NCBI GenBank assembly: GCA_030272155.1
Contig: CP126204.1
Coordinates: 2,781,501-2,845,500, forward strand
Length of the DNA: 64,000 nt
Direction of reading: 5' to 3'
From: Tetradesmus obliquus
Taxonomy: Eukaryota > Chlorophyta > Chlorophyceae > Sphaeropleales > Scenedesmaceae
Below, piece by piece: positions 1-64,000 of this stretch. A program made the position numbers and the translations under genes. Position 1 is the stretch's first letter, and each line of letters opens with the position of its first letter. The notes below the pieces were generated by a model. It saw only the letters and a list, made by a program, of their open reading frames with translations, had not been told where the DNA came from and did no database searches.

Positions 1-498
1 CTCAACCCTGGCAGTGCCAGCGGCGGCCCCAGCAGTGCTGCTGCTGCTGCCACCACCTTCTGAACTTCCTCCTGCTGTGCTGCTGCCAGCCGCGCTGTTG
101 CTGCTGCTGCAGCGTGCAGAGAAGCTGCTTCTGCAGCATCTGATGTTGCAGCCTGCTCAATTAGTTTTCTGCGGGAGGTCCAATACAAGTTGCCTGGCAG
201 CTGCTGCTGCCGCTGCTGCAGCTGCTGCAGCTCTGCTGCTGCTGCTTCAGCGCTGGCTGCGGCAGCGGCAGCAGCAGCGTATGGCAGCAAGCCGGCAAAT
301 GCAATGGAGTATGCTGCTGCTGTCGCTGCAATGATGGAGACAGAGATAGCGCCTTCGTCGTCTGGGCTAAGGCCATAGTTCTGCTTTGTGCCTGGGTTGT
401 GGCAACCGTCTGCTGCTGCTGCTGCTGCTGATGCTGCTGCTGTTGCTGCTGCTGCAAGCTGTTGACTTGATGCTGCTGCATCTTCTACTGCTGCTGCA

Positions 499-536
<38 letters not shown>

Positions 537-1738
537 ATCGGCTGCAAGTTCTTGTGTTGGTGCTGTTGCCAGAGTCGTACAGTCAATGTCTGCTGCTGGC
601 TCAGCAGCAGCAATAATGTCTTCGTTTTCAGGGCTGCGGCCAGGCTGCTGCTCAGTGCCTGTGTTGCAGCAGCCATCTGCTGCTCCTGCTGCACTGCCTG
701 TCACTGCCGCAGCAGCACTACCAGCAATGCCTGCAGTCCTACACATCAGCGCAGCAGCAGCAACTAGCAGCCGCTGCGCTGCTGCCAATCCAACATACAC
801 ATCAGCATCAGCAGCCGCCATCAAATGTCCAGCAGCAGCCAGTGCAGCAGCAGAAACGCAGCCGATTGCTGCTGCATGCATGTGCACGCCTGCTGCTGCG
901 CCTGCCGCAACAGGCGGTGCCCCTGCTGCTGCTGCGCAGCTTGCTGCATAGTGTGCTGTTCTTATTGCATGTGCTCTTATTGTATCAACACACTGCCATG
1001 TTAGTAACAATTGATATAACGGCTTCCGGGAGAAAGGCGCTAGCAGGGACATCTGTGGCGGCTGGGGCTGCTGCTGCTGCTGCTGTTGCTGCTGCTGTTG
1101 CTGCTCCAGAAGTTGCTGCTGCTGTTGCACTAGTGCCGGCGGCAGCTGCTGGTCAATCCACTGCAGCTGCTGCTGCACCTGCTGCTGCTGCGCCAGCAGC
1201 TGCTGTTCACCTTGCTGCAGCAGCAAATCTTGCATCTGCAAGTCCTGCAACTGCTGGGCAGCAGCAGCTGCTGGTGCAGCAGCAGCAGCAGCATCTGCCG
1301 GTGCAGCAGCAGCAGCAGCAGCAGCATCTGCCGGTGCAGCAGCAGCAGGTGCAGCAGCAGCAGGTGCAGCATCAGCTGGTGCAGCATCAGCTGGTGCCTC
1401 ATCATCATCACCAGCAGCAGCAGCAGCTGGTGGTGCAGCAGCAGCTGCTGCCGCATTTCCTCCATGCACCCCCTGCTGCTGCCACCTGGCCGGCCGCACA
1501 TCTGAGATCCCTAGCAGCCGCAGCTTAGTGAGTCCGGTGTTTCCCGACAGCAGCAGCGGCTGCACAACATGCTGCCAAGACATGTGGTGGCTAGCTTGCA
1601 GCTGCTGCAGCTGTGGCAGCTGAGACAGCAGCATGCGGCTGCCTACACCTGACAGGCTGAGGTAGTGCTGCAGTGTGCCTGTGCTGTCAGACTTGTCAGC
1701 AGGTGCGACAGTGATGCTGCAAGTGAATACAGAGAAGT

Positions 1739-1780
<42 letters not shown>

Positions 1781-3879
1781 GACGGGTTGATTAGCATGCA
1801 TTTCGTTGTGAGGTACAGAGCAGCAAAGCAGCAACAGCTGTGGTAGCTGTTCCAGCAGCATGCGGCTGCCTACGCCAGAGAGGCTGAGGTAGTGCTGCAG
1901 TGTGCCGGTGCTGTCAGTCTCGTCAGCAGGTTCGACAGTGATGCTGCCGGTGCCAGTGGGTGGGTGGAGGGCAGCAGCAGCAGCATGGACAGCATTACTG
2001 ATATGCAATGTAAACTGTTCTTATAAATGCAGTTTCTTGCCACAACAGCAGCACATCAGTGCTTGCTGCTTGATCAATATTCATGCCTCTTGCCAGTAAC
2101 TGTCAAAACTGTGCTCACTCTGCTTTTCTGGTCTCAGACCTGTGTTCAACCTGTTGTGGCTCAAGACGGTGCCAGGACCCACACGTAACCATCCTCTCTC
2201 AAAAAAACCTGACGCAGCCACAACCACCAGACCTCTGAAGTTCCACAACCGTGGCCCACACATGCCACTTACTGCAAACTCGTGAGTGCTGTCAGCAGCC
2301 CCATTCCACCCGCCAGCACAGCCAGCGGCCAGGCTGAGCCGACCAAATATATTGCCGTCCGTACGTCCCCTGAACCCTGCACCCTTACGTAACACAATGA
2401 GAAGTGCAACTCACTGCAGGCTGGTAAGTGATGTCAGCAGCCCCATTCCTCCAGCTAACACAGCCAGCGGCCAGGCAGTGCCGAAGGCCAGGTGGCGCAG
2501 CCGTGGCAGCCATGGCAACGCCAAGCTTTGACATTCCTGAACCGCCTAAAACCCCTCAACACACTAAAACTAGTTGCATCCTGATGCTGAAACTCTAAGA
2601 TACTCACTGCAGGCTGGTGAGTGATGTCAGCAGGCCCATGCCGCCAGCCAGTACAGCCAGCGGCCATGCAGTGCCAAAGGCCAGGTGGCGCAACCGTGGC
2701 AGGCAGGGCAGCCCCCGCGGGTCCCGCATGTAGGACCAGTGGCTGCTGCTGGCACAGATACCTGACAAGTCCAGCGAGGTTAAGCCAGTGAGGCCTGCAT
2801 GTGTATGTGCAGAGGGGGCCAGAGAGAGCAGGACACAGAGTGTGTCAGCATCAGCAGCAGAAAAGTACTTGGATGAAAAAAACGTCTGACAGCAGCACCG
2901 TTCTGTGAGGCAGGAAGGGCAGGCCCCATGGCTCCCACATGTAGCTCCAGTGGCTGCTGCTGGCGCAAATCCCAAACAGGTCCAGCCTGGTTAAGCCAGT
3001 GAGGCCTGCATGTGTGTGCAGCGGTCCTATGTGCCCACGGCCAGCAGCATCTACAACCGCCAAAACCCTCAACCCTCACCTGGCAGCGCCCGCAGCAGCA
3101 GCGCCCCGTCGGCGCCGGCAGCGTCATGAGTGGCCAGCAATGACAGCCTGGGGCAGCCAGCCAGCGCGGCACCCTGCGCAGCAGATTCAAACTATCTGAA
3201 ACAGCTCTCACCTGCAAAATGCTCTCCGCAGTAGTACTGCGACTGCGCAAGCAGCGTCATGAATGGCCGGCACAGACGTGTTGGACCCTAAACCAAGCTT
3301 CCGGCAACAGCATACTCCCTAGCTCACCTGGCAGTGCCCGCAGCAGCAGCACTTCGTCAGCGCCAGCAGCGTCATGAATGGCCAGCGATGACGGCCCGGG
3401 GCAGCATCAACAACCCTAAATCCTGCGGACTTCAAAGCCCCTAAAACTTCTCACCTGGCAGTGCTCTCAGCAGCAGTGCCCCATCAGCGCCAGCAGCGTC
3501 ATGAACAGCCAGAGATGACAGCCCGGGACATCCGGACAGTGCAGCACCCAGCGCAGCAGCATAGCCCCACTCCTCCTCATACGCCTCATCTTCTTCGTTG
3601 TTATCTGCTGCATCTGCTGCTGCATCTGCTGCTGCCTCGTCTGCTGCTGCTTCGTCTGCCCCCACATCTTCTGCTGCAGCATCTGCTGCTGCCTCATCTG
3701 CTGCTTCATCTGAGCCCACATCGACGTCTACTGCGTCGTCTGCTGCTGCGTCATCAGCTACATTGGCTGCTGCTTCATCTGCCCCCACAGCTTCTGCAGC
3801 ATCATCCATGTCATCTGCTACATCTGCTGCAGACCCTGCTTCTTCGGCTGACGTATCTACTGCCTGGCCTGCTGCTTTA

Positions 3880-3917
<38 letters not shown>

Positions 3918-4209
3918 GGCATCTGCTGCTGCGGCATCTGCGGCATCAACTGGAAGTTCCTGCAGCAGCGGCTGCGCCAGCTGCTGTGCCGCCTGGGCAT
4001 CGCCACCTGCCTGCAAAGCTGTATCGGCTGCAACAGCCTGCCCTGCAGCCGCTAGGCTGCCTGCTGCTGCTGCCTGTTCTGCTTGCAGCTGCTCAGCCAG
4101 CTCAAACATCTCCTCATCTACACTCCAACCTATCGAGAATGCAGGTGATGATGGCACAACAGCAGCACCTGCTGCAGGTGCCGCCTGTTCTGCTGCCAAC
4201 GCCAGCGCC

Positions 4210-4263
<54 letters not shown>

Positions 4264-4402
4264 CGCTCACGCGCCCCTGCCGCCTGCCGCGCAACCTCTA
4301 CTGCAGCAGCCACAGCAGCCTGCACGCTACTGCCAACTTCTCCTCCACTGCCATCTACCCCTGCAACTCCACCACCTGCTGCTGCTACCGCACAATCTGC
4401 TG

Positions 4403-4435
<33 letters not shown>

Positions 4436-5642
4436 AGTCAGACAGTTGTGCCAGGTGAGCCAGTCCAGCCAGCACAGCAGCAGCCCCATGGGCCCAGTCC
4501 CACTCACCATCACCCCAGTCCCACAGGCCAGGCAGGGTGTCCTCAAGCGCCAGTTGCAGCGATGTGACCTGCAGAAATGTGACGTGACAAGTTGTAACAT
4601 GTTACTTGGTGTGTAACATGGCACGGGCCCAGTCTCACTCGCCATCCCCCCAGTCCCACAGGCCAGGCAGGTGTCCTCAAGCGCCAGCTGCAGCGATGTA
4701 ACCTGCAGGCACAAAAGTGTAACATAATGTAACATGATATGTGACATGGGCCCAATCCCATTCGCCGTCCCCCCAGTCCCACAGGCCAGGTAGGGTGTCC
4801 TCAAGCGCCAGCTGCAGTGATGTAACCTGCAGAAATGCGGCGTGACAAGTTGTAACATGTTACATGACGTGTTTCATAACATGGGCCCAGTCCCACTCGC
4901 CATCCCCCCAGTCCCACAGGCCCGGCAGAGTGTCCTCAAGCGCCAGTTGCAGCGAAGTAACCTGCAGGAATGCGGCAAGACACACTGTAACATGTTACAT
5001 GACGTGTTACATGACATCGCCCAATCCCACCCGCCGTTGCCCCAGTTCCACAGGCCTGGCAGGGCGTCCTCAAGCGCCAGCTGCAGTGATGTAACCTGCA
5101 GGCACAACAGTGTAACACAATGTAACATGTGTCACATGACATGGGCCCAATTCCACTCGCCGTCCCCCCCATCCCACAGGCGTGGCAAAGTATCTTCTAG
5201 CGCCAGCTGCAGGGATGTGACCTGCAGCAATGCAGTGTAACTCAACGTAACTTCAAGAAATAACGATTACAAACAATGCTTGATCCCAGCACCCAGCAGC
5301 CACTCAGCCACCCACCTGCGGAGCGTAGCGCTGCAGCAGCTGCACACACTGCAGCAGGCACCAGGGGCTATACACAACCGCTGCTGCTGCTGGTAATAAA
5401 TCCTGCGTGGCGGACGTGCTAGGATCCTGCAAACTGCTGCTGCTGCTGCTGCTGCTGTTGCTGTTGCTACTTGGGTCGCTGCTCAGGCCATGCATGTCAG
5501 CAGATGCAGGATGGTCAAACCAGAGGCTGCTGCTCTGGTACTGCTGCTGCTGCTGCTGCTGCTGCAACCCACACACTAGGCTGTTTGTAATGCTGCTGCT
5601 TTTACAACCGTTGCTGTTGTGCTGCTGTACTTGTTCATTGCA

Positions 5643-5681
<39 letters not shown>

Positions 5682-5785
5682 AGGCCTGCCAATGCTGAGT
5701 CCTGCAGCAGGAGCCTCAGCAGTGCTGCCTGCTTGGTTGTTTTGGCTGCCTTCACCTGCTGCATTGTTGCATTGAGCACCAGCCT

Positions 5786-5857
<72 letters not shown>

Positions 5858-7483
5858 GGCTGCCTGCGGCCACCTCATAAACCCTGCACTGTTGAGACCT
5901 GAACCGCAGCGTTTGAATGCCGGGGGCGACAGCCAGCAGCAGTGCCAGCACCAATGGGTCAGCAGGGCAGTCCTCGACTTGCTGCAGCTTGCCCCAAAGG
6001 ACACAAACCCCACTGCTGCTGCTGCTGCTGCTGCCGCTGCTGCACTGAAAGAGTGCTATTGCTATGGTTTCGCTTGGTGCTGCAGTCTGCTGCTGCTGCT
6101 GCTGCTCGTCCAGCAAATGTTGCTGGTAATAGCCCTGCTGCTGCTGCTCCTCCTGCTGTTCCTCGGCCTCCTCCTGCTGCTGCTGCTGCTGCTGCGCCTG
6201 CTGCTGCTCTTGCTGCTGCTGCTGCTGCTGTGCCTGCTGCTGCTCTTGCTGCTCCTGCTGCTCCTCCTGCTGCTGCTGCTCCTCCTGCTGCTGCTGCTCC
6301 TCCTGCTGCTGCTGCTGCTCCTGCTGCTGCTGTTGCTCGTCATGCCCAAAAGCCAGCTGATGCTGATGCATCATTGCATGCAGCAGCAGCTGCGCGGGAT
6401 CAACCGCAACATGCAGCTCCCCTGCCGCCTCCGCCTCTGCCTGCTGCTGCTGCTGCTGCTGCGCAACATGCTGCAGCATGCTGTGTACTGCAGCAGCAAC
6501 GCTGCGCAGCACTCCCAACTGCACCTGCTGCGCTGCTACTGGGCAAGACCTGCTGATATCAGCAAGGCATGCAGGCTCCAGAACACGGCTGAAGGACAGC
6601 TGTGTTATGTTTGGGTAGGTTGCTGCTAGCGAGGCCAGGGCTGGCAGCAGCTGCAGCGCTGCAGGCTGCTGGCTGGTGTCTGCATCTGCTAGCTGGATGT
6701 TCAGCCTGCAGGTGCAGTAGAAGAACAGAGAGGTGCCATCGCAACAATATGCATGCAGGGGTGAACAGCAATACAGCATTGCCCTGAATGTTGAGCCTGT
6801 ACGGGGCAGTGTGGAGGTGCAGCAAAACACATAGGTACTGGCAGACACATCAGCATGCCTGCACTCATGAACAGAAAGCCAGTCAAGACACATCTGCTGG
6901 CTGGTGTCTGCATCTGCTGACTGGATCTTCAGCCTGCAGGTGCGGCATAACAGAGACTCAACACAAAGAGAGGTGCTTTCACAACCATGCCCCGTGCAAT
7001 TATGAACAGCAGGTCAGCACCGCTCTGGATGTTGAGCCCTGCTGGGGGTGCAAGTGCAGCAGAGCACACGCAGGGGTGCTGTAACTACAGCTCAGCATGC
7101 ATGCTTTGGTGAACAGCAAGAAAGTAAGACGAGCCCGGCAAGCTTCAAAGACAAAGCCATTGGGCAGCCCAGAGCACGCCGCATGGCAGGCTCATACATA
7201 GGCACGGTGAGCATGGAGGCATACCATTCTGCATGCCTGCTGACGTATGCAGTTGCAGCTGCATGTACATTCTCAACGCGCACAAAATTGCATTGTACAA
7301 GCTTGCCATTGCCATTGCAATAAAAACAAACAAACAGTTACACGTGGCCCAGCCCACCTGGTGATGTTCTTGTTCACTGCATGACGCAGCTCGCTGCAGC
7401 ACAGCCGCAGCTGCAGCGCCGTGTCAGCCGTGGCGCAGCCAGGCAGGCGGTAGATGAGCACGTGCTGCAGCGAGGCAGAAACA

Positions 7484-7517
<34 letters not shown>

Positions 7518-7542
7518 GTGGTGGTGGTCCATCGAACCCCAT
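1..7542 (-). CDS. Leucine-rich-repeat protein with F-box-like N-terminus (partial, 3' end beyond window)
   Basis: Five exons are proposed: 7542-7358, 6705-5316, 4568-3455, 2794-2608 and 1716 to the left edge, with matching phases (2,0,1,2). The start is MGFDGPPPPP followed by an Ala run and an F-box-like segment (LPGCATADTALQLRLCCSEL). LRR-like strands follow, such as YPNITQLSF, VTSLQLALEDTL, CPGLSSLAV, LTGLTSLDLSG, LTSLTSLHITV and GLTKLRLLGIS. Long Gln-, Ser- and Ala-rich linkers separate them. The last exon stays open from 1716 to base 1 (about 570 codons), so the gene continues out of the window. About 1,530 residues are visible. Algal F-box/LRR proteins are typically substrate adaptors of SCF ubiquitin ligases or scaffolds; that role is inferred from architecture only. 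Nearly every intron carries repeated copies of an exon edge. It is divergent from the DUF3253 gene with under 400 bp between starts. Confidence 0.7.
1840..1950 (-). repeat. Acceptor-side exon echo upstream of LRR exon 5
   Basis: The segment repeats the acceptor and first ~100 bases of the exon that starts at 1716. It encodes ITVEPADETDSTGTLQHYL against ITVAPADKSDSTGTLQHYL in the real exon, then diverges and is not joined to the exon body. A CAG run at ~1740-1780 separates the two copies. Confidence 0.75.
2270..2520 (-). repeat. Two donor-side echoes of LRR exon 4
   Basis: Two degenerate copies of the 3' edge of exon 4 (the part encoding WPLAVLAGG..LLTSLTSL plus the donor) lie in the following intron, near 2,270-2,350 and 2,405-2,520. 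The frame is damaged in both. Confidence 0.7.
2890..3420 (-). repeat. Echoes of LRR exon 4 start and exon 3 end in one intron
   Basis: Between exons 3 and 4 lie three copies of the exon 3 donor edge (near 3,060-3,150, 3,210-3,270 and 3,330-3,410). One copy of the exon 4 acceptor edge follows (2,890-3,005, encoding LTGLTRLDLFGICASSSHW). The intron thus consists almost entirely of tandem junction copies. Confidence 0.7.
4640..5240 (-). repeat. Five-copy acceptor-side echo array before LRR exon 3
   Basis: Five tandem units of ~125-140 bp precede the true exon 3 start at 4568. Each has a CTGCAG acceptor and the coding segment VTSLQLALED..LPGLWDWG. Only the sixth, contiguous copy continues into an open exon body. 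The unit nearest the exon differs mainly by a one-base deletion; the most distant (5,160-5,224) is visibly more diverged. Spacers contain the 12-bp palindrome GTAACATGTTAC three times. Confidence 0.85.
6780..7060 (-). repeat. Echoes of LRR exon 2 acceptor edge
   Basis: The acceptor and first ~45 bases of exon 2 (encoding LNIQLADADTSQQ) are repeated clearly at 6,900-6,960. More degenerate copies occur near 6,785-6,825 and 7,025-7,065. Confidence 0.6.
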
Positions 7543-7915
7543 AGCTGCCCTCCTGGCCCTACTGCTGCCAATGCTGCTGCTGCTGCTACTGCTTTTGCAT
7601 TGGCCGCATGACCGTGTTTTGCTGTTACAAACATCAATCCCTAGTTTGTTACATGCAATTGAGATCAATAGCCAGCATGTGCTTGTGTGATGCTTGTGAC
7701 GAGAACCGAGCTGTTATGCACTGCACGTCTTTGGGAAGCAAAGCCCTCGGCCAGGGGCAACGAAAACCCTGACTGGCCGGCTCTCGGAATGTTTATCAAA
7801 TAGCGCTTGGTTTTACGTGGCTGTTGTAGCTGCTTGTTGTAGGGTCACTACCCACGTGGCATCAACTGCTGTCAGCAGCAGCAGCACCAGCAGTAGCAGC
7901 AGCAGCGGCAACACC

Positions 7916-9054
7916 ATGTCCTCCAAACGACCTGCAAAAGCGCACACAGCATCATCTTCAGCAGCCAAAAGGAGCAAAACTGGCGGCAGCAGCAACAGTG
8001 GCGATGATATGCAGCAGCAGCTAGAAGCAGCCATACTGTCCCTCCTGCAAAAGCGCAAGCCTGGGGCCACCATCTGACCTTCGGAAGCACCACGCCAGGT
8101 CAGCAACTCTTCAGAATACAAAACCCTCTGTTTAAGAAAAAACCATCAGCATTCAATGCAGGAGACTGCAGCTGCAGAAGTGACACAGTCGAGAAGTGGC
8201 AGCAGAGCAAACCCTAGCTAGCATTGGGGCACATGCACTGCAACAGATGTTGAAACCGCAAAGCTGTCTGTTTTCAGTGTTCCATGTCTACAAATAGGTG
8301 ATGGATTGCAGTCATGGGGCGCAGCCTGTGATAGGACCTGACACAAAGCAAGTGTGCCAATCGTGGTTAGCGGCAGCAGCGGCAACTCCTACCGACCCTG
8401 CTGCTGCTGCTGCTGCTGCTGCCAGGTGTGCCCTGCAGGGGACTGGCGTGGTCTGATGGAGGCTGCCAGGCAGGCAGCAAGGAAGCTGGCCAGGCAGGGG
8501 GCGGTTGTCATAACACAAAAAGGACAGGTGCGAAGCATGCCAGTGCTCCCCTTGACATGTACGTCAAGGAATGCTTTGCTTAACATACTGTTGCTGCGTT
8601 AACGAAAAGCATGAGCAACTGCAGCACCTGCTGGTTGCTGGGATACTTCATCCTTTATGTGTTGTAAAGGCTGCTTGGTTCTCACATTCAAGCATCCAGG
8701 AACCTTTCTTTGCTCCAACATCTACCAATTCAAGACATGATAGTTACATGTGGGTACTTTGTTCACAAGACTGCATGTGGTGTGCTGTCGCTGCCGCAGG
8801 TTGTTGACCCTGAAAGCTTCAAAGGACCTATCCGGCTGCGGCTAGTGGCTGGCGCAGCTGCTGCTGCTGCTGTCACCCCAGCAGCTGCCAGTGGTGGGGC
8901 AACTGGCACCAGCACAGCAGGCAAGCCAGGCCGCAGCAGCTCAGCACACACTAGAAGCAGCCCTGCTGGTGGCAGTGGCAAAGCCCTCCCCAGCTTGAGT
9001 GGTGCTACTGGGAGCACTGCAGCAGCAGCTGCAGCTGTTGCACCCAGCAGCTAG
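7916..9054 (+). CDS. DUF3253 winged-helix-like protein with in-frame UGA (candidate selenoprotein)
   Basis: Three exons: 7916-8098, 8426-8527 and 8800-9054. All introns are phase 0 and the total is 540 nt. After a basic N-terminus (SSKRPAKAH, AAKRSKTGG; nuclear-signal-like) comes the DUF3253 pattern: LEAAILSLLQKRKPGATI, then PSEAPRQ, DWRGLMEAARQAARKLA, AVVITQKGQ and VVDPESFKGPIRLRL. From my knowledge of the family, the usual text at the first join is T-I-C-P-S-E. Here the Cys codon is TGA (8075-8077), while every other family position is intact and open. No splice donor lies between the TGA and GT at 8099, so splicing cannot easily remove it. A Ser/Ala-rich tail follows. Function of the family is unknown; DNA binding is inferred from the small winged-helix-like pattern. 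Alternatives to selenocysteine are a recent nonsense mutation or a sequence error. Confidence 0.75.
8075..8077 (+). other. In-frame TGA, candidate selenocysteine codon
   Basis: TGA sits between codons for Thr-Ile and Pro-Ser-Glu, exactly where DUF3253 proteins usually have Cys. The frame remains open and family-like on both sides and across two further introns. Cys-to-Sec is the expected exchange in selenoproteins, and green algae are known to make them. Confidence 0.5.
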
Positions 9055-9379
9055 CCTCTAGTGCAATTAACAGCTGTGTCAGTGCTTGAGCCAGCTGCAC
9101 CTGCTGCTGTTGCTGCTGCTGGCAGCACTGTGCCAGAGCAGCAGCAGCAGCAGCAGCAGTATGTTTGCCAGCGAGAGGCCTGGAGGAGCCTTTCAGTGCT
9201 TGAGATCCCTGTGCAGCTCCTTTAACTGATGGAGAAAGGCGCAGAACACAGACAGCAAGGCGTGACTATCATTATTGATTTGTGTTTGTGCCTTCAAGGC
9301 AAAGTTTGTGGTCAGTGGAATGTGAACACCAGGCGTTGTAGTTACTGCAGTGGGGCCCTGCAGCATGCAGTGTGGTTTT

Positions 9380-9441
9380 ATGACGCAGCTGTTGGCCAAG
9401 CAGCTGCTGCAGTTTGGCAGCAGCAGCCTGCAGCTGCTGAC
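9380..9441 (+). promoter_or_regulatory. SECIS-like hairpin 3' of the DUF3253 gene
   Basis: About 326 nt after the stop codon there is ATGA (9380-9383). It is followed by a helix of GCAGCTG (9385-9391) plus GGC (9394-9396) paired with GCC (9426-9428) plus CAGCTGC (9431-9437), with a two-base mismatch. Then come an unpaired CAA at the 5' side of the apical loop and TGA (9438-9440) opposite ATGA. This matches the layout of a eukaryotic SECIS: AUGA/GA core, helix of ~12 bp, apical AA. CAG-rich DNA pairs easily with itself, so chance is a serious alternative. Confidence 0.4.
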
Positions 9442-9663
9442 AGCACCGTGCTTGTGCTGCAGGCCTCCATGCAGGAAGGTGATTGTCGGTTGCAACAGTG
9501 GTGCCACAGTTTGTTGAATCTGGGAGCCAAGCAACTAGCTAGTCGACTGTTGACTTTAGGACATTGCATGGCTCTAAGGGTTGTAACGCCAACAAGCGGC
9601 TTGAGCCATTGCGGCACAGCAGCCAACTCTGCCTGCACTTGGCAACATGCAATCCCCTGCAGT

Positions 9664-9699
9664 CGCTATGGCTTAAGTGGTAACATGATGATGATGATG
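9664..9699 (+). mobile_element. 36-bp 5'-truncated LINE tail with target-site duplication
   Basis: The insert reads CGCTATGGCTTAAGTGG..AACATG followed by ATG/GAT repeats. It is flanked by a perfect 17-bp duplication, ATGCAATCCCCTGCAGT, at 9647-9663 and 9700-9716. The same 3' end (CTATGGCTT..GGGTAACATGATG) closes the larger LINE at 35.88 kb. This is the signature of target-primed insertion of an almost completely truncated copy. Confidence 0.85.
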
Positions 9700-9838
9700 A
9701 TGCAATCCCCTGCAGTTCAAGAGCTGTTGTACACCAGATTGAGGCGGCCTCGGAAGAAGCAGTGGTAGCTGAACAGCAACCAAAACAGGAACCCATCCAC
9801 TGTGGCACTGGGCTACAGCAGAGCCAACGGTCCTTGCC

Positions 9839-10108
9839 GTAGATAACCCAAACCTTAACCGATTTTACAGTTTCCACTATTTGTTTCCTTTTATTTTGAG
9901 GAGGTTGAGTTAGGTACACCTTAGGGCATTGCATCAATACGGATCTACAAACCCTTTGGGAATTAATGCGCAATCTGACCTTGTTGACTTTTATCCCTAT
10001 TTTTATACAAAAGATTTGGTTGCTGCTTTGAGGTTGAGTTTTGGTGCTGCTTATTTGGTGAACTTTAACCCAGAACTTTTGGGACACCCAGATAACAACA
10101 TTCCAGCT
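9839..10108 (+). pseudogene. cob: Nuclear copy (NUMT) of mitochondrial cytochrome b
   Basis: One continuous frame encodes a recognisable piece of apocytochrome b: VDNPNLNRFYSFHYLFPFIL, then ALHQYGSTNPLGI, DFYPYFYTKDLV and LLGHPDNNIPA. The segment is distinctly AT-richer than its neighbours and uses organelle-like codons. In the standard code one TAG (9911-9913) interrupts it and four AGG codons give Arg where cob usually has small residues. Read as TAG=Leu and AGG=Ala, the segment becomes ILAALSLVHLAALHQYG, matching the family. No in-frame TCA occurs, consistent with TCA being a stop in the scenedesmacean mitochondrial code. The insert is a fragment, without start or end, and is not expected to be expressed. 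Confidence 0.9.
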
Positions 10109-11159
10109 AGAGGATTTTGTGCAGCGCCGTTGTGAATGTTACCAACTGCTGTTGCTGAGTTGTACTCAACGCCTTGTTTACGCTCCCAGCAGACGTTCAG
10201 CTTATCATGCAATGTGCACATTACATCCCGCAAGCTTTACACGCAGCAAATGGCACACATGAGCCACCTGGCATGCACGCAATGCTGCTTCCTCCATCAG
10301 CATGTAGCTGGCTGGCTGTTACTACTGGCCCACTGGCCCAAACCGCCTGAAATGCTGAGCACAGTCAGACCCCCCTGGAACTTTTCAATGCAATGGCACT
10401 GGACAGACCACGGTGTGAATGACACGCCTATCACACTACTACGAGTGCTAAAACACGACTGCTGCAGTCACGTGTTGTCCAGAGCACTCAGCACGCAGGC
10501 TGCAGCTACTAGCTGCAGTAGTACCGCAGGCAATACCATATCGAATGACATCATTGCAGGACAATCGGCGTGCTGTAGAAACCATTATTGCCTTCAATGT
10601 ACGATGTGAAAACTTGTTGAACTAAACAGCACCCTAACAAGTGATAAGAATGGTCCAAACTGCGCATTGTCATGGATAATGGGACATTTGCACTGCAACA
10701 TGTGCAACACACAGAACTTTTGTAGAACCTCATACCAGTGCATGCTGCAGTATCTTAGCAGCTGCTTTGAAACCAATCAGCGCGTTTTATTGCTGCTGTC
10801 CATCCCCATTTTACCCCCGCCCTTGTCCCATACTGCTATGTTGTCGTGGCTGCAACTGCCACGGTTGGTGGCATGCTGCCGCCGGCTGCTTGAGGGTTCC
10901 ATGTCTTTGGTGGTCCAAAAGCCTAACAACCCTGAGTTGTGCATAGCTGCAAGTGTGGATGTCATGTAGCAGGTGGCCTGGTTAACAACTCATTTTGTGT
11001 CCTGCAACGGCTGCAGGACCGCCACATCCACCGCCTTCCTTGTTCAATGCCTTCCCCTCGCTGCATCGGCTGTGCAACATCCGCTGCCGTTGAAGCGCTT
11101 GCCGTTTCTCATGGCTGTGTGTTGCTGCATGCCGCAACACACTGCTGCAGCCCTGCAGC
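10109..11159. other. Intergenic, no gene recognised
   Basis: Between the cob fragment and the aquaporin stop I see no family-like reading frame on either strand. Base composition returns to the local average immediately after the NUMT. It probably includes the aquaporin 3' UTR. Confidence 0.5.
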
Positions 11160-13517
11160 TCAGCTCATGCCGTCGCCGGCCCTGCCAGGCGCTGCGCGGC
11201 CCACGGGTGCGCGGCCGTATAGGAAGATGGCCATGCCAGCCGCCAGCGCGCCACCAAAGAACTCCGCAAAGATGTAGCAGAATGAGATTCCCACGTTGCA
11301 GGCAAACACCACAGAGGGGCCAATGGTGCGTGCAGGGTTCAGGCTGGCGCCAGTGTATGGGCCACCTGCACATGCACAGGGTGCAAGCAGGCATTGCATT
11401 GATAGTGAGCAGTAAGGCACAAGTTAGACATTCTCTACAGCACCAGCAGATGCATTGCACCAACTTGTGCCGACGTGCCTTTGTTTCTATGGTGAAAGTT
11501 CCATGCATCGCAGGACAGTGCTTGACCTCAGGCCAGTAAGGCACAAGTTAGACATTCTCTACAGCACCAGCAGATGCATTGCACCAACTTGTGCCGACGT
11601 GCCTTTGTTTCTATGGTGAAAGTTCCATGCATCGCAGGACAGTGCTTGACCTCAGGCCAGTCTGCAAGTTGCAGACTCACCAGTGAGTGCAGCTGCGTAC
11701 AGCGACAGGCCAATAGCCAGTGGGGCTGTGTTGCCGTGGCCAGGCTTGGCCACTGCTGCAGCATAGACTGTGGCAACCAGCAGGAATGTCATGAACACCT
11801 GCATGACAGCATTGCAAGCACTTAGCCTAGCTGTTGCATCATGAAAGGCACGTCACTCCATCAGCTCCCTCTGCGTGCTCATATCGCTGAGATGGCGACT
11901 GGACCCACGTGCTGCTGACATGTTGAAAACGCCTGTATCAACGGCTGACCAATGTACTGCCTGCAGGAAACTACCGCCAGCATGCACACTTGTCCCCACC
12001 ACATAGGCACATGCAGTTTCCTGCTGCTCCTGCAAGCGTTGATGTGGAAAACTGCAGTGCCATGTACCCACCTCCCACCAGAACAGCTCTCCATTGGTGA
12101 CATCGGGGCCAGGGCCGAAGCAGCCAGGTGCGATGGTGCCTGTCCTGTATGTGGATGCGATGTGCAGGCCAGGGATGAGGCCAGCGTAGATCATTGAGCC
12201 AAAGATGGAGCCAAGAATCTGTCGGCAGCACAGGGTAGCACAGCAGCAATGAGGAAGCAGGAATTTACAAAAGAGGTGTTCAGGCAGTGCATGAGACAGC
12301 AACATACAGAGGCACAATGTACAGCGGACACGAGCACCAAGCACGGAGCAGCAGGCAGCTTCAGCCGGCGCGACTGTCAGCAGAGTCCGCACTACATCTG
12401 CCTCTTCCTGGGCTGCGTCTACGTCCAATAAGGCATTGGATAAGGCTGCTGCTGCTACTCGGCTGGCTGCTGGCTGCACATGCACCCACCTGCATGATCA
12501 TGTACAGCAGGCCCTTCCACCACTTCATGTGGCCAGTGCACATCAGCGCAAAGGACACAGCCGGGTTGAGGTGTGCGCCTGATACATTGGCGAAGGCATA
12601 GACTGCAGAGCGGCAGCAAGACATGAAAGTTCTCAGCAGGTGCGTGTCGGCTGCCCCTGCCACATTAAAGTGCACCCCTAGTCCATCAGGGAGCCCATGA
12701 CAGCAGAGCAATCATCGTCCTGCAAGCACACATGCCCCTGTGCATACAACAGTGCACCGCCGGTGTCTGCGGCAGACAGGTGCTTGTCCTGTAGTGGGGG
12801 CCTGGTTGCTGCACCTCTCCCACAGTTTGTCAAACACGCCCTGCACTGTTCATACTCACTGATGGCAACCAGGGCAAAGCCGTTGGCTGCTGGTGCTGTT
12901 GTGTCCTTTGGTGGCGCTGCACCGCCGAAGATCTGGAACAGCAGCGTTCCCAGGAACTCAGCGATGAGGCAGCGGAACAGCTCAGACTTGATCTGGCCTG
13001 TGTGGGTCAGCACACGGTTGACATGCTGCCTGCAGGATGCAAGTAGAGGAAGGAAAGAGCAGTTGGCAGGCAGGGACATCAGCTCAGGTTTGCAGGAGTC
13101 GACTATGACCAGGTATGCACAGGAACGAACACATCAGCTGCAACGTGCTGTATATTGTGTTGCTGCACAGTGCAGCCCGCACTCCACTGCACTTGCACGC
13201 TGTCCTCTGTTTTCAACACAGCAATTGCTGTTCGCAAACGCAGGCTACGTGCAGCAGCTGCCTGTTATATGCCAATGCAGCAGCTGCTGCTTGACTCACA
13301 GGACACCAATTTTGTCTAGGCCATTCTCAATCATCACTGGCAGCAGGTCATGGTCATCGTAGCTCTTTGCTGCTGCGCCGCTGTTGCCCTCCTCCAGCTG
13401 CGCTGCTGAAGGGTCAGGTGCTGTGCCTAACAGGCCCCTCTCCTCGCTCTCTTCTTGCAGATAGCTGCGGCCGTAGGTGGCCGTCTTCAGCTCGATGCGG
13501 GACAGCCCGTCCGACAT
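11160..13517 (-). CDS. Aquaporin (MIP-family water/solute channel)
   Basis: Six exons: 13517-13300, 13029-12860, 12602-12490, 12218-12072, 11798-11681 and 11365-11160. Phases are consistent and the total is 972 nt (323 aa). A hydrophilic N-terminus (MSDGLSRIELK...) precedes six predicted membrane segments. Both signature loops are present: SGAHLNPAVSFAL in exon 3 and TGASLNPARTIGP at the exon 5/6 join. Helix 1 is FRCLIAEFLGTLLFQIFGG and the loop-C region has PGLHIASTYRTG. Exon 1 carries Glu/Asp-rich cytosolic sequence. Aquaporins form tetrameric pores for water or small neutral solutes; the exact substrate cannot be told from the sequence alone. The gene reads away from the U-box gene, which lies upstream on the same strand. 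Confidence 0.92.
11411..11661. repeat. 124-bp tandem duplication inside aquaporin intron 5
   Basis: Two essentially identical copies (11411-11534 and 11535-11661) begin AGTAAGGCACAAG and end GGCCAGT. They lie wholly within the intron between exons 5 and 6 and do not include a splice junction. The near-identity implies a recent event. Confidence 0.95.
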
Positions 13518-14869
13518 GATGCCTCCTGCTTGAAAGCTGGAGCTGCCTGTGCAGTGTGGCAAGAGCCAATATGAGCAGTTGGGTTGGGCGAGTGGTTGCG
13601 TATTGTTTGTAAAACTTTGAGGTTGCTGTTTCATTTTCCCCCAATCACGCTGAACAATGGTACGGGCCTTTGTTGAGCAGAAAAGCACCAAACTGTGTCG
13701 TCAAGCTGCTGGTTACCCGCGTAGCTGGTTGCTTACCTAGTGCTAAAAGGTTGTTGTGTGTGGGTTACTTGATAAGCTTATGCACAAAATAAGCGCTACT
13801 GAAGGCCTATGTGTCCTGCTGGCTCGAGTGCGTTTGACTGACAAAGCGGCGTGCAGTCGGCGCAACACCACAGTAAAAAACATTGAAGCTGTCGGTCTTT
13901 CGGTTCTGAAGAGGTGAGTAAACTACAATCAGAGGCTACAGCTTGTCATGACAGTCAATGTTTAGGTCAGTTCCTGTCGATGGACACATCAGGCTTCAAG
14001 ACCAGAAACAAGCGCTTAGAATTTACTTCTACGCGCACAACAACCAGTTGTTGCACTCCCAGTTACGCGCCATCGTAAAAACGACCAGCAGTACAGTACG
14101 GCCGCATAAGTCATCAGTTGTGCCGCACCATGGCAAGCGCTGCGACCTACTAAACTATGTTCAGGTAGCAGTAGCTTGGCTTTGACAACTTGCAGATGAC
14201 AAATATAATGGCACAATGTATAGCAACACGTGCACGGAGGTGCCACACCTGTCTCAAGCTAAACAGCAAAACTACAAGCCTGCGATCGCAAAATGCCGCA
14301 TATGCTGACAGCATCATGATGATCTGCTGGCAGCACAGCAGCTCAACACACGCTAGTTGAAAACCTGCAATCATGAAAGAGACAGGTCCACACCTGCCAG
14401 CCGACCGAGTGGATCAGAAGTCCAGCCCGTGCAATTGCAACCAAAAATGCCTGCTCGCGCAAGTGAGTAGTGCAACAAAACTTAACAGGCATGCAGCTGT
14501 ACACCCAGAATACCTGCGCATACCTACATACATGAGTAGCAACTGCTATAGCACTTGCCCACCAAAACAGGGCAGCGACGACCTAGCTGATCTAGCTACC
14601 CCTGCCCCCAGCACAAGACAAAAAACCTACTCCTACTCAGCCCAAACACATGTGCACGTTGCGATGAACACACATCTGCACACACTTGATTGTGAACGAA
14701 ATCTACGAAGCAACAGCGAATCCACGCACCGTACAACGTCACCTGCAGTTGCACTCGTCACCTGCAGTTGCACTCAAACCCTCAAGGACGCATCAGTTGT
14801 CCCACACATGACAACCACAGCAGCTGCCACTACAAAACCTGCATCACACCACACACCGACACGCTACTC
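13518..14869. other. Aquaporin upstream region and U-box 3' flank
   Basis: No credible coding region. A 186-codon plus-strand frame near 14,373-14,933 is Thr/Ser/His-rich, begins without context and overlaps the U-box gene end; it looks like chance. Confidence 0.5.
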
Positions 14870-15678
14870 TCACAGTCCAGCCCTCAATAGGTATAACAAC
14901 GGCCCGACACGCGCCACCCGCAGCAGCAGGTGATTGCCACCAGCCACGGAGGCAACAGCAAGCGTACCAGCAGCAGCACCCCTCAATGCCCTACCAAGCA
15001 GCACGTCCAACCCCTTCCCACCTCTCCAAGCCACCAAATGCCTCTTGCTGCTGCTGCTGCTGCTGCCGCTGGGCCCTGCCCTACCCCGCTGAGCAGCATC
15101 TGCTGCTTTGCTGCAGGCCCCATCTGATGCCTGCAACCCAGCAGCTGCTGCGTCCTGCAAGCAGCCGCCGCCCGCCAGGTCATTTCCTGCAAGCTGCTGC
15201 TGCACCTGCACCTGCGCCTCCAGCCCCTTCAGCCGTCCTGCAAGCACCACCAGCTGCTGCTGCACCTGTACATTGCCGAGCTCTATCAGCGACGCAAGCA
15301 CCTCAAGCGCTCCGCCCAACCCTCCAGGCAGAGACAGCGCTGCTTCGTCATCTGGACTGGCAGCAGCAGCAGCAGATGCCGCAGCACGTGCCAGCAGCAG
15401 CTGGCACAGCTGCTGTGCCAGGTCAGCTCCATGGCTCATGCCCTGTAGCATGCGCACTATCGCGCTGGGGCTCAGGCAGTGCTGCCGCTGCACAAAGTCT
15501 GCAAGCTTGCCAACAATGACAGGGCTGTGCTGCACAGCCGGTGCTGCTGCTGCTGCTGTAGGCTCCTGGTCATGCTGCTGTTGGTTGTCAGGGTCTCCCT
15601 GATGATGCTGCGGCACTGCTGCAGCCTCCCCACCCTGCTCGCTGCCTGCTGTGCCCTCCGCCGCACTCGAACTGCTCG

Positions 15679-15710
<32 letters not shown>

Positions 15711-16771
15711 GAGGTCCAGCAGTCCAGGCACAGCTGCAAGTACTCTGCCTGCTGCACTTGCTCCTCTGCCTCTAGCAGCAGCCTGTAAAACACATCAGCT
15801 GCTGCATCAGGCAGCCCAGCCAGCAGCAGCTCATTGCCAAAGTACTTTAGCACAAGCGCATCATACGCGCTGCCTTGGTGCGCTGCCAGGTACTTTGCAA
15901 AGTCAAAACTCATGCCTGGGATGCTAAATGACAAGCCGCCGCTGCCTGCAGCTGCAGCAGCAGCACCTGGCGCTGCTGCAGGCCCTGCAGTAGCCTGCTG
16001 CTGCTGCTGAGGGCTGCTGCTGCTGCTGTCCACTGCAGTGACTAGTAGCTCTGCTGCCCTGCGCAGGTACCGCACAGGGTTGCTGCAGTGCGGCGCTGCT
16101 GCTGTCTGCACGCATGCGCGGGCAGTAGACTCGCGGTACTGCGCTGCTCTGCTGCGCATGGGGAAGACTGGCACTAGGTCCAGCGATGGCAGCACTGCAT
16201 TGCTGATGGGGTCTGTTGGCTGCAGGCCGTTGATGGCTGCTTGCACCAGGTGGCGCTGGATTGCTGCTTTTTCATAGACCTGGCCTAGGGCATTGCAAAC
16301 AGGGTCTTGGAACAGCCTGCAGGCACGCGTGGGAACCACGTTCAAGTGGCATCAGCGCATGGTGTCAGGTTCACCGCCTTGATTGACATAAGCATGGACA
16401 AGTGCTGGAGCGTGGACAGCAAGTCGGGTAGCTATGTATTGACATGAAGGCGCCTCGACCGACATCCTGCACCCAGCAACCATACCGCTCGAGGCTTGCA
16501 CAGTTCATGCAAAGTGCAGCTGTGTGATGGCCATGAACAAGCAGGCTAATGCTGTTGCATGCTGACACAGAACTCACCCCAATGTGATGGGACAGAGCAA
16601 GTCCGTAGGGGTGACGAATAGGTGCTCATCTGCCTCAACTGGTGAAAACGACTGCTGTCGTGCCAGCTGCTGCTGCTGCTTGAGCGGTTGCTCCTGTTGC
16701 TGCTTGCCAGCCGGACTTTGCTGCCAGTAAGGACTCGATTTAGCACTATTTTCCCGTTTCAGGCCAGTCAT
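14870..16771 (-). CDS. U-box domain protein (probable E3 ubiquitin ligase)
   Basis: Two exons (16771-16578 and 16316-14870) joined in phase 2 give 546 aa. The U-box spans roughly residues 55-130 and is split by the intron after LCPITLG. It continues LFQDPVCNALGQVYEKAAI, then RHL and TDPISNAVLPSLDLVP. As in the family, no zinc-binding Cys/His set is seen; the fold relies on hydrophobic and charged residues. The U-box binds E2 enzymes and promotes ubiquitin transfer. The rest is Ala/Gln/Ser-rich with a helical stretch around FAKYLAAHQGSAYDALVLKY. I see no Armadillo, kinase or WD repeats, so the substrate-binding part is unidentified. The start is the first ATG in frame (MTGLKRENS). Confidence 0.88.
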
Positions 16772-17299
16772 GCTGCTCCGCAAGCTTGCTGAGTGCACAG
16801 TGTGCGTCCTATGCTAGCAGTGCCTTGGTGATTGCGCTGTGTCAGTGATAGCCTGTCAAACACGATGGAAGAGCGATTGATGAACGATCAAGCCTAATTC
16901 ATACGGTGCTGACGGGAAAGCAGAAACGCCACAAACCAACTCCCACCATCAGCAGCTCATTGGCAAAAGCTCGCTACTTGGTAGTGACTTGATACAATTG
17001 CATGTATACGCCCGTAGTCCCTTGCTTGTTAGTGTTGCGGAATTGAGGACCCTGGCAATGACAGCAGGTCACACTGCAGTGTCACACCAAAGTGTCACCA
17101 TCTCCTGCCGTTATGTTTGCAGGGACTGCTGGCTACACCGCTGCACCTTCACAGCAGGGCGTATACAACCATTTAAGCCGTCATGATAGTTGTCATTCTG
17201 TCACTCTCGCTGCAGGTGCGGAAGTGTGCACAAGGTATGGCACAAGTGGCAACATTGGTCATCACCGCCCAGGCCGTGCAGCTGTTGACATGGCTGCTC
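16772..17299. other. Short intergenic region
   Basis: Upstream region of the U-box gene; no coding segment or repeat recognised here. Confidence 0.4.
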
Positions 17300-17640
17300 C
17301 AGCAGCGTGTTCAAGAAGCTGCTGTCCCGGCTGCAACAGCAGCAGCTCAGGGCTGGCGGTGCACCTTAACTAGTCCTCCACCAAACACCCTGTGGCAACT
17401 TTAGCCACCACCGCTTCTTCAACCCTGCGGGCGTTGGTATCGCCGCCAGCTGCTTCAGCAGGCTGCCCATGAAGCTGTCCCCCGGCTGCGCTGGCTGCTT
17501 GCTTGAAGTCGTCCTCAATCAATGCCCTGTGGCATCAATGGTCATCGCCGCTTTGAGCCTGTGGGTATCGCCGCCAGCTGCTTCAACAAAGTGCCCATGA
17601 AGCTGTCTCCCGGCTGCAACATGACCCCGTGTGTAATATT
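17300..17640 (-). repeat. Two to three echoes of the GT90 terminal exon in its 3' flank
   Basis: Copies of the last coding segment (SFMGSLLKQLAAIP..) with ~130-bp spacing occur near 17,560-17,620 and 17,430-17,490, and weakly near 17,310. They lie beyond the real stop codon at 17664-17666. At least one copy includes the region of the stop codon. Confidence 0.75.
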
Positions 17641-17663
17641 TGAAAGGCAAAAATGTGAGCGGC

Positions 17664-17861
17664 TCAACGCCGCTTTGACCCTGCAGGTGTTGGTATCGCC
17701 GCCAGCTGTTTCAGCAGGCTGCCCATGAAGCTGTCTCCCGGCTGCGACAGCAGCGGCTCCGCGCTGGCTGTGTACCTGAAGTACTCCTCCATGTCAGGCA
17801 ACAGCTGCTTGTACGCCAGAAGCACATACTTCCAGTAGAGCACCTGCAGCAGCAGCAGCAG

Positions 17862-17904
<43 letters not shown>

Positions 17905-20591
17905 TGGGCGCTGATTGCATGGCACCAGCTGCTTGTACGCCAGCAGCACATACTTCCAGTAGAGCACCTGCAGCAGCAGGCGGGTGCCAAACGCGTCATG
18001 TTGAGTGCCATCTTGGAGCTTGCACATGGCGTTGAGTAAGTTCACACACATCTGGACGGAGCACATGCTTCCAGTACAACACCTGCAGACAACACACAAT
18101 GTGCCAGCACATGTGATCGGTGGTCAGCCACGGCCAGTACAACAACACCTGCAGTGGCAGGCAGGTCTCAGCAGGCGGGTGTCAATCGTGGTCAACGTCA
18201 GCAACATCCTGCAGCCTGAGCATGGCATCACGGTGCTTCAGACACGTTTTGACTCAGAGCACACTACATTTCAGTTTTATGGGTCAGGTGTACAGGCACC
18301 CTCAGGCCGTGCTTGTTTCGTGCAAGGACGACTTTTGCAGGCCTATGCTAGCATGCACATGCAAGCACATACAGCTGTGCTGCCAATGCAGATGCAGGTG
18401 TGCACAACAGCATAATCACAGACTGCACTGATGCCAAAACTGACTGCTACTGCTGCAAGACCACGCACCCGCGCCTTGTAGGTGGTGTAGGTCAGCGCAA
18501 AGCGGTTGGCGTTGAACACAATGTGCCTGCTCAGCTCATCGTGCGCAAAGGCCCACTCAAGCCGTGGTACCAGGTCGTGCTCAGAAGTCTTGAAGATGGG
18601 CACGTAGTGGTGGAAAGGCCGCAGCGACCTGCAGGGGGCACAGCAGGCGCAGGCAACAGCGGGCCACTATGCTGTCGGCAGCAGCAAGCGACAGCGCTCA
18701 GACAACCAAGGGCAGCGCCGTGCTGCAGGCATAGCAGACAGCAAATGAAAGGAGCGTATGCGGTCAGCAGCTACTGGAAGTGGCAGCGCGCACACATGTA
18801 TTACCTGGCATGCATATCCGCAAGGCCTGCCCAACAGCTCTGCCAACATCGGTTGTGCCAGTGCAGCAGGAACAAACATGCATACACTCCCTTTTTTTGT
18901 TGGACTGCTGCCGCCTCACCTGTAGTAGTACTCCACCATGTTTGACTGCTGCTTGAAGACCAGGCTGTTGGTGGCCAGCAGGTTGGCCAGCCGGTACGCG
19001 GCAATGTGCCCATCCAGGTTCAGCAGCCACCTGCAGGCAGCAGCACGGCACACCAGAAAAACCTGTCAACGCAATCAGTAGCCCACCGGGTCACCTGACG
19101 GTAATCACCACTTACATCTGGCCATGCAGGAGAAACAGTGCCCATCCAGGTTCAGCGATGTGCAGCAATGTGCTGAGTCGGATCCAGGTTCAGCAGCTAC
19201 CTGCATCCCAGCGCTGCCGGAACATGAGCAATTTGCTTAAATCGCTGTACTGTGTGCAGCGATGTGCCAATCCAGGTTCAGCAGCCACCTGCAGCTCCAA
19301 GCAGCTAAGCACGGCGCAGCAAGCAGCTTACAAGCATTCTGCACAACAGCACCACGCAGCGCACGCACTTGTAGTTTGGCAGCTCCGCCATGGACACCTT
19401 GGGCAGCACAGGCAGCGAGCCGTTGCCGTCGCGCAGGACCGGGTCGCCTTCTATTTGGTCGGGCCGGTTGTACGGCTCAACGAGGCCTGCGGCAGCGCAG
19501 TGCAGGCAGCCAGCAGCATGCGTAACTCAGTTACGGGTTACAGGCTGATGTAGTGTTCGTCAACACCATAGTATTGCGCCGCAGTGCTGCTGCCTGTGCT
19601 GCTGCCCTCCTGAGCAGGCTGAACAGCAAGCTGGCACCACGCGGACCGCACCTGTAGGCATCTAGAGAGATGCCAGAAAAGCAGCAAAACGCGCCAGGCG
19701 CAACAATTTTGCTGGTTGGGGCCAGTCAAGAGCTGCCTTGCCTGCTGCTGTCCCCATGCACTGGAGGCCGCCCAGCTGTGAGCTGGGAGCTGCTGCCACT
19801 GCTTGCTCAGGGCTCGCTAGCATAATGGTAGTGCATCCGACTCCAGATCGGAAGGTTACAGGTTCGATTCCTGTGCGGGTCATTTTGGGGCGCCGACGCA
19901 CGCATCAGGCGCGCAAATATCGCGGCCCTGTGCGCGCGAAGGCACAGGTGTGTGTGCTACCTGGCCGGTTTTGCTGCAGCGCGTTGTAATCGGCCGGCGA
20001 CCTCGACATACCGGCTGCCACATCAGACGCCCTTGTACGAAGGTGACACAACGTTATAGCATTTTTTAAAAGTTGTTATAACATGGTTTGTAACACTGCG
20101 CCTCATCTCACCTGCATCCAGTAGTTGTGGGTAGCTGACCTGCGCCAGGCGAGCCACCAGGCTGCGTGCACACTGCGGAGGGAAGGGCATGCCGCCGCAG
20201 CTGGGAGAGCCCCTGCGCATCAGCAGCAGCACCACCAGCAGGTCGACACCAACACAGCGATGCACGTGCATTGAGCAGGAACCTGCCTCACCGCAGCAAC
20301 CCTGCCACTCCACCCACCTGAAGAAGGCCTTGGTGTTGCTGCTGGCCCAGAGCGCGTGCCGGTGCACCACCTCCGCATCTATTGCAATTATAGGCGCTCT
20401 AAAACCTATGCAAGCATATGCCTGCCGCAGCACTTCACCCACCTGAAGAAGGCTTTGTTCTTCTTGCTGGCCCAGGGCGCATGCCGGTGCACCACCTCCG
20501 CATCAGCGCGCCGCATCACAGGTCCCAGCAGGTCGGCCATGTTGGCCTCCTTGCTCAAACTAATAACAGGGGCAGCACACTCGCCTGCGGC

Positions 20592-20672
<81 letters not shown>

Positions 20673-20791
20673 GTAGCCCACAATCAATCAGCATGAGCTG
20701 CATTGCTGAGTGTCATCACAGGGCCCAGCAGGTCAGCCATGTTGGCCTCCTTGCTCAGGCTGATGACTGGCGCTGCACACTCACCTGCGGC

Positions 20792-20844
<53 letters not shown>

Positions 20845-21319
20845 GGTAGCGCACAACCATTCAGCATGAGCTGCATTGCTGAGTGTCATCACAAGGCCCA
20901 GGAGGCCGGCCATGTTGGCCTCCTTGCTTACACTAATCACGGGGGCAGCACACTCGCCTGCGGCAGCAGCATGTCACGTAACAATCAGCAATGTGTGGTG
21001 GGTTAGTTTGGGCCCAGCAGATCGGCCATGGCAGCCTCTTAGCTAAGGCTGATGACTGCCTCCAGCGCAACACACATACATAATTTGTCCTTCGTGTGTG
21101 CACTGTACAAACTGCAGCACACACTGCTGGCATCACCTATGAATAGTCTGGCCACAGCAGCTACTCACGGCTCATGGCCTGCTCCCTGTTGCACACCGGC
21201 GCGTCGTCCGTGTTGAGCAGGAACAGCACGTCAGGCAGCTCCAGCCCAAAAACCTCAACCGCAGCACGCATGGCGCGCACAAAGTCGGCCAGCTGAGGGT
21301 CGCACCTGCGGCAGCAGTG

Positions 21320-21377
<58 letters not shown>

Positions 21378-23442
21378 GCACAGCATACAACGTCAGCACA
21401 GCAGCACGCATGGCGCGCACAAAGTCGGCCAGCTGAGGGTCACACCTGCGGCAGCGACAACAGCAGCAGCAGCAACAACATACAATGATATCACCAGCGC
21501 TAGTGGCAGCACACCCCGTAACACGCATACGGCAAAAACCCCAGCCAGCACTTTCTTTGCTACTATGAAATGCATGCAACATCATTCTTACACCATGTTT
21601 TACAGCGCCATCAGCTGTCCTGGGCTCACCCCTCATTGCAGTCGGTCTGCAGCCAGACCTGATTTGCTGCAATGTAATGCATACCGTTTCATGTATCAAG
21701 CAATACCACACCCCCAGCAGCCTTTCTGTGCTCACCCCTCGTCGCAGTCGGTGTGCAGCGGCGCTGCGGCCCAGCCAGCACCTCTCCAAAGAGCAGTCAC
21801 CAGCATCTCATCCCGTGTTGAGTCACGCTCTTGCTTTCTTGCAGCACGTTCTGCACACATATCAAACATCCCTAGACCAATTGTCAACAAGCGGCCCTAC
21901 CGGCTCACCTCTCGTCGCAGTCGGTCTGCAGCGGCCCTGGCGGCATCAGCGGGAAGCGCAGCACGTTGCGCCGGATCTCCACCAGCCGCCGCGTGTTGGG
22001 CAGCTGCAGCGGCAGCAGCAGCAGTAGCGACGGCGGCGGCAGCAGCAGCAGCAGTACCATCATCAGCAGCAGTGGCAGAAGTAGTGTGCCACATGACAGC
22101 TTGAAGTCATCTTGTTACATTTTTGCTGTGTTTCAGATGCTGGCAGGAAAATTTAGCAGGATTACCCGCAGCGCTGGCAGCGCGTCGCAGCACACCCATC
22201 ACACGTGTGCTTGAGCACACGCCACGAGTGCTCATCCTAACGTCCACTCAAGCACATGCAACCCTCTGGCTCCTCACATTTGCGATCATGGGGTTGTGCC
22301 GCGCCTGGTCAAACAGGTCAGCCACGCTGGGCACGTACTCCAGCTGCTGCCAGAACAGCAAGTCAGGCTCAAGGTTGTCACTGCAGCAGAACAAGAACAG
22401 CCCAAAAGGATTCAGCAGCAGCAGCCACAGCATCAGCAAGGGCAGCAAGGTGGGTGTTAACAGGTCATTTTACACACTCCAGCTGCTGCCAAAACAGCAA
22501 GTCGGTCTCCAGGTTTTTGCTGCATTGCAAGCCAAGGAGCAGAGATCATGAGGACAACAGCAAGAACGGCAGCCGCCACATCAGTTGCAGGGAGCAGCTG
22601 TTGTGGTGAGTACATAGATGTATTGCTGCCGCCGCTGCTGTGCACGTCCTACCCATCACCTGCTGCAGGCACATCAAGCTACTGCTGGATACAGGCGCAA
22701 TGCAGCAGCACTGCTCCTGCTGCTGCTGCTGCTGCTGCTGCTGTAGCTATGTTGCTGCAGTGCTACCCCTTACCGAAGGATCTGGGTCATGTTAACGGTG
22801 TCCCACGGCTGCGGCAGCTGCATCTGCAGCATGTAAGAGAAGTGGTAGCTGTGTGTGGCGTTGCCGCTGCTGGCATTGTACGCTGCGGTGCCTGAGCCAC
22901 CTGCAAACCACACAGACAACAGACCACACAGCAGCCAATGCGCATCAGCAGCATGTGGGAGAAGTGATGCATATTCGTTGCATTGCCACTGCTGGCATGG
23001 TATGCTGCGCTGCCTGATTCACCTGCAAACGATCGTTTGCACAGAGAGAACAGACCCAATATAGCCAATGCACATCAGCAGCATCTGTCAGCAGTACATC
23101 TACATCCGCTTGAAGTGACAGCTGCTGGTGAGGCCGAAAACGCCTCGCTGGCTTATGCCACATAGTCAGCCCCTTCAGCATTTCAAGCGATGCACACCGC
23201 CACAACTTGTGTGCTGTTGATGTTGTTGCTCCCAAGCCCAGCATGCTATGCAATGCTTCAGGCTGTAGTAAACAACACACAACATCTGCTGCACCGCGCC
23301 TCACCGCTCCTGGGCCCGCAACAGCTGTCGCTGCTGTTGGCACTGCTGCTGTCAGCCAAAGATAATATAACGCAGCTGCATCTGCAGGTCCTGCACCATG
23401 CCCAGCTCGCAGCATGTTACCAAAACCACCAGACCATGCATG

Positions 23443-23497
<55 letters not shown>

Positions 23498-23584
23498 TGC
23501 TGCCACACCTGCTGATGCTCTAAACATCACACAGTCAGAGATCCCACCTGCTTCACTTCTGTAGCCCATCCAAGGGGGCCTCCA

Positions 23585-23640
<56 letters not shown>

Positions 23641-24371
23641 CAAACCCTGCTGCATAGCCGGCTGCTGATGATGCCAGCTGAGCCAGTCCAGACAAAAGGC
23701 CAAAGCCAGGTGCAAACGCATATTCAGCACCCACAAAAGGGTCATCATCTTCAACTAGCTGCAACAGCTGCCCTGTTGATTGCTTGAGGGACCTTCTGCT
23801 GATGCTGGCACCAGTGCTATTGCTAGAGTTTTGGCGGTTGGTTGTCTTGTTGTGAACATCTGCACTCCTGATGCCGCTGCTGTTGTTGCTGCTGATGTAG
23901 GATTGTCCACTGGTGCGGCTGCCTTCCCCTTTGCTGCTGTTGCTGATGGTACTGGCTTCTTGCAGGTCTGCAGCAAACGAAACACAAGCAAGCAGTGCTG
24001 CATTGAAAGTGCACAGCTAGAACAGAGTGCAAGCACAGCGCACCAATACAACAGCAGAAGCACAGTTCTAGGCAGCAACCTGCATCCTGTTGCACTGCTG
24101 CCTAGGGGTTTTGAAATGCGAGCCTCTTCCCAAACGATCTGTGCTACTGCATGCCAGGTTGATTGATGTAATGAGTTACGGGATTCAGTGCAATGCACTG
24201 CAGCCTCTGCACTGTGCGATGCGTGTGTGTGTGTGTCTGCTATGCTGCTGTGCCTGTAGCTGGCAAAATACCTGCTAGTCCGTGGCCTGCTGCGAATGCC
24301 GCGCATGTCTGCACTATCAGAACAACCACAACGATGCAATGCTTGCAGCGTACGCATCGGCGTGCTGTCAT
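17664..24371 (-). CDS. GT90 family glycosyltransferase (CAP10/POGLUT-like), type II membrane protein
   Basis: Twelve exons: 24371-24272, 23967-23548, 22900-22774, 22380-22278, 22003-21909, 21305-21169, 20584-20443, 20212-20112, 19486-19369, 19030-18920, 18628-18469 and 17843-17664. They sum to 1,794 nt (597 aa) with matching phases. The N-terminus (TARRCVRCKHC then VVVVLIVQ) looks like a signal anchor. An Asn/Ser/Gln-rich stem follows, then a GT90 catalytic domain from about residue 180. Its landmarks are LPDVLFLLNTDDAP, CAAPVISLSKEAN, NKAFFRGSPSCGGMP and SMAELPNYKWLLNLDGH. AYRLANLLATNSLVFKQ, MVEYYYRSLRPFHHYVP and a C-terminal LYWKYVLLAYKQL complete it. GT90 enzymes transfer glucose or xylose to protein or polysaccharide acceptors in the secretory pathway; the acceptor here is unknown. 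Many introns carry junction echoes, and one holds a tRNA gene on the other strand. Confidence 0.88.
17925..18110 (-). repeat. Acceptor-side echoes of GT90 exon 12
   Basis: One good copy (17,925-17,975) of the exon start encoding VLYWKYVLLAYKQL and a weaker one near 18,060-18,090 precede the real exon at 17843. A CAG run separates them. Confidence 0.8.
19135..19295 (-). repeat. Three acceptor-side echoes of GT90 exon 10
   Basis: Short copies of the acceptor plus the start of the exon (WLLNLDGH) occur near 19,140-19,165, 19,180-19,205 and 19,263-19,295. They lie upstream of the real exon at 19030. Confidence 0.7.
19811..19882 (+). tRNA. trnW-CCA: tRNA-Trp (anticodon CCA)
   Basis: A 72-nt cloverleaf can be drawn. 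The acceptor GGCTCGC pairs with GCGGGTC, including two G-T pairs, with A as discriminator. The D arm is GCAT/GTGC with an AATGGTA loop. The anticodon arm is TCCGA-CTCCAGA-TCGGA. The T arm is ACAGG-TTCGATT-CCTGT. TTTT follows immediately, a polymerase III terminator. It is intronless and lies antisense inside the intron between GT90 exons 8 and 9. Confidence 0.93.
20300..20395 (-). repeat. Donor-side echo of GT90 exon 7
   Basis: A copy of the exon 7 3' edge (AEVVHRHALWASS.TKAFFRW) with its GTGGGT donor lies just after the real donor at 20443. Confidence 0.8.
20590..20671 (+). repeat. Long (CAG)n microsatellite in GT90 intron
   Basis: About 27 nearly uninterrupted CAG units. On the coding strand of the gene this is a CTG tract leading directly to the exon 7 acceptor. 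Confidence 0.95.
20700..21060 (-). repeat. Three acceptor-side echoes of GT90 exon 7
   Basis: Copies of the acceptor plus CAAPVIS.SKEANMA.LLG near 20,720-20,785, 20,890-20,960 and (weaker) 21,010-21,060, spaced ~120-175 bp. The first is followed by its own CAG/CTG tract, so acceptor tract and exon edge were duplicated together. Confidence 0.8.
21395..21800 (-). repeat. Echoes of GT90 exon 5 donor and exon 6 acceptor
   Basis: Copies of the exon 5 3' edge (LQTDCDEG plus GTGAGC donor) lie near 21,610-21,660 and 21,730-21,780. A copy of the exon 6 5' edge (CDPQLADFVRAMRAAV) lies at 21,395-21,450. Confidence 0.75.
22470..23035 (-). repeat. Acceptor-side echoes of GT90 exons 3 and 4
   Basis: One copy of the exon 4 edge (NLETDLLFWQQLE, 22,480-22,525) and one of the exon 3 edge (SGSAAYHASSGNAT, 22,935-23,035). 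Each sits in the intron just before its real exon. Confidence 0.75.
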
Positions 24372-26254
24372 TGTTCGATGGGGTCATGGCATCAGCAGCA
24401 GGGTGCACGAGCACTGCTGACTACATGAGTGCCGTTGCAACCGAGCAGAGCGGCAGCACTCGTTGTATTTATACGTTATGCTCATAGTATTTCATTCGAC
24501 GGTGATTTTGCCGCTGGTGATGCACTGTGTTCTTCCCGCGTAACTGAAAGTTTTTGCGCGCTTACTGTCGTGTCACTCAAACAACATTACACTGAGCGGT
24601 TCGGCGGAGTTCCTTAACGCTTCAAAGTTTCAATCGTGATGGGCTTAACACCTCTGCATGTTACAAGGAAGCTGTCTCTACTGCTGCCAAACCATGAGTA
24701 CCTGCTGCCCCACTGGTGCAAGCATCCCCTGCAGCACCGTACTTATGCTGCCTGAAACCGAATGAAGCATACTACATTTATCATCAGAGGTGCAGACTGG
24801 CAATGCTGCCACAACCCACACTGTGACAGCTGCTGCCATTCAATGGCAAGTTGTCAATTGAGATCAAGAACCGCTCCCCACTAGCACCGACAGCAGGCAA
24901 GTCCCGTATAATAGTGCAGTTACAACAACACAAACTCGGCAACACCTGCCAAGCCTGCCTTCTGTCAACATCCCTGACACCACCTGTTCCTGAACTGGCC
25001 ATGCACAAACACACTTCACAGAACAAGTCGGACAATGATTGACCTGCTTGCACGTTGTACCAATTGAATACAGTGCAAGTCGGACAGCCGTACAAGGCAC
25101 TGCAGCTGCTACCATCTACATCTGCAGAGTGAACACAGCACGCGCAGCACACAATGGCATGAAAGCAAACTGATGCACACCCGCCAGCATGCTACGCTGC
25201 GCCCTTGAACAAATGGAGCAGCTGGTGCCTAACACGCAGCAAAGCACTGGCCTAAGCTCCCAAGCTCTGCACCCGCATCAACAACCAAACTGCACTACAG
25301 CTGACCTGCAGGAAACATCTTGCAGCACTGCTGCAGAGCTGAATAAGGTACAACTTCGAGGGAATCCCGGCAGCATAGCATGCATGGTGCATGACAATGC
25401 AAACTAGGCAAACAAGCAGTACATAGCTGGCATAACGCTGCCACCTGGCGCGCTGTGCCTGTACGCGCCTGCTACAACGCATCAAGCAGTAGGTGCTCGC
25501 AATCACACTGCGTCACCAGCAACACCACAATCGCTGCTACGGCAACAGCAACCATAGCAAAAGGTTGCTGCAATAAGGCGAACGTGAACAAAGCGCAGGC
25601 ATGATGCACAACACAGCGGGTAGCACTTGAGAGCACCCGAGACACCAGAGTCAAAAGCCAGTGCCGGGACCCACACGCAACTGCCCTCACGAAAGCGCAC
25701 CTGCATGCATGCATGGTGAGCAAGCAGGCACAGATAGCCCCTGCGGCAGCACATGCAAATGCAAGACCTGGGCAAGCCTACAAGGGTGGTGCTGTTTACA
25801 CCTGCACTGTACCCTCACAAGAACTGGGCTGCTGCGCAGCTAGCATGCTCCTGCAAGCACTGTTTTGCTGCCAAAACCACATGCCTAGTGCAGGAGGCCA
25901 TCCATGGGATGACACCTAGCCCAACCAGCACAGGAAGGATAAAAGCACATGCAGCACATGCCAAACAGCAGCAAACACCCTCATGCATAGAGCACTGCAT
26001 GCAACAGCAGGCGCTGTCAGCTGCAGCATGCTGTGCCATATACAGCCTGAGCTCCTGCTACACCTGCTGTGCACAAGCCTACACTGCTCAACGGCACCTC
26101 AAAACCGCGACCATGCCTTTCCAGCACTGCTGATGGCATTGACAAACGCCGTTTTGATGTGCAGCCCACACAGCGTCTGCAGCAGTACAACAGAAACTGC
26201 TGCTGCTGCCCTGCCAAAGCCCTAGCTGCTGCTGCCCAGCTGCTGCGGCGTGGC
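24372..26254. other. GT90 upstream region and H2B 3' flank
   Basis: Nearly 1.9 kb with no recognisable coding segment. A short GT dinucleotide run is at ~24,224-24,236. I looked for the conserved histone 3' hairpin just after the H2B stop and did not find a convincing one. Confidence 0.5.
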
Positions 26255-26626
26255 TTAAGCGCTGGTGAACTTGGTCACTGCCTTGGTGCCCTCAGACACT
26301 GCATGCTTGGCCAGCTCGCCTGGCAGGATGAGGCGCACTGCAGTCTGGATTTCGCGGGAGGTGATGGTGGGCTTCTTGTTGTAGCGAGCCAGCCTGCTGG
26401 CCTCGCCTGCAATTTTCTCGAAGATGTCGTTGATGAAGGAGTTCATGATAGACATGGCCTTGGAGGAAATGCCCGTGTCGGGGTGCACTTGCTTCAGGAC
26501 CTTGTAGATGTAAATCTTGTAGGTCTCGGCCTTGCTGATCTTCTTCTTCTTGCCTTTGCCCTCTCCGCCAGTCGCCTTCTTCGCTGGGGCCTTTGCTGGC
26601 GCCTTCTCTCCCACCTTTGGTGCCAT
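26255..26626 (-). CDS. Histone H2B
   Basis: A single-exon 123-aa protein. A Lys/Ala/Pro-rich tail ([18 protein letters not shown], then KGKKKK) is followed by the histone fold: [19 protein letters not shown], then [39 protein letters not shown] and the C-terminal [19 protein letters not shown]. Length and ending match core H2B. It pairs with H2A in nucleosomes and is transcribed divergently from the H2A gene next door. Confidence 0.98.
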
Positions 26627-26972
26627 TGCTGCTGTTGCTGTTGCGTGTGTGAGTGTTCTCAAAGCAGTCGATGCACAAAAGTAAAACAAATCAACACAAA
26701 ATACAAGACATGCAAAACAAGGTTCAAAGCTGCGTTGTGTACGCTGTTCTACCTTCGCCTCAGCTGAGCACACTCAACTCATCGATCGAGGTGCAGCTGA
26801 GTCCGATCGATGTGCTACCGGCTACTGGCCTGCCTTCTGTTTTGCGCCCTATATAGTGCCGATGCTTCCCCGGTACCCGTCATTGCTAAGTTTATCGCTG
26901 ATTTGCTATCGCGATTGCATCCGACAGCCAACACCGACTTCGTACAACAGCTGAAAGCGCAAAGGCAGCACC
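26627..26972. promoter_or_regulatory. Bidirectional H2A/H2B promoter
   Basis: 346 bp separate the two start codons. A perfect inverted repeat, CATCGATCG (26780-26788) and CGATCGATG (26804-26812), has a 15-nt spacer centred on CAGCTG and lies in mid-promoter. A TATA-like CTATATAG (26849-26856) faces H2A. The symmetric element is a plausible shared control site for coordinated histone expression. Confidence 0.7.
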
Positions 26973-27806
26973 ATGTCTGGTCGCGGCAAGGCAGCCGGCA
27001 AGGCCAAGGGAAAGGCTGTGTCTCGCAGCTCTAAGGCGGGTCTGCAATTCCCCGTTGGCCGTCTAGCGCGCTATCTGAAGAAGGGCAGGTAGGTGCCTAT
27101 GCAGCATCAGCGGCTTGCATGCTGTGTGTAGGGTGCTATGAATGCCCATGCAGCATGACTATCCAGCGAGAGCCTCAAACACGATGCCTCACGCAACTGC
27201 AGTTGTGCGCAGCATGTGCTGAGCAGAAGCTGACCTGTGGCGTATGCCTGTCAGGACAGTAGCCGACTGGCACAGCATGCAGTGCATGCAGTGAATGCAG
27301 CTCATGCAAGCCAACTGCTGCTTGCAGGACAGCATTTCAGCTGCTGGAAACATACCTATCCTGTTTCTGATGTTGATGTTATGAACCTTTCTCGTTATCA
27401 CAGCCGATTCTCAAAGCTGCAGCCAGCATGTAGCACGGCATTTCCACTTGCACTGGGCTGAGTTCCACCCGCTCCTTCCCTTGCTGCTGCTGTTGCTGTT
27501 GCTGCTGTTGCTGCTGCTTCCAGGTATGCAGAGCGCATTGGAGCAGGCGCTCCCGTGTACGTGGCCGCCGTGCTGGAGTACCTGGCAGCCGAGGTGCTGG
27601 AGCTTGCAGGAAACGCAGCACGCGACAACAAGAAGAACCGCATCATTCCTCGCCACATCCAGCTCGCCATCCGCAATGATGAGGAGCTGAGTAAGCTGCT
27701 GGGCACTGTTACTATCGCCAGCGGCGGTGTGCTGCCCAACATCCACACCCACCTGCTGCCCAAGAAGACAGGCAAGAAGGGGGCAGACGCTGGCGGCGAT
27801 GAGTAA
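26973..27806 (+). CDS. Histone H2A (one intron)
   Basis: Exons 26973-27088 and 27524-27806 join in phase 2 inside the Arg of KKGRYAERIG and give 132 aa. Sequence includes [73 protein letters not shown] and [20 protein letters not shown]. The C-terminus ([15 protein letters not shown]) lacks the SQ motif of H2A.X, and the sequence is not H2A.Z-like. An intron in a core H2A, together with no evident 3' hairpin, suggests a polyadenylated or replication-independent histone; this is inference. Confidence 0.97.
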
Positions 27807-28159
27807 GCAGCAGTAGGGGCAGCAAGTTGGCCTGCTAACGCAAGCAAAGCTGCAAGTACAGCTGCAGCTGTGGCAGTGTGGCAGCTATGGCAGTGTTGTG
27901 AGCACAGTCAAAGTAGCTATCTTGGATTCACTTCAAAATGGTGTTTCTCAACACCACCATGTTCACTGGAAAGGTAACGCATGCTGATGCTTTGGGGGCT
28001 GATGCAGTCGCTGGATCAAGCTGGCAGCATGTGCAGGACATCTGTTGCACATTGATTGCACATGCGTAAAGAGCAGCGGAGCTTCTTCGATGGTAGCGTA
28101 ACAACAGGGTGCTCGTCAGTGCTGGCGGCAGCAGCAGCTGCAAGCACCGCTCAGTTGAC

Positions 28160-28531
28160 ATGCCAAGTCGACATTGTTTGATCGCATGTTCTGTCTTGTT
28201 GTGCATCGCATGGCCTGGGGCACAACTTGACAGCGAGATTAGATCAACACTGCTTGTTGGTCAAACAGATGATGTGTTCAGCATGCATTTGTGTCGTGGT
28301 TTACCTGGTAGGGTTGTAAAGGGAGAGTTTCACTGGCATGTTGTGTATCAGCGGCTGGCCACACATGTTGGCATTCTGCGTGTTGCAATCTATAGTGGCC
28401 GCCACTATATGCGGCATAAGCTGACTGCAGAGAAGGGCATTGAGATTGCAGACACAGTTGCGCCTGCTGACACTCATCAGTCAATGGCGTTGCAATGCGT
28501 GGTGCAGTATGTGCGATGCATGTTGTTTTGA
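28160..28531 (+). CDS. Hypothetical 123-aa ORF, secreted-like or transposon-derived
   Basis: Starts MPSRHCLIACSVLLCIAWPG, resembling a signal peptide, and continues with GEFHWHVVYQRLATHVGI and LRVAIYSGRHYMRHKLT. I recognise no family. Third codon positions are poorer in G/C than in neighbouring genes and resemble the LINE at 35 kb, and a LINE tail lies just downstream. It may therefore be part of a degraded transposon. Confidence 0.25.
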   Translation: MPSRHCLIACSVLLCIAWPGAQLDSEIRSTLLVGQTDDVFSMHLCRGLPGRVVKGEFHWHVVYQRLATHVGILRVAIYSGRHYMRHKLTAEKGIEIADTVAPADTHQSMALQCVVQYVRCMLF

Positions 28532-28634
28532 CTGCACACAGAATCCTTGCTGTCGCTTGGCTGGCTGCAGGCTGGCTTTTAGGAATGATACCGTACGGGC
28601 AGGAGCGGCATTCATGTTGCTGCGCTATGGGCAT

Positions 28635-28712
28635 CAGATGGTGTTGATGCTAGGGCACACCCTCCCATGCAACGTAAGCTATGGCTTGATGGGTGATATG
28701 ATGATGATGCAT
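28635..28712 (+). mobile_element. LINE 3'-end remnant
   Basis: Matches the terminal bases of the 35-kb LINE (TGTTGATGCTA, then GCTATGGCTTGATGGGT and ATGATGATG), but a ~25-bp segment interrupts the match. Target-site duplications are not clear. Confidence 0.6.
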
Positions 28713-29441
28713 CATCAGTTCGCAACAGTGAGGTGAGTTGAAGCAGTGTAACACCACTGAAGCGAGTGTAACAGCCCTTGCATGCAAGTGGCTCTGCTGG
28801 TGCAATGTTGTCTGGAGCGCAAACAGTGTTCTGCATGAACTGCATGCAGTGCAGTGGTGTTTCCTCAACATCCCATGACAACTCCTGGTGTTTCTTCAGC
28901 AAGCAAGTGACACACCTCTATGAGCGTTTGCAGGGCCTCTGGTTGCTTTGTGAAGCTTGATTAATTTCACCAAACAAGCATTTTTGCATTTTCTTGGTGC
29001 AGAGCAACAGCAGTGGTTCACCAGCAATGTCTTGATCAAGTCGGACAGGGCCCAAAGCAGCTTATCATAAGCTCAGTGAGCTGCGGCACTCGAAGCTGCC
29101 ACAGCGCTTGATGTGTGTTCGTGCTGCATATTTGACAAAAATATGAATGATATAACGTACATCTGCAGGGGTTGAGTAATTGAACAGCAGCGGCCAGTCA
29201 CCTGGTGGGAAGCTCCCCTAGCAGCTGCGTTCTGCAGAACTCGGTGGTCGGTTGCATGGCTGGTGCGCGGGCCCAAAACATTGCCCAAGCTGCCTGTTCA
29301 TATAAAGCAGCAGACTTCGAGTCGATTATTGAACAAGGTCAAATATTCAAAAGTTGTATACACTTGCCTAACAGGACGCTGCGCTCTTGCCAGACATTAC
29401 AACAAACAATCGAACCTAGCAGCCGAGTGAACAGCGACAAC

Positions 29442-31165
29442 ATGCAGCGTGCTACGTTTGTTGTTCTATTTCTTTGCCTTGCATGTGGTGAGTCAGCGGC
29501 TGAAGCTGCAGCGCGACATGCCGACTGACCAGCGGTTGTGCCTCTAAGCTGAACATTAGAGCAGCTGCGGATCCAAGTCAATGCAAATACAAAAACAAAA
29601 CTTGATTGCAACTATTTCTGCAGGGATGGCAGTGGCACGTCCTCTGTCTCAGGACTCCCTGCACACGTTACAGGCCAAGACAGCACCAGCAGGCAAGGCG
29701 GCAAAGGCAGCAGCTGCCACTCAGGCCAAAAAGGCACAGCAGCCAATCAATGCGGAGCCTGTGGCCCCAGAGCAGCCAAAGTGGCCCAACATGAAGCCAA
29801 GTGGTGAGCATCAGCAGCAGCTTCTCGCCAGTGACAGGGCTTGCATTTTGCTTTTCATGCTGAGTTTGGATGCAACCAGGCCGCGCCTTTAGCTCAGCCA
29901 CAGCGCCAGCAGCATCTACTCAAGCTATCACTGGTTTAAGATTCAATATGAATAGCACTTGCAGGAGGGCATCAGCTTGTCTCTCCTGTACACAGCTGCT
30001 GACAGCTCACCATATTTGCCTGTGTCCCACGCCCCACCCCGCACCCCTCAGACTCCTGCAAGCCCTTCGACCCCACCGCCTACCAGCACCCCAACGTGGA
30101 CAGCCTCTGCGCCAAGCTCAACTCCATGAGCGATGAGCAGCTGCTCAAAATGCACGGCGAGGCCCCGCTGCCCAGCGCTACTGGCGGCTTCCCTCTGCGC
30201 GGCTGCACGCACCGCTGCCTGCTGGGCAACTCCGCGGCGGCGCTGGTGGCGCGCCAGGCACAGAACAACATGGGCTGGGCGGGCAAATGGTGAGCACGAA
30301 CTTTGATTGCTAAGCTGTAGAAGCAAGCTGGCGCGTTGTATTGGCTATGCTGAAGTTGTGCACGTTGCTGCCTGCGCCCTGCGCCTTCCACTACAGATGT
30401 CACCGCCACCACAAGTGCTGACCTCTCGCTGCTACTGCTGCTGCTGGTGCTGGTGCTGCTGGTGCTGCTGCTGCTGCTGCAGCTTCAACTGGGACTTCAA
30501 CACCACCACAGGCGTGCCCACTGGGCTCATCAACATGTTTGGTCCCAACTACGACAACAGCAGCCTGCCTGACAGCCAGCGCATCCCAGCCAGCCGCCGC
30601 GCCAACGCTGACGTGTACTACATCCCACAGAGCCGCTCGGATGGCAAGCCCGCCTGGCGCTTCGACCACGGCGGCGCAGAGAAGATCTGGGACCCCATCC
30701 GCCAGATGTGGCTGATTGTGAATGGCTTCAATGACGAGATGAGGGAGGTCAGGCCAGGCCTGCTTATGGGTGAGTGGTGACTGGCAGCTGTGGTTGTACA
30801 ATGTGTTTGGTTTGCATGGATTTATAGAATCAACTGTTTGCTGTCCTGGTCAGGCACTGCAACATGGCTTTCATCTCATCTGCATGACTGGGCAGATGTG
30901 TGCATTGCATTTCCTGCTGTCACAACTCTTGCTACCGTAAAATGCGTAATCGCAAGCTTTCCTGCCTGCCTCCAGACCTGCCTCTGACATGGTTGCTGCT
31001 GCTGCTGCTGCTGCTGCTGTCGCAGGCCGCATATTCATCAAGGCCGGGCCCGATAGCGTTGAGGAGGTGCCCATCATGTTTGCACTGATGCAGGCATGCA
31101 CCGCTGACGGCACCTTCCCCACCACACCTGAGGCACGCGCAACGCCCCTGCTGGGCCACGTGTAA
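29442..31165 (+). CDS. Secreted protein of unknown function
   Basis: Five exons (29442-29487, 29624-29803, 30052-30289, 30483-30769, 31026-31165) sum to 891 nt (296 aa) with consistent phases. The first exon is a classic signal peptide (MQRATFVVLFLCLACG). An Ala/Lys-rich spacer follows, then a compact C-terminal region of ~190 residues with DSCKPFDPTAYQHPNVDSLC, LRGCTHRCLLGN, NMGWAGKWCFNWDFNTTTGV and DVYYIPQSRSDGKPAW. It ends with DEMREVRPGLLMGRIFIKAG. Several Cys and Asn-x-Thr/Ser sites fit an extracellular or lumenal location. The GKPAW..DE.REV.PGLLMG pattern faintly recalls small lipid-binding or DUF4334-type proteins, but I would not assign a family. Confidence 0.78.
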
Positions 31166-32841
31166 GCCTTTCAGGCATGTGGCCAATTGCCTACACAGGT
31201 ACCCAACCAGCATCTCAGGTGGTGAAGTGGTTCACGGGGTGACAACTTGCCAACCAGCAGCATGTGTGATCAAGATATCCAGCACATGATGATGACTGCT
31301 GGTGATGAACAAAGATTACTTGCAAGGGCTAATCAAGCATAGTTGAAGTGGTGAAGGTGGTTCAAACGCATTTGCTAGGCGATCATACATGCCAAGCTGT
31401 GAATAGACACCTGCATGTTCTCTTGTAGCTTTTCTTGGGATCCATCGTGGCCGGAGGCCTGACCTGGCACTGTGATGTGCACAGTTGGGGAGCATGCAAC
31501 TGGGATGTTGCCGTGCCAACAGCACCAACTATTACATGTGTCCACATTGTGATACAGCAGAGCATGTTGTGCGCACATTTCATCGCATGTTTCTGTCAGG
31601 CTGCTCGACCAACAACAGTGTTGGCTGTATTGTAATACAGCAAAATGGCTGCTTGAGCTGCTGTGCAGCTGTTTGAAGTGTTGCAGAGGCTTTGAGACAC
31701 AAGCCTCAGGCACGGCAGGCACTTTTGGTTGCATGCTGTGCAGTGGTGAAAGCTGCTGCCATGCCGACCCTGGCGGGCGCCACGCCTGATGAGCAGCCAA
31801 GCCTGGCATGTTTTATGTTTCTCTGTTTTATAACCGGTATGTAGGCTACAAGATTGCCACAACCCAACTGTTGATAGCTCCTCACATTGAGGTGGCTGGC
31901 CGAACTGGTGCTGTGCTGTATGGCAAGTGCCGACATATGTGTTGTTTTATTATGTCACAAACCAGAGAGCTCTGCTGGTTTGCTGCGTTGGGCTGTGATT
32001 TGATGTGAAGGCGCCGCAAAAAGCTTTGCATGGTGTGTTGCTTGAAGATGAGCGTGTTTGATTTTGCTTTGGCGTATGCTGCCCAGGTCACCTGACCGCC
32101 AAGTGACGTGGCGTCATCTCATTTGGTGGAGCTGTGATTTGTTTGCCTCATAATACGTTTTGTGTAGGTGTTGTTGCAGTGCTGGGTAAAGGCACAGCAA
32201 ACATGTCCGCATTATTTTGTGAAGCGTTGCTGGTGCCCAGCTGTTGATGGGTTGCGCAGCTTTGTCTAAAGTGTTTTGGTATTGAGCGAGTCCTTGCATG
32301 TGGCACTTTCATATTCACTCGCTAATGTGTCTCCCGTGTGCAGTCCGTTGGTGCAGTCCGTTTACTTTACTGAGGTGATGCACCGGTGCATTTCATCATG
32401 GCTGCCTTTTAAGGCCTTTAACTGTGACAAAGGCTGATCCACAGACTGTCCCCTGACTGTCCAGTGCGGGGTTTTGGGGGCATCCACAGCACCTGCAGTG
32501 GATGGGTGTAAGTGCGAGTAGCTTGAACGACTTGCAAGGCTGTGTGTGATGTAGCTGTTGGTTAAATATCATTGTTTGTCCCGGCAGAGTTCGCGCTGGA
32601 CCGTGTTCAGACCTGAACCGGCAGGTTGTCAGCCGTGATCACCTTGACCCTCACAGTGACAATGCTCCCTTCCTGGAGCTTGTAAAATCGTGCACAACAT
32701 ACCATGATATCCTTCAAAGCTCGTTGTTTGTCGCATCACACGCGGCCGACAGGACAGCCACACCAGTCGACTGAGGCGCACAGACGCACTATCACCTCAG
32801 TTCCTGCTGCCGTTAAGTGAATGTTTGCTCTGCATTTGTGA
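31166..32841. other. Gap with no gene; contains left inverted repeat
   Basis: No convincing exon. Codon choice in scattered open frames is not like the neighbours. The left copy of a 23-bp inverted repeat is at 32421-32443, with CATCCAC/GTGGATG-rich sequence after it. Confidence 0.4.
32421..32443 (+). repeat. Left arm of 23-bp inverted repeat
   Basis: Begins ACTGTGACAA and ends GATCCACA. A perfect reverse complement is at 35023-35045. Related GTCCAGTG and CATCCAC words follow internally on both sides. Confidence 0.85.
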
Positions 32842-33492
32842 ATGGGCGCGGATGATCTATGGAAGCAGGCTCAAGCTAAAGCTGTAGCAGCTCGCACCAG
32901 TTACCTCACTTGCCCTAGATGCCATACCACGCACATCGGCGGTAAAAAGAAATTCAACAGGGAACATGGAGTCAGCAGGTGCACCCTCAAGGCACGGCAG
33001 GATGCAGCTGAGGCCATGGATGTTGATCCTGGTGGCCTCGCGCCAGCAGAAGGAGGTGGTGATGCAGATGCTGGCGCTGAGGTGGATGACGACCTGGAGC
33101 AGTACCTGCAGACGGCGCAGCAGGAGCCCAGCCCTAGGCGCTCGCCCAGGAACAGATCAACTGCACCACAGCAACAGCAGCAGCAGGGACAGCAGCAGCA
33201 GGGACAGCAGCAGCAGGAGCAGCAGGGACAAGACCAGCAGGAGCAGGAGGAGCTGCAGGAGCAGCCCATGCCGTTTGCTCATGCAGCAGATGCTGCTGGG
33301 TTCAGTGCAACCAGCAGCAGCCGTGGCTCTGCCACTGCTGCGGCCGTCACGGCTTCTGCTCCCGCTGCTGGCAGTGCAGCAGGCAGCAGCTCAGGCTCTG
33401 CAGCAGCAGCTGCTGCTGCTGCTGTCGATGCTGTTGCTGCTGTTGGCGGCGGCGCTGGTGACGGGGCTGGTGGCGCCGCTACCGCTGCTGCA

Positions 33493-33524
<32 letters not shown>

Positions 33525-34368
33525 TCCTGCGCGCGGCGCTGCCGCGGCAAGAGCTCGCAGGGCACCGCGAGCTCAGCAGCAGACAGGCACAGGACAGCAG
33601 CACCAGCCGCCGCAGCAGCAGCCAGCAACGGGTGCACAGGCTGCAGAGGCTGCAGCTATTGCAGAAGCACAACCAGAGTTCGACAGAGCTGTTGCAATGG
33701 TGCAGGCCTGGCGCTTAGCAGGCATGTCGGAGGAGCAGGTCAAGGAGTATGCTGAGGAGTCCTTTGGCGCGGTGAGCTGCAGGCAATGCAGACTGCAGTT
33801 TCACAGCAGACTGTACAGGTGTCGGCTGCAGTGCTCCTGCATGCATCGCAGCTGCTAGCATGATGTCCTTGAGGTGGTGCATATTCTGCCGGCAAGACAG
33901 CTGCTGTGCATGATGGCCACAAGGGGTTGCATCTTCCTGCAGGCAAGACTAGGTGTGGCTATGCCTGAAGCGCGTCCTTTTGTTGTCTGTTGGCTGCGCC
34001 GTCTGTTGCAGGCGTTGTATGAGGCAGTACTGGCTGGGCGGCAGCCAGGTGACGGAGCCATGCGCGTGCAGCACCCCACCGACCCAGGCAAGAAGACCAG
34101 GCGGCTGTCGGGCAAGGGCAAGGGCAAGAAGGGGTCAGCGGCTGCAGACGAAGGGGCTGCACTCGCGGCTCGACTCAAGCGCAAGACAGCAGCCGCAGCA
34201 GGCAAGAAGGATGCTGCGCCCAAGCGCCACAAGCCCAACAGGCGCAAGGCGGCCGTGTCAAGCGAGGACATTGAGGAGGATGTAGGGTGCAGTGAGGATG
34301 ACGCGCCTGGGGATGGCAAGGCTGCTGCAGAGGTGGGCAGTGCTGATGATGAGTGGTGGGAACTGCAT

Positions 34369-34405
<37 letters not shown>

Positions 34406-34488
34406 GTGTGCAGCAAGCTGGCGTGGGTGTAGAGTCAGACAAGCGGCTGAGGCGCAGCGCTGGGCTGCCGCTGAGGCTCCAGGAGTGA
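32842..34488 (+). CDS. Zinc-knuckle protein of unknown function between inverted repeats
   Basis: Two exons (32842-33771 and 34012-34488) joined in phase 0 give 468 aa. Residues ~25-55 contain a possible Cys/His zinc site, CPRCHTTHIGGKKKF..EHGVSRC. Then come an acidic stretch, Gln and Ala/Gly runs, and a short conserved-looking helix pair (AMVQAWRLAGMSEEQ, KEYAEESFGA). A basic nuclear-type region (KKTRRLSGKGKGKK, KRHKPNRRKA) and an acidic/Gln tail follow. This composition suggests a nuclear, nucleic-acid-binding protein. Because the gene sits between perfect 23-bp inverted repeats ~2.6 kb apart, it may be cargo or a product of a DNA transposon. No transposase catalytic motif was recognised. 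Confidence 0.65.
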
Positions 34489-35022
34489 TTGTAGGCGTGG
34501 CTATACGGGTTGGTGGAGTGTGCTGGCACCAAGATGGCTGATGCCGTGTGTTACACCGTGTTGAATGTACTATTGTGTGCATGTGCGCATGCGCACCTTG
34601 TGTGCATGTGTGTACGCCTTGCGGTGCTAGAGTGCCAAGCGGGCCGAATGCATCTTGTATGGTGTGCATATTGTGTACTTTGGATCAGCCTCAATTTCAG
34701 TGTGGTACAGTGCGTTGCATAGCAGTAGTGCCACAGTACCGGATACAGCAGCCCCGAGCTCGAGGGTGGCCCCGCAGCTGTGAACTGGGCTCTGAGGTCT
34801 TACGAGCCATGTATTAGGCTTTGTGTTAACGTTTTAAATGACAAACAGCATTGGAACGCGCTCCCGGCGCTGTTTAAGTTCATCCACGTAATGATCCAGT
34901 CGTATCCACAGACCACAGCAGCCCATCCACGGGGTCACTGGATATGAGCCCTCTGTGGATGGCCACTGGACGGCATCCACGGGCCCACTGGACGGCCGTC
35001 CGTGGACATTGTGTGGATGTTG
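34489..35022. other. 3' flank of the zinc-knuckle gene
   Basis: No gene. It contains GTGTGCATG-type repeats at ~34,570-34,620 and the repetitive right terminal region described for the inverted repeat. Confidence 0.4.
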
Positions 35023-35045
35023 TGTGGATCAGCCTTTGTCACAGT
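35023..35045 (-). repeat. Right arm of 23-bp inverted repeat
   Basis: Exact reverse complement of 32421-32443. It is preceded internally (34,890-35,020) by clustered CATCCACGG/CCGTGGATG and CACTGGACGG words, so the end region is itself repetitive. Confidence 0.85.
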
Positions 35046-35154
35046 GTTTGCAGCTTTGCTGGTTGCAGCGCTGCACTAGCGTGCTGTGTGGGGTGCGCTG
35101 GCGGCAGTGTACACTGCTACATGAAGTCACTGGCACCTCAGGATTCATATGGTT

Positions 35155-35881
35155 GTAGTATATACTACACATGTATGTGCAGAGTCTGTTGTGCAAGTAT
35201 GGTGTGAATGTAGAAACAGCGGCAGGGCGTGCAAGCTGCTGCAAGAGTCACATTTCAGGGCAGATTAAGAAGTTGCATGCAGATAGGATTATGTGTGAAT
35301 CGCTGGAGCATTCCACTTTGTTGGGTTATATCACGCATGTGCACCCTAAACATGCTGATGCTATGACGTTAAAGCGGGTCAGGCCTTTTTTGCGGTCTGG
35401 GGCGCCTACACGTGGTGTTGAGTTGATGATGCGTGTGCGTTTGGGTTGTTTGGCTGTACATGAGCGCACCAGCCGTTATGGTGGCAGGCGAGCTGATGGT
35501 ATGCAGTTTGTCCGGCGTGTGGTGCTGGTGTGGAGTCATTGTCACATTTGTTGTTTGATTGTGCTGCGACGTCTGTGCAAAGAGATGAGATGTTCAATGA
35601 GATTAGGGCTGTGTCGGGTTGCGCTGCAAAATTGCGTAACGTGTTGTCTATTTCAGACGCTGAGGTGAAGGTGAAGCGGTTTGTGTCGGATGATGCTTGG
35701 GGTTCTGTTAGGTTACGGGTGTCTAGGTTCATTGCTGATTTTCTTGATAAGGCTTGGGGTGTGCGTAATGCTTGCAAACATGATGGTGTAGTTCCTTCTG
35801 TTGCCGATCCATTGGGGCGCGGGGCCGATGGCGTTGATGCTATGGCTTGATGGGTAACATGATGATGATGATGATGATGAT
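35155..35881 (+). mobile_element. 5'-truncated non-LTR retrotransposon (LINE) with target-site duplication
   Basis: Flanked by the 13-bp direct repeat GATTCATATGGTT at 35142-35154 and 35882-35894. The last ~700 bp encode the C-terminal part of a LINE reverse-transcriptase protein: RPFLRSGAPTRGVELMMRVR and, after a one-base frameshift near 35,510, a CCHC knuckle CPACGAGVESLSHLLFDC. It then reads RFIADFLDKAWGVRNACKH to a stop at 35850, followed by GGGTAACATG and a (GAT)n tail. The frameshift shows it is dead. It provides the reference 3' end for the small copies at 9.66 and 28.7 kb. Confidence 0.88.
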
Positions 35882-36299
35882 GATTCATATGGTTATGATA
35901 TTCCCCAAAGAATTGGGCGTTGTTCCCTTTGTGTAACATCAAGCCTGCAAGCAATCCGTCCTCGCCTGGCCGCAGCATTCAGTGTCAAACTGCTGGCTGA
36001 GCCCAAGTAAGCAGTGCGCATTTCTGAGGTTGGCAACAACCTGACGAGGTGAAGCAGTGCCACATACGCAAGGTTCCGCACTTGTGCAGCAGCTGCATTG
36101 GTCAAAGCTTGCATGCATATGGCTCTGCTTTTAAGCTGTGGTAGGCTACTGGAGTGTTGTATGTATCACAGGTTTGTGTGTACATGTATGCACTGCAATG
36201 CTTTACGACATATATGCCTGGGCCACGGACCAACTTACGAAACGGCATTGCATGTATGCTTCGTTGATTCCAGCACACAAGCCAACATCTGTTTGCAGG

Positions 36300-37656
36300 C
36301 TATTGCCTCTGCTGCTGCTGCTGTTCAACCCGCAGCACAAACTCCTGCGGCAGGAACTCCCTGCTGTACATGCTGGCCCAGCGGCTGGTGGACTGCAGCC
36401 TGGCGCTGCATGCTGCTGCTAGCGCTGCGTCCCGCTGCTTCATGCTTGATGTGTTGGCCAGCACTCTACCATGCGCATCTGCAGAGCAGCAGCAGCAGCA
36501 GCAGCACCAACAGCAACACCATCTCAGGCAGGTGCAGGTGCTGGTTTGCATCAGCAGTTTGTACATGCGTGTGGCGTGGGCACAGCATGCTGTGTGGAAA
36601 TCTCAGGCAGGTCATGCCAGCAATCATCGCTCACCTCCCACTGGAGGGTCCTGGAACTCCAGGCGCTGCTGCCTGCCCAGCATGGTCCTGGCCACGCTCT
36701 CTGCATCGCTGCTGATGCAGACCAGCACATGCGCCTGCCTGTGTTGGCCTCTTTGGCTAGACCTGTGAGCTGCTGCTATTGCCGCTGCTGCTGAAGATAG
36801 CTGGTGTTGCAAGATGCCCAAGGTAGGCTGGCTGGCTGCGTCTGGGACAGCATGCTGCTGCAATGGCTTGCGGCAGCTGCTGCATCCCTGCAGCTGCTGC
36901 TGCTGCTGCTGCATGGCCTGCTACTGCTGCTGCTCATGGAGGTGCTGCTGCTGCTCTGCCGCTGCGCAGATGACGTAAGGTTGTCTGTGCTCCCTGGTTT
37001 GTACAGTGGGGCGCTGCTGGGCCTGCTGCTGTTCCTGCAAGGAGGTGACAAGTAGCACTGCTGCAGCTGCTGCACCCGCAGCTGCTTTTGCCGCTCTGCG
37101 GCTGTGGTGCTGATACACCTCCTGTACTCAGTGGCCTCATCTGGAGGCTGCAGCCTGTATGCGTTGCGTGGTGCATGCTTGCTGGTTGCCTGCTCTTCTG
37201 ACCAGTTGTCCACGAGTGTGCAGGCAGAGAAGTGGTTTCCTGCAGCTGGGTTGGAGCCAGTGCGAGCATATCTGCTGCCTCCTGTGCCTCTGGTAGACCT
37301 GCATGTGCCCAATGCACAACGTTACGTGACACTGCTTGCATGCATGCAGGGCTTATTCGTGCATGTTCGCTGCTGTGAGTGGTGCTTTGTGTGCTGCCAG
37401 GGCTTGGCTACAGATTGAAGGCCACTCCCACTTCTACAAAATTGCTGCTGGAATCGTCGGTCAGCAACTGTGCCCAGGCAAATTTGCACCAGATGTACCT
37501 GAGGGTGTTGTTGTTGATGACTGTTGGGTCGTCAGGGCAGTTGGTGGGCATGCTTCTGCGCTGCCCTGCAGGGCTCAGCCACTCCTGCACATGGGTGCTG
37601 CTGTACAGGGCTCCTGGCTGCAGCAGCTGCCTGTTCACTCCCACCATGCTCGCCAT
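36300..37656 (-). CDS. Conserved-looking protein of unknown function
   Basis: Four exons (37656-37412, 37298-37119, 36762-36635, 36478-36300) sum to 732 nt (243 aa) with matching phases. Distinctive segments are LLQPGALYSSTHVQEWLSP, MPTNCPDDPTVINNNTLRYI, GNHFSACTLVDNWSEEQAT, RNAYRLQPPDEATEYR, SVARTMLGRQQRLEFQDPP and the ending TSRWASMYSREFLPQEF. No domain is recognised. The TLV.NW.EE and SMYSREF phrases are faintly like small cilium microtubule-inner proteins; this is only an impression. An alternative, longer exon 2 reading into Ser-rich sequence cannot be excluded. Confidence 0.6.
36524..36745. repeat. Inverted copy of an exon segment (hairpin)
   Basis: A ~33-bp segment of exon 3 of the preceding gene (36,712-36,745, coding GRQAHVLVCISS on the minus strand) recurs in reverse orientation at 36,524-36,558 in the next intron. 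The two could pair in the pre-mRNA. Confidence 0.7.
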
Positions 37657-39080
37657 TGGGCTGCGCAAGAAACGCAGACGAAGAGCTTCAATATCGTAAC
37701 AGCCATGTTAACTAATCTTGCCTAGCTTCCAGGCTGCTCCAGGCCACCGTCACAGCACTGCTGAGCAGCTTCCCGCCAGTTCACTGGGACTACTTACTCG
37801 CGCGCTGCCATTGTCGCTCCAGCTATTTTTTAAGTTGAAATAGCACCAAACCGTGCTTTAATGTTGAATGTAATCGCCAACCTGCACCAGAAGGCCACAC
37901 GAGAAGTGTCTGCTGCGTCGAACTTCAGGCTCACACACCGCAACCCGCAGCTACGCAGTATTTACAGCTGTACAGTGGTATCCTGATGATAATGTAAAAC
38001 AGCTTTACGGGCGACGCAAGCATGTGACAGCAGGAGGTTTAGGCCACAGCAGGGTTTCCTGAAGGACTGACATGCAGCCAGTGGTGCGACTGTTGTCTAC
38101 TGCCAGCCGTGTTCTAGCTAGGCTAGTGGTAGAATTCGGACATAGTGCAACTCCCCCATGGATCCTGTGCGAATAGTGCATACCACTGGTGCAGAGGTGG
38201 CGTTACACACAAGGAACTAATCTGTGCCAGTGCCAGCAAGGTACAGCCATACATGATGGTGTGATAAGCGATTTGCACGATCCACGATGTGCAGCAAAGC
38301 TGTACATGTGCAGTGCCAATTCAATTGTACATGTGACTCAAGTTGCCTGCTTGACTGCTCACCAACTCCCAGCTCGGCAACCGTGCAAGACAGAAAACAC
38401 AGCACTTTCAGGAAAACCAGCTGCCGCAGCTGCTGCTGTGGCAACAACCTTTCAGGGCGCAAAACCAACAAACAAAGGTGCTATGCAGCTCCATTGCATA
38501 TGAACGTACCTGTATGTCCTTGTATGTACAGGTGACAACGTGCCTGCGTCCTACTGTCAGGACATACATGCAGACAGCATACTGATGCCGTCTCTTTTCC
38601 AGCATTGACACAAGACTCTGCTATCACTTCCAGAACCTGCTATTCGACAGGTCGTACAACAATGCCACAGCGGTGCGTAGTGCAGCTTGCACTGGCCTGC
38701 AGGCAGCAGATAGGGCGTACCCAGGACAAGGGCATCGCCATCTTCTGAGGCTCCTGATATGTAAAAGGCAGCATGTACAGAAGCATAGCAAAGCCTATAA
38801 GCAAACATCTACAAGGCAGTCGTCATCCTCATGTACAGTGTAAAGGGTTGCAGGAAGCACACCTTGCAAAACGCACAGGACAGTGTACTACACAAACCCC
38901 CCACTGACAGACCTCGCTACCACAGCACCCGCTGCATCCCCCATCCGCATTGCAGCCAAACAGGCAAGGGGCTGCAGCATGCCTCTCAAAACCACCACCC
39001 GCACCACCCTGTAGAACCTAGTAATGCAGCTTAACATGACCCAGCATGATGCAGCCGCAGCACTGCGCAACTGCAGAAGC
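37657..39080. other. Intergenic, no gene recognised
   Basis: No family-like frame and no repeat array. The region separates the minus-strand gene start at 37656 from the minisatellite. Confidence 0.45.
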
Positions 39081-39409
39081 TGCTGCTGACTCACAACAGG
39101 AGTGAGAGCACAGTGCTGCTGACTCACAACAGGAGTGAGAGCACAGTGCTGCTGACTCACAACAGGAGTGAGAGCACAGTGCTGCTGACTCACAACAGGA
39201 GTGAGAGCACAGTGCTGCTGACTCACAACAGGAGTGAGAGCACAGTGCTGCTGACTCACAACAGGAGTGAGAGCACAGTGCTGCTGACTCACAACAGGAG
39301 TGAGAGCACAGTGCTGCTGACTCACAACAGGAGTGAGAGCACAGTGCTGCTGACTCACAACAGGAGTGAGAGCACAGTGCTGCTGACTCACAACAGGAGT
39401 GAGAGCACA
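39081..39409. repeat. 33-bp minisatellite, ten nearly identical units
   Basis: The unit contains CTGACTCACAACAGGAGTGA and GAGCACAGTG. Within each unit CTCAC and GTGAG form a small stem around AACAGGA. On the minus strand each unit reads CAG...GTTGTGAGT, so it carries an acceptor-like and a strong donor-like signal. Ten copies are almost invariant, implying recent expansion. Confidence 0.97.
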
Positions 39410-39641
39410 CCAATAGCAGGCGCAAAAGCATCAGAAAAGCATTAAAACGCCGTCCGATGCACATCAGCATTCAGCAAGTACACAGCAGAGCATCCACACT
39501 ACCAAGCAACAGCCGCGCTAGCACAATGCTTTAACAAGCACACAGCAATACAGGCAAGACTGATCTAGCAAACACCATCACACGTACAGTAATGCAGGGA
39601 TCTAGGAAAGACACACAACACAGAATGAAACAGGCAGGTGT

Positions 39642-39902
39642 CTACTCATCCTCAACAGCGGTGTACTTGGCGAGACGCTTTCCAAGGTGCATGTAGTTGG
39701 CACCCGACCACCCTGTGGCAAAGATGTGGCAGGGTTGAGTGCAAACAACCCCCGCATGCATCGACTCTTGAATAGCCCAGCACCGCTGCCAGCGGCCAAC
39801 CTGGCAAATTTAGTGCTTTAGCCAGAAATACTTCACCTGCATCGCCATTACCCACAATAACTGCAATGCGATGCGATCGCCCATCATGCAGACGTTGCAG
39901 AC
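39642..39902 (-). CDS. Last two exons of an unidentified gene (partial model)
   Basis: Exons 39902-39837 and 39712-39642 join in phase 1 to give LQRLHDGRSHRIAVIVGNGD then AGWSGANYMHLGKRLAKY and a stop after TAVEDE. The texture looks like a conserved protein C-terminus, but I could not find upstream exons with confidence and do not recognise the family. The 5' part must lie between ~39.9 and 41.7 kb. Confidence 0.45.
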
Positions 39903-42116
39903 CTGGACACGGCACGATGTTCACACGTCAGTCCACCTCGCTAAAAAGTCAACACAGCAACCACAGGACGGCTGCTAACCACACCACTGCTGCATTCACA
40001 CGGAATCTATCTGCTCTCCCAAGATCTTCAAACCTTGATCCTCAAAACAGCGAGGCATGTGGTGTGGACGAAAACATCTGCAGGAAGGGGCGTTGCACAC
40101 ACACAGGACAGACAGACAAATACCGCAAAGGAAAGCAGTTCAAGGGTGCATAGATGGAGGATACACCGTCCACTAAATCACTGAAATGCGGTGGAATGCT
40201 GACGAGACTTCTGTAACTGCTAACCAGTGCCAGCAGCAACGCCAGAGAGCCCTGTACAGCCTGGCAATGCATCGTACCACCCTCGTGCACAGACAGCACT
40301 ATCACAAGCAGTATGACAGGCAGTACATGCACAAAAGGTGCAGAACCCGCAAGTGTGACTGGTGCCATCATCGCACGAACTCAGGAACTACTAGCCTAAC
40401 TGACTAACGGGGCACACTAATAGCCTGGCTAGATTGTTCTGTGCTTCTGCAAAGGCCCAACACGCTGTCAGCTGCTGCAGCAAAGCTCAAAAGACTCTCT
40501 CAGGAGCCTCACCATCCCCCTGATTGTGCACTTGCAAGCAGTCCTGCAAGTTCGCACGCGCATATAGCCACAGGAAGACAGCGGCCGAACAATACACTCT
40601 GGGCAGAAAAAACAGGCCTGTCATATGGGGCAGAGTCTGTGGGCCAGACCAGGGTGCACAGCAAACACCATGCACGCACAGGTAAATGACTGTAGCCCCG
40701 GCATGAAGCCAAAGCAATGAATGCCTTTCAGCTGCACGTGAGGGCACAATCAAGGCCCCTGCTAAACAGCACACAAGCAACGGCTCAGCATTGCTGCACA
40801 AACACCCAAGCTCTCGCACAGCACAACGCTAGCAGTGATGTTGCACGCCTGTGATACAGGACACAGGAAGCAGTGTGACTTTTTGGATGCCAGGCGATTG
40901 CACACAGAAGCCAGCCTAACCACACAGGGCTGAATCAGCATCAGTGGCCACAGCAGGTGGGCCAACTGTTGCTGAATGAGCGAATCGCCGCAGACAGACT
41001 GCTCATAGGTGCAAGCAGGAGCATTGGACATACTGCCCTGCCTGCAGCGCAGCTGTCATGTGCGTGTATCAGTGCTAGCAAGAGCAGTCTCCTACTATCA
41101 CAGCAGCTGCCATGCACGCAGAAATGGCAGGAGCAGTCTCCTGCCAACACAGGTCAGTGTTGCGCAGCAGTTGTCAGGCACGTACCAAACACCAACAGGA
41201 CTACTAGTCCTAGTAGGGGAATCAAATGCCTTTATGCAGCCCAGTCTGTCCAGCTATGCTTGTCGGCAGCTCGGATCATTAGCAGCATTAGCATTTGGCA
41301 CGCAAAACTTTAGAGAGCCAGGCACACGGCGGCACCATGCCAACCCCAAGCCAACAGCAACAAACAGCAACAGTGCTCTACTCAAAGCAGCAGACACCCA
41401 TCGGCTGCCCAGCTACACAGCCAAAACTGCAAAGAGCAGTGCAGGGCAGGAACAGTCTGCACAGCAACCAGCTCGCTCGGCAGACATCGGCACACAAAGG
41501 CGAAGACAAAAGCATCAAGGCAGCAGTAGGGATGGCCAGCAGGGCAACGCCTGCAGCACCAGTAGGCAGGACAGAGCTGCAACACAGCTGTACAACTTCT
41601 AAACCGCAGAGCTGCAGCACAGCTGTACAACGGCTAGCCCTAGCAGCATCCAGGATGCTGCTAAGGCTCAAAAAGCAGCCAGGCGAGCCAAGCAGTGCAG
41701 CAGACAGCTGTACATTGCTGCAGTGGCCTCTGACACCTGCTACATGCAATACACAAAGGCATTCAGCCTCAGCCCCAGTTTCAGCAGTGCAGGTCCCAAA
41801 GCTACCAGCACATGCTCATGTACATGCAGACGGCAGATAGACACCCACACATGCCAAATCACTTCCCAGCAGCAGTAGCTGACTTGTTCGTCATGCACGC
41901 AATTACGCAAAGCACATGACAACAGTTGACGCAATACATATGAACATACATAACAACCCCTGACACACTCCGCACATCTGCGCCCAAACACAACCGCGGG
42001 AGCCGCAACACCCATGCCTGCCATGGCAGTACCATCAGCACCACTCTTGATAATCATCTGCATTCCTCGTGGCACCAGCATTCATCGACCCTACAGCAGA
42101 CGCCAACTCCGCCTGC
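39903..42116. other. Unresolved region: missing 5' exons and RRM-gene 3' UTR
   Basis: The right-hand several hundred bases should be the 3' UTR of the RRM gene ending at 42117. Elsewhere I see no supported exon. A short repeat of GTACAAC/GAGCTGCA(A)CACAGCTG lies near 41,573-41,630. Confidence 0.4.
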
Positions 42117-45100
42117 TTACACGGCATTGGTCTCATTGGCACCGCCTACGCCAGACACATCACTCATTGCAGACACACGTGCCTGGCTGCCGCCGCTTGC
42201 AACGGAGCTGCTGCGGCTCGATCCCTGCCCCTCACTAGTACCCACACCAACCCCACCACCAGCACTGCCTGCACCACCCATCACACCAGAAGCCCCACCC
42301 TCCCAACCTGCCAGGTTCCCCCAAGCATTTGGCGCTGCTACCCCACCAGCTAACATGCCACCCTGGTGCTGCAGCCTACTGGCTTCTTCATTCAACTCCA
42401 GCAGAGCATCGCCCACAGCAGCACCCGCAGTACCATACCCAAAATCAGCCCCCAGCCCGCCAATGCCACCCCCCACACCTCCCTGCAGCCCAAAAGCACT
42501 CAAATCACCACCGCTGCCTCCACCGAGCATTGCAGCAGCACTGCCCAGCCCCTGCTGACCAAACAGGGTACCTCCAGGGCTTGCTGCTGCTGCTGCACTG
42601 CCAGTGTTGCGCTGCAGTGGACTTGCCATATACACAGGCGACATACCTCCCACAGGTGACACTGCCCTGAGGTGTGACCCAGACGGCGGACCAGAAATTG
42701 AATGCCTGCCGGTCACAACAAACTGCTGCTGCTGCTGCTGCTGGCCGCGGCCGCCAAAGAAACCAGGCATAGGAGGCCTGCCTGCAGCAGCATTCGCTGC
42801 AGCTAAGCCGCTGCCATCCCAGCTACTGCCGCGGATGTTACTAACGTCCCCTCCAAACATACCAACAAACGGCGGCCGGCTTGGCCCAGCACCGCCACCT
42901 GCATTCCAGCCCTGCTGCTGCTGGCCAAACACACCTCCCGGCAGGCTCGTTGCTAGCGCTGCAGCCGCACCCACGTCCCCACCAAACATATCAAACCCCG
43001 AACCCAGCCCTGCTGCTGCGCTGAACGGCGCGCTGGCAGCAGCAGCAGCAGGCTCGCCGTTTGCGCCAGAAGGGGCAAGGTCTGCGGGTGCCGAGTGCGT
43101 TGCCGGCAGGCCTGGCAGGGGCGCAAAAGAGACCCGCATGGTGCGGCCGCTGGGCATGTTTGTGCCATCCATCATGCGCACCGCACGCGTGGCTGCTTCT
43201 TCAGACTCGTAGGTGACAATGGCAACGTCCTGCAAAAGGAGGTGAAGTGCAGTGACAGGCAGGACGGAAGCAGGCAAAAGGGGATGCGGTGAGGTGCTGA
43301 GTTGTAGGTGTAGGTGTTGCTGCCTCCTTGGACTCGTAGGTGACAATGACAACATCCTGCAGGGAGAGATTGGGGTTTAAATATGGAAGACAGCAGAGCA
43401 GTGTGCAGTGCACGTGAGTCAAAACAAGCAATGGAAAATGATGAGTGTCCAGGTGGCTGAGGTATCAAGGTGGCTTCTTCAGACTCGTAGGTGACAATGC
43501 CAACGTCCTGCAAGGGGAGGCAAGACGTGACATGTAGGATGGGAAAGCAGGCAGCAGGGCACCGTGAGGGTGAGCTGCAGGTGATGCGATGCAGGTGCAG
43601 CAAGCGCCGAAGCCATCCAGCACAAATCACACTTCCTGTCTGCTGCTAAACAAATCAGAGGAGGAAGATCCACCGCCAGCTAACAACTAGCCGGCAGCAC
43701 TGCATGCAGCGCACACGCTCACACGTGTACACACATCCAGTGCAAGCACCTGCCCTCAGCTGGCCCTCCCTGCAGCTGCAACTGCCACAGCCACTGCCAC
43801 AGCCACTGCCACAGCCGCTACCACAGCCACTGCCATTGCCACTCACGCTCTCTCCTGGTGAGCGCACACCCTCCACTGGCCCACACAGCGCAAACAGCTC
43901 CGTGACCTGCCGCTCATCAATGCCCGCAGGAAGCCCCGTCACCAGCACATGCTTGCTCGGCTGCTGCTGCTGCTGCTGCCCTGGTGCTGCCAGGCCGCCA
44001 AATGCAGCTGCATCGCTGCCGCCAGGCGGGCCTAGAAAGGGAACTGGTGATACAGAGCCTGTACCATGCAGATTCAGCAAGCCGCCGGCTGCTGCTGCAG
44101 CAGCAGCAGCATTGCCAGCCAGCCCTGGTGACGATCCTAGCATACCCATTCCCCTGCCAGCGCCAGCAGGCGGCATGCCAGTAGCACCATACCACCCGCC
44201 GCCAAAGCCGCCGTGCGGCGGCGTGCCCGGCGGTGCGTCAAAACCCTGCGCGGGTGGGCCGCTTAAACCCCCAAACCCTGCCAGATCTGCAGACCCCATT
44301 CCCAGCTGCATCATTAAATGATCCAGACCAGGCACATCTGGCAGAGAGCTTCCAGGCATGCCTGGTGGTGGCGGCCCTGCTGCTGCTGCCATCGCTGCTG
44401 CTGCTGCCGCGGCAGCAGCAGGGTTGCCAGACGCCTGCAGCACCTGAAGCTGGTGCAGCTGTGCCATGCTAAGCCCTGCCCCAAAACCTGGGGGGTTGCT
44501 GCCAGCCCCAAAACTCAGCCGCCGCTGTGTGTTGCGCATGTTGCCTAAGCTACCACCCAGAAGCCCAGCGCCTGTGCTGCTGCCTGCCCTGCTGCGAGAA
44601 GCTAAACCAGGATGATCGAACGAATGCCGTGCAGGGCCCATGCTGCCTAAACCACCCAGAGGGTCTAAACTGCCGCCGCCTCCAAAACCCCCGCCACCAA
44701 AACCCAAGGGATCCTCAAAACCGCCGACCCCCGGGCCCCGCCTTCCGCCGCCAAAGCCGCCCATCCCCGGCGCTGCTCCTGCGCCGCCGCCAAAACCTCC
44801 GCCACCAAAACTGCCTGCCTTCCCTCCAAACCCTGGGCCGCCGCCAAACCCTGAAGCGCCCGGGAAGCTGCCGCCGCCGCTGGGGCTAACCCCTGAACCC
44901 CGGTTGAGGTCTAGGCTGCTGCGGCCGCCGCCGGCAGCAGCACTGCCGGCATGTGCTCCGAGTGTTGCTTTGCGTGCCTGCCTGAGGGCTGTCTGGCGTG
45001 CTTTTGCTGTTGCTGAGGTGGAATAGGCCACATGGATGGCCCCGCCACTGAGTGGGTAGTTGTTGAACAGCAGCATGGCCTGCTCTGCTGCCTGAGGGTT

Positions 45101-48100
45101 GGAGAAGGTGATGAAGCCGTAGCCCTGCAGGTGAAAAGGGGGCAGGTGCAAAACACAGCAGCATGATAATGTTGGTAAATTCAGCAGTGTGAACAGCAGC
45201 ATGGCCTGCTCTGCTGCCTGGGGGTTGGAGAAGGTGATGAAACCATAGCCCTGTGTTGAGTGGGTGGCAGGTACAACACAAAGCAGCACAATAAGGTTAG
45301 TGGATTCAGCAATGTGAAGAGCAGCATGGCCTGCTCTGCTGCCTGGGGGTTGGAGAAGGTGATGAAACCGTAGCCGGGTGGTGGGAAGGTGGCAGGTGCA
45401 AAACACAGCAGCAATCAGTTCATAGTGGATTCAGCACTGTGAACAGCAGATGGGTTTGCTCTGCTGCCTGGGGGAGAAAATGATGAAGCCCTGCACACAA
45501 AGCAGACTCCTGTAAAATGGAGGTGGACAGAGCAGCAGATGAAATGGTGAGTTGACCGCTGTACCTAGGAATGAAACACATGTGCAGCAGGATTCACGTG
45601 CTTAAAACATCGCCGTAACAATGCAGTGCGTCGCACCTATCGCTACCACACTCATTTTGTGTTGGCAATTTTTTTACATGTCCACATGATCCAGCACGTC
45701 ACGAGGTCAATGCTCACCATGCTGCGGCCACCGTCGGGGATGTCCACCTTGGTGACCTCCCCAGCCTGGCTGAACAGCTCCCGCAGCTGCTCGCGCGTGA
45801 CGCTCTCCATGAGCCCGCTCACGTGCAGGATCTGTGGCGGCAGCAGCAGCAGAGCAGGAGAGTCAGTTGGATATGTAGATCAGCTGCTCAGAGGTGAACA
45901 AAAGCCAGCAGAAATACACATGCATGACACTTAGCAATGCATACTCCTCAGCATACAAGCCACACCACTGCAGCAGCAAGCACATAACCGCATCATCGGC
46001 TCAAACCACAAGCCGCAAAAACCACAAACCCTGCCACTCACCACAGGGCCCTGGTCCTTGTCAAAGCTGCTGCGCTGACTGGTGCCGCTCTCACTCCCTT
46101 GCTGCTGCTGCTGCTGCTGCCCTTCTCCTCCAGCTCCCTGCTGCTGCAATCCTTCCCTGCTGCCACCCAACTCTCCCAACAGCTGGCCTCCTACTACACT
46201 GCCTGCTGCTGCACCCACGCCACCACCACCGCTCTGGTGGTTTGCAAGCGCAGCAGCAGCAGCAGCCACAGCGGGACTTGGTGTGTCGAGTGACAGCTGC
46301 CCCACTGAGGTTAAAAGGCTCTGGGGGTTTTGGCACAGCAGGTGCTGCCGCTGCTGCTGCTCGTGCAGGTAGAAGAGGCGCATGCGCAGGCCGGCAAGCG
46401 TCTCGCGGCCGTGCAGGCGGGTGATAGCGGCATGGGCTTGCGCGCGGCTGTGGAACGTGGCGATTGCGCGGCCCTGGGCACATATGGTACAGCGGCACAG
46501 CAATGAGCATCATGTCAGATAGAAAGCGTGCTGCAGGCGGATGATGGCAGTGTGTACTTGCGCGCGGCTGCAGACGGTGGCAATTGAGTGCCATTCGTAT
46601 GCCGCACTCTTGCCTCGTTCATCACGCCCTCTCACCTCACTCTTTGCCATCCTCCCTGTAGGCCACCTCCACCGCCTCAACACCCAACTCACTCTCCCTG
46701 CCATCCCTACTTCCCTCTCCCCGCCCCTCCCGCCTCACTCTTTCACCTGCCACCTCACTCTCACCTCACTCTTGCCGCCCTCCCTGTAGGCCACCCCCAC
46801 TGCTTCCACGCCAGCCTCACACTTTCCACCTTCCCTAACTCACTCCTGCACCTCCCGCCTCACTCTTTCCTGCCACATCACTCTCACCTCACTCTTGCCG
46901 TCCTCCCTGCAGGCCACCTCCACCGCCTCAACTCCAGCCTCACTCTTTCGACCTCCCCACCTCACTCTTTCCTGCCACCTCACGCTCACCTCACTCTTGC
47001 CATCCTCCCTGTAGGCCACCTCCACCGCCTCAACACCCACCTCACTCTTTCCACCTCCCCACCTCACTCTTTTGCCTGCCACCTCACGCTCACCTCACTC
47101 TTTCCATCCTCCCTGTAGGCCACCTCAACCGCCTCCACGCCCGTCTCTGCTGCTGTTGCGCCGTCAGCCTCAGCAGCTGCCTCAATCAGCGCACGCACAT
47201 CAGCAGCAGTGTACTCCCATGGTAGGCCTAGCACAGCCACCTGAAACAAGAAGGAGGGTTGCAGCAGTGCGCACAGTAGTGTCAGCCTCAGCAGCAGCCT
47301 CGATTAGCGCGTGCACATCAGCAGCCGTGTACTCCAGGCGAAGCCCAGCACAGCCACCTGAAACAAGAAGGAGGGTTGCAGCAGACCACGCACTGTCAGT
47401 GGCACTGTCGCGACCAGCCACAGCAGCTGCTTCAATCAGCGCGCGCATGTCAGCAGCGGTGTACTTTTTGGGCAGCCCAAGCACAGCCACCTGGTAGCGT
47501 GAGAGGAGGGGGAAAATGGGTTGCACAATGGCATAACATTTGCCTTTGTTGTAGATATGTCAGCAACACAGCGCTGCATTGCCAGCAACTGTCAAGTCCC
47601 AGGGCAGACACAGCACCATCAAGGGGATAGGAGCAGGCGGCTGCACGGCAAACATCAAAAGCAGGGTTGCAGCGGAGGACTTGGTTCTTAGCTGACGCAT
47701 GCCAATGCAGACTACACCCCGCCGCATACCTGCTTGCAGGAGAAGGAGATGTGGTTGTCAGGGGCTCATCAGAACAAGCTCCAGCTTGCCATGTCTGCAA
47801 TGTACACCTAACATTGACGAAAGATAACACAAACGCACTTGCTTGCAGGAGAAGGAGATGTGGTTGTCGGGGCTCATCAGCACCAGCTCCAGCTTGCCCA
47901 TTCTAAAATCCAAATCAAAAAATGACACCAGTGAACCCAAGATGACCCCAAACAAGCCGCACCTACTTATTAGTACAAAAAGTCAGATGTGGTTGTCGAA
48001 GTTCATGAGCGCCAGCTCCAGCTGCACATCCATGCACATCCAACAGCAGCGACACAACAACAGCAGCGAAACAACACAATCAACATGTGAGCCGCACCTG

Positions 48101-51100
48101 CTTGCAGGAGAAGGAAATGTGGTTGTCGGGGCTCATCAGCACCAGCTCCAGCTTGCGCCTCAACAAATCCAAAATATCAGAGCTGCACCTGAAATAATGA
48201 TAAACACACAACAACCCACCAAAACAAGCCGCACCTGCTTGCAGGAGAAGGAGATGTGGTTGTCGGGGCTCATCAGCACCAGCTCCAGCTTGCGCCCGTC
48301 AGCCTGCACGCCTGACAGCTGCCCAGCCGCCTCGTTGGCAGCCCCAGCGTCACCAAACAGCGCCACACCCACACCCTGCAGCACAATGGTACGACAATCA
48401 GGCAGATGTACAATTATAGAATGAGCTCGCATTACCAAAGCATCCAGCGCAACCTGCACACCTGCAGCAGCACAGCGGGTGCCATACAGCAAAAGTGAAA
48501 GAAGATGACTAGCAGCATGAAGAGGTGCCACACGATCTATGACATGCAGTGGTTCGCAACACTGCCAAAGTTGTCGGCCCCACCTTGCTGCGCCCGTTCT
48601 TGCTGTGCCCGTTCTTGTGGAGAAGCAGCTGTGCGTCAAGGTAGCCAGGCAGGGCCCTGAAAAACTGGTTTCACACTGACCAGGTACAACAAACTGAAAA
48701 AGACAAAGACATGCTACCATGCTGACTCCACACCTTGCTGCGGCCGTTCTCATGGAAGAGCAGCTGCGCGTCCAGGTAGCCGGGCAGGCTCCTAAACAGC
48801 GCCTCCAGGTCTGCGTTGCACCACTTGAAGGGCACGTTGTGCACAGCCACCTGCACATAACAAAGGCAGCAGCAGCAAGAAATGAGTGATGGTCAGCCGT
48901 GCACTACTTCAAAGGCAAGTCGTGCACTGCCACCTGTGGCAGCAAGAGAGCTGCCCAACCCACCTGTAAAGATGGACAGTCTGGCATGAAACATGCAAAG
49001 TTGCGCACCTTCAAGCATTGCTTGGCCGCCTGTGCAGCGCCTGGCACGTCCCAGCCATCACTGTCACTGCTACTACAGCCACACACCACATCACAACTCT
49101 AGCAGATCATTCTGGCCACGCTCATAAGAATAACATCCTTCCCAGCCCACCTGCGCAATGCCTGGCACATCCAGGCCATCGGTTCCACACACAGCGCGGC
49201 TGCTGTTGAAGCCAGACACACCACAAAACTTTGCACAAAGATAACTATTTGCAATGACGAGTGCCCCAACCCCACCTGCGCTGTGCCTGGCACATCCAGG
49301 CCATCAATTCCATACACAGCATCGCTGCTGGTGAAGCCAGACACCATGCCAGGCAGCCCAGCAAACCCTGAACCGCTGACGCCAGCCGAAGCAGCACCAC
49401 CAACACCTTCGCTGCCCGACGCTGACTGCTGCTGCTGCAGCAGATTCTCTGCCGACACAGCATTCTGCCCAGACTCAAAGCCTCCCATGCTGCCCAGCTC
49501 ATGCTGCATTCCTGCAAGCCCTGCAGCCTGCCCCCACAGGCCGGCTGCCGCCGCCATGCCAGCCATGTCTCCTGCAAGCTGGCTTGCAGGAGTCGCGCCG
49601 CCGGCTTGCAGGAAAGCGCCAGGCGGTGGGCCGGCGGCTCCTGCAGGGCCTGTGGGTGGGGTGGTTGGGCTGGGACCCCACTGCCCAGGAAGGGAAGGCA
49701 TGGCTGGGGTGCCTGGGGTGTTGATATTGAAGCCACCCATTCCAGGTGCTGCATTGAGGGCTGTGCTGCTGCTGCTGCTGTTGCCAGCTCCTGCTGCCGC
49801 AGACAGAGCAGAGAAACGCTGCAGGAGCGCAGCTGCGCTGGCAGCCTGCGCAGCAGCACAGGGCAATGCATAGGCGAGTGAGTAAGAACAGGCAAGCAAA
49901 TTACGAAGCAGCAAGCTCAACCATGCTGTTGACGCCAATAATTTTCAAAGACTTGCACCGCCACATATCAGCAAACGCCGGGCAGGTGGGGTGGCCGTCG
50001 TAATCATGCATTACAGCAACCACCCCGCCTGCCCTCGCGTGCTGTTTGCACCGTGCGCCACACACCCTGCATCCTACACACCACACACAGCACGATGCCA
50101 CCAGTGGCACTGACATGGCATGATGTCAGGTCAATAGGCAGCTAAGCACATACACACCAGAAAATTACAGCAACTGCTGCCTGCCCCACCCACCTGCTCC
50201 TCACTGAGCCCTGCCTCGCTGCGCAGCTGCCCAAGCAACAGCTCTAGCTGACCGGCAGCACCACCAGATGCACCACCTGCTGCTGCAGCAGCAGCAGCAG
50301 CAGCCACATCAGCTGGGCTGCTGCCGCTTTGCATCATTGCCTGCTGCAGCTGCTGCTCCTGCTGTAGGCCGAAAGCCCCTCCATTAGCCACCTGTGACGT
50401 GGTAGGCCCGAATGCGGAGCCAAGCGGCGGCGGCGGCGGCGGCAGCAGCTGCTGCTGCTGCTTGCTGGTGCTGGTGGGACTGTACAGCAGGCTACTCTGT
50501 GCTAGCTTCTGCGGAGTTGCAGCAGCAGCAGGGGGCTGGTGCACCAGGCCTGTTGCTGAAACCTCGTGACTGTCCCTGTTGCTGTAGTTGCCTGAGGTGC
50601 CGCTGCCGCTGCTGCCAAAGCTGCTGCTGCCGCTGCTGCGCCCGCTGCTGCCGCTGTTGCGCGCAGCAGCAGCATCAGCAGCTGCAGGTGGAGGGCTGGG
50701 GCTAGCACTGCCGGCCGGTGCGGCAGCAGAGGGGAGGCCAGTGCCCGAGGGGAGAGGTGGAGTGCCAGCCCGAGGGTTGCTCTTGCCGGCAGTGGCGCTG
50801 TTGTTGATGGTTGCGCCGTTGCTGCTGCCGTTCTTGAGGGTAGCAGAGGATGAAGGTGTGGTCTGTTTGTTTGTGGAGGGCTGGCTGGTGCTGCTGCTGC
50901 CACTGCTGCCGGGCCTGTGGTTTGCTGGAGTGGCGGGTGCCCCATTGGAGGGGCTCCTGATGTCGCCTGCCTGGTTGTCGTCGTCTGAGTTTGCGTCATC
51001 AGTGGATACTGAAAGGTTGCTGCCGTTCTTCTGCTTCATGTTGCATAGGGTCTGCACACGAGATGAGGACCTGCAAGGAAACAGGGAGGATTGCAGCAGC

Positions 51101-51507
51101 AGGTACATAGTTGAGTCTGCAAGCCTTGCAGCAGTACGGGCCGTACGAGGTTTGCTGCTGCAGCTCCTGGACAGTGGCCAGCACATGCATGCAATGCTAA
51201 TGAACCGATATTTAAACGGGTTACTGCTGCTGAATACATAACAGCCGCAGGTAGAAGCAAACAACGCTGTAGCCAGGCTGCTGCAGCACAACTGCTGCTG
51301 CTGCTGCCTGCTCTGTGCTGCTTCCTTTGCGTGCACACCAGAGCTGTTAGATAAATACGCATTGAAATCAACATGTCGACGAGAGACGTGGCAAGGGCTT
51401 CGACAAAGCGACACCCACTTCTTGGCCGGACTTGGAGCCTCTTCTTCGCCCAGATGTGAACTACCTCTTCTAGACAAGAAATCCAGGCTCCACATCCGAT
51501 TTGCCAT
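42117..51507 (-). CDS. Large RNA-binding protein with four RRM domains
   Basis: Ten exons: 51507-51359, 51070-50194, 49845-49276, 48850-48734, 48375-48235, 47240-47094, 46473-46042, 45831-45718, 45124-43847 and 43229-42117. They sum to 4,938 nt (~1,645 aa). From exon 2 on every intron is phase 0. Each RRM begins with an RNP2-type strand and is split by an intron just before RNP1: VAVHNVPF/GVGVALFG, VAVLGLPW/GRAIATFH, ILHVSGLM/GYGFITFS and HVLVTGLP/DVAIVTYE. Linkers are Gly-, Ala-, Ser- and Gln-rich, with a long GGFGGG block after RRM3. It probably binds mRNA; the target and cell location are unknown. Exon 1 (MANRMWSLDFLSRRGSS...) is less certain. If it is wrong, the first Met downstream is at 51039, giving ~1,585 aa. 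Seven exon edges carry tandem echoes in the introns. Confidence 0.85.
43320..43525 (-). repeat. Two acceptor-side echoes of the RRM4 RNP1 exon
   Basis: Copies of the acceptor plus D-V-x-I-V-T-Y-E-S near 43,325-43,370 and 43,470-43,515 precede the real exon at 43229. All three carry a CTGCAG acceptor, but only the last continues in frame. Confidence 0.85.
45160..45485 (-). repeat. Three acceptor-side echoes of the RRM3 RNP1 exon
   Basis: Units of ~125 bp repeat GYGFITFSNPQAAEQAMLLF with its acceptor side. Two are near-perfect (real exon starts at 45124; copies start near 45,252 and 45,375). The third, most distant copy (45,440-45,490) is strongly degraded. Confidence 0.88.
46620..47080 (-). 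repeat. Four donor-side echoes of the RRM2 first-half exon
   Basis: The edge VEAVEVAYREDGKSE plus GTGAG donor is repeated at about 47,015-47,040, 46,900-46,930, 46,775-46,800 and 46,650-46,670 after the real donor at 47094. Spacers are filled with GAGTGAGGT words, each another donor-like signal. Confidence 0.8.
47270..47505 (-). repeat. Two acceptor-side echoes of the RRM2 RNP2 exon
   Basis: Copies of VAVLGLP..YTAADMRALIEAAA at 47,410-47,490 and of a related, partly frame-damaged version at 47,280-47,360. Both lie upstream of the real exon at 47240. Confidence 0.85.
47730..48175 (-). repeat. Four donor-side echoes of the RRM1 second-half exon
   Basis: LELVLMSPDNHISFSCKQ plus its donor recurs at ~48,105-48,155, 47,845-47,900 and 47,735-47,785, with a weaker copy near 47,985-48,030. 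All follow the real donor at 48235. The coding-strand text of three copies is nearly unchanged although they are intronic. Confidence 0.87.
48585..48665 (-). repeat. Donor-side echo of the RRM1 RNP2 exon
   Basis: A copy of LPGYLDAQLLFHENGRSK in which the AACGGGC/CAGCAAG end has been repeated. It lies after the real donor at 48734. Confidence 0.8.
49030..49200 (-). repeat. Two donor-side echoes of RRM-gene exon 3
   Basis: Copies of the edge GIDGLDVPGTAQ at ~49,150-49,195 and ~49,035-49,070 follow the real donor at 49276. The farther copy is shorter and more diverged. Confidence 0.75.
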
Positions 51508-52538
51508 GTTCAGTAAGCAACGTGCGCCTGCATGCGGATGGTGCGAGGATGCGAGGATCAAGATCAGATTTAGAAGCAGGGCACCTGTGACGAGGAGTGA
51601 TGGCACAAGCAGAAGCTTGCCTCGGCGTGTGTGCCAATCAGCTGTAGCAAGCATGATATCAACGCACGTCATACAGACATTCCACAGAGCTCCATGCTGC
51701 CAGCGACCGCACGAATCAGGTACAGCTGTTGGACGAGGCACTCGACACCACATCTGAGCCCAGACGCGGCTATAAAGCTCGATAGCAACTCACCTATCGT
51801 CTATCGTTTGCTTCTAGCAGATTCAGGCTTGCTCCGGAAGCCAAGAAGGCCGCCACCGTTCAGAACTTTCTTTACAATACCCAGATAAGCCAGATACCTT
51901 GAGCACTGCTTTAAGAGGCTAATAGTTGCATCTTAAATGTCATTCGGAAACTCCGACACGCACACTCTGCGCCAGATCAATCCAGTACTGGTGGCGCCAA
52001 AATTGAAGCGAGTGAGCTAGTCCGTTGCTGATCAATACGCGCAGGGACAGTACTTGGCAATGGTATGCGAGAGAACTGCCCCAGCCTATCAATGACACAG
52101 GCAGAATGAGGTGATGTCTGATATGACTCATTTGACAGTGCTGTGCTAATTGCCGCGTGTGCCTTTTAATGCATGCCAATGTTCGCCTATCTACCTCTGT
52201 TCAGGGGATTGAATGTTAGAAAATCCCTTTGCACGCGTTGATCACGCCGCAAGGCGCGGTGTCGGGACGGTGCAGCAGTTTGGCGTCGGTTTTGCTTTCT
52301 CAGGCAGCGTAGGGCGACGCACAGGTACAGATTGGTTTCTCCCGTGTATTTTGGAGCTGCTGAAGGTGCAGTCTGATGCCAGTAGTGCTTCACATTGCTT
52401 AAACATGCACCTCAGGCTCGTGCTCTGGCACGTTTGCATCTCCGCACCACGGCCTCCACACTGGTCGCTTTGTGTCGTCTAATGCTGTAGGGTGACCTCT
52501 GAGTTCATTGACACGGCGTCCAAGGTTTCCTAGGCGGC
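51508..52538. other. Divergent promoter region of RRM and P4H genes
   Basis: About 1 kb between the two divergent starts. No other gene recognised. An 89-codon frame at 52,213-52,482 has no family features. An in-frame TGA shortly before 52539 fixes the P4H start. Confidence 0.5.
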
Positions 52539-52781
52539 ATGGGCAACAGCATGTCCCTGCAAGGCCAGCCTGCTGCTGCAGGCTCTGCTGCAGCAGATGC
52601 TGAGCCCCTGCATGGCCCTGCAAGGCTTCCTTTGGCCCTCAAGCAAGCCACAGCAGCAGCCCATGCAGCAGCAGAAGCCCCAACACCCCTCGTCAACCCG
52701 GCTAACAGCAACACACCGCAAACCGCATGCTTAGCAACACAGCAACCTCAGGGAGAAGCAGGATACGGCCCTGCTGCTTCA

Positions 52782-52812
<31 letters not shown>

Positions 52813-53331
52813 AGACCAGCAGCATTGCCAGCCTGAGCAGCAGGGGCTTCACAAACGACGATACCATGCCTTGGAAGGGCTCCCCGCATGGATCAAGCGG
52901 CTCCATGCCTGACCTGGTGGACGCAAAAAGCGACTTGAGCGATGGTCATGGTGAGTGGTTTGCTGCTTTGTAAAGGTTGTCATTGGCAGCATGGCTCTAG
53001 CGGCTCCATGCCCGACCTGGTGGTGCAAAGAGTGATTTGAGTGAGGGGCACGGTGAGTGGTGAATGCAAAGAGTGGTGCAAAAAGTGAGAGGAGGGAGGG
53101 GCTGCAGTGCTTCATTGCGGGCTGCTGTGTTGCATGTTGAGTGGTCGTTGGTGCACACACTGCCTCTTGCTACTTGTTGCTGTTGCTGCCGCTGCTGCTG
53201 CTGTGGGCTGCGACTGCCGACAGCGACCACAGCAGCCCCAAGCTGCAGTAATGGTTTCGTATCCATCTGCAGCAACCACCTTCCTCCTCTCGCACCTCCA
53301 CCCTCTTGTTTCTGCCTGCTGCTGCTGCTGC

Positions 53332-53366
<35 letters not shown>

Positions 53367-54137
53367 CTGCTTCTGCTCCACTGCTTTGTCATTTCCCTGA
53401 TCCCCTGCAGTCCACGAGTGTGAGGACACGTTTGTGGACATTCCTGACCAGGATCGCTGCCTGCAGTGCAGCCTCACCCTGCCAGCCAGCGGCAGCAGCA
53501 GCAACGCGGCAGGGGCTGCTGGTGTGCACATGGTGCCTGAGCGCTGCCTGCATGCTGGGCAGCTGTTCATGCACCCAGATACCGGCACAGCAACTGCAGG
53601 TGCGTGGATGGAACTCTGGAGAACAAGCAGAACCAGCTGGCTGGTGCCGTGGTGCTTCATGTGCAGGAAACAATGTGCATGGAACAATAGCAGGGCAGGC
53701 AAGGCTGCCTGCGCAAGCTCCATGCGGCTGTGAGGACACCAGCCAGCATCACACATATGCATGCATTGTGTGGTATAGGGCAGCTACGCTCGTTCTTAAA
53801 GTGCCATGATCTGCGCACTGCGCTCTGAGCACTGATCATTATGTGCCTGGTTGGTGCTGGCTTCTTGCATGCAGAGCAAGTGGTGTGGGCGCTGCCCCAG
53901 CAGCAGCTGCTGGACACCCTCCAGCCCAGCCCCCAGGGCAGCAGCATTGCTGCTGCTGGCGCCGCTGCTGCTACTGCACCATCAATGCAGCTGCTCAGCC
54001 CTTCCTTTGTGCTGCCCTGTGCTGCTGTGGGTAGCGGCAGCAGCAGCAGCCATGGAAAGCTTGCAGGTGCTGCACAGCATGTGAAGACGGAGTGGTGAGT
54101 GATGCACTGTGCAGGTGTGTGCCACCACTCGCCTCAT

Positions 54138-54193
<56 letters not shown>

Positions 54194-57100
54194 CTGGCAT
54201 GGTGATCGCATGCAGAGGAGTTTGGTGGATTAGTATTACTGGATTCTTTGGCTGCGGTTGCACCCGTGCCTTCGCATCCATCAGCGACGTCTTGTGCTGT
54301 TTGACGTGAAGGCTCAGGTGCAGCCGCTGCTGCTGAGTTGTGCCAGTGGATGCACTTTCACCTGCATTTTGTCTGTTCCTTTACATGGAGCTGGTGGAGC
54401 CTCTTTGCAAATGCACTACTATGGCTCTGTCTCTCCTCTCTGCCGCTGAGTACAAGTGGCACTCCTTTTTCCCACTTCCTGTGCAGGTGCCTTGTGCTGC
54501 ACCCCACACCAGCCTCTCCTGTCTCCCAAAGCTCCAGCACCAGCAACAAACCCTTGGACAACAGCAGCAGCAGCAGCAGCAGCTGGCAGCTGTCCCTGCG
54601 TGCCAACTGGAGTGCAGCAACCCTACCAGATGCATCCACCTGCGCCACACACCCGCAGCAGCAGCAGCAGAAGACAGCACCAGCAGGACCAAGCTCAACT
54701 GCTGCTCAACATGGCAGCAGCGACAGCAGCCGCAGCAGCCGCATGGCTGATGTCAGCACTGCTGTAGCTGGAATGCACGGCTGGCAGCTGCAGTGCAGGG
54801 GCAGGGTGGAGCTACTGGCGCCTGCCTGCAGCGCAGCCGCTGCAACAGCAGCAGCAGCAGGGGCTGCTAACAGGGCAACCGGCTCAGGTGGGTGCAGCGC
54901 ACTGCTGCGTAGCTGTTCTGTTGTGTTTCAATGGCGTGCATTGGCTCAGGTGGGTGCAGTGCAGCGAAGGCCGTCATTACCATGAGAGCTAGAGACTGGA
55001 CTGCTGTGCAGCTGTGGTATGCAGCCACCACCGTTGACTTTTCAACCGAGCGCTGTTTAGTTCGCTTGTTTTGTTTGGGTTTTAATATGTGGTCTGGGGC
55101 TTGCTGCCTGTACGGGTACCATACAGAGGCACTTGTACAAGCAGCAAGCCACACACCACTTACAAGAAATGTACTCTGGCATGTGCATATTGCTGATTAG
55201 GCCCATGCATATTGCCCAAGCTGGCAGCAAGTGACACTAGTAACGTTGTAGCTTTGCCGTTCCAGGCCTCACACAGCACTGCACATAATACTTAATGGTG
55301 TTGGGGCGCTGCAGTCCTTTGCGCAGTCGGCTCAGGCACCTGAGGTGCAGTGCGATGTGTGCTGCTATCCTAAGGCTGAGAATTAGGCGAGTCGCTTAGC
55401 AGTTGTTTGGCTGCAAGGGTGGCTGCAAGGGTAGTCGCCAAGCACACGTTTGGCTGCAAAAAGAGCAGCTGCCTCCTCAGACAGGTGCAGTGTCTTGCTT
55501 GCTGCAACTGGAACGTTGAACCTTGGAGGGTCACAGCCGCAGCAGCATAAGCTGCGGCACACCATCAAAGGCTGCTGTTGTGGTGCAGCAGCTCCTGCTG
55601 CTGCTGCTGCTGCTGCTGCTGTGGCGTGCAAACTGCTTCAACCTGATCCCAAAGTGCGTCTGTGGATTCGCGCAGTCGGCGGAAGTGTCTGCAGCGTAGG
55701 CTGGTGGTTGCGTATGCCTTTCTGGTGCGTCCACAACGCAGATGTAGCACAGTTTTGGGGCTGGGCAGAGTGTGCAATGGCGCCTTGGGGCTTCGTTGCT
55801 GCGCACGATCCAGACGAAAGTGCTCGCTGCCAAGCCTTGGAGCAGCATTGGACAGCACAGGTGTCATTTTATCTTTGTGCAGCAACTACCAGAGCTAGTT
55901 AGGGTTGGTGCAGTGCAGTGGGATAGCAGCTGCGGCAGCAGCACTTTTCCTTGTAGCTTAGGATGGTTGCTGTGAATGTCTTTGTGGCGTGGCCACGATG
56001 CGTACCAGGTGTAGCACAGTCTTGGGGGTTAGGTGAAGTGCGATGCCCTTCTGGGCCTGTTACAAGTTACAAGTCCTACCCATCAAAAGCAGGGCCTCTA
56101 TTTGTGCAGCCTTTAGACGGGAGTGCACATTGCCAGGGCCTCGAGCGGCATTAGCAGGATACGTGTAGCAAGTGTAGCTCAGTCTGGGGGGTAGGTGGAG
56201 TGTGCAAAGCCGCGTTGGGGCCCTGGTAGCGTGCGGCGTCCAGTGTCCAGACAGGGCTGCACACTGCCAGGCCCTGCAGCCGCATTGCACAGGATATGTG
56301 TCATGTTCTCCGTATATAGCCGATTTTGGGATATGGGCGATGCTATGTGCCGTGCAGTGTCAATGTCCTGCAGGGCTTCACTGAAGATGATTCCTTGCAA
56401 GACAGTGAAACAGCACGTTGCACAGTACTCGTCACCCTGAAACGTGTGACAGCGAGTTGCGCCTGTAATATGCCACAGCACGAAGCTGTCGTGTGCTTAT
56501 CCAACTGGCTCTGCCTATGATAGGCAGCTGGCAATATCACCTCACAATAGGTCGGTTGAGTGGCAGCGCAGCATGAAACAGGTGTTGATTTTGTAGCAAT
56601 TGTGGCAACAGAGCTGGGTGGCTCCTGCACTGTGCTGTGTGCTGTGCAGTCTCATGTCAGGGCAGCTAGGTACCGAGCTGCTCAGCCATGAAGCGCCACT
56701 GGCTATGATAGCGCACTGGCACCTGCTACCGCATTCGTTTATGGCGGCGGCAATCTCACCATGCGATTTGTGCCCGTAGTAAGTCATTTGCTAGTTTACG
56801 CGCAGTTGGCTGCCCCCTCGTTAGGCTTGCAAAGAGCATCGCTTGGCCAGTAGGGCTTGCTGCAGCCGCCATTCTTGTACACCTCTCAATGCATCCCCTG
56901 TGCGCATGATGCTGTATGTGCTGCGCTGCCGCTGCTGCTGCTGCTGCTGCCCTGTAGACTTCCAGCTGCTGCTGCAGCACAGCAACCAGGAAGCAGGTGA
57001 GCAGGGCTGGCAGGGTGCAGCTGCTGCGCCACTTTGCAAACAGAACTCCATCTGTGTCTAAAACCGCAGCACATGCCGATGTTAATGGCACAGGGCTGCA

Positions 57101-60100
57101 TGCAGGGCTGTGTTATAGAGCCTCCATCGCCGAGCAAGTATAGCTGGACGTGTGGGGTTTGCACACTCAGGCAAGCCATCATCAGGGCAGCAGAGGTTCG
57201 GTTTTGATAAAATGCAATACAATACACCTGCGGGACTGAACCCGCCCCAGGCACCAGCCCAGCGAGCCGCTAACAAACAAGTTGTGCCGTCGATCGCTCC
57301 AGAGGGACTGTGCCTACTGCATGCCCTGCTGCAGAACTGTTCATGGTGAGGTGTTGGGTGGCGCAGCATGCTTATTGCTGGCCTTTAACTTTAATCTCTG
57401 CTGCTGCTGTTGCTGCCGCCGCTGCGATTCTGCAGTCCTGCCCTTCAGCATCTGTCTTGATGGCACCACCACCAGCGCCACCACCACCCTCAAGAGCAAG
57501 ACCACAGCAGGCAGCTCTGTTCGTCAGACAGTAGACCAGACAGCAGACGTAGTGAGCAGCAGCAGCATCAGCAGTGATATGAAGAGTGACACCCCAGTCC
57601 AGGCAGGTGGCAGCAGTAGCAGCAGCAGTGACACACACAGGATGCGTGACCAGGACTGCAGACCAACGGCAGCAGCAGCAGTAGCGAGTAGCACACCAGG
57701 CAGTAGTGCAGGCAGCAGTGAGAGGAGTGACAAGAGTGATGACAAGGTGCTGCACGTGCTGCTGACCTTCAAACAGCTGCAGCTGCTGCCCACCATCAGT
57801 GCCACTGGTGTCACTAGTGACACCAGTACTAGCAGGGGCAGTGCTCAGGCAGAGCAGCAGTCGGCTACAGCAGGATGTACAACCAGCAGCAGCAGCAGCA
57901 GCAGCGCTGCGAACCCTTCCCTTGAACCCCACCACAAGAACCCTGCCGGTACAGCTCAACCTGCTTCCTCTTTTACCAACAGCAGCAGCAGCAGCAGCAG
58001 TGTCCCCACTCCTGCCACCAGCGCCCTCACAAGCAGTCTGCAGCAGCCGGCTCTTAGCAACAGCGCTGCAGCTACTGCTGCTGCTGCTGCCGAGCCAGCC
58101 ACATCACTTCCAGCAGCTGTCACACCACTCCCATCAGCAGCAGCAACTCCATCAGCAGCAGCAGCACCTGTCATTGAGCGGTGGCTGGAGGCTGTGCTGC
58201 TGTCCACTGCGCCCCGGCTGCTGGTTATTGATGATTTCTTTGATGCCGGGCTGTGTGAGGCGCTGATGGCCCTGGCACGTGACAAGCTGGTGCGCAGCAG
58301 AGTGGCCTCAGGTGCGTTGGTTTTGGGTGGGATTTGTGTTTCAGTATTGTAAGTTGCTGCAGTTTGAGTTTGGGACTGATGGCCTTGGTACGTTACAAGC
58401 TAGACGGCTCCCTGGTGGCCTCAGGTGTGTTGTTTTGGGGTGTGCTGTCTGCCGCGCGGCTGCTGGTCATCGACAACTTCTTTGATGCGGGGCTGTTTTG
58501 AGGCGCTGATGGCCCTGGCACGGGACAAGCTGGTGCGCAGCAGAGTTGCTTCAGGCGGGTAAGGGTTGGAAAACCAGCAGCAGGCGGCTGCTCACTTGTA
58601 TCCATGGCTGGCACTGGAATTTGTATGTCAGGGCTGTGTGAGGCGATCATGGCCCTGGCACGCGACAAGCTGGTTCCGTCTAGAGTGGCTTCAGGTGCTT
58701 GTAGATGTTGCGGATGTGCCAAGTTGCCTTTGATTTGTATGCGGTTGTTTAGTCCTTCATCTGGTCTTAGTCATCTGGCCCTGGCAAGGGACAAGCGGGT
58801 GCGCAGCAGGGTGGTCTCAGGTGCGTACCTGTAAGTTTGCTGTTTGAAGTTTGCTGTTTGATCGTTGCGAGTGGCTTGCAGTGTATGATGACGTACAGTG
58901 CGCAATGATGGTGAGGACAAGGGCGCACCTGCAGTGTCGGTGTGTGGATGTCGAAGGGGCTGATGCGCTGGTGCGTAATATATGCGCTGATGCGCTGGTG
59001 CGTAATATATGCTAATTGTTGTGAGCCTCGAGGCGGATTATGACCCACAGGTGCGCTGCATCCTTTAGCCTAGCTGCCAAACTAAACTTCCCATTGGCTC
59101 AGACCCTTCGGTGATGTCATCTGTTTCTCACTCATAATCACAGGCGTGTACGCATGTATGCATTTGGCTGAAGACTTTGTTGGCTAGTTTGCTGACAGTT
59201 GCACTTTGAAGGGTAGCGGCTGTCAGCGAGACACAAATGGTTTGATAGCGCGCACACAGTCAGTACGTGCTGAAAGGTATCAAAGGGTACAGGAGATATC
59301 TGCCTGTCAAGTAGTAGATGATCTTGTCGTTCTATGGAGAAGATTCTGTACTACTCAACAGTCAAATATCTGGAGGTAGATAAGGAGCATATGGCGTGCT
59401 GTAAGGCAGGCGGCTGTGCGCGCATTGCCAACTGCCAAAATTTCACATTCGAGGCGATTTCTCCTGAAGCTGTTCATTTTTGAAGACCGGCCTATGCTGA
59501 ACACAATGTGTCAGGTGTCTGTGGTGCCGTATGCCGCATCAATGCACCAAAATCACCCCTCGACCCGACAGTAAAGGAGATTGATGGCTACCCGACAAAC
59601 CTGCATATTCTGGTGCATGTACGCTAGAGCTCCCAATGCACACAACCCCTGCTGTTTTGATCGGCAGCAGCAGATGCAGCTGAGGCTCTGGTGCACAAGG
59701 TCTGGTTAAATCGTTTAGCTGGCCTTTCCTATGTGCTGCCCTGTGCCATTATTGTTGCAAGCTTGCATCACTAGCGCTGCAGCCTCGGAGAGCGAGCCTC
59801 ACCAGTTGGAGCCTTTTCATGCACAATGTGCTCGTCCTGACATGACTTCGTCACCCAAATGCTGCCTTTTCTCGTCATTCTAAATGTTTCTTTAAACTCT
59901 GCCGCAGACGCCCAGCCGCACCAGCTGGAGCTCCTTCTTTCTCAAAAAAAGTTGCCAAGCACCCACTGACACTGGCAATGGAGGGCGACATCAAAGCGTT
60001 GACTCATGCTGTTTCTTAAATTGGTGACTTGCAACACGCTGTTTTCCTTTTTATGTGTTGTTGCAGGCTCGGAGACGCCCAGCCGCACCAGCTGGAGCCA

Positions 60101-62147
60101 CTTCTTTGTCAAGGACGCCGCCAAGCACCCGCTGATTGTGGCAGCGGAGGGCCACATCGAGGCACTGTTTGGCTGCGCTGCGCTGCGGGGGCCGCACAAG
60201 CCCCTGGCCAAGATTGAGGCCCTGCAAGGTGCGGCAGGCAGTTGGTTTGGTGGCTTTGGTGTTCTCTTGGCTGGCACCGCTGTGTTTGAGGTGTGTCTTA
60301 GATGTGGTTGCGAGGCAGGTGCAACTCTGGGCTCACTCAAATTGCTGGAAAACGGGTTGAGCTCGGCAGTTGTTGAAATGTGTGTTGCTGGCGGAGGGGC
60401 ACATCGAGGCGCTGTTTGGCTGCGCTGTGGTGCGGGGGGCCACACAAGCTCCTGGCCAAGATCGAGGCACTGCAAGGTGAGGCACTGAGACAATGTTGTT
60501 CTAGGTTACAGTTTCTGCAGCTTGTTAAGTTGACACCGGCAGCGCACGCTTTTGAGGCTGCGGGTGATGTCTGTGGTTGGTTGAAGCCCGTTGCAAAGCA
60601 TGCAGCTCCACAAGGTGAGGCAGGTGCTCCGATTGTGGCAGCAGCAGAAGGCCACATCAAGGCGCTGTTTGGCCGCGCTGCACTGCGGGGGCTGCACAAG
60701 CCCCTGGCCAAGATTGAAGCACTGCAGGGTGAGGAAGTGAGGCAGATGGTGAAGCAAACCCTGTCTGCGCATGCTTGGGGCTACAGGATGGTGCCTTGGG
60801 CTCCCTTGTAACGGTTGCAGACAATGCGGGTGTGCAAGGTGAGGCTGTTGTAACTCGATGCTGGCGAGGGACACATCGAGGCGCTGTTTGGCTGCACTGC
60901 GCTGCGGGGGCCGCACAAGCCCCTGGCCAAGATCGAGGCGCTGCAAGGTGAGGAAGTGAGGCAGATGGTGAAGCAAACACTGGCAGCGCATGCTTGGGAC
61001 TACAGAATGGTGCCTTGGGCCTGGAACGAGCTCGAACGGTTGCAAACAATGCGGGCGTGCAAGGTGAGGCTGTTGTAACTCGGTGCTGGCAAGGGACACA
61101 TTGAGGCGCTGTTTGTCTGTTCTGTGCTGCCAGGGCCTCACCAGCCCCTGGCCAAGATTACAGCGCTGCATGGTGAGGTGGTGTTTGTGTGCTGTGTGGC
61201 TGTTGGTTACGTACTGTTTTTATAGCAATGCTACTGTAGGACACCACCCTGGCGGGAGCCGTGGTTGCTGGTGCTGCCGCTGGTGAATTGTGTGAAACCA
61301 GCGCACACAGCGCTACCACCAGACACTACTGCCTGTTTCAACTTTTGTGTTTGCTTTGTGTTTGCGTTGTTGTTGGTGAACTGCCTCCATGTGGTACATG
61401 ATGCCCTGCTCCCGCAGCAATCAAGTATCACATGGAGGAGGTTCACCATCAGCACTACTGTCCCCTGAATATCAAACCTTCGCTTTCTTGATTCAGCAGT
61501 ACAGTGGGTTGCAACATCAACTATTATACTAGATCCTCTTGACTGCATGTCATCCTTGCAGTCATCAAGTACCACAAAGGAGAGTTCTGCAACAAGCACC
61601 ACGTCACTTACACCAACCTGCTGTCACGCATCAATTCATCTCAACTTCATTTTTTCCGTATTAACCCACTGTATCGCTGCAGTGATCAAGTACCACAAGG
61701 GCGACGTCTACCATGAGCACTACGGACAACCATGCTAACCACCACTCATTTGCTGGCCAGTGACCTAAGCTGATTCTGTGCGATGTTATGTACTGTTTGT
61801 GCAGTGATCAAGTACCACAAGGGCGAGTTCTACCACGAGCACTACGACAACCGCGCAGATAGCCCCCTCACGCGCACAGCAACCATCATCGTGTACCTCT
61901 GCGACACAGAATCAGGAGGCGCCACAGCCTTCCCTCGAGCCGTGCTAGCTGGCCAAGCCTCCGGCAGCTATGCCGCAGCACCTGCGGGCGCGTCTGGCGT
62001 CCTGCCGGGGTTTAGCAGAGGGGGCAGTGGCGGCGAGGGTTTAGGAGGGAGCGGCGGCGGCTGGCAGCTGCCGCCGAAGGTGGATGTGGGACCGCGGGGC
62101 GTGGGCATCAAGGTGTTTCCTTTGCGGGGGCGCGCGGTGGTTTTCTG
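52539..62147 (+). CDS. Prolyl 4-hydroxylase (2-oxoglutarate/Fe(II) oxygenase) with long disordered N-terminus, partial
   Basis: Seven exons in the window: 52539-52950, 53411-53599, 53875-54094, 54487-54887, 57436-58311, 60067-60228 and 61805-62147. All phases match; 867 codons are visible and the last donor (phase 2) shows the gene continues. The N-terminus MGNSMSLQ fits an N-myristoylation signal. A Cys-containing segment (HECEDTFVDIPDQDRCLQC) and ~500 Ser/Thr/Ala/Gln-rich residues follow. The catalytic domain starts at PRLLVIDDFFDAGLCEALMA, then SETPSRTSWSHFFV, VIKYHKGEFYHEHYDN (iron-binding H-x-D), RTATIIVYLCDTESGGATAF and GVGIKVFPLRGRAVVFW. The second iron His and the 2-oxoglutarate-binding Lys should lie beyond the window. 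A Gly-rich insert widens the loop after AFPRA. Such enzymes hydroxylate peptidyl proline, in algae often in cell-wall proteins. Confidence 0.88.
52990..53060 (+). repeat. Donor-side echo of P4H exon 1
   Basis: Copy of the edge SSGSMPDLV..KSDLSDGHG with the GTGAGTGG donor, 60-100 bp after the real donor. It has a 2-base frame change. Confidence 0.85.
55300..56500 (+). repeat. Diverged ~200-300-bp tandem array in P4H intron 4
   Basis: Three to four imperfect copies of a block with GTAGCACAGT(C/T)TTGGGG, GTGCGATG/GTGCAATG, GGGCCT and CATTGCCAGGCC..GCATT near 55,730, 55,990, 56,170 and 56,330. No splice junction is included in the copies I can recognise. Confidence 0.65.
58370..58830 (+). repeat. 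Four donor-side echoes of the first P4H catalytic exon
   Basis: ALMALARDKLVRSRVASG plus GT donor recurs near 58,375-58,425, 58,450-58,560 (the longest, including LLVIDNFFDAGLF), 58,625-58,697 and 58,775-58,822. The frame is broken differently in each. Confidence 0.88.
58957..59011 (+). repeat. Short 27-bp tandem duplication
   Basis: GCTGATGCGCTGGTGCGTAA plus TATATGC occurs twice in a row within P4H intron 5. Confidence 0.9.
59770..59985 (+). repeat. Two acceptor-side echoes of P4H exon 6
   Basis: The copy at 59,905-59,985 (CGCAG acceptor, then TPSRTSWSSFF) is good; the one at 59,778-59,820 is weak. Both lie before the real exon at 60067. Confidence 0.75.
60385..61180 (+). repeat. Four donor-side echoes of P4H exon 6
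   Basis: GHIEALFG..ALRGPHKPLAKIEALQ plus donor recurs near 60,390-60,477, 60,645-60,730, 60,868-60,951 and 61,090-61,171, every ~220-250 bp. All four keep a GTGAGG donor. The last and most distant copy is the most diverged; the third is nearly perfect. Confidence 0.9.
61415..61735 (+). repeat. Three acceptor-side echoes of the iron-site exon
   Basis: Copies of VIKYHKGEFYHEHYDN with CAG acceptors near 61,417, 61,559 and 61,679 precede the real exon at 61805. Similarity rises steadily toward the real exon: the farthest is badly diverged and the nearest differs by only a few bases before losing frame. Confidence 0.9.
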
Positions 62148-62229
62148 GTGAGTGGGGCTGCAGTTTTGACATGCCGTTCTTGTATTCTCCTCCTCCTCCT
62201 CTCTCATATGATCATTATGTTGGATGTTT

Positions 62230-62320
62230 TCGCGGCGGAACAGCTGCTGTGATGTGGGCATCAGGGTGTCTCCTGTGTGCGGCAGGGCTGTGGCCGTTCG
62301 GTGATTTGGCTGCTGCCGCT
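62230..62320 (+). repeat. Donor-side echo of P4H exon 7
   Basis: A degraded copy of the segment coding VGIKVFPLRGRAVVF lies 80-170 bp after the real donor at 62148. Confidence 0.7.
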
Positions 62321-62449
62321 GCTGCTGTGGAGGGGTTAGTGACAAGTGCGTCCGGACAATGCATGAAGTCGCTTTTAACCACCATGGCACACTGTCGCCA
62401 GCTGCGATATGTTGAGCATGCATGTTAAAGCAGCAATGTGTTAGCGTGT

Positions 62450-64000
62450 GCTTGCGGGAGTGACTGCTGATGGCAGCATCAAATTAATGATGTTGGTATG
62501 GCGGCAGTATCCTGCTGCCGTGGCATGCTGCAGGTGTAGCCGGAATCCTCATTCTGGTGTCACTGGCAGCACGCCATGTCAGCAGGCTGCTGGTTTAGGT
62601 TCCCATCACCCAGCTAGTGGCAGCTGTTATCGACCATTATTTTCTAGCAGGCGGCTGCAGCCTGCTGGCACGGCTAGCTGCCGCAGCATTCAACCTCTTT
62701 CAGGATGATGACCGCAGCAACAGGCCGTGTCAGCAGGCTGTTGGTTTACAACTCAAATATAAAATCATATACATGATTGTGTTTGGGATCAGGAACATGC
62801 TTAGTGTGTGCGCGCAGGCACCCCTGCTAGCATGTGCTTGCAGGAGCCCAAGCCACAGCCGGTGGCAACTGCTTCAGATGGTAGTTTGTTTGTTTGTTTG
62901 TGTGAACTTACCTAAGAAGGCAGCTGCAGCCTGCTGACATGACAAGCTCCACATGGTGTCCTCGTCTTCATGATGATGACTATGGGAGCAGGCCGTGTCA
63001 GCAGGCTGCTGTTTTGATACCTGCGTAGTTTGCCAGTGTTGTTACACTGGAAACCTGCCTAGTATGTTTGTGGACAAACCACTGCTAGCATGTGCTTGCA
63101 GGAGCCACAGCTGGTGGCAGCAGCTTTGCACATGATCAAACTTGGCGGCAGCTGCAGCCTGCTGACGTGGCTTGCTGTCAAAGTTATACTGCTCTTCAGT
63201 GATCGTGGGGACTTTGACAGCGCGCCATATCAGCAGCCCGCTGAAACGGAGCCTCATAGTCTGGCAGTGTCACTGGACCGGAACCCTGCTTAGTATGTGC
63301 ATGGACAAACCGCTGCCAACATGTGCTTGCAGGAGCCGCAGCTGGTGGCAGCAGCTTTGCACATGATCAACTTTGCGGCAGCTGCAGCCTGCTGACGTGG
63401 CATGCTGTCAAAGTGCACGCTATCTGCAATGACCATGGTGGCTTTGGCAGCACGCCGTGTCATCAAGCTGCTGGCTTGAAACCTGCATAGTTCACCAGTG
63501 ATACTGGATGAGGAATGTGCTTGGTATGTGCGTGGACAAATCACTGTTAGCCTGTGCTTGCAGGAGCCACAGCTGGTGGCAGCAGCTTTGCACGTGATCA
63601 ACTTTGCGGCAGCTGCAGCTTGCCGGCATGGCATGCTGCCCCAAACTCATCAGCCCTCATGATGATGACTGTGGCAGCACTCTGTGTTAGCAGGCTGCTG
63701 GTCTGAAACCCTCGCCGGCAGCATTTCTGGCCGCAAACCTGCCCAGTATGTGCGTGGACTAGCCACTGCGAGCATGTGCTTGAAGCAGCCACAGCTGGTG
63801 ACAATTGGTATGAACAATTGATATGTAGGAGGCAGCTGCAGCCTGCTGGCATGGCATGTTGCCAGAGGTGCCTTCGTCATTCACGGGGATGACTGTGTCA
63901 GTGGGCTGCTGGTCTGAAACCTTCATAGTCTGGCAGTGTCATTGAGCCGGAGACCAATTAGCATGTGCATGGGCAAACCACGCACCGCTTGCAGGAGCAA
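62450..64000 (+). repeat. ~230-bp tandem array reaching the right edge
   Basis: About seven units. Each contains a block GCTTGCAGGAGCCACAGCTG, then GTGGCAGCAGCTTTGCACATG and GCAGCTGCAGCCTGCTG. Clearest starts are near 62,837, 63,099, 63,327, 63,559 and 63,780, with another beginning at 63,988. Every unit offers a TTGCAG acceptor followed by an open segment (EPQLVAAALHMI). It looks like an acceptor-side echo array whose true exon would lie to the right of the window. Confidence 0.8.

Follow-up and report, generated by a model that had tools for sequence, protein, structure and literature searches.

Within the window, i.e., the whole 64,000-nt stretch of Tetradesmus obliquus DNA analyzed here, a gene of the DUF3253 family (PF11625) occupies positions 7916–9054 of the + strand and is split into three exons. 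Exon 1 (7916–8098) was delimited by its translation and splice sites and runs from an ATG to ...TI(TGA)PSEAPRQ, closing on the donor CAG/GTCAGC; exon 2 (8426–8527) encodes VCPAGDWRGLMEAARQAARKLARQGAVVITQKGQ and carries a PF11625 match at 8441–8530 (model positions 37–66), while exon 3 (8800–9054) encodes VVDPESFKGPIRLRL followed by an Ala/Ser/Gly-rich tail and the terminal TAG at 9052–9054. The exons are separated by two GT-AG introns of phase 0, at 8099–8425 (327 nt) and 8528–8799 (272 nt), with the exon borders, including those of intron 1, inferred from the family alignment, and with the ATG as the presumed start. Once joined, the exons form 179 codons with a single internal stop, a TGA at codon 54. 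With Cys placed at this TGA, the joined protein matched PF11625 at 100.7 bits (E 5.3e-29; curated cut-off 22.1), residues 34–110 aligning with positions 2–80 of the 81-position model, so that an earlier sequence-only reading of this DNA, which had proposed a three-exon DUF3253 protein interrupted by nothing but a TGA, was confirmed on this point. A six-frame family search of the 104.7-Mb, 17-contig assembly returned this locus, in the window at C14:2781501-2845500, as the only DUF3253 locus, in the form of two matches, the exon-1 match holding one TGA.

Exons 2 and 3 are conserved in a protein of Scenedesmus sp. NREL 46B-D3 (Chlorophyta, Sphaeropleales; P0060), with 80% identity over 53% of the query, this being the one eukaryote among the homologues that carry an organism name. 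Another homologue, P0071, ceases to follow the family sequence at the position of intron 2, seemingly by reading on into an intron. A search of viral contigs gave no relative. Elsewhere in the window, positions 9929–10132 (+ strand) hold a mitochondrial cytochrome b fragment, open over 68 aa (E 2e-18 to 9f5x_1A, no Pfam report at E 0.001), which lies ~490 nt 3′ of the hairpin described below and presumably reflects the insertion of mitochondrial DNA into the nuclear genome. A 529-aa Gln/Ser-rich frame lies open in CAG-repeat DNA at 5304–6893 (− strand), with a sub-threshold match to BUD22 (24.3 bits, cut-off 37).

Next, we evaluated the residue that homologues carry at the in-frame TGA (8075–8077, + strand), which the sequence-only reading had proposed as a Sec codon standing exactly at the family Cys of TICPSE. 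A total of 181 distinct proteins were listed, including 120 of the 828 from one search, and 178 of these span the site, P0060, P0068, and P0071 not covering it and being left out of the count. The site is Cys in 177 of the 178, with Ser in P0069 only, and Cys was likewise read from DNA in 80/80 bacterial loci (the best 80 of 305), a set that leans towards Cys given that the Cys motif was itself part of one of the six patterns used in the search. The in-frame TGA thus aligns with the Cys of the homologues, as had been proposed, and the pattern named beforehand as speaking against a Sec codon, i.e., homologues with neither Cys nor Sec at this residue, did not emerge among the homologues read. 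Among 389 genomes sampled from the class to which a Desulfobacterales locus belongs, 10 have DUF3253: none of these ten showed a stop inside the family match, i.e., no bacterial Sec form was seen there, and all nine in which the site was read carry Cys. A second Cys of the algal protein (VCPAG) is not conserved, being Cys in 1 of 158 homologues with a residue at that position. A parallel to exon 1 came from P0084, on a 14-kb contig, which reads STCCPSEAPRQLCPEDW with Cys at the TGA site, and which shares with the algal gene an M..KR start, PSEAPRQ, and a CP before DW (PSEAPRQ.CP), suggesting that it may be a eukaryotic Cys relative. A search for exon-1 fragments of DUF3253 in other algae gave no candidate.

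Downstream of the TAG stop, the + strand contains a hairpin of the SECIS type. The only + strand TGTAA of positions 9000–11000 lies at 9582–9586, 3′ of this hairpin, and we take this motif to be a green-algal poly(A) signal; the placement of the hairpin in a putative 3′ UTR (9055–9600) relies on it, while the SECIS core and helix were found by custom scans. The core hairpin (9380–9440) is type II-like and comprises an ATGA (9380–9383), a helix II of 11 pairs including one U.U mismatch, an unpaired AA (9398–9399) located 18 nt past the A of ATGA, a mini-stem of 8 bp with a 6-nt loop, and a TGA (9438–9440). With its flanking lower helix (9345–9475), it reaches a minimum free energy (MFE) of −75.5 kcal/mol. 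The ATGA stands 325 nt from the TAG stop, and both this distance and the structure agree with the sequence-only reading, in which a hairpin with an ATGA/TGA core, a helix of ~12 bp, and an apical AA had been placed ~326 nt past the stop.

The specificity of this hairpin depends on how it is ranked. In a strict fold-based scan of both window strands it was the only match, and among the 66 occurrences of an [AG]TGA/AA/TGA core on both strands (128 kb) it came first by helix-II duplex energy (−20.5, with the runner-up at −13.1). A loose-core scan of the window, i.e., any NTGA, any NGA, and an apical AA, CC, AC, or CA, was permissive by design and yielded 87 matches, among which the hairpin ranked ninth by fold energy; the claim therefore rests on the canonical core combined with a strong helix II, and not on bulk stability. 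Dinucleotide shuffles of 9055–9600 reached −20 kcal/mol or lower in 2 of 4000 cases and −15 or lower in 16 of 4000 (observed, −20.5), while the MFE of the 114-nt segment 9354–9467 (−62.8) was only ~2.3 standard deviations below the shuffle mean (−53.9, sd 3.8). The hairpin region is rich in CAG/CTG repeats, and hairpins arise easily in such a region.

To place these features in their genomic context, we surveyed the assembly for Sec decoding and for other selenoprotein genes. Two tRNA-Sec genes with anticodon UCA were identified on contig C1 (loci L003 and L004, with identical scores and ~1.1 Mb apart), the other two RF01852 matches being tRNA-Ser, and SepSecS exons were found on C7. Judged by these two components, the Sec-decoding machinery is present in the host. 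The available text of a survey of core chlorophyte classes reports the full Sec machinery in all genomes examined but one (PMC6627142). A glutathione peroxidase (GPX) gene on C5 (locus L025, reverse complement, ~2690–5267) could serve as a control when algal SECIS models are evaluated. Its profile matched one exon barely above the cut-off (27.4 bits vs 27), and by eye the preceding exon reads NIASE(TGA), the TGA being the active-site codon, with later exons continuing through RNYVKFLVNREGQAVARYKPG to the stop; algal GPX is mainly of the Sec form according to the available part of PMC7539508. At 338 nt past this stop lies a type I-like hairpin, ATGAC-GGGCCATGGTGC-AAA-CACCAGCCATGGCCC-TGAG, with a helix-II score of −20.6.

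Early SECIS scans demanded at least 38–45 nt between the cores and missed the GPX hairpin, which was spotted by eye before the distance rule was loosened, so that the widened rule is fitted to its own control; the DUF3253 hairpin was already the top match by the strict rule, before this loosening. The widened scan, permitting a shorter core distance, covered 339,806 strand-bases, including added loci of the same genome that were not drawn at random, and gave 252 matches led by GPX (−20.6), DUF3253 (−20.5), and an unrelated locus, L036 (−20.1). The L036 segment lacks a SECIS-type fold, while helix II and the apical part adopt it in both the GPX and DUF3253 segments. In the MFE folds of these two hairpins some core bases pair with their neighbors, because a non-Watson-Crick quartet lies outside what the energy model can represent. 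The Rfam SECIS models, including SECIS_1 (RF00031), gave no match at the DUF3253 locus, and a SECIS_1 search of the whole genome gave none either; the GPX hairpin of this genome likewise went unreported by the Rfam models.

Other candidate selenoprotein genes were considered alongside these. The further GPX genes (C1 and C3) read Cys and were rejected as Sec forms, as was MsrA, whose active-site exon has Cys in each of the three genes observed. For Rdx/SelW there was one match in the genome, without a recovered exon carrying the CxxC/U motif, and the two matches to the SELENOU-like PF13911 were stop-free, with no Sec exon seen. The SelM profile matched neither in the genome nor in the controls, making that search uninformative. 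The thioredoxin reductase end pattern GGNTGYTGAGGNTAR occurred at 20 places in the genome, none of them resembling a thioredoxin reductase by eye; three occurrences at C16 2621226–2621778 show a 269-base spacing and apparently belong to a tandem repeat.

Taken together, we consider it very probable that the product of this gene is a DUF3253 selenoprotein, from a family not known to include selenoproteins. This reading is favored by a near-invariant Cys at the site of the TGA, by a canonical core at a suitable distance from the stop, and by the position of the hairpin before the sole TGTAA, as well as by a genome that encodes tRNA-Sec, SepSecS, and a GPX with its own TGA and same-core hairpin. 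The interpretation of the TGA offered by the sequence-only reading is therefore well supported, albeit not proven. Under the proposed mechanism, and assuming the splicing and 3′ end given above, the spliced mRNA would have UGA as its codon 54, with a SECIS following 703 nt downstream in the 3′ UTR. The SECIS would recruit SBP2 and eEFSec with Sec-tRNA(UCA), and the ribosome would then insert Sec where relatives carry Cys and terminate at the UAG.

Given that TGC or TGT becomes TGA by a single substitution, the TGA could instead be a recent nonsense mutation in a dying gene or a null allele, falling on the Cys codon by chance, with the hairpin a product of CAG-rich DNA. The repeat-rich surroundings, the modest rank of the hairpin under the loose core, and the fact that TGA and hairpin have so far been seen in one genome only would all fit such a scenario. 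However, the 75-codon domain has 20 further codons that are one step from a stop, so that the chance of the TGA landing on the near-invariant Cys is roughly 1 in 21, the frame contains no other stop, and shuffled sequences rarely reach −20 kcal/mol (2 of 4000). The tRNA-Sec and SepSecS genes of this genome, and the similar hairpin that follows its GPX, also speak against a decaying gene, and we regard this explanation as unlikely.

Still less probable is an assembly error at a true TGC or TGT, i.e., an ordinary Cys-containing DUF3253 protein: this would leave the hairpin unexplained, and the 17 contigs obtained for 104.7 Mb denote a continuous assembly, yet one whose continuity is uninformative on single bases. 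The TGA might also be a genuine stop, with exons 2 and 3 forming a separate, shorter gene that starts from the Met of DWRGLMEAARQ, which is where the Scenedesmus protein P0060, a record marked partial, begins. However, the same start would also be expected from an annotation blocked by the TGA; moreover, a separate gene would break up a conserved domain, and PSEAPRQ would go untranslated although this segment matches both the family and P0084. We consider this the least probable of the alternatives, and highly unlikely.

For the selenoprotein reading, Sec would replace a functional and probably reactive Cys. The algal protein is a full domain match to the DUF3253 family, for which one solved structure, 2NS0 (“Hypothetical protein”), is matched by the family profile at E 5.1e-33. 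As judged from the sequence, the domain would adopt a winged-helix-like fold in which the Cys opens a helix, and our guess is that the Sec would act there as a reactive selenolate in redox or nucleophilic chemistry or in metal binding. Many bacterial homologues (e.g., P0009) carry an N-terminal Cys-rich DUF2256 domain (PF10013), which the joined algal protein lacks. We see about an even chance that this is a new Sec family in a small winged-helix-like and possibly nucleic-acid-binding domain, rather than a thioredoxin-like one, with a selenolate used for redox sensing, nucleophilic repair, or metal binding in an unstudied DUF3253/DUF2256 pathway. A photolyase was encoded near bacterial DUF3253 at two of eight loci scanned for neighbors (10 proteins), and this link was set aside as too weak, with 5/80 loci against 4/80 and 5/80 for two control proteins, i.e., no enrichment.

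If the selenoprotein reading is true, the one conserved Cys of DUF3253 would be singled out as a probable reactive residue, which would offer a direct biochemical handle on a widespread bacterial family without known function. Genes of this kind would, moreover, be truncated at the TGA by standard annotation, and the shortened Scenedesmus record P0060 hints at this. To our knowledge, DUF3253 is not a thioredoxin-like family. In the main texts open to full-text search, the term DUF3253 retrieved no paper, either alone or combined with selenoprotein, in agreement with the sequence-only reading, which knew of no DUF3253 among described selenoprotein families. In its available text, a 2026 review (PMC13188914) names several further DUF families that contain Sec, and PF11625 is absent from its main text. 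Discoveries of new selenoprotein families in eukaryotes are rare: the available text of a survey of 137 algae reports 42 families, three of them new (PMC7539508). The term DUF is absent from the main text of that survey, which also names a family Hypo.

As far as the available text of PMC7539508 describes them, the new algal Sec families resemble the present case in having bacterial Cys homologues (SymSEP) or prokaryotic homologues (AhpC_b), and differ from it in being thioredoxin-, PDI-, or peroxiredoxin-like by name and description. Within its own family, the algal gene stands apart by its TGA, while the homologues read carry Cys and, in one instance, Ser. The DUF3253 hairpin fits the AUGA_AA_GA pattern given for human Sep15 and Chlamydomonas SelW1 in the available part of PMC3705309. 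The DUF3253 TGA lies outside any CxxU motif. The nearest comparison is with the C5 GPX gene, a probable green-algal selenoprotein gene that likewise carries an in-frame TGA at the Cys of its homologues and a 3′ hairpin with an ATGA/AA/TGA core, at 338 nt from the stop vs 325 nt for DUF3253, the former hairpin being type I-like and the latter, with its mini-stem, type II-like.
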